Assembly: GCA_026134085.1 (NCBI GenBank) | Contig: JAOQIN010000020.1 | Location: 1-32,302, forward strand | Direction: 5' to 3' | Source: Candidatus Methanoxibalbensis ujae | Lineage (GTDB): Archaea; Halobacteriota; Syntropharchaeia; Alkanophagales; Methanospirareceae | Length of the DNA stretch: 32,302 nucleotides | Shown here: in pieces, positions 1-32,302 of the stretch | Position numbering within the stretch: the first letter of the stretch is position 1 | How the letters are laid out: each line of letters opens with the position of its first letter | Notes under the pieces: model-generated | Database searches by the model: none | The model's input: the letters and a program-made list of their open reading frames with translations, nothing else | What the model was told of the DNA's origin: nothing | Translations under genes and position numbers: made by a program

Positions 1-1261
1 CTGTTTTAGTTTATTGCTGAGCTACTTGCGAGGTATAGGTGTTGTGCTTGACCTGTGCCCGTTCACGGAGAAGTTCCCTATTGAATAATACTGCCTTACA
101 GTAGAGTGAATTCAGGTGGAGAGATGTGAGATCCTTCCAATTTTGTTTTCTTGCCGCCTCTCGGTTTTCCTGGCGATATATTTTCGATAGCTAAACCCGA
201 CCCCCATCTCCTTACTGTATTTTCACCCTCCCGGAATGGGTCTTGCAGAACAGAAAGATAAAAGAGTTGCTATTCTGAATGTGGTGAAATGCAAAAACAA
301 TTCTATTAAAAAAGAAGTTTATTAAGCAAAAAGACAGCGTCGTTGGCGTAGATTTAGAATGCAGTACTTCGCTTCACAATAGTGGAAAAATCACCGAAGT
401 TGAGTGACACTCTCCACGTTTAAAGGGAGATTCCCTGTTCGTCTGCTTCATCCTACCGGGAGCTGAGTCAACAGACCATGCCATTGAGAACAAGGGCTCG
501 TTTCGTTTGATGATCCAGTCTGCATTCAGTTCCACGCATTTTAAACAAGCCTTCCGTTTTGCCTCAAACCTTCCCAAGCTGCTTTATCAATGAACTTTGA
601 CGGGTGATAATGCAGCTTTCTTATCCCTTTCAAATAATACACAGCATTCTCTTCCTCAGCTCTTATCTCTCCTGTGCAACAAATCGTCAACCCCCTTTTC
701 TCCTTATGCCCAATTTTAAACTTCTTTGGCTTTCTTAACTTTCTCCTTATAGTGTTCTGACTCTTCTGAGCTTCTGAGCCCCTTCTCATAGAGCTCCGGT
801 CTTTTATCAGCGGAGGAAACGGTGGCAATCTACCTTATTATTGATTGTTACCCTGAATCTAAAAAAGAAGTGTTTCACCTCCCCTGATTCATCCCACGGC
901 TAAAACGTTCTCTTGCATCGCATATAGCATCGCATATATGAGCTCATATGTTGCCAAAAGGACGGAGAACGAGCAAGAGAATACAGAGACTGTGGAAGTG
1001 TATAAGAAGGATAAACGATTGGATCTCTCATAATCTCAGCAGGAGAACAGTTGAAATCGCCAAAGAAAACAATTCTATGAAATGGAAAAAGAGACCTTAT
1101 CCAGTTGAAGGCAAAACAGAATAACAGAAAATGGATTAGATTAGCAGGAGAGGGGCAAAATCGTTAAGCAGGACAGTGGTTGCAGACACTCTAATGACAC
1201 TCTAATGCATCAATGAATCTGTGACTGTTGGCTGTGATTGTTGGCCTCCGCACGGGTTGCG

Positions 1262-2149
1262 TCACCCAGTCCTATGAGGCCCGGGGTGCTGACGATCCTG
1301 CTCATACAGTTCCTTCCTGCGTGCTTCAAGCATTTCAATTGGGCGACCTGCGAACTCAGCGGCTGTGAGGACTTCTGCGTTTTTATCGGATGCATATGCA
1401 TACACATCGGCGATGCGCTCTCTGTAGTTGAGATCACGGAGCAGATGGTGATCTATCACCACTTTCTCTGCGACATCAACAATCCGCTTCAGGTTCTCAA
1501 TTGAGCGTTCCAGACTCCTCTTTGAATACCGGTAGCCGAGCATGTATGTCATCGGACCGTCAACAAAAACCACATCAGGCGATGCGCTCAGCACGAATGA
1601 AACCTGCTCTTCAAGCGAAGGCCCTTCAACATCGCTCGTATAAACGAATTTTTCGCCACCGCACGCGATGCAGACCTCAACAACAAAACCCAGCCTTCTG
1701 TCAGTGCCATGAAACACCGCATTTGAAAATTTTATCGTTGTGGAACCGTGCCTGAACTCATGACCATCCGCTGTTTCAAGTGATCTCGGAACTCCTTTAA
1801 GCATTTCAATGAAATATTCCGCACGCTCATGCTGGCTTTTGTTTATGTTATATGCGGGATCCTTTACATAAACAACTTTATCCCTGTATATCTCAGGATT
1901 TTGAGGATTGTGGTGGTCATAATGGTAATGTGTCACTATAAGAACATCAGCATCCTCAGCCACCTCCACTATTTCAGACCATAACTCTCTCATTCTCTTT
2001 TCTTCTGTCTGATGAGGTGCAAGGTTGTATCTTAAAGGCGCGAGTGACACACCAGCATCTATCAAAATGCGAATGTCCGAAGACTCAACAAACGTCGCCA
2101 TTGAGCGCACTCCAAAACTGTCAAACGCAAGCGGCTTTATCTCAAGCAT
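1262..2149 (-). CDS. UPF0282 family MBL-fold metallohydrolase
   Basis: 295 aa ORF; archaeal UPF0282-like start (MLEIKPLAFDSFGVRSMATFVES) and metallo-beta-lactamase HxHxDHH motif (THYHYDHHNPQ). Confidence 0.9.
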   Translation of the reverse strand: MLEIKPLAFDSFGVRSMATFVESSDIRILIDAGVSLAPLRYNLAPHQTEEKRMRELWSEIVEVAEDADVLIVTHYHYDHHNPQNPEIYRDKVVYVKDPAYNINKSQHERAEYFIEMLKGVPRSLETADGHEFRHGSTTIKFSNAVFHGTDRRLGFVVEVCIACGGEKFVYTSDVEGPSLEEQVSFVLSASPDVVFVDGPMTYMLGYRYSKRSLERSIENLKRIVDVAEKVVIDHHLLRDLNYRERIADVYAYASDKNAEVLTAAEFAGRPIEMLEARRKELYEQDRQHPGPHRTG

Positions 2150-2776
2150 CTCCCTGTTTTTTTTTGTTTGTGTTTGTTTTCTTTTTTTCTTTATGTTTTT
2201 TATTTTCTGTTTTTGTTTTTTTATTTTTTATTTTTGTTTATCATAGAACATATCATGAAACAACCTGCTGCTCCAAGTGATGCAGGTCAGCTTCAAGCTG
2301 CTCTCGGATGCCCACTCATAGAGCCTCCGACATTGTTGTTTTCGTTTTCTCAGCCTGAGGCTTTTTTGCTTCACATCTACGCCACAGGCTTCTTGATGCT
2401 GCCGACGCCTTTTGAGAGCCCTCCATCCTTATAGTCCTTATCTTATCGTCCCTATCAGAAAGCAAGGAGTTCCGTCATGTCTGAATGCGTTTTTGTATCA
2501 CATAGACTGTCAGTGGAGTAATCTCCGACGAAAGAGAACCCGGAGGAATCTCTCACATTTCTTCTGCCAGTCTTATGTTCACATCTCACGTTCATTCATG
2601 TTCATAGCCCATCATTCGACATAGGATTTACCAGCAGGATTTACCATTCATTTTGCTAAAAATTTCCTTTTTTCTTTCAGAAGGTTCACATGTGACTCTA
2701 TGGCTGATTTGAATAAAAAAGACAAAAGACAGAGAGAAGAATTAGATGAATTTACTTGTTTGGGTGTTCCCCTTGA

Positions 2777-4099
2777 ATGCTGTTACATAAAGCGGCTGGT
2801 GTGGAAGATATGGAAGGAGATGAAGGAGAAAATATTGTGAAGATCCTGAGGCTTTCAGGAGGCATCTGCGCTGTTTCAGGTGTGATGGCTGGCGGCGTGA
2901 GAGATGGAAGGAACGGTCTCGCACTCATAGTCGGAGGGGGTCCGGCAGCAGGAATGTTCACTGCGAACAGATTGAGAGCTGCGCCTGTTCTGATAACTGC
3001 GAAGAGAGTCGGTTATGGAAAAATATCAGCAATTATAGCGAACAGCGGCTGCGCAAACGCATTCACTGGCGATGAGGGCTATGAGAAAGCGATAAAAATG
3101 GGCGATCTTGTATCTTCAAGATTCAATATCCATGCGGATGAAGTGGCAGTCGCATCTACAGGACCAATAGGCAAGCCACTTGACATGGATCTGATCACAA
3201 AACAGTTTCAAAAAGTTGCAAAATCGCTGTCTGATGGACCTGAGGGAAGTTCAGCAGCTGCGAGCGCGATAATGACAACCGACACTTACAGGAAGGAAGA
3301 AGCTGTTGCCGTTTTTGTCAGAGATGCCGGGCAAAGTGCAGGCAGCGCGGGTGGGAGAAGTGCTGAGAGATGTGTTGCGAGGATAGGAGGGATTGCCAAG
3401 GGTTCTGGCATGATCTTCCCTCATCTGCAGGAGGCGACAATGCTCGCTTTCATATACACTGATGCGGCACTGAGCGCCGAAACACTGCGGAAATGCCTGC
3501 GAGAGGCGGTGGAGAACTCCTTCAACATGATAGTTGTGGACGGAGACATGAGCACGAATGACATGGTTCTTCTTGTATCATCCTCCACAAACGATTCATC
3601 AACTTCATCGGCGATGAGAGATGAGGGCGATGAGCGCGAGATGGCAGCCTTTCAGAAGGGACTTGACTTTGTATGCATGTCGCTCGCGAGGATGATCGCC
3701 CGTGATGGAGAGGGTGCAACGAAATTCATGGAGGTTCATGTGAGAGGTGCCGCTTCCGTTGAGGATGCCCGGAGGGCTGCCCGCGCAGTTGCGAGAAGTC
3801 CGCTCGTGAAGTGCTCGCTTTTCGGAGAGAAGCCGTTTTGGGGGCGAGTCATTGCCGCTCTCGGCGCTTCAGGTGTTGAAATAGAGAGGAAAAAGCTGAA
3901 AATGTGGGTGAGCGGCAGCAGAAGCGACAGGATTCTCGTAGCCTCAGATGGGAGAATATTGAATGTGATGGACGCGAGGCGTATGCTGATGGGCGCTCGT
4001 GAAATCCGCCTTGAGATTGATCTCGGTGTCGGGAACTCATCAGCAACAGCATGGGGCTGTGATCTCTCATATGAGTATGTGAGGATAAACGCCGAGTGA
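2777..4099 (+). CDS. argJ: Bifunctional glutamate N-acetyltransferase/ornithine acetyltransferase (ArgJ)
   Basis: 440 aa; GVMAGGVRDGRNGLALI, FTANRLRAAPV, ANSGCANAFTG, KGSGMIFPHLQEATMLAF (ATML autocleavage/Thr nucleophile), C-term YEYVRINAE. Exact start uncertain. Confidence 0.93.
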   Translation: MLLHKAAGVEDMEGDEGENIVKILRLSGGICAVSGVMAGGVRDGRNGLALIVGGGPAAGMFTANRLRAAPVLITAKRVGYGKISAIIANSGCANAFTGDEGYEKAIKMGDLVSSRFNIHADEVAVASTGPIGKPLDMDLITKQFQKVAKSLSDGPEGSSAAASAIMTTDTYRKEEAVAVFVRDAGQSAGSAGGRSAERCVARIGGIAKGSGMIFPHLQEATMLAFIYTDAALSAETLRKCLREAVENSFNMIVVDGDMSTNDMVLLVSSSTNDSSTSSAMRDEGDEREMAAFQKGLDFVCMSLARMIARDGEGATKFMEVHVRGAASVEDARRAARAVARSPLVKCSLFGEKPFWGRVIAALGASGVEIERKKLKMWVSGSRSDRILVASDGRILNVMDARRMLMGAREIRLEIDLGVGNSSATAWGCDLSYEYVRINAE

Positions 4100-4147
4100 C
4101 TCTTTTGAGTATGTGAGGAGATTGCTGAGAGGAGGGAAAGGAAAGAG

Positions 4148-4867
4148 GTGGTGAGCATGCAAAGCGCATGTGAATCCAAACCCTGGAAACATTGGCGGCA
4201 CATCACGAAGCTTGACCCTGACAGAGAAATTTCAGAGGAAGATCTGAAAATCATAGTTGAAAGCGGGACGGATGCGATAATGATATCGGGAACGCAAAAT
4301 GTCACAGCTGAAAATGTGAATCATCTTGTTTCTATGCTCTCATCATATGATATCCCAAAGATTCTTGAGCCATCAAACCCAGAATCAATTATTTATGAGG
4401 GTGTTGATTATGTGTTTGTCCCTTCCGTTCTGAATGCTGATGTGAAGTGGTTGAGAGATATTCATGTGAAATGGATAAAATCGGATGATATAAGGTGGGA
4501 TATGATCGTTCCCGAGGCATATATCGTGCTGAATCCTTCATCTGCGGTGGCAGTCCTGACGAATGCGAATACAGCGCTTGGTGTGGAGGATGTTGTCGCC
4601 TACGGTATATTCGCGGAGCGTTTCCTGCGTTTTCCCATTGTCTATATAGAATACAGCGGGAAATTCGGAGATGTTTCCATTGTCAGAGCATTGAGGGAGG
4701 CTTTGAGCGGAGCATCATTGTTCTACGGCGGCGGGATAAATTCAGCGGAGCGTGCGGCGGAGATGCTGAAGTATGCGGATGTCATAGTCGTCGGGAATGT
4801 CGTGTATGAAGATATGCAAAAATTCATGGAAACTGTTGTGACAGGGCAACAGCAGCCGGAATTGTGA
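4148..4867 (+). CDS. Geranylgeranylglyceryl phosphate synthase (PcrB/GGGPS family)
   Basis: HITKLDPDREISEEDLKIIVESGTDAIMISGTQNVT, YIEYSGKFGD, FYGGGINSAERAAEM, DVIVVGNVVYED. Confidence 0.92.
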   Translation: MVSMQSACESKPWKHWRHITKLDPDREISEEDLKIIVESGTDAIMISGTQNVTAENVNHLVSMLSSYDIPKILEPSNPESIIYEGVDYVFVPSVLNADVKWLRDIHVKWIKSDDIRWDMIVPEAYIVLNPSSAVAVLTNANTALGVEDVVAYGIFAERFLRFPIVYIEYSGKFGDVSIVRALREALSGASLFYGGGINSAERAAEMLKYADVIVVGNVVYEDMQKFMETVVTGQQQPEL

Positions 4868-4963
4868 GGTGCGCTGTGCGCTGTGCGTGCCAGATGTTAA
4901 ATGTGTCGGGATGTGCCACCATATGATTATTTTGAAGTCGGAGCAAGATAAGGAGATGGGGAT

Positions 4964-5458
4964 ATGACGACTGTGTATGATGTGCCTGCTGAGGAGCTTG
5001 TAAAAGCGGTTGCGGAGAAGCTGAAAAAGATGCGAGCGATTTCGATGCCGAAGTGGTGCATTCATGTGAAGACCGGCTGTCACAAGGAGCTGCCGCCTGC
5101 ACAGCCTGATTGGTGGTATATTCGGTGTGCATCAATCCTCCGTCAGATTTACATACACGGCCCCTTGGGAGTCTCGCGATTGCGCACGAGATATGGCGGA
5201 AGGGATCGTAGAGGTGTGAAGAGGGAGCATTTCAGGAAGGCATCTGGTAAGATAATAAGGGCTGCGCTGTCTCAACTTGAGCATGCGGAGCTTGTCGTGA
5301 AAACAAAGGAAGGTCGTAAAATATCGCCCAAGGGGCAGTCACTGCTTGACAACACCGCACATGAGATATTTATGAAAATTAAGGAACGCTACACTCCTGT
5401 GTGGATCAGGAAACCCATTGCGGCTGCCGAGGGAGAGGAAGAAGAATCTCAAACATGA
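4964..5458 (+). CDS. rps19e: 30S ribosomal protein S19e
   Basis: MTTVYDVPAEELVKAVAEKLK, WWYIRCASILRQIYIHGPLGVSRLRTRYGGRDRRG, SPKGQSLLDNTAHEI. Confidence 0.95.
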   Translation: MTTVYDVPAEELVKAVAEKLKKMRAISMPKWCIHVKTGCHKELPPAQPDWWYIRCASILRQIYIHGPLGVSRLRTRYGGRDRRGVKREHFRKASGKIIRAALSQLEHAELVVKTKEGRKISPKGQSLLDNTAHEIFMKIKERYTPVWIRKPIAAAEGEEEESQT

Positions 5459-5505
5459 CTGCGCTGTTGCCTGAGATGCTGAGTTGCCTGAGATGCTGAG
5501 GAGGT

Positions 5506-5874
5506 GTGAGGACGGGAGGTGCTGAAATGTCATCTGAAGAAGAGATTGAGATGTTGCGAAAAAAGAAAATGGAGCAGTTGATGATGCAGCAGCAGTTGCA
5601 GCAGGTGGGAGCGGCGATAGAGCAGGAGGAGAGGAGGAAGCAGGAGGAGGAGGCAAAACGGATAATACTGAGACAGCTGCTCACGCCTGAAGCGAGGGAG
5701 CGCCTCACGAACATAAAACTTGCAAAACCGGAAGTTGGTGAGCAGATAGAAAACATGCTTGTGACGCTCGCACAGAGCGGAAGGATAAAGACACGAATAA
5801 CTGATACACAGTTGAAGGAGATCCTCAGGCAGATAATGCCCAGGAAGCGTGAGATAACAATCAGAAGAATATGA
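5506..5874 (+). CDS. DNA-binding protein, PDCD5/TFAR19 family
   Basis: Basic/Gln-rich helical N-term, [54 protein letters not shown]; adjacent to S19e as in other archaea. Confidence 0.93.
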
Positions 5875-5898
5875 GATCAATCATATAAGAAGAAGGCG

Positions 5899-6711
5899 AT
5901 GAAGTGGCGGATACCTGAGAACCATCCGAGATATGAGTCTTTGAAGCGGAGGGAAAGACTTGTTGAGTGTTTTTTCAGAGGAATCACCGACATTCACGGG
6001 CTTATCGCTCACGGCAGGGGAGAGGCGTTTGACTATCTTATCGGTGAGCATACAACCGAATCTGCGATGAAAGCAACTGAGGTAGCAGCAGAAATCTTGC
6101 TGACAGCGAGAAAACCTGTTATATCTGTGAACGGAAATGTGGCAGCTCTCGCCCCTCATGAAATTGTCAGCCTGAGCAATGTCACAGGTGCGCGCATAGA
6201 GGTGAACCTCTTCCACAGAACCGAGGATAGAGTGATGCGAATAAAGAAACTGCTTGAGAAATACGGTGCAAGAGATGTTCTCGGAGAGAATGCGGACATC
6301 CATATACCGGGATTGAAACACACCCGCGGCATGGTTGAGCGTGATGGCATTTATGATGCTGATGTCGTGCTCGTCTCCCTTGAGGACGGTGACAGGTGCG
6401 AGGCCCTCGTCAATATGGGAAAAATTGTCATCGCAATAGACCTGAATCCCCTGTCCAGAACAGCTCAGAGCGCAACTGTCACAATTGTTGATGATGTCGA
6501 GCGCGCATTGCGAAATATGATAGAATTCGTCAGAAAAAAACAAAATGAAATGAAAAAGAACAAAAACAAAATGGAAGAAACAAATAAAAAAAATAATTTT
6601 CAAAAAATATTAAATGGATATGATAACCGCAAAATATTGAATGAGGTTTTGGAGCATATTGTGCGCAGATTGCTGAGTCTGGCGGAATCCGATACTGATA
6701 TGCTGATATGA
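5899..6711 (+). CDS. 4-phosphopantoate--beta-alanine ligase (archaeal phosphopantothenate synthetase) with Lys/Asn-rich C-terminal extension
   Basis: IPENHPRYESLKRRERLVE, GRGEAFDYLIGE, VSVNGNVAALAP, EVNLFHRTEDRV, IAIDLNPLSRTAQ; extension RKKQNEMKKNKNKMEETNKKNNFQK. Confidence 0.9.
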   Translation: MKWRIPENHPRYESLKRRERLVECFFRGITDIHGLIAHGRGEAFDYLIGEHTTESAMKATEVAAEILLTARKPVISVNGNVAALAPHEIVSLSNVTGARIEVNLFHRTEDRVMRIKKLLEKYGARDVLGENADIHIPGLKHTRGMVERDGIYDADVVLVSLEDGDRCEALVNMGKIVIAIDLNPLSRTAQSATVTIVDDVERALRNMIEFVRKKQNEMKKNKNKMEETNKKNNFQKILNGYDNRKILNEVLEHIVRRLLSLAESDTDMLI

Positions 6712-6795
6712 TATGATCAAATGAGATGTGAATGTTTATGGATTTGTGGTGTAGAAGCGCATGCTGTCGCAGTATGCGGATGAGAGGTTGATAGG

Positions 6796-7323
6796 ATGAG
6801 GGGGAGGATGCGCAGGAGGAGATGTGTCAGGTTCATGCCTTATTTCTGGTATTTTGAGCCTCGTGCCCCTCCTTCAGCGCTTGATACACAATCATCACAG
6901 TCACAATCATCACAATCATCACAATCACCACAATCATCTCAATCGTCACAGCCACCACAATCATCACAACCTCCACAAACACAGGCATCGCCTGGCGGAG
7001 AGCAGATATTGAGGATTGAGGAGCTTGAGAGCATTCGTCTGAAAGACCTTCTCGGAATGACGCAGGAAGAGGCTGCGAGGTATATGGGCGTTTCACAGCC
7101 GACATTCCACAGAATACTCACCGAGGCACATCGTAAAATAGCCAAGGCGCTTGTTGAAGGCAATGCGATAAGGATAGAAGGAGGTAATTTCGTGCTTGTC
7201 AGGGATGAAAGAACTCCTCATACGACGCCTCCAGACACATCAACGACAAAACCGCCAGATCGCTCTCCAGCACCGCCTCATGCTCAGCACATGAGATGTC
7301 GCAGGCATGGCGCTTGGTGGTGA
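6796..7323 (+). CDS. DUF134 (UPF0251) family helix-turn-helix protein with Ser/Gln/Pro-rich insertion
   Basis: RIEELESIRLKDLLGMTQEEAARYMGVSQPTFHRILTEAHRKIAKALVEG; His/Cys tail CRRHGAWW. Confidence 0.85.
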   Translation: MRGRMRRRRCVRFMPYFWYFEPRAPPSALDTQSSQSQSSQSSQSPQSSQSSQPPQSSQPPQTQASPGGEQILRIEELESIRLKDLLGMTQEEAARYMGVSQPTFHRILTEAHRKIAKALVEGNAIRIEGGNFVLVRDERTPHTTPPDTSTTKPPDRSPAPPHAQHMRCRRHGAWW

Positions 7324-7437
7324 CTGTTTCTTTCATCGTTCTATCGTTCAGGCACACATCGCATGGACGGGGGCAATGGGATGATGCCTCACACAAACAC
7401 ACCTCATATAAGAGTGTGAGCGAAAGCTCATAATAAT

Positions 7438-7869
7438 ATGGCGCCATCTGTGTTTGATGAGGTGTCTGAGGAGGAAAAGAAAGCGGATAAAGAACACACG
7501 AAAGAGCACGGGGATTTCAACATAACCCCAAGAGACATTGTGGCGTTTGAAGCCGGCATAAAGCTCGGTGCACTGTATCATCAGTTCATCGGAACTCCTC
7601 TCAACTCAGAAACAGTGAGCAGGCTTGAACAGACGATAGAGCGCAGTGTGAAACTTCAACCATTTGTAAAAGATGTGTATGTGAGGATAGATCGCAACAA
7701 ATTGCGTGCGCGGAAAAACCGCTTTGGCTACTGTGAGCTTCAGGGGGATATGATTGATGTGCAGATAAGGGTATCTTATAATGATATTGAGGCATATGCA
7801 TGTCTTCAATACAACGAAAACATGAAATATCCTCTCATGTTTTTGCAGAAAATCGTTGTGAAAAAGTGA
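7438..7869 (+). CDS. mptD: Archaeal dihydroneopterin aldolase-like protein (MptD/DUF381 family)
   Basis: FEAGIKLGALYHQFIGTPLNSETVSRLEQTIERSVKLQPFVKDVYVRIDRNKL, GYCELQGDMIDVQI, YPLMFL. Confidence 0.75.
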   Translation: MAPSVFDEVSEEEKKADKEHTKEHGDFNITPRDIVAFEAGIKLGALYHQFIGTPLNSETVSRLEQTIERSVKLQPFVKDVYVRIDRNKLRARKNRFGYCELQGDMIDVQIRVSYNDIEAYACLQYNENMKYPLMFLQKIVVKK

Positions 7870-7986
7870 AGTGGTCGTGAGAAAGTAAAAATAGAAGTAA
7901 TAATATTAAAATAATAAAATAAAAAAATAAAACATAAAACAAAAAAGAAAATCACTGCGTTCTGCACTGTGCGCTGCAGTGCGCTT

Positions 7987-8749
7987 CTTTCAATCCTACC
8001 ATAGTCCGTGTTTAACTCTATAACCAGCGGCTCACTCCATTCATATTCGGATCTTTCAATCCTACCATAGTCCGTGTTTAACGCTTCACTTATTATGTGT
8101 TTTATTTCGTCTATATTCTCTTTCAATCCTACCATAGTCCGTGTTTAACCAGGGCAACGATGGAATAAGCATAGAGAGGATCATAGACTTTCAATCCTAC
8201 CATAGTCCGTGTTTAACATAAGGTATCACCTTACAACAAATGGCGAAGCAGAGCTTTCAATCCTACCATAGTCCGTGTTTAACGGAGGCCGAAGAGAAAG
8301 CCAAGCAGTCCTTCAAGGCTTTCAATCCTACCATAGTCCGTGTTTAACGAAGTCTAATGAAAGCGCTCGCTCTCTACATCTCTTCTTTCAATCCTACCAT
8401 AGTCCGTGTTTAACCTATTTCTTCCCTGTTTAGGTCGTATTGCTCTTTTATGTCTTTCAATCCTACCATAGTCCGTGTTTAACCCGTTATTATATAGTTG
8501 TTTGAAGTTTAAATAATTTGCTTTCAATCCTACCATAGTCCGTGTTTAACATAATTCCTCCTGATGTACTTGCAAAAGCTGCCTCTCTTTCAATCCTACC
8601 ATAGTCCGTGTTTAACTGAATTTGATACCTACATCTGCTACATACCAGTAATTCTTTCAATCCTACCATAGTCCGTGTTTAACTCTTCTTCCAACTGCTT
8701 TATTTTGTCTTCTCTACGCCTTTCAATCCTACCATAGTCCGTGTTTAAC
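7987..8749 (-). CRISPR. CRISPR array: 12 identical 30-bp repeats (CTTTCAATCCTACCATAGTCCGTGTTTAAC; reverse complement GTTAAACACGGACTATGGTAGGATTGAAAG), 11 spacers of 35-39 bp
   Basis: Repeats at 7987, 8053, 8120, 8188, 8254, 8319, 8385, 8454, 8521, 8587, 8654, 8720 by direct reading. The reverse complement ends in ATTGAAAG, the usual 3' end of type I/III archaeal repeats, so crRNA transcription is probably on the minus strand. Confidence 0.99.
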
Positions 8750-8838
8750 AGCCTCTGATATTTCTCATTTCCCCGTATATCGGGGATCTCCTTTCTTCCT
8801 CAGCGATGCCTCCTCTCGAATCTATGATCATGCCCCCC

Positions 8839-8848
8839 ATATATAAAG
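8839..8848 (-). promoter_or_regulatory. Candidate TATA box for pre-crRNA transcription from the leader side
   Basis: Minus strand reads CTTTATATAT about 90 bp upstream of the first (leader-proximal) repeat; partly symmetric, so it could also serve the divergent AIR synthase-like gene. Confidence 0.35.
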
Positions 8849-8942
8849 GTTGCCGACGATTGAATCTTATTATTGAGCATCTTCAGTATTCAGCTCTCTT
8901 ATATGAGAGAGGTCAGAATGAGCAGAGTGCCGAGGGGAGGAG

Positions 8943-9998
8943 GTGGCAGCGGGAGTGAGGAGATTGGGGGTTGGAAAGGTTGATTATGATCTGCTGGAGC
9001 ATTTGATAGGATATGGAGGGGTTGAGGATTCAAGCGTGTTGGTGAGGTCTCGCATAGGAGAAGATGCGGCAGTTGTCTCAATATGCGAAAAATTGATCGT
9101 TGTGAAAACTGACCCGATAGTCTGTGTTGAGGAGGACATCGGTTATTATGCACCCATCATAAACGCGAACGACATCGCTGTGATGGGTGCTGTGCCTCGC
9201 TGGTTTCTTGCGACCGTGCTTCTTCCGAGAGATGCTGACGAGCGTCTTGCAGATAAAATATTCAGGCAGATGGACGAGAGCTGCCGAATGCTCAAAGTTT
9301 CAATCATAGGAGGACACACAGAGGTTGTTGCAGACCTTGAGAGACCGATAATCGCGGGCATGATGCTCGGCACTGTTGAGCGTGAGCGGCTTGTGACGAA
9401 ATCAGCAGATGAGGGAGACGCTGTTCTGCTTGTCAAAGGCATCGCAATTGAAGGAACAAGCATAATAGCGAGGGAGAGAGCAGAAGAGGTTCGCAAAAAA
9501 CATGGCAGCAGTTTTCACGAGCGATGCTTGAATTTCGTGCGCACACCCGGCATATCTGTCGTGAGAGAGGCAATGATAGCGAGAGACTTCGCATCCGCAA
9601 TGCATGACCCCACAGAAGGCGGACTGCTCGCAGGAATTTACGAACTTGCAGCCGCTTGCGACAAAGGTGTGATCATATGGCTTGATAAAATTCCGATATA
9701 CGAAGAAACAAAAATATTGTGCGATGATTTTGGATTGAATCCTCTCGCTATATTTGCATCAGGAGCACTTATTGTAACAGTTAATCCCGATAAACTGGAA
9801 TATTTATATCAAAAATATGAAAAAGAGGGAATAAAAGCTGTCAAAATAGGAGAGATAACGGCGAAAGAGAGCGGGATGTGGATGATAAGAGGAAATGAGA
9901 AAGTGCCTTTGAGGTTTTCAGCTAAGGATGAGGTGAGTGTGAAGCTGTTCTCTTCATCAGCACTCAAATCATCATATCATTCATCATATCATTCATGA
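8943..9998 (+). CDS. AIR synthase-related protein (HypE/PurM-like superfamily)
   Basis: RIGEDAAVV, KTDPIV, INANDIAVMGAVPRWFLATVLLP, GGHTEVV, DPTEGGLLAGIYELA, GTG start; ORF ends in SSYHSSYHS. Confidence 0.88.
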   Translation: MAAGVRRLGVGKVDYDLLEHLIGYGGVEDSSVLVRSRIGEDAAVVSICEKLIVVKTDPIVCVEEDIGYYAPIINANDIAVMGAVPRWFLATVLLPRDADERLADKIFRQMDESCRMLKVSIIGGHTEVVADLERPIIAGMMLGTVERERLVTKSADEGDAVLLVKGIAIEGTSIIARERAEEVRKKHGSSFHERCLNFVRTPGISVVREAMIARDFASAMHDPTEGGLLAGIYELAAACDKGVIIWLDKIPIYEETKILCDDFGLNPLAIFASGALIVTVNPDKLEYLYQKYEKEGIKAVKIGEITAKESGMWMIRGNEKVPLRFSAKDEVSVKLFSSSALKSSYHSSYHS

Positions 9999-10057
9999 CC
10001 TGATTGACTCATGAGGATGAGGACTCACGAAGACTCACGACACGACTCATCTCATCA

Positions 10058-10474
10058 TCAGCGTGACATGATCAGAGCATCTTCGTCGCCGTAATAATTG
10101 GGAATTCTCGTTTTGAAAGTGAAGCCGAGTTTTTTGTAAAATTTTATTGCGGTTTCATTGCTCTCTCTCACCTCAACAACAGCTTTTCCTCCAGTTCTTT
10201 TCAGCACTTCATTCATAAGAGCCCTTCCTATGCCCTTTCTGCGCATTGACGGATGGACTGCAACGGATACAACATGTCCATCATCGTGAAATATGATATA
10301 TCCAACCACACGCCTTCGCTCTTCATCCTCGCATACAAGAAAATTCCGCGGAAGTGCAAACGCATAGAACATGAATGTGAACCTGCTGTAAGGGGTTTTT
10401 GGAAAAGCTTTCTTCTCTATCTCCATTATATCATCCAGATCTCGGCGCTCAAATCTCCTTATCCTCACCCGCAT
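10058..10474 (-). CDS. GNAT family N-acetyltransferase, RimI-like (ribosomal protein alanine acetyltransferase)
   Basis: MRVRIRRFERRDLDDIMEIEKKAFPKTPYS, VAVHPSMRRKGIGRALM, VEVRESNETAIKFYKKLGF, PNYYGDEDALIM. Confidence 0.9.
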   Translation of the reverse strand: MRVRIRRFERRDLDDIMEIEKKAFPKTPYSRFTFMFYAFALPRNFLVCEDEERRRVVGYIIFHDDGHVVSVAVHPSMRRKGIGRALMNEVLKRTGGKAVVEVRESNETAIKFYKKLGFTFKTRIPNYYGDEDALIMSR

Positions 10475-10500
10475 CTCTCATCCCGCCTCCCTTCTCATTT

Positions 10501-10556
10501 GTGATGTGCATAATGATGCGATGTGCTCGTGATGTGCATAATGATGCGATGTGCTC
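10501..10556. repeat. Perfect tandem duplication, 28 bp x 2
   Basis: gtgatgtgcataatgatgcgatgtgctc repeated head to tail at 10501-10528 and 10529-10556. Confidence 0.98.
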
Positions 10557-11472
10557 ACAGCCGCATATGCTTGTAATCATTCAATGTCCTTCTCCTCATT
10601 TCGCCATCGGGGAAAACAGTTATCCATCCGCTCCTCCGCTCAATCCTGCGCTCAACCACGCAGCTCCTGCCTATGACAGCATCACTGAGATGCTTAGATG
10701 CGCGTGCATATGCACGTTTGAGGTCCTCCTCAGTTGCATCTCTTGAAATGTTCTCGCTGCTCATATGAGATCTAAATGGATTTATGCGAAAATCTATGCG
10801 CTCTTTGCTTATTTTATAAAGCGATGACACAAATTCAGCAATCTTTTCTATCTCATCATCACCAATAACATCAGGAATGAGAACGGTGTTTATTATGATT
10901 TTTGTCTTCTTGCTTGCATTTTTTATGTTTTCAATAATATTTTTGTTCGTGAATCCCGTATACCATATGTGAAGTGATTCATCATACGCCTTCATATCGA
11001 ACATCACCTCGCTCAATCCGGCTGATATCAATTCATCAAGGTAATCATCATCAAGCAAGAAACCGTTCGTGTCCAATATGATTTTGGAAGCGATATTTCG
11101 CAATTTTCTGACGAGATTTACCAGATATTCCCTGTGTAATGTGGGTTCTCCTCCAGTTATGACTGCTTCTTCAACATGATTGCATCCGTAATAGCGAATT
11201 ATTGCGTGATTTATCAGTTGTGATAGCTCATCAACACGCATACATTTGCCAACAGTATATCTTGCAATGCTGAAACAGCCCTTGCATCTGAAGTTGCACC
11301 CGGAAAGCGTGATCCACACGCGTGGTTTCACCTCGGAGAGTGTGATGAAGGGGACATGCCTGCATTTTTCTGCAATCGCTGCCGCGGCTTCATCACCGCT
11401 CATGTATTTAGATTGTGATTCATAATACAAAGGCGCGCCACAGCTCAGGTGTGAAAATGAGGCAGGCGGCAC
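10555..11472 (-). CDS. Radical SAM protein (activating-enzyme-like)
   Basis: CNFRCKGCF (CxxxCxxC), ITGGEPTLHREYL, ILDTNGFLLD, MFDMKAYDESLHIWYTG. Confidence 0.85.
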   Translation of the reverse strand: MPPASFSHLSCGAPLYYESQSKYMSGDEAAAAIAEKCRHVPFITLSEVKPRVWITLSGCNFRCKGCFSIARYTVGKCMRVDELSQLINHAIIRYYGCNHVEEAVITGGEPTLHREYLVNLVRKLRNIASKIILDTNGFLLDDDYLDELISAGLSEVMFDMKAYDESLHIWYTGFTNKNIIENIKNASKKTKIIINTVLIPDVIGDDEIEKIAEFVSSLYKISKERIDFRINPFRSHMSSENISRDATEEDLKRAYARASKHLSDAVIGRSCVVERRIERRSGWITVFPDGEMRRRTLNDYKHMRL

Positions 11473-11525
11473 ATTACATCATAATATAACAGGTGTCATC
11501 CAAATCTTATATGGTGATTGGGATC

Positions 11526-11822
11526 ATGGCAAATATCAAAAATTTTAAGGAGAGGGGAGGGAAAAGGAGAGGAAATCTGCAGATAATCGCTGACATTCTG
11601 CGTGTCCTGGAGGACAATGGAGGTGCAGCCAGGAAGACTGAGATTGTTTACAGGGCCAATCTGAACGCAAAGCGTGCAGGCGTTTATCTCAACCTCATGG
11701 AGGAGAGGGGTTTTATCAGTCGTGACAATTTTTTATATTACATAACTGATAAGGGCAGAGATTTCCTGGCGAATTACCGGCAGATAGAAACAATATTGGA
11801 AGCGGCGTCGTGTGATCGCTGA
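11526..11822 (+). CDS. Winged helix-turn-helix DNA-binding protein (archaeal Sso10a/ArnR1-like)
   Basis: RRGNLQIIADILRVLEDNGGAARKTEIVYRANLNAKRAGVYLNLMEERGFISRDNFLYYITDKGRDFL; internal ATG at 11526 preferred over ORF start 11493. Confidence 0.75.
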   Translation: MANIKNFKERGGKRRGNLQIIADILRVLEDNGGAARKTEIVYRANLNAKRAGVYLNLMEERGFISRDNFLYYITDKGRDFLANYRQIETILEAASCDR

Positions 11823-12131
11823 GATTGAGATCATACAGCGTTGTGATTTTATCCTGTTGTTTGTTGTTTGGAGTGCGAGGTTGCACATCAGGGGCTTGAG
11901 CCCCGCCGTGAAGCTCTGGCTCCGGGCATCATTCCGAGCGGAGATGAATGACGCTTTCGCCAAATTTGATTCAGCCTTATTTATATGAGTCTCCGATTGA
12001 GCGGGATTTTGTGGGAAGGGAGATAAAGGAAAAGAATTTGCGTCGTCGCTTGGATTTTCTCAGCGGCAAGGTGTTGGTGGATAAGTGCTGGAGGACAGGT
12101 TCTGGAGGATGCACGAAATGCCTGTCCGAAG

Positions 12132-13265
12132 TTATTCATCCTCATGACCATGACGGCCGACGAGCGGGCAGACAGGGTCCTCAGCGAGGAAATCTCCGTG
12201 AACTGCAAACGCCCTTGAGCGGCAGCCGCCGCATATGTTGAGATATTTACACGATGAGCAATAACCTTTTATCGCCCTCTCCCGCAGTTTTTTGAACTCC
12301 GAAGAACTTCTGACAATTTCAAGAAAGCTTTTCTCGCGCAAATTCCCGACTTTAAGAGGCAGATAGGCGCATGGTGCCACATCTCCGTTGGGAAATATGT
12401 GGAAACGTGTGATGCCCGCTGTGCAGCCTACAAATTTTCTGCTCAAATTGTCATCAACAATGCCACATTCATGGAGAAATGCCCAAAACTGCGGGTTACA
12501 TATGGGCTTCAGCCATACTCCCGTGTGAGGCTGCATGCGCAGCACGAGGTTGAAGAATGCTCGGTCCTCTTCAGCAGAGAGACAGGCGTCTGAGATGTTC
12601 CTGCCGCGACCGACTGCGATCAGATAGATGAGGTATATGCGAAATGCATCAAGCTCATCGGCTAAGCGAATTATTCCGGGAATCTCCCCGTAGTTCAGCC
12701 GGGAGACTGTTGTGAACAGCTGAAATGCGAGACCTGCACGCTTGCATGCGCTTATCCCTTTCATCATCTCAGCGAATGCTCCACTCACACCTCTGAACTC
12801 ATCGTGGAATGATCCCACGCCGTCAATGCTTATCGCAGCCCGCTCAAGACCTGCTGATTTGAGCTTTCTTGCCACATCCTCGTTTATGAGCGTGCCATTT
12901 GTCGCCATCACAACCTGCATGTCAAATGATGCTGCATACTCAATCAGATCGTATATATCCTCACGGATAAGTGGCTCTCCACCGGTGAATGCAAACTTCA
13001 CATGCCCCATTTTCGCAGCCTCCTCTATCAGCGACATGCATTCGTCCGTTGAAAGCTCTTCATCGGGAAAATCGCTTATTGAGCAGTGCTTGCATGACAG
13101 ATTGCATCGCTTCGTAACGGCAATCACAACTTCAGCAGGCATATACGAGAAGCAACCAGTGCCGACAGTGTCGTTCGCGAATACCTTATCGCTGTTTGCG
13201 GCAAACCACTCCCTTATCGTCAACTTTTCTTCAGTCTCAGCCGCTGACAGTGCATCCAGCTGCAT
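12132..13265 (-). CDS. Radical SAM/SPASM domain protein (AhbC/AhbD/NirJ/PqqE-like)
   Basis: CNLSCKHCSI (CxxxCxxC), FTGGEPLIREDIYDL, C-terminal SPASM-like cysteines CSSCKYLNICGGCRSRAFAVHGDFLAEDPVC. Confidence 0.88.
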   Translation of the reverse strand: MQLDALSAAETEEKLTIREWFAANSDKVFANDTVGTGCFSYMPAEVVIAVTKRCNLSCKHCSISDFPDEELSTDECMSLIEEAAKMGHVKFAFTGGEPLIREDIYDLIEYAASFDMQVVMATNGTLINEDVARKLKSAGLERAAISIDGVGSFHDEFRGVSGAFAEMMKGISACKRAGLAFQLFTTVSRLNYGEIPGIIRLADELDAFRIYLIYLIAVGRGRNISDACLSAEEDRAFFNLVLRMQPHTGVWLKPICNPQFWAFLHECGIVDDNLSRKFVGCTAGITRFHIFPNGDVAPCAYLPLKVGNLREKSFLEIVRSSSEFKKLRERAIKGYCSSCKYLNICGGCRSRAFAVHGDFLAEDPVCPLVGRHGHEDE

Positions 13266-13343
13266 CCTTCATCATCACCTCTGTTCTCCTCAACATTCAT
13301 CTCGCACCATGCGATATATATAGCGCCGACTTCGCGCCCACCG

Positions 13344-13383
13344 CAGCATTCAGCCTCAACGCACAGCATTCAGCCTCAACGCA
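13344..13383. repeat. Perfect tandem duplication, 20 bp x 2
   Basis: cagcattcagcctcaacgca at 13344-13363 and 13364-13383. Confidence 0.97.
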
Positions 13384-13806
13384 TAAGAGAATAAGAGATG
13401 AATTATATAATGAATCCGGAAAAGTTTACTTCAGATGGTGAAGGAATGGGAGGAATGATGGAGGAGTTGCGGTAATTATTGCCCAGCGCATGAGGTATAA
13501 ATATTGAGAGAAATTCTTACCAGTGGATTACAAAAAATGAGTGTGTTATAGATTGAGATTGTGGTTCGTAGTTCTGCTTTTCCGATATTATAATATTAAT
13601 ATTAAAGCGAATTAATAAATCAAATAATTAAACCAAATCAAATAAATTATGTCGGATCAAATTCCTAATATTAAACTAAATAATAAAACAATAAAATAAT
13701 AAAAAAACAAAAAAGAGCAACAAAATCAATGACCCAATGAGGAGCGCCTGAGCCTGTTGCCCTGCGATTGATGTTGTTACAGCTGAGTGGGCAGTATACA
13801 GATAAA

Positions 13807-14913
13807 ATGAGCATAACTGCGGAGATAAGGAGGATAGAGGAGGAGCTGCGCAATACACCGTACAACAAGGCGACAGAACACCACATAGGCAGGTTGAAGG
13901 CGAAGCTCGCGAGATTGCGAGGCGAACTGGAGAAGGAGCGGAGTCGTCGCAGCGGTGGAGGTGCGGCGCCTTTCAGGAAGGCAGGGGATGCCACTGTTGT
14001 TCTTGTGGGATTTCCCTCGGTTGGCAAGTCAACACTCCTGAACAGCCTCACGAACGCGTGCTCCGCGGTAGCGGAATATGATTTCACAACGATCTCAGTT
14101 GTGCCGGGAATGCTCAAATACAAATCCGCCGAAATTCAGGTGCTTGATGTGCCGGGCATCGTTGAAGGCGCTTCGTCAGGACGCGGTCGTGGCAGAGAAG
14201 TGCTCTCTGTAATCAGAAACGCTGACCTCATAATAATCGTAACAGATGTCCTTCGCTGTGATGTTCAGAAAATCATTGAGGAGCTGCGAAACGCCGGCAT
14301 CCGCATAAATGAATCTCCGCCAGCGGTGAAGATAGTGAAAAAGGCAAAAGGAGGAATATCTATATACGCTGACGAAATCCAGATTGAGGAGAAAACATTG
14401 CACGCAATACTAAAAGAATACAAAATACACAACGCAGATGTCTTCATTCGCGAGAAAAACATCACAATTGAGCGCTTCATAGATGCAATAGAGGGGAACC
14501 GCAGATATGTACCCGCCATAATTGCGGTAAACAAGATAGATATGCTTGATGACGGAGGAGCAGACGGGATCACGAGAATAATTGAGCGCATAAAAGGCGT
14601 TGATAAAAGTTCAATTCTGCCGATTTCAGCGGAAAAAGGGACGAACATAGAGATGCTGAAGGATATGATATATGAGAAGATGAGATTCATACGAGTGTTT
14701 TTGAGACCTCCCGGAAAACAGGTGGAGAAGGAGCCTATGGTGCTGCGTGAGGGTGCAAAAGTAGGCGATGTGTGCGATAAAATACACGGAAATATGAGGA
14801 GCAGGTTCAAATATGCACGTGTATGGGGAAAATCTGTCAAATATGACGGTCAGCGTGTGGGAGCGGAGCACGAGCTGTGCGATGGCGATACGGTCTCAAT
14901 ATTCGTCAGATAA
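13807..14913 (+). CDS. OBG/DRG-family GTPase with C-terminal TGS domain
   Basis: GFPSVGKSTLLNSLTNA (G1), DVPGIVEGASSGRGRG, NKID, TGS-like C-term ARVWGKSVKYDGQRVGAEHELCDGDTVSIFVR; start at 13768 or 13807. Confidence 0.93.
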   Translation: MSITAEIRRIEEELRNTPYNKATEHHIGRLKAKLARLRGELEKERSRRSGGGAAPFRKAGDATVVLVGFPSVGKSTLLNSLTNACSAVAEYDFTTISVVPGMLKYKSAEIQVLDVPGIVEGASSGRGRGREVLSVIRNADLIIIVTDVLRCDVQKIIEELRNAGIRINESPPAVKIVKKAKGGISIYADEIQIEEKTLHAILKEYKIHNADVFIREKNITIERFIDAIEGNRRYVPAIIAVNKIDMLDDGGADGITRIIERIKGVDKSSILPISAEKGTNIEMLKDMIYEKMRFIRVFLRPPGKQVEKEPMVLREGAKVGDVCDKIHGNMRSRFKYARVWGKSVKYDGQRVGAEHELCDGDTVSIFVR

Positions 14914-15186
14914 TGCCGCTTCAGGCCATACATGCCTCATCATCTAAAGCCTCTTTACCCAAAACGCCGTCCTATCCAGTCTGCTCATCTGTCCCATCTC
15001 GCATGAGCGGGCGAAAGAAGACATGGCTTATGCACAGTATGTGCAGCAGACTTTCGGTTTTTGTGCGAAAACCTAAATTTTTTAGAACAACTTATTTCAA
15101 AAACTAAATTCAAATTGAAGTTATGGGAGCATTATTGTATGGAGGGAGCAATAAAGCGGTGCTTGACGGAGGTGAATGGTGGCGGA

Positions 15187-15462
15187 ATGCGTAAGAAGTT
15201 GAGTGATATGGTTCCCGGTGAGAGAGGAAGGGTTTTTCGTGTGGATGGAGAGATTCGTCGCAGGCTGATGGACATGGGCATTGTCAGGGGTGCGACTGTT
15301 GAGCTCGTGCGCAGAGCTCCGCTTGGAGATCCGGTTGAGATAAGCGTAAGAGGATACAATCTGTCGCTGCGTGGATCGGAGGCTGAGAAAGTTCATGTGG
15401 AAATATATGACAGCAGCGAAACTGAGATGGACGATACCGAGGCGTTGAGGAGAGATGAGTGA
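15187..15462 (+). CDS. feoA: FeoA-domain protein (ferrous iron transport), first copy
   Basis: MRKKLSDMVPGERGRVFRVDGEIRRRLMDMGIVRGATVELVRRAPLGDPVEISVRGYNLSLRGSEAEKVHVE; SD-like ggaggtg upstream; start could be 15139. Confidence 0.88.
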   Translation: MRKKLSDMVPGERGRVFRVDGEIRRRLMDMGIVRGATVELVRRAPLGDPVEISVRGYNLSLRGSEAEKVHVEIYDSSETEMDDTEALRRDE

Positions 15463-15503
15463 GATGAATGAAATGAGTGAGATGAGTGAAATGAGGTGAT
15501 GAG

Positions 15504-15974
15504 ATGCGATCAAGAGGCAGGATATCTGGATTGAGGAGTTTGATAGAGCATTTGAGTGAGGATTTGAAGCATTTGCATTCTGATGTTGAGGATCTGAAAG
15601 AACAGGCAGAACAGAGCGAGACAGCAGCAACCGAGGAGTTCAGGAGGCGCCTCAATGAGGTTGACGAGCATCTTCACGATATTCTGAGGCACAGTGATGA
15701 GCTGAGAAGTGCTGTTCCTCTTGCTTATCTTTCTGATGGTGATGAGGGAGAGATTGTTGAAATCAGAGGTGGTGGGGGCATCACACGCAGGCTCATTGAC
15801 ATGGGATTCACTCCATCCACAAAAATTCGTGTGCTCAAGTCCTCACCGCCCGGACCCATGCTTCTCAGCGTGAGAGGAGCGAGGATCGCGATAGGCAGAG
15901 GTGTCGCGATGAAAATATTTGTGAGCTGTGACTGCGATCATAAATCATCCTGCGATCATAAATCTCAAATGTAA
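15504..15974 (+). CDS. FeoA-domain protein with N-terminal coiled-coil extension, second copy
   Basis: N-term LIEHLSEDLKHLHSDVEDLKEQAEQ...EEFRRRLNEVDEHLHDIL; C-term FeoA: GDEGEIVEIRGGGGITRRLIDMGFTPSTKIRVLKSSPPGPMLLSVRGARIAIGRGVAMKIFV. Confidence 0.88.
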   Translation: MRSRGRISGLRSLIEHLSEDLKHLHSDVEDLKEQAEQSETAATEEFRRRLNEVDEHLHDILRHSDELRSAVPLAYLSDGDEGEIVEIRGGGGITRRLIDMGFTPSTKIRVLKSSPPGPMLLSVRGARIAIGRGVAMKIFVSCDCDHKSSCDHKSQM

Positions 15975-16006
15975 ATGGAGAATGGAGAAGAGTTGAAGGA
16001 GATGAG

Positions 16007-16723
16007 GTGAAAATGATAACCGCTGCACTCATCGGAAATCCCAATGTCGGCAAGACGGCTCTCTTCAACAGATTGACGGGTATGAAGCAGCATGTCGGAA
16101 ACTGGCCGGGCGTTACTGTTGAGAAGAAGGTGGGAAAATGTGTGCATAAAGGTGAAGAAATTATAATTGTTGATCTTCCTGGCATTTATAGTTTGACTGC
16201 AAATGCGATAGATGAGTTGATTGCACGAAATTATATTGTTGAGGAGCATCCTGATGTTGTAATAGATATTGTTGATGCGACAAATTTGGAGCGCAATCTG
16301 TATTTGACTCTTCTTCTGATTGAGCTTGAGGTCAAGTTGGTTGTTGCGTTGAACATGTGGGATGTTGTTCGTGAGCGTGGCACTGGGATAGATGTCAAGA
16401 TGCTCAGTGCATTTCTCGGCTGTCCTGTTGTTCCGACTGTTGCGACAACGGGTGAGGGAGTTGAGGCTTTGAAAGATGCGATCTTGAATGTTGCGAAGGA
16501 GAAAGGTGGGCGGAGAAAAGTGTTTTTCTCGTATGGAAGGGACATAGAGGCGTTGATAAAGCGTGTTGAGGAAGTGTTGCGCAGGGACAGGAGCATCGCA
16601 TCAAAATATCCCACGAGATGGTTCGCGATAAAACTCATAGAGCGTGATGAATGGGCATTGAAGAAAATAGAGGGAAGTCCCGTGAGGCAGATGGTGGAGG
16701 AAGCATTGAAGGAGGTGATATGA
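16007..16723 (+). CDS. feoB: Ferrous iron transporter B, N-terminal GTPase part (split FeoB)
   Basis: LIGNPNVGKTALFNRLTGMKQHVGNWPGVTVEKKVG, DLPGIYSLTANAIDELIARNYI, LNMWD; ends at TGA immediately before the in-frame GTG of the next ORF. Confidence 0.93.
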   Translation: MKMITAALIGNPNVGKTALFNRLTGMKQHVGNWPGVTVEKKVGKCVHKGEEIIIVDLPGIYSLTANAIDELIARNYIVEEHPDVVIDIVDATNLERNLYLTLLLIELEVKLVVALNMWDVVRERGTGIDVKMLSAFLGCPVVPTVATTGEGVEALKDAILNVAKEKGGRRKVFFSYGRDIEALIKRVEEVLRRDRSIASKYPTRWFAIKLIERDEWALKKIEGSPVRQMVEEALKEVI

Positions 16724-18046
16724 GTGAGCGCTGCCCTCAGCGACGGGCTCAGTGACGGGGACACTGAAGCTCTTATTGCGGAGAGGCGATATGAGATCAT
16801 ATCAAAGATAGTTTCTGAAGTCGTTAGGGAAAAGAGGAGGGAATGGACAAAAACAGACCTTTTTGATCATGTTTTTCTGCATAAAGTGCTCGGCATACCA
16901 ATATTTCTTGCCTTGTTATGGGCAGTATTCCAGTTCACATTCACATTTTCTGAGCCTTTTATGGTGATGATAGAGATTTTCTTTGGATGGCTCGGCACAG
17001 TTGCAGCGCAAAATATTGAAAATGAGATGATTGCATCGTTTGTTTCTGACGGAGTATGCAATGGTCTTGGATCTGTCCTCGTGTTTGTGCCTCCCATATT
17101 TTCGCTGTTCTTCGCGCTTGCGGTGCTTGAGGACAGCGGATATCTCGCGAGGGCGGCATTTGTGATGGATCGTTTGATGTACAGAATGGGTCTTCACGGA
17201 CGCTCTTTCATACCGTTGATGTGTGGTTTTGGTTGTAACATACCTGGAATAATGGCAACCCGCAGCATAGAGAGCGAGAAAGATCGCATGATAACCATAC
17301 TGGTAAACCCGTTGATGAGCTGTGGAGCGAGGTTGCCTGTTTATGTGCTCATTTCAGGTGTGATATTTGGAGGAGGTTATGCAGCTGGAACTGCTATATT
17401 CTGCATATATGTGCTTGGAATCGCGCTTGCAGTCATCATGGCGCTCATATTCCGCAGGACAATTTTCAGGGGAAAACCATCTGCGTTCGTGCTTGAGCTG
17501 CCGAGATACATTATGCCGACTGTGCGAAGCACGCTGATTCACACGTGGGAGCGCGGGAAGTATTTCCTGATGAAGGCTGGAACGATCATTTTCGGCGTGA
17601 TGATTGTTGTATGGTTTCTGACAGTGATGCCGTGGGATGCGACGAATGGCGGTGAAATCATAGAAAAATCGCTGATCGCTCAGTTCGGGAAGGTCATTGA
17701 GCCTGTTTTCAGACCATTTGGATGGGATTGGATGGCAGCTGTCGCCCTTTTCTTCGGTTTCCTCGCCAAGGAGGTTGTTGTGGGCACTTATGGACTGCTT
17801 CTCGGCGGAGGGGAGGAAGAGGAGGCTGTGAAGGATGCTCTCGCAGGCGTCTTCACGCCGCTTACAGGTTTTGCGTTCATGGCATTCACACTCATCTATG
17901 TGCCATGCGTCGCGGCAGTCGCAACAATTTACAGGGAGACAAACTCATTGAAATGGACAATATTCGCAGTGGCATATCTTGTCGCGCTTGCATTCATCGT
18001 CGCAGCAATCATAATCGGCATCGGACACCTGCTTGGATTTTCATGA
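16724..18046 (+). CDS. feoB: Ferrous iron transporter B, C-terminal membrane part (split FeoB)
   Basis: GTG start with SD GGAGGTGA at 16711-16718; FeoB Gate/membrane motifs VLEDSGYLARAAFVMDRLMYRMGLHGRSFIPLMCGFGCNIPGIMATRSIE, LVNPLMSCGARLPVYVLISG, GFLAKEVVVGTYG. Confidence 0.93.
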   Translation: MSAALSDGLSDGDTEALIAERRYEIISKIVSEVVREKRREWTKTDLFDHVFLHKVLGIPIFLALLWAVFQFTFTFSEPFMVMIEIFFGWLGTVAAQNIENEMIASFVSDGVCNGLGSVLVFVPPIFSLFFALAVLEDSGYLARAAFVMDRLMYRMGLHGRSFIPLMCGFGCNIPGIMATRSIESEKDRMITILVNPLMSCGARLPVYVLISGVIFGGGYAAGTAIFCIYVLGIALAVIMALIFRRTIFRGKPSAFVLELPRYIMPTVRSTLIHTWERGKYFLMKAGTIIFGVMIVVWFLTVMPWDATNGGEIIEKSLIAQFGKVIEPVFRPFGWDWMAAVALFFGFLAKEVVVGTYGLLLGGGEEEEAVKDALAGVFTPLTGFAFMAFTLIYVPCVAAVATIYRETNSLKWTIFAVAYLVALAFIVAAIIIGIGHLLGFS

Positions 18047-18189
18047 TTTCCGCTGCGCCGTATGCATGATTGGATGATTGGGATTGGATGATTGGAGATT
18101 GGATGTTGGATGATCGCATGATTGCATGTGTTCTCGGCGGACAGGCGGATAGAGGAGGCGGATACAGAAGGATAAAGGAGGAGAATAAA

Positions 18190-18606
18190 ATGGAAGGATT
18201 TGAGATGGGAGGAAAAATATATGCGGCAGCTCTCGGTGCTCTTTACGCTGTTTTCGGCGTTATTGAGGTTGTGTTTGTGTTTTCGGGCACCGATGCACTG
18301 ATTCCAGCAGACTTCTTTGGAGGTCTCGTATCACTTGTCATCGCTTCAACATATCTGGCAGGAGTCAGGGACATGCGTGAGAACGATTTTCGCGGCATCG
18401 CAATGCTCATGGGAGGGCTTTTCCTCTCAGTCGTGTTCGGCGTCCTGTATCTGATGCTCATGTGTGCTGATTTTCTTATGTATGTGCTCGGAGAATCTGA
18501 GGAGTTCAGCGTGATCGCATCGCTCAGACCTGAGATATGGCTGTTCGTCGCCGCAATCCCTCTCGCATATCACACATGGCGCATGCTTAAGGATGTTCCC
18601 TGGTGA
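18190..18606 (+). CDS. Uncharacterised four-TM membrane protein at the end of the feo cluster
   Basis: MEGFEMGGKIYAAALGALYAVFGVIEVVFVF...WRMLKDVPW with four hydrophobic segments; ATG 18190 preceded by aaaggaggag. Confidence 0.7.
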   Translation: MEGFEMGGKIYAAALGALYAVFGVIEVVFVFSGTDALIPADFFGGLVSLVIASTYLAGVRDMRENDFRGIAMLMGGLFLSVVFGVLYLMLMCADFLMYVLGESEEFSVIASLRPEIWLFVAAIPLAYHTWRMLKDVPW

Positions 18607-18686
18607 TTTAGGAGATTTAGGTGATTGAGCCCGGTAGATGCGATGAGTGAATTCCGCACTTGACGCCGTGGAGAGCGGGAAGAAAT

Positions 18687-19179
18687 TCAAACTATCTCAT
18701 ATTTACGAGAGCCGAGAGCGTTCTCAATGGCTTTATATGCTTGACATTTTCCGGCTGAATGCCGAGAAGAGAACATGCGAAGCAGTCAAGTGCCACGACA
18801 TCATAACTTGCGATGATCATCCCGACACAGAACACTTCGCCACTGAAAGGACCGCCTCTCACACATATCGCATTACAGTCAAATCCGGCGCCCTGTTCAA
18901 CTTGAATATGTGATCATGCAACCCGGTGACATGAAAGCGAACCCTCTCAACATCGGGAATACAGCCTTTCATGTTCTTCATACCGGGACTCACCCTCGCC
19001 ATACGATGCTCTCTGGCACATTTATTGTAATCGCATTCAGGCACATCCCTGAATATGATACCTTTCCTGTGCAGAAATGCGAGAATGCATTCCAGAACAT
19101 CGGGATGCGTTGTCACACCCCCTCCAACTTTAGCAGTTGCGATGTTTGGCCTCACGATTATGTCAGCATTTTTGCTCAA
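18687..19179 (-). pseudogene. Degenerate DUF362 family protein
   Basis: Frame 1: ADIIVRPNIATAKVGGGVTTHPDVLECILAFLHRKG...PGMKNMKGCIPDVERVRFHVTGLHDHIFKLN; then frame change to AGFDCNAICVRGGPFSGEVFCVGMIIASYDVVALDCFACSLLGIQPENVKHI; then another change to KAIENALGSRKYEIV*. Confidence 0.75.
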
Positions 19180-19452
19180 ATTAAAATATGTGACCCTGTG
19201 GCATCGGCGATGGGAGCGGCGATGGGAGGTTCCTCAGCCGCCTCATGACCTGACGCCATTGGATGTCCCATCTCCACCCAACAGAAGAGTGAGCTCACAC
19301 CGTCCACACCGTCTTTCTGCGACGGGTCGTCCGGCGATAAAACCAGCTCTCTCAGCCTTGCAGGTTGCATTTCTTAAGACCTCATTTAAGCTTAAAAGGT
19401 AAAACACCTGCTGAAGCTTGCGGAATTGATTTGAATATAGAATTTTCATTCC

Positions 19453-19473
19453 ACCAACAATAAGTTAACAGAA
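19453..19473. repeat. Left copy of 21-bp direct repeat flanking the AT-rich island
   Basis: accaacaataagttaacagaa, identical to 22062-22082. Confidence 0.97.
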
Positions 19474-19474
19474 A

Positions 19475-20170
19475 CTAAGAAATTATAGTAAATAAACCAG
19501 CCATCCAACCAGATCTTAGCTGTTTCCTCACTTTTCAAACCTCTTAAAGTTTTAATCCTTTAAAGTTCCATGTAATCTTTTAACAACATTATTTGTTTCT
19601 CTTGCTTTAATTCCAGCTCTTCTCACGAATTCAACTCTATGCTCTTTATACCTGCTATAGAAAACTTTCTTGAAACCTTTTTCATAAGCCCATAAACCAT
19701 CTACAACTACTCTTTTTGGTCTTTCAACCGATCTTTCTTTCGCTTGTTTAAACAACTTTATTACTTCCTCTATTGTTCTTTCCCCAGATAAATGAGTAGC
19801 AATCAAAAATTTAGTATCAGCATCGATTATTTCCCAGAACCATTTATATTCTCCATCGCACTTTATCATCGTCTCATCAACATGGAATTTCCCACTTAGT
19901 TCAACTTTCAGATTATCAACCAGATTGTTACTTGGCTAACCTTAACTCCAAATATCTTCGCTATTTGTCTTTGAACTTTTCTAACTGACAAACCTTCAAA
20001 ATACAAATCCAAAGCGGTGACTATGACTTTATCTTTTGTTCTCATTTTAACAAAAGTTTCATTATCAACAAACTTATGCTTACAATCTTTACAGAAGTAG
20101 CACCGCTTTCCTTTGCTTTTTCCGTATTTGATTACGTTTTCTGAGCCACAGTATTTCCTTATTTTATATC
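19475..20170 (-). pseudogene. IS6-like (archaeal type) DDE transposase remnant
   Basis: Zinc-ribbon CGSENVIKYGKSKGKRCYFCKDCKHKFV, then RKVQRQIAKIFGVKVSQVTIW, then VELSGKFHVDETMIKCDGEYKWFWEIIDADTKFLIATHLSGERTIEEVIKLFKQA...VVVDGLWAYEKGF...ETNNVVKRLHGTLKD, then another frame RGLKSEETAKIWLDGWFIYYNFL; at least three frame breaks. Confidence 0.85.
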
Positions 20171-20276
20171 ACCTGCATACCTTCTACGATATATTTAATA
20201 CAAGTATTTAAAGTTTTCGGTTTTATTGCTTCTGAGAATTACCAAAGTATCGACTTTATACTATAGGTGATGAAGA

Positions 20277-20645
20277 ATGAAAAGGGTATTGGTTAGCATT
20301 CCAGATGGAGCTTGGAAAATAATTGAGAAAGAGCTATTAGAGCTGCTAAAAATAAGCAATGCCTACCCTATTTATAGTGCATTACTTATGATTCTTTGTT
20401 TCGGCTGGATTTTTATAGTAGGTGTCCCGGTGGTAATTGTTATGACAATTATGGGCTATACTCCTTATCAATTTGACCATGCTGGTATTCTTTATATAGT
20501 TTGCTGTATCTTTGCATAGATCTCAATTCCTGTAATAGTGAAGTATTCAAAAGGGATGCATTTTGCAAAAAGGCTGTTATACATTTATATCATCGCGCAA
20601 TTGATAATGGGAGTGGCTATTGCAATATACCCTCCATTTCATTAA
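20277..20645 (+). CDS. Small membrane protein ORF with one in-frame TAG (20517-20519)
   Basis: MKRVLVSIPDGAWKIIEKELLELLK...GILYIVCCIFA-TAG-ISIPVIVKYSKGMHFAKRLLYIYIIAQLIMGVAIAIYPPFH*, one continuous frame to TAA at 20643-20645. Confidence 0.5.
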
Positions 20646-20659
20646 GGAGATGAACCATA

Positions 20660-21076
20660 ATGAAAATTATGAGGAATGAGATGGGAATAATAACAGACGT
20701 CAAATACGGAATGCTGTTTGGATTTATAGGCTTTGCTTTAACTCTTATTAGCTGGTATTTTGCAACAGGCGCGCTTGACCCAAGATTTCCCGCTGTGATA
20801 GGAGCGGGACTTTTTGGTGGAGGATTTTTAGGCTCATTAATGAGAAGGTTACATAGGGAAGGGGAGGAAAGAAAGGCGAATTTTATTTTTCTTGCTGTCA
20901 TTTTGATTGCAACCATTCTTTTAATTGCCGATTGTATATCTGACATCCTAATAGGAAACTGGAAAAGCACCCTAACCAATTGGAAAATATTGAGGTTTAT
21001 TTCTATATTTGCTTCTGTATACTTAATATGTTACATGATTTTGCGAATAAAGAAGTCAAAAGATGTAAAAACATGA
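20660..21076 (+). CDS. Hypothetical membrane protein (about four TM segments)
   Basis: MKIMRNEMGIITDVKYGMLFGFIGFALTLISWYFATG...; hydrophobic segments by eye, ggagatga upstream. Confidence 0.65.
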   Translation: MKIMRNEMGIITDVKYGMLFGFIGFALTLISWYFATGALDPRFPAVIGAGLFGGGFLGSLMRRLHREGEERKANFIFLAVILIATILLIADCISDILIGNWKSTLTNWKILRFISIFASVYLICYMILRIKKSKDVKT

Positions 21077-21248
21077 ACCGCTCGACTCTTCGCAACTTCG
21101 TGCCTTGTCTCGCTCCGCTCTTAACAGCGGATAAAAGGGAAATCAGAGCTCAAATTGCCTACGGCACTTCGTTTAACGTTGTCCGAAATTCACTCCGCCC
21201 CGCTTGAAAAAGAAAATTATTTAAAAGAAAAGGAGGTAATAAATTACG

Positions 21249-21905
21249 ATGAAGACCAAAAATTGGACTCCAAGGTTCATAGCTTTATCCATCGTTTGTT
21301 TCTTGGTTGGTGTAGGCATTGGTTTGCTTGGCTATCATTATTTTCTCAAACCGCAATTAGCAGTTTATGAAGGTCTTACCCAAGGCAACACTTCAACCAA
21401 CTGGCAAATTACGAAAATAGAACCAACCAAGGAAATGGTTGAAAAGATCGTGTTTTACGAAAATGGCAAACAAGAAATTATAGACCTAAAATCTGAAGAT
21501 GGAAAAGGGATAGCAAGTTTGCTTACTCGCAAACTTCATGAATTAAATTTACAAGCAAGATGTGTTTTTAGCGAAGAAGATATTGAGAAAATAAAGCAAA
21601 AAGACAGAGTTGTGGAGTTAATTTTCAAAAAACCCGTGGATATCACAATTTCACAATGGGTTGAGCCAGAAGAAAGATACCATATTCCGACGGATGAGAA
21701 GGGATACAGAATTTTGGAGAATGTTGAAACTGCCATATTTATTTTGGAAGATAATCAAGAAAGAGGATCAGAAGCACATATTTTAGTCGGTCATGGAGTT
21801 GAAGGAAGAATAGGTTATAGTTGCTGGGCAATAAATATCAAAAAAGAAGGAAAACCAGAATTGGATAAAAGTTGGATTGATGGAATAAATAGACTGATGA
21901 AATAA
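21249..21905 (+). CDS. Hypothetical membrane-anchored protein (one N-terminal TM, soluble domain)
   Basis: MKTKNWTPRFIALSIVCFLVGVGIGLLGYHYFLKPQLAVYEGL..., SD-like aaaggagg upstream. Confidence 0.65.
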   Translation: MKTKNWTPRFIALSIVCFLVGVGIGLLGYHYFLKPQLAVYEGLTQGNTSTNWQITKIEPTKEMVEKIVFYENGKQEIIDLKSEDGKGIASLLTRKLHELNLQARCVFSEEDIEKIKQKDRVVELIFKKPVDITISQWVEPEERYHIPTDEKGYRILENVETAIFILEDNQERGSEAHILVGHGVEGRIGYSCWAINIKKEGKPELDKSWIDGINRLMK

Positions 21906-21990
21906 ACAGGCACTTCATTATTCAAAAGATGCTCGAGGGTAAACTCTTCGGAAAGCCTCGCTTTCCTAGTCCTCGTTTCACTCGGAGAAT

Positions 21991-22061
21991 ATAACAGCGG
22001 ATAAACGGTTCACCTTCGGCTCGCCCAAACCCACTTCGTGGGCTTATTCGCAATTGTTTAT
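21991..22061. repeat. Imperfect inverted repeat/hairpin with internal GC-rich stem
   Basis: ATAACA-GCGGATAA ... CCCAC-TTC-GTGGG ... TTATTCGC-AAT-TGTTTAT; outer arms pair with one G-T/mismatch and an AAT bulge. Confidence 0.7.
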
Positions 22062-22082
22062 ACCAACAATAAGTTAACAGAA
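22062..22082. repeat. Right copy of 21-bp direct repeat
   Basis: accaacaataagttaacagaa, identical to 19453-19473. Confidence 0.97.
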
Positions 22083-22117
22083 CCAAAAACATCAAAAAAG
22101 AAAAAAGGGAAGTGCAG

Positions 22118-22816
22118 TCAGATGCCTGACACCAGATCCAGCAGTGCGTTTTTAGGATTTTCCGCTTTCACGACGCCTGAAGCGAGCAGAACTCCATCAG
22201 CGCCGAGTTCAACAGCAGCACGCACATCTTCTCCGCTTGTGATTCCTGCGCCACAGAGCACCACACAGTCTTCATGCACTTCTTTAACCGCCTTCACAGT
22301 GTCTGACACGATAGCAGGGTCAACTTTTGAGACCGCTCTTCCAGTTCCTATGAGCTCAGGAGGCTCAACAGCAACGGAGTAAGGCCTGAGCGCAGAAACC
22401 GCACGACTCACTCGCACATTGTTCGTGCATACGATTGTCAGCATACCGATTTCAGCAGCTCTGCTCACAATAAACTCTATGTCCGCAAGCTTCATGCGAT
22501 GTTCGGAGTGATTCACAAGAGTCCCCACAGCGCCAGACGCCTTCACAGCCTCAAGTGTCACGAATCCCGTGTGACTTCCCGGAAATACAGCATCAACATG
22601 CTGCGCGAAACATGGAATGCTCACGGCGGATGCCACCTGCGCGAGAAACACCTGCTGCGGACATATCGCGATGCTCACTCCCTTTTCTGATGCGACCTCT
22701 TCACACACCCTTGCAAGCGCCATTCCCCGCTCTCCAATGGATTCCTCATACGCTTTCACATTGATCACAATAACAGGCGTCTCAATCCTCTCCATATCCT
22801 CAACATCTCCTGCCAC
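22118..22816 (-). CDS. tpiA: Triosephosphate isomerase (archaeal type)
   Basis: VIVINVKAYEESIGERG, FAQHVDAVFPGSHTGFV, GTLVNHSEHRMKLADIEF, VAVEPPELIGTGRAVSKVDP, VLCGAGITSGEDVRAAVELGADGVLLASGVVKAENP. Confidence 0.95.
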   Translation of the reverse strand: MAGDVEDMERIETPVIVINVKAYEESIGERGMALARVCEEVASEKGVSIAICPQQVFLAQVASAVSIPCFAQHVDAVFPGSHTGFVTLEAVKASGAVGTLVNHSEHRMKLADIEFIVSRAAEIGMLTIVCTNNVRVSRAVSALRPYSVAVEPPELIGTGRAVSKVDPAIVSDTVKAVKEVHEDCVVLCGAGITSGEDVRAAVELGADGVLLASGVVKAENPKNALLDLVSGI

Positions 22817-22885
22817 ACATATTCACTCTCATCACACACATATTTGTTCATCCTCAATTTCAATTGCTCAAGCCTGCAACTCGTG

Positions 22886-23629
22886 TCATAAAATACGTTT
22901 CACTTCTCTTATGTTTTTCACCCAGTATGTTGGTCTGCAGCGCCTCAATTTTTCGGGATTTCCTGAGACGAGTATGGCGTCAATACCCGCGTTGTTTGCA
23001 GCGAGAACGCCGAGCGGGCTGTCATCAACGAGAATTGCTTCTTCCCTTCTCACATTTAACTCTTTAAGGACGAGATCAATCAGGAAAGGATTTGGCTTTC
23101 GCAGAGATAATCCTCGCAAATCACTGCTGCGACCGTGCCAAACGGAGAAATACTTGCTCAATCTGAAATATTCAACTGCAAAATCAACACATTCCTGCTG
23201 CGCATCGCTCACCACTGCAAGCAGAAATTTGCCGCTCAGATATCTTATCACATCTGCCGCACCATCGCAGAGCATGATGTTCCCGCTCATCATCGCCAGT
23301 TTCTTGGCTGCTATCACATCACGCTCCCTGTTGAGCCAGAAATCATGCACATCAATGTTGAAACGCTTGCAAAATTTCTTCACGCCCTCCTCGTTCTCCG
23401 CGTGCAGCGGTGCGAGGAAGAGTCTGTCAATTTCACTGCGTGATAAATGAATTGCATAGCGGCTGAGAGTCTTCTCAAATGCTCTGTATGCCCATTCATA
23501 AGCCACTTCAGAACGACCGCGTGAGTTCAAAATAGTGTCGTCCATGTCAAATATGACGAGCCTGTATCTTTCTGCTTTCATATCCTCTCCAACGCCTGCA
23601 ACATCCCCCCTCATATTTGCTGTTGACAT
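22886..23629 (-). CDS. HAD superfamily hydrolase
   Basis: VIFDMDDTILNSRGRS (DxDxT), LAVVSDAQQ, RKPNPFLIDLVLKELNVRREEAILVDDSPLGVLAANNAG. Confidence 0.88.
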   Translation of the reverse strand: MSTANMRGDVAGVGEDMKAERYRLVIFDMDDTILNSRGRSEVAYEWAYRAFEKTLSRYAIHLSRSEIDRLFLAPLHAENEEGVKKFCKRFNIDVHDFWLNRERDVIAAKKLAMMSGNIMLCDGAADVIRYLSGKFLLAVVSDAQQECVDFAVEYFRLSKYFSVWHGRSSDLRGLSLRKPNPFLIDLVLKELNVRREEAILVDDSPLGVLAANNAGIDAILVSGNPEKLRRCRPTYWVKNIREVKRIL

Positions 23630-23737
23630 ATTTGCATGATAATGAATAAAAGATAAGATAAAATAAAAGCGGGGGGATAGAGAAAGGAAAAGAAAAATTT
23701 ATATTTTCGCACCTATGCTTGTACTGGTGTTGTATCT

Positions 23738-24154
23738 GTGGTGGTCGTGACCAAAGAAGTGCATCTTCGCACGGAGGGGGAGGTGCAGATAATAGACATA
23801 ACCGATATTGTGAATCGTGCGCTTGATGAAAGCGAGATAGAGAACGGCATCGTCACAGTATTTGTTCCGGGCTCAACAGCCGCAGTCACAACCATAGAAT
23901 ATGAGCCGGGTCTGTTAAATGACCTGCCAGCTGCGCTTGAGAGACTCTTTCCGAAAGACATTCAATACGAGCATGAGAAACGATGGCATGACGGCAACGG
24001 GCACTCACATGTCCGCGCAGCATTTTTGGGTCCTTCCCTGACGATCCCCTTCAGAAATAAGCGCATGATGCTCGGCACATGGCAGCAGCTCGTGTTCGTG
24101 GAACTAGACAACAAACCGCGCTCAAGAAAAATCATATTGCAGATAATCGGTTGA
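23738..24154 (+). CDS. YjbQ/UPF0047 family protein (secondary thiamine-phosphate synthase)
   Basis: DITDIVNRALDESEIENGIVTVFVPGSTAAVTTIEYEPGLLNDL, HEKRWHDGNGHSHVRAAFLGPSLTIPF, LGTWQQLVFVELDNKPRSRKI. Confidence 0.95.
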   Translation: MVVVTKEVHLRTEGEVQIIDITDIVNRALDESEIENGIVTVFVPGSTAAVTTIEYEPGLLNDLPAALERLFPKDIQYEHEKRWHDGNGHSHVRAAFLGPSLTIPFRNKRMMLGTWQQLVFVELDNKPRSRKIILQIIG

Positions 24155-24250
24155 GCTCAGTTTCAGTTAGCTCAAACCAGTTAGCTCAGTTGAACTCAGT
24201 TGAGCCCATTAAACATTAAACACCGCTCCCCAAAACACTCCAAAACACTC

Positions 24251-24991
24251 CTAAAGAGGAGTTATCTCCGTGCATATTGTTCTTCTGCCCAGCAGCACGT
24301 CAGCCACCCTTTCGGGATGTTTTCCGCTCACGATTATACATCTCATGTTGTTCTCCTTCAGAAATCCCGGCAGCGCCTCATCAACACATCCGAACAATCT
24401 GCGTCTTATGATTTCATCCGCGCTTATCCTCCTCATGACAACGCGCTGTCTGTCGTAAATGCCATCAACATCAGTAAGCTTCACAAGCCTTTTAGCACCG
24501 AGTCTCATAGCGACGAACGCTGCGATTGTGTCTGAGGTGACATTCCACGAATGTTCAAGCCTGTCATCCTCCCTCAGCAGCTGAAAAGGAAGAAAAACAG
24601 ATATTCCTTTCTTCGCAGCGTGAATTTCATCAACTCGCTCAACGAATACCTTTCTCTCCGTCGAATCTTTGCTGTCATCTGTGCTTTTATGCTGTCGGCT
24701 TGAATCTGTGCCTGCCGAGTCTGTGAATGAGTCTGTGAATGAGTCTGTGAAGAAAAACGCATATTGATGCATTGCAAGGACAGCCATCCAGTGCGCTGCG
24801 TCATCGGACACATCGTTTTCAAATGCTATTTTCCTCACAAACGATGCGAAAGGGCCGCCCCCTGGAACAACAACAATGTTTAACGCGTTCTCATAAGAGA
24901 AGCGCTTCAGAAATTGAATGATCTCCCTGCTGTATCTGAAAAGGCTGCCCCCTATCTTCAGAACCTCCAGCCTGATTGATGCTTTCTGCAT
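24251..24991 (-). CDS. Amino-acid kinase superfamily protein, MfnE-like (aminomethylfuran phosphate kinase family)
   Basis: LEVLKIGGSLFRYS, IVVVPGGGPFASFVRKI, DDAAHWMAVLAMHQYAFF, HSWNVTSDTIAAFVAMRLGAKRLVKLTDVDGIYD; likely start MQKASIRLEVL at 24991. Confidence 0.75.
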   Translation of the reverse strand: MQKASIRLEVLKIGGSLFRYSREIIQFLKRFSYENALNIVVVPGGGPFASFVRKIAFENDVSDDAAHWMAVLAMHQYAFFFTDSFTDSFTDSAGTDSSRQHKSTDDSKDSTERKVFVERVDEIHAAKKGISVFLPFQLLREDDRLEHSWNVTSDTIAAFVAMRLGAKRLVKLTDVDGIYDRQRVVMRRISADEIIRRRLFGCVDEALPGFLKENNMRCIIVSGKHPERVADVLLGRRTICTEITPL

Positions 24992-24993
24992 GT

Positions 24994-25749
24994 TCACATG
25001 GATGCGATTATTGTTGATAGCAGAGATACGATAAACACTGCGCTGAATCCGCAATCTGCCACCGCGCCTCCTATATTTATGAATGCACTTCCATGTTTTT
25101 CCTTTGGAAAGGAAACGAGCGTTATCAGAATACCCGTGCAGATACCGAGTATGGCAGGCACGAAGACCAGGGATGCGAGGCATGTGCAGTTGCATTCAGA
25201 AGGTGCGAGTATAATCGCGAGCGGAATTGCCAATATGCCCACATAACTCGGAACAACAATTCCTATGCCCGTCCTGAACTCTGAGAGCGAGTATGCGATT
25301 ATTGTCATCAGAAAATATGAGAGTGAGCACTCAAAATAGGGCACTCCCTCGGAAAAAAGCAGGAAAATCGCAAACACAACAGGAATCAGAAATCCGCCTG
25401 CATTGAGCGTAACTGTCGTGTTGTATGCGCGCGCCGACCCCTCTCGCACCTCCTCCAAAACTCGCACTTTGTATATCTCGCCGAGAACTTCCAACGCCTC
25501 ATCGCCCAATCTCGGCTTCCTCGTCTTCATTTCAAACAGCGGTATCTCAAATATGCTGCCCAGGAGCATTGCAGCGCTTACCACTAAAAACATGCGGGCA
25601 CCTGAATCCTCCCAGCAGCAAAAAAAACATGCAATGAGCACCACCGCATAAAACATAAATGTTCTCAGTTCCTGCCTGTTCACAACACCCCTTCTCATCT
25701 CTCTCATCCTGACGCAGGAGACTCCCTCTTTGCGCTTCGTCTGGCACAC
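24994..25749 (-). CDS. DUF1614 family multi-spanning membrane protein
   Basis: GSIFEIPLFEMKTRK, TVTLNAGGFLIPV, PAILGICTGILITL, SAFINIGGAVADCGFSAVFIVSLLS; start uncertain. Confidence 0.75.
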   Translation of the reverse strand: MCQTKRKEGVSCVRMREMRRGVVNRQELRTFMFYAVVLIACFFCCWEDSGARMFLVVSAAMLLGSIFEIPLFEMKTRKPRLGDEALEVLGEIYKVRVLEEVREGSARAYNTTVTLNAGGFLIPVVFAIFLLFSEGVPYFECSLSYFLMTIIAYSLSEFRTGIGIVVPSYVGILAIPLAIILAPSECNCTCLASLVFVPAILGICTGILITLVSFPKEKHGSAFINIGGAVADCGFSAVFIVSLLSTIIASM

Positions 25750-26080
25750 ATCACACCGTCAGGTCACCGCTATGAAACGCTATGAACACGGGCTCCGCAC
25801 ACACCATATCTTTTGAGGCCGGCTCAGCCCCTCAGCCGAGCAGCCTGCCACACCCACGCCCGATATCCCTTCAGATGTTTGAAATTTAATGGTTTTCTCC
25901 TAATTCAATTCACTGCTCAAAAAGTCGGTGACCGCTAAACTTCTCAGCGACATTTCAAAATCATCATTTGTCCCCGCCATTGAGATGAAATGTGTGAGAT
26001 GACTCGGAATTTCAGCACTGCTCCCGCATAGCCGCTTATCGCTTCCTTGATTTGCTTTTGGCTTTTTATGTGAATCCATC

Positions 26081-26131
26081 CACCATGTGGATCTTTGCAC
26101 CATGTGGATCTTTGCACCATGTGGATCTTCA
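26081..26131. repeat. Tandem repeat, 17 bp x about 3
   Basis: caccatgtggatctttg at 26081 and 26098, near-identical copy at 26115, further partial CACCATGTG near 26135. Confidence 0.95.
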
Positions 26132-26294
26132 TTCACCATGTGAGTTCCCATTCCCATTCGCCATATCACCATATTCTCTCCCGCCCGCATGCCACTTATT
26201 GACATAGCTGAACTGCGCGCATGCAAAAGAGGTGTTTAAATAATGAGAAGCAACTCATAAATGGAAGGAGGCAGAAGGAGGGAGGGGGACAGAG

Positions 26295-26981
26295 GTGAAG
26301 GTGAATGCGGATATGTTGTTTTCACTGAGGAAGCTTGCGTTGCTCGGTGCGATGGAGCAGCCCATAAAGCTTTCGGCTACGCACTTTTCTGAGGTGCTGG
26401 GGTCAAGCATCCAGACGGCTGCGAGGAGGTTGCAGGAGCTTGAGCGTGAGGGTCTTGTTTACAGGCGGCTTACGGGTGACGGGCAGTGGGTCATGCTTAC
26501 GAGACGCGGCATAGATATGCTGAAAGCTGAATGCCTGGAATACAGGCAGATATTTGTGAGGAAGACGAGAATGGAAGTTGAGCTTGTCGGTCGTGTGATA
26601 ACGGGTCTCGGTGAGGGAAAATATTACACAACGCTTGAAGGTTATAAGAAGCAGTTCAAAGAAAAACTTGGATTTTATCCGTTTCCGGGAACGCTGAATC
26701 TGAGATTGGACGCACACAGTGTTGAAGCACGAAGAGCGTTGGAGTGGGGAAATGCGATCGAGATAGAAGGCTTCAAAACTGAAATACGAACATTCGGCGG
26801 CGGCAGATGCTATCCATGCCGCATATTACACGAGCGCGCACACAGCATACGAAGCTTCGTGATAATCCCCGAAAGAACACACTATCCCAATGACATCATT
26901 GAGATAATATCTCCCGTCTACCTGAGAAAGGAGCTCAACCTCAAAGATGGCGATGAACTGCGCATCCGCATTCATGTCTGA
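26295..26981 (+). CDS. ribK: CTP-dependent riboflavin kinase with N-terminal HTH domain (archaeal RibK)
   Basis: HTH N-term QPIKLSATHFSEVLGSSIQTAARRLQELEREGLVYRR; VGRVITGLGEGKYYTTLEGYKKQFKEKLGFYPFPGTLNLRLD; FGGGRCYPCRI. Confidence 0.93.
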   Translation: MKVNADMLFSLRKLALLGAMEQPIKLSATHFSEVLGSSIQTAARRLQELEREGLVYRRLTGDGQWVMLTRRGIDMLKAECLEYRQIFVRKTRMEVELVGRVITGLGEGKYYTTLEGYKKQFKEKLGFYPFPGTLNLRLDAHSVEARRALEWGNAIEIEGFKTEIRTFGGGRCYPCRILHERAHSIRSFVIIPERTHYPNDIIEIISPVYLRKELNLKDGDELRIRIHV

Positions 26982-27086
26982 GCTGCGTTTGACATGTTAT
27001 GTCACATGCACAATACATATAAAAAATATGATGATAATCAAAATATGTATGAAAAATGAGAGAGAAGGAGGAGGGAGAATATAAGA

Positions 27087-27818
27087 ATGATGCCGCAAAC
27101 TGTGCTCAGGGGCATAGAGGATTTTCGCAAGGGAAAAGTGGTTCTGATATATGATGCGGATGACAGGGAGCGTGAGACTGACATAGCGATGCCGGCGTTT
27201 GCTGTGACGCCGCGTGATGTTGCGTTTTTCAGGAAGTTTGGCGGAGGGCTTATATGTGTTGCGATACACCCTGTTGCTGCGGAGAAGCTTGGATTGCCTT
27301 TTATAAGCGATGTTTTGCGCTGTTCAGCGGAGAAATTCACATCACTTCAGTGTCTTGTGGAGGAGGAGGGAGATGTTCCGTACGACAGGCGCTCATCATT
27401 CTCGCTCTGGGTCAATCATCGCAACACATTCACGGGAATCACAGACCGTGACAGGGCTCTCACGATAAGGCATATAGGAAGAGCTGTTGAGAGGGTGCTT
27501 GCAGGCATGTCATACGAATTCTGCAGCGAATTCAGAACGCCCGGGCATGTGGCGATCCTCCGTGCCGCAGATGGACTTCTGGCTGAACGGAAAGGACAGA
27601 CAGAGCTGTCAATCGTTCTCGCGATGCTCGCCGGCGTTCCTCCTGCTGTGGTTATCTGCGAGATGCTTGATGAGGAAAACGGAAAAGCTCTTTCAAAAGC
27701 GAAAGCAGAATCCTTCGCAAATTCCCACAAAATCACTTTCCTTCAGGGAAGAGACATAGAAAAAGCGTTTGAAATGCTGCCCCCTCTCTCATCACTTTAT
27801 AACATCTACCTCATATAG
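27087..27818 (+). CDS. ribB: 3,4-dihydroxy-2-butanone-4-phosphate synthase (RibB)
   Basis: GIEDFRKGKVVLIYDADDRERETDIAMPA, GGGLICVAI, RTPGHVAILRAADGLLAERKGQTELSIVLAMLAG; TAG stop. Confidence 0.94.
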   Translation: MMPQTVLRGIEDFRKGKVVLIYDADDRERETDIAMPAFAVTPRDVAFFRKFGGGLICVAIHPVAAEKLGLPFISDVLRCSAEKFTSLQCLVEEEGDVPYDRRSSFSLWVNHRNTFTGITDRDRALTIRHIGRAVERVLAGMSYEFCSEFRTPGHVAILRAADGLLAERKGQTELSIVLAMLAGVPPAVVICEMLDEENGKALSKAKAESFANSHKITFLQGRDIEKAFEMLPPLSSLYNIYLI

Positions 27819-27852
27819 ATCCTATAATAAAATGAGATCCTATAATAAAATG
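27817..27852. repeat. Perfect tandem duplication, 18 bp x 2, beginning in the ribB stop codon
   Basis: agatcctataataaaatg at 27817-27834 and 27835-27852. Confidence 0.97.
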
Positions 27853-28000
27853 TCGTAATCTCATGAGTAACATTTTCTTTCAATACAATGTGAAATGATG
27901 TTCATTTTTTGTGAGAAATTCTTAAGAGGAGAGGATGAGAACAACTATGCAAAGGGGTGTGTGTCCTTTTCTGCGCTATGCATGTTTATTTTTTCATTTT

Positions 28001-28240
28001 TTATTTTTTCAACAGCATCTCAGGTGAGATGACTGATGATTTCTTTGCAGCCGCGGAGACGAGCTCGGAAAGAAGCACAAAAATAGCCTGCTTGTGCTCT
28101 TCCTTGCTGCGATGCACCTGAAACGGCGATATGTCCAGCGATTTATATCGCACGAAGTCACATGCCAGACCGTTCTTCTCGCAGAACTCCTTCAACTGCA
28201 CAAGAAGCATGTGAAGATGGATAATCTCCTCCTTCTTCAT
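28001..28240 (-). CDS. UPF0058 family protein
   Basis: MKKEEIIHLHMLLVQLKEFCEKN, YKSLDISPFQVHRSKEEHKQAIFVLLSEL. Confidence 0.88.
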   Translation of the reverse strand: MKKEEIIHLHMLLVQLKEFCEKNGLACDFVRYKSLDISPFQVHRSKEEHKQAIFVLLSELVSAAAKKSSVISPEMLLKK

Positions 28241-28318
28241 CTTCTATATATACGCAATCTTATTATTTAAGATTTGTGCATAACTGTTAAATTGAGCATT
28301 GGAGTATGAGATGAACAA

Positions 28319-28390
28319 GCCGCTGTAGCTCAGTGGTAGAGCGGCTGACTCGTAATCAGCAGGTCGTGGGTTCAAATCCCACCAGCGGCT
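28319..28390 (+). tRNA. tRNA-Thr (anticodon CGT)
   Basis: GCCGCTG/CAGCGGC acceptor stem, D-arm GCTCAGTGGTAGAGC, anticodon stem-loop GCTGA-CTCGTAA-TCAGC, T-arm GTGGGTTCAAATCCCAC, discriminator T; no encoded CCA. Confidence 0.95.
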
Positions 28391-28429
28391 TGATCGGTTG
28401 CTCTTTTGTCAATGCGATGGTGATACGAG

Positions 28430-29974
28430 ATGGCGGGGGGAGAAATGACGAGCGATGTGAATGCCGGCGCAGCGGCGAAGGGACTGCCGCGTCGTGACGA
28501 TTTCAGTGATTGGTATTCTGAGATCCTGTGGCGTGCTGAGATAGTTGACACGAGGTATCCCGTGAAAGGTGTGTGTGTGTGGCAGCCGTTTGGATTCAAG
28601 ATGCGAAGTCTCATCTACAGCATATTGCGTTCTCTACTTGACGACAGCGGTCATGAGGAAGTGCTTTTCCCGCTTTTGATACCGAGGAGTGAGTTGATGA
28701 AGGAGGAGGAGCACATAAAAGGGTTTGAGGGTGAAGTTTTCTGGGTGACGAGAGGGGGATATGAGGAGCTTGATGTGCCATTGGCACTGCGACCCACATC
28801 TGAAACCGCAATATATCCCATGTTAAATCTGTGGATAAGGTCTCATCGAGACCTTCCGATCCGCATATATCAGGTTGTGAATGTCTTCAGATATGAGACA
28901 AAGCACACGAGGCCTCTTATAAGGGTTCGTGAGATAACATCTTTCAAGGAGGCGCACACCGCGCATGCGAGTCGTGAAGATGCTGAGGAGCAGGTGCATG
29001 TTGCGGTTGAGATATACAAACGCTTCTTTGACAGATTGGCAGTTCCTTATATTGTGACGGAGAGACCCGAATGGGACAAATTTCCAGGCGCAGAACGAAC
29101 AATTGCGTTTGACACACTCATGCCAGATGGCAGGACAATGCAGATAGCCACAATTCACATGCTCGGCGACAAGTTCGCACGCACATTTGATATAACATTT
29201 GAAGATTGTGATGGAAACCGAAAATTCGTGCAGCAGACGTGCTACGGAATTTCAGAGCGCTGTGTTGCGGCGGTCATCGCCGTTCATGGCGACGATCATG
29301 GCTTGGTCCTGCCGCCTGAGGTCGCGCCTGTTCAGGTTGTCATAGTTCCGATAGTGTTTTCAAGGGATGAAATGCGTGATGATGTGCTCTCAGTATGCTC
29401 TGAATTGAGAGATGCACTTGATGATGCGAACATACGCGTGGTGCTTGATGATTCAGATGAGCGACCGGGTGCAAAGTTCTATAAATGGGAGATGAAAGGG
29501 GTGCCTCTTCGCATTGAGGTTGGTCCGAGAGACCTGAAAACGGGAAAATGCGTGTTCGTCACGAGACATGACCTCAATAAATTCCATGTGAATCTCTCAA
29601 CAGAGGAAGTCGTTGGCATGGTGAGGAAAACACTCGCTCGCATATATGAGGAAATGAAAGCGAACGCGTGGCGCAGGTTCAACGATATGATAATATCGCT
29701 CTCAGCAGAAACGACAGCTGCTTCATCAGCGGAATCAGATGCATCAGATGCATCATCAGATACATCAGCATCAGATGAAGATGTGCTGTCTCTCATAGGT
29801 GCAAAAATGAGGGGTGGCATCGTAAATGTTTTCATGTGCCCCAAATGTGGGAAGGCGCTGAAGGAGCTCACAGGCGCATCCGTCCTCGGAACTCCTTTTG
29901 ATGGCAGAAAGAAAGGAAAATGTGTCGTATGCTCGCAGGAGTGCGCTGAACTGTATGTGGCAAGAACCTATTGA
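28430..29974 (+). CDS. proS: Prolyl-tRNA synthetase (archaeal/eukaryotic type)
   Basis: [103 protein letters not shown]-term Cys-rich zinc module. Confidence 0.96.
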
Positions 29975-30356
29975 GAAGGCAGAATGGCTGTTTCCGGTGG
30001 AGGATTCACCTCCTGAATCAGATCGGCTTGGTGACGGTGACCGCCCACGCGCATTTTTCATCAATTTGTGCGCCTCTTCTCCGAATCCTCACCTCATCCT
30101 CTAATTCCCGCTTTGACCTCTAAGTCAAATCAATTCACACATTTCATCTCAGAATGTCCTGCATGCGGTTTGAGCTGAGCTTGAAGGTTGACAATCTCAA
30201 CTTCCATTCCTATATAGGAGGAAAAAAAGTGTTTTAGATCCCGGTATTTTCTCTATTTTATTTTTCATGTCGCTGTGTCGCACAAATGAATCAAAAACCA
30301 CATCACAATCGCATCATCTCCTGCTCGGTTGGAAGCCTGACCCTGCCTTCAAAATC

Positions 30357-31166
30357 CTAAAAAACTGCTATACCCCCATAGCCCACGACATTTGAACGCT
30401 CTCCGGTCACATCGCCGCTCGTCGCGTATTTCAGCAGCATGCCTTTTGTCGCACCGATTTTTTTTGTTGCCACGATCATTGCACCGATAGGTCCCACGCC
30501 GCATGCGGAGGAATTCACCTCTCGCACAACTCTATAAAATGCAGATACATCCAATGCGCATACAGCATCAATCACCCGTTTATCACTCTCATGTGCAACA
30601 TTTTCGGGTTTATAATGTGTGAAATCTGAGGATGCTATCACAATCACCCTCTTATTCATACTCATAATCACATCTGCAATGCAGTCTCCAACTTCTTTTG
30701 CGGTTTCTTCATCATGAATGGCCATGCAGATGGGGACGAATTTGAAATTTTTGAAAATGTGTTGGAGGAATGGAAGTTGAACCTCTATTGAATGCTCCTG
30801 AGCGTGTGCGCTTTCCTCAATGTCTATGATTGTGCCTCTCAATGCGTTTATGAACTCCTCGTCAACATGGACCTCGCCGAGCGGTGTGAGCCATGTTGTG
30901 GCGGATGTGGCGACAGCTGAGCCAGCGAGGTAGTGGTTCGGTCCGAGTATCACGAATGTATCCGCCTGCGGCATCCTCGCGTAAACAGAGGCAGCAACGC
31001 TTCCCGAGTACATATAGCCGGCATGCGGGACAACAGCACCCTTCATTTCCGCAATTACATCACGGCTCAACCCGGAGAAGCACGCATCTATCTGCCTTCT
31101 CAATGCGGATTCGCTCCCTTCATAAAATATACCTGCCACCGCAGGTCGCCTTATTCCCGCTCTCAT
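30357..31166 (-). CDS. MEMO1 family protein (AmmeMemoRadiSam system protein B)
   Basis: IRRPAVAGIFYEGSESALRRQID, GAVVPHAGYMYSGSVAASVYARMPQADTFVILGPNHY, AHAQEHSIEVQLPFLQHIF, SSDFTHYKP, GVGPIGAMIVATKKIGA. Confidence 0.93.
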   Translation of the reverse strand: MRAGIRRPAVAGIFYEGSESALRRQIDACFSGLSRDVIAEMKGAVVPHAGYMYSGSVAASVYARMPQADTFVILGPNHYLAGSAVATSATTWLTPLGEVHVDEEFINALRGTIIDIEESAHAQEHSIEVQLPFLQHIFKNFKFVPICMAIHDEETAKEVGDCIADVIMSMNKRVIVIASSDFTHYKPENVAHESDKRVIDAVCALDVSAFYRVVREVNSSACGVGPIGAMIVATKKIGATKGMLLKYATSGDVTGERSNVVGYGGIAVF

Positions 31167-31224
31167 TTGTCTCCTCCTCCCTCTCATCTCGTAGGGCGTC
31201 TGTCTCATTCAACCGCAACTGTTT

Positions 31225-31752
31225 TCAACTGCAAACGCGATCCTCATCGCCACCGCTGTTGCATCTGTTTTCTGTATTTCTGCCGCTTTTGAGAATTCTG
31301 CTTATAGGAATCTGCCACAACATCAGCTCCCTTGTGATATTTCCGTATCCTCTATCCTGCTCGTGATCGCATCTTCCGTCGCCATCTAATTCAATTACTG
31401 ATATATCATCATCCTCATCTTCATCATCATCCGAAATTTCAATTTCATCAATGTCCTCTTCATCCTCATCCACTTCCATCAGATTGACCTCATCCACGTT
31501 TATCCCCAGTCGCTCAAGCTCTCTGACCGCCTCATCCTCGCTGATTTCCTTGTGGAACGAGATGCTGTACAGGGATGCGCCATATCGCTCCCAACCCGCA
31601 TCTGCCAGTTTCTCCATTATTGTTGCAATGTGATACAGCCGCTCCTTCAACTCGTCGCCGAGCGCTCTGATCTCGTCTGGCGAGACACTCTCAAGATCTC
31701 CTATCTCCCACTCAGGCTTGCCAAAGAGGAAAATGTCAACTTCAACACCCAT
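31225..31752 (-). CDS. Uncharacterised protein with strongly acidic region
   Basis: MGVEVDIFLFGKPEWEIGDLESVSPDEIRALGDELKERLYHIATIMEKLADAGWERYGASLYSISFHKEISEDEAVRELERLGI followed by an Asp/Glu-rich segment. Confidence 0.65.
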   Translation of the reverse strand: MGVEVDIFLFGKPEWEIGDLESVSPDEIRALGDELKERLYHIATIMEKLADAGWERYGASLYSISFHKEISEDEAVRELERLGINVDEVNLMEVDEDEEDIDEIEISDDDEDEDDDISVIELDGDGRCDHEQDRGYGNITRELMLWQIPISRILKSGRNTENRCNSGGDEDRVCS

Positions 31753-32302
31753 GCCTTGGCACCTCCCCCTCGCTCATCTCACCTCTCCCTTATCTACAAC
31801 ACTCCTCAAATAAATGCAGGAAAATCTGTTAATGCTGTTCAGAGTCAGGCTGTGTCTCAACCAGACACAGCGATCATTGCTTCGTTATCTTCAGCACTGC
31901 GCGCATCCTGATGCAGCGCAGAATAAAAAAAGAATGATAAAAAAAGAATGAAGGAAAAAAGAATATGATACGGATCGTCATCTTCCGATGAGTCTATAAA
32001 AATGTTGCTGAGAGTGCCACCGCAATCGGTGGATGAATTGGGAGGAGGTGGATACTTGATCTGAAAATTATCCAACAGAGAAAACCCAGATAATCCAGAA
32101 TTACTTGATGAACTCATGCCTGAATTTCGCAATGTGTTCAGGAAGTCTCCTTCCCAGAACCCACAATGCCCGTCAGGATGAACTATAAAGAGGGATACAT
32201 CGGAAGACGGTCGGGATATCTGTCTCAGGAATTCCCGCGGCAGACTTGAAGGGAGCGATTTGGATTTTGTCTCTACAACGCAGGGGTAAGTATGACATGG
32301 GA

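Follow-up and report, generated by a model that had tools for sequence, protein, structure and literature searches.

The window analysed here, a stretch of 32,302 nucleotides taken at its full length, very probably (about 90%) encodes a FeoB ferrous-iron transporter that is genuinely composed of two subunits and belongs to the ANME-1 lineage, ANME-1 being, by inference, the family of the methane-oxidising host. Each subunit would have its own gene, the two lying side by side as they already did in an ancestor, and both would be made by translational coupling. This two-gene FeoB is a real, conserved and unusual layout of a well-known transporter, while the in-frame TGA that separates the two genes is not in itself significant.

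The split feoB locus and its operon

Two ORFs abut in the same frame of the plus strand, the GTPase gene feoB-G (16007-16723, 238 aa; start codon either GTG 16007 or ATG 16013) and the permease gene feoB-P (16724-18046, 440 aa). The former ends in GAG GTG ATA TGA, its stop codon occupying 16721-16723. The next in-frame codon, GTG 16724-16726, opens the latter, which continues to a TGA at 18044-18046. The distance across the stop-start junction (16721-16726) is thus 0 nt. The assembly (2.0 Mb, 86 contigs, 89% complete) contains a single copy of FeoB, the split one. The same-frame TGA and GTG, with a Shine-Dalgarno (SD) motif 5 nt upstream of the GTG, were the starting point of the original prediction, and their coordinates are confirmed.

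Both halves of FeoB are intact by domain content. In a domain scan the GTPase ORF matches FeoB_N (7.3e-67), and the G1-G5 motifs of a FeoB-type G domain are present (GNPNVGKT, DLPG, NMWD). The permease ORF matches Gate in two stretches (1.9e-40) and FeoB_C (2.9e-21). Together the two ORFs cover positions 1-187 and 231-594 of the 594-position TIGR00437 feoB model, and feoB-P by itself scores 403.6 bits against it, above the cut-off of 315.65. Domain scans and TIGR00437 therefore agree with the earlier claim that the coding sequence on either side of the stop is that of a normal FeoB.

That claim had also placed the break between the G domain and the first membrane segment, which can be refined. 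The FeoB_Cyto domain is present but divided, since feoB-G matches only positions 1-60 of the 90 in the profile and feoB-P supplies the last helix, ahead of its membrane region. An AlphaFold2 model of the read-through frame (mean pLDDT 80.9) has the break close to where a helix (227-244) ends, just ahead of a low-confidence loop (about 245-252); the next helix, 253-272, is contributed by the permease ORF. What was modelled is one artificial chain, with W in place of the stop, and it does not show that two chains assemble. In a Foldseek search it aligns with the NFeoB of Pyrococcus furiosus over about 280 columns, past the end of the 238-residue GTPase ORF. An alignment of fused homologues has a variable-length linker at the cut site. 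The cut thus lies within the cytosolic helical domain, beside a loop that tolerates variation, rather than between domains, and two chains are needed to build this domain. A sequence search for a solved structure of the permease half found none.

The motif GGAGGTGA lies at 16711-16718, within the last codons of feoB-G, and extends to GGAGGTGAT (16711-16719). All 9 nt of the latter are complementary to ATCACCTCC, at the 3' end of the host's 16S rRNA, which terminates in GGATCACCTCC. Only four occurrences of GGAGGTGA exist on the two strands of the 32 kb window. GTG 16724 is the sole start codon ahead of the conserved permease motif AERRY, and the permease starts of relatives align at their junctions, as in MSEVLGEDPEVILAERRY versus (V)SAALSDGLSDGDTEALIAERRY.

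Two FeoA genes stand directly upstream in the operon: feoA1 (15187-15462, plus strand; PF04023, 1e-22), the first gene, whose orthologues occupy the same position in relatives, and feoA2 (15504-15974, plus strand; PF04023, 1.8e-19), which is also kept in relatives. An N-terminal extension of about 70 residues is predicted for feoA2 and is matched in part of the relatives. Downstream of feoB-P, gene X (18190-18606, plus strand) encodes an uncharacterised hydrophobic protein of 138 aa. The order feoA1-feoA2-feoB-G-feoB-P-X is kept in the family and beyond, some relatives having one feoA fewer among those detected. Gene X comes directly after feoB in almost every split relative, and it likewise follows the fused FeoB of Methanosarcinaceae. 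Its product gave no match in Pfam or NCBIfam and is a candidate for a new Feo-associated membrane protein. Further downstream, a DUF362 gene (18692-19179, minus strand) is split into two or more pieces that do not share a frame, indicating a pseudogene or an assembly frameshift.

Both halves of FeoB are under strong purifying selection. Compared with the nearest relative (G009), dN is 0.17 and dS 2.1 for the GTPase half (dN/dS about 0.08) and dN is 0.10 and dS 1.7 for the permease half (dN/dS about 0.06), dS being near saturation in both.

Conservation of the split and diversity of the junction

Orthologues were counted as split or not when their junction was on the contig. By this measure, every FeoB orthologue in the family, order and class that is 57% or more identical is split, and at the same place. 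The permease frames of those at 57-84% identity measure about 435-491 aa, whereas fused copies exceed 570 aa. Among 246 near-complete genomes of the phylum, the split recurs in a Methanothrix-like family (f22) and in some members of a second family taken as Archaeoglobi-like (f10), both being group codes without names; most other FeoB proteins in these genomes are fused and longer than 560 aa. Named records add splits in Methanothrix, 'Bathyarchaeota', Thorarchaeota, Helarchaeota and Dehalococcoidia.

Some additional loci are worth recording. A second lineage of split FeoB, only about 28% identical, is found in other ANME-1-family genomes (L027, L029 and L030); its GTPase and permease genes overlap by about 20 nt and its GTPase part is shorter. 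This lineage and the locus L078 both sit on long branches. Alkanophaga (G037) carries a split FeoB (L012) and a fused one (L116, a 725-aa frame) in one genome. In G063:C238 the split permease is broken again into overlapping frames of 235 and 222 aa (L114, L115), by a frameshift error or by decay.

The conservation concerns the boundary and not its phase: in none of 39 other split loci do the two genes share a frame. Many of their junctions are 4-nt overlaps (ATGA), others are spaced by +1 or +2, and some overlap further; the exceptions are +11 (L012), +17 (L113) and +107 (L002). SD-like motifs are often found in the 3' end of the relatives' GTPase gene. In the nearest relative, L002 (84%), 107 nt separate the stop from the first plausible in-frame GTG, an alternative being an ATG about 40 nt past the stop followed by a frameshift. 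Given this longer spacing, translational coupling may not be universal among split loci. Because the genes lie in different frames in all these other split loci, the in-frame TGA-GTG is an old gene boundary that in this one genome happens to be in phase, and no nonsense mutation.

Proposed synthesis of the two chains

In archaea, pairs of genes that overlap or are separated by next to nothing have been reported to be coupled in translation and to be enriched for subunits of the same complex (PMC6728339, PMC10666635). The short spacing typical of termination-reinitiation pairs is found here (0 nt) and in relatives (mostly -4 to +2). Ribosomes finishing feoB-G would stop at TGA 16721-16723, and either the same ribosomes, held by the perfect internal SD, or new 30S subunits would start feoB-P at the abutting GTG. 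The two chains would thereby be made together, in similar amounts. Once made, they would associate non-covalently, with the opening helix of feoB-P completing the GDI-like cytosolic helical domain and feoB-G providing its other helices. The completed domain would couple GTP hydrolysis to the permease, and the pair is predicted to transport Fe2+. The shared phase of the two genes is incidental. A genuine two-subunit FeoB made by termination-reinitiation was the reading favoured by the original prediction, and it is supported by the split being retained in all close relatives whose junction can be read. Uninterrupted relatives without an SD were looked for; the relatives are instead interrupted, with SD-type or stop-start-overlap junctions.

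A variant of this scheme is that the two genes are real but that initiation of feoB-P relies on its strong SD and does not depend on termination at feoB-G. The SD is indeed perfectly matched and well spaced, and the role of the SD relative to coupling varies from gene to gene (PMC6728339). However, the spacing here and in most relatives falls within the strong-coupling range of tested archaeal pairs (PMC10666635), which makes independent initiation rather unlikely.

A further reading, which extends a side suggestion of the original prediction, is that the TGA is read through, or recoded, at some rate, so that a full-length fused FeoB is made as well and matters. The two ORFs share a frame, and joining them gives a sequence that aligns with fused FeoB over its whole length. 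However, a single frame conserved across relatives, as in a read-through gene, is absent: only the host genome has one. Since the 39 other split loci all lack it, a fused read-through product cannot be a conserved function. Moreover, TGA is an ordinary stop codon in the host genome, terminating feoA1 as well as feoB-P, the latter at the residue where a relative ends with TAA. No recoding element was seen, and archaeal Pyl decodes TAG, not TGA. Partial read-through thus finds no support and is very improbable.

A recent nonsense mutation in an ordinary FeoB encoded by a single gene, the other possibility raised at the outset, can be dismissed with near certainty, as can a sequencing or assembly error: one substitution would open the frame and the assembly is a MAG, but all close orthologues whose junction can be read have the split in the same position and a start codon of their own, the SD matches at 9 of 9 positions, and both halves are under purifying selection.

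Origin of the split and comparison with known systems

In a 41-row permease tree the clade containing the window's FeoB comprises 14 split rows and one fused copy, L033, which stands beside three ANME-1 split copies (support 100/99). This copy (L033:2308-4293) is the FeoB of MAG AUK033, labelled Thermoplasmata; its position may reflect a wrong label or a gene transfer. Grouping the 14 split rows without L033 was rejected (p-AU 0.025), as was grouping Dehalococcoidia with the archaeal splits (p-AU 0.038), though the tested groups were named after the tree was seen and p values near 0.03 are soft. Rejection was much stronger when all 23 archaeal split rows were grouped without L033. In the GTPase-half tree L033 belongs to the same 15-row clade (100/98), but is basal there with weak support. 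The simplest reading of these trees is that the fused L033 is probably a re-fusion. Because the grouping of Dehalococcoidia with the archaeal splits is rejected, the trees also suggest at least two fissions, Dehalococcoidia having split separately. Thorarchaeota stood apart in a quick tree of 94 rows but joined the other archaeal splits at 86/86 in the careful 41-row tree, and the GTPase tree places an Archaeoglobi-like pair with fused rows.

A broader model, to which we would give even odds, assumes that the two-subunit FeoB is ancient and stable, with a regulatory helical domain built from two chains and a GTPase able to come on and off the permease. It would have arisen at least twice, in archaea and in Dehalococcoidia, and have been reverted by re-fusion at least once.

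No published description of a split FeoB was found in the open literature; subscription reviews lay outside the search and may hold an earlier mention. Neither ferrous nor iron transport is mentioned in the main text of a 2024 screen for fusions and fissions in archaea. In annotation, a genome with a split FeoB may be recorded as partial for FeoB, or as lacking it, by surveys that look for the full-length protein. One survey lists Methanothrix thermoacetophila PT without FeoB (PMC8351635); the Methanothrix loci read here, strain PT not among them, are split. A natural FeoB cut in the helical domain also means that the GTPase and the permease can be made, mixed and titrated separately.

The split FeoB shares with canonical FeoB (TIGR00437; FeoB_N, FeoB_Cyto, Gate and FeoB_C) all its domains, the G1-G5 motifs, the FeoA neighbours and the location of the helical domain between the G domain and the membrane part. 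In contrast to the canonical single polypeptide with GTPase and permease, two polypeptides, cut inside the helical domain, are encoded here and in all near relatives with a readable junction. The best solved relative of the GTPase ORF is P. furiosus NFeoB (PDB 3k53; 8.9e-72, residues 3-236), whose fold can also be aligned with the first part of the permease ORF; in NFeoB, however, the whole cytosolic part is one chain. The FeoA-FeoB fusion of Bacteroides fragilis (PMC8980893) likewise departs from the standard layout of FeoA plus FeoB, but by fusing FeoA to FeoB, whereas FeoB is here divided by fission. The termination-reinitiation pairs of Haloferax volcanii (PMC6728339, PMC10666635) similarly have overlapping or near-zero spacing and code for partners in a single complex. 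The genes tested in those reports were others, and the split feoB has a 0-nt junction with both genes in the same frame.
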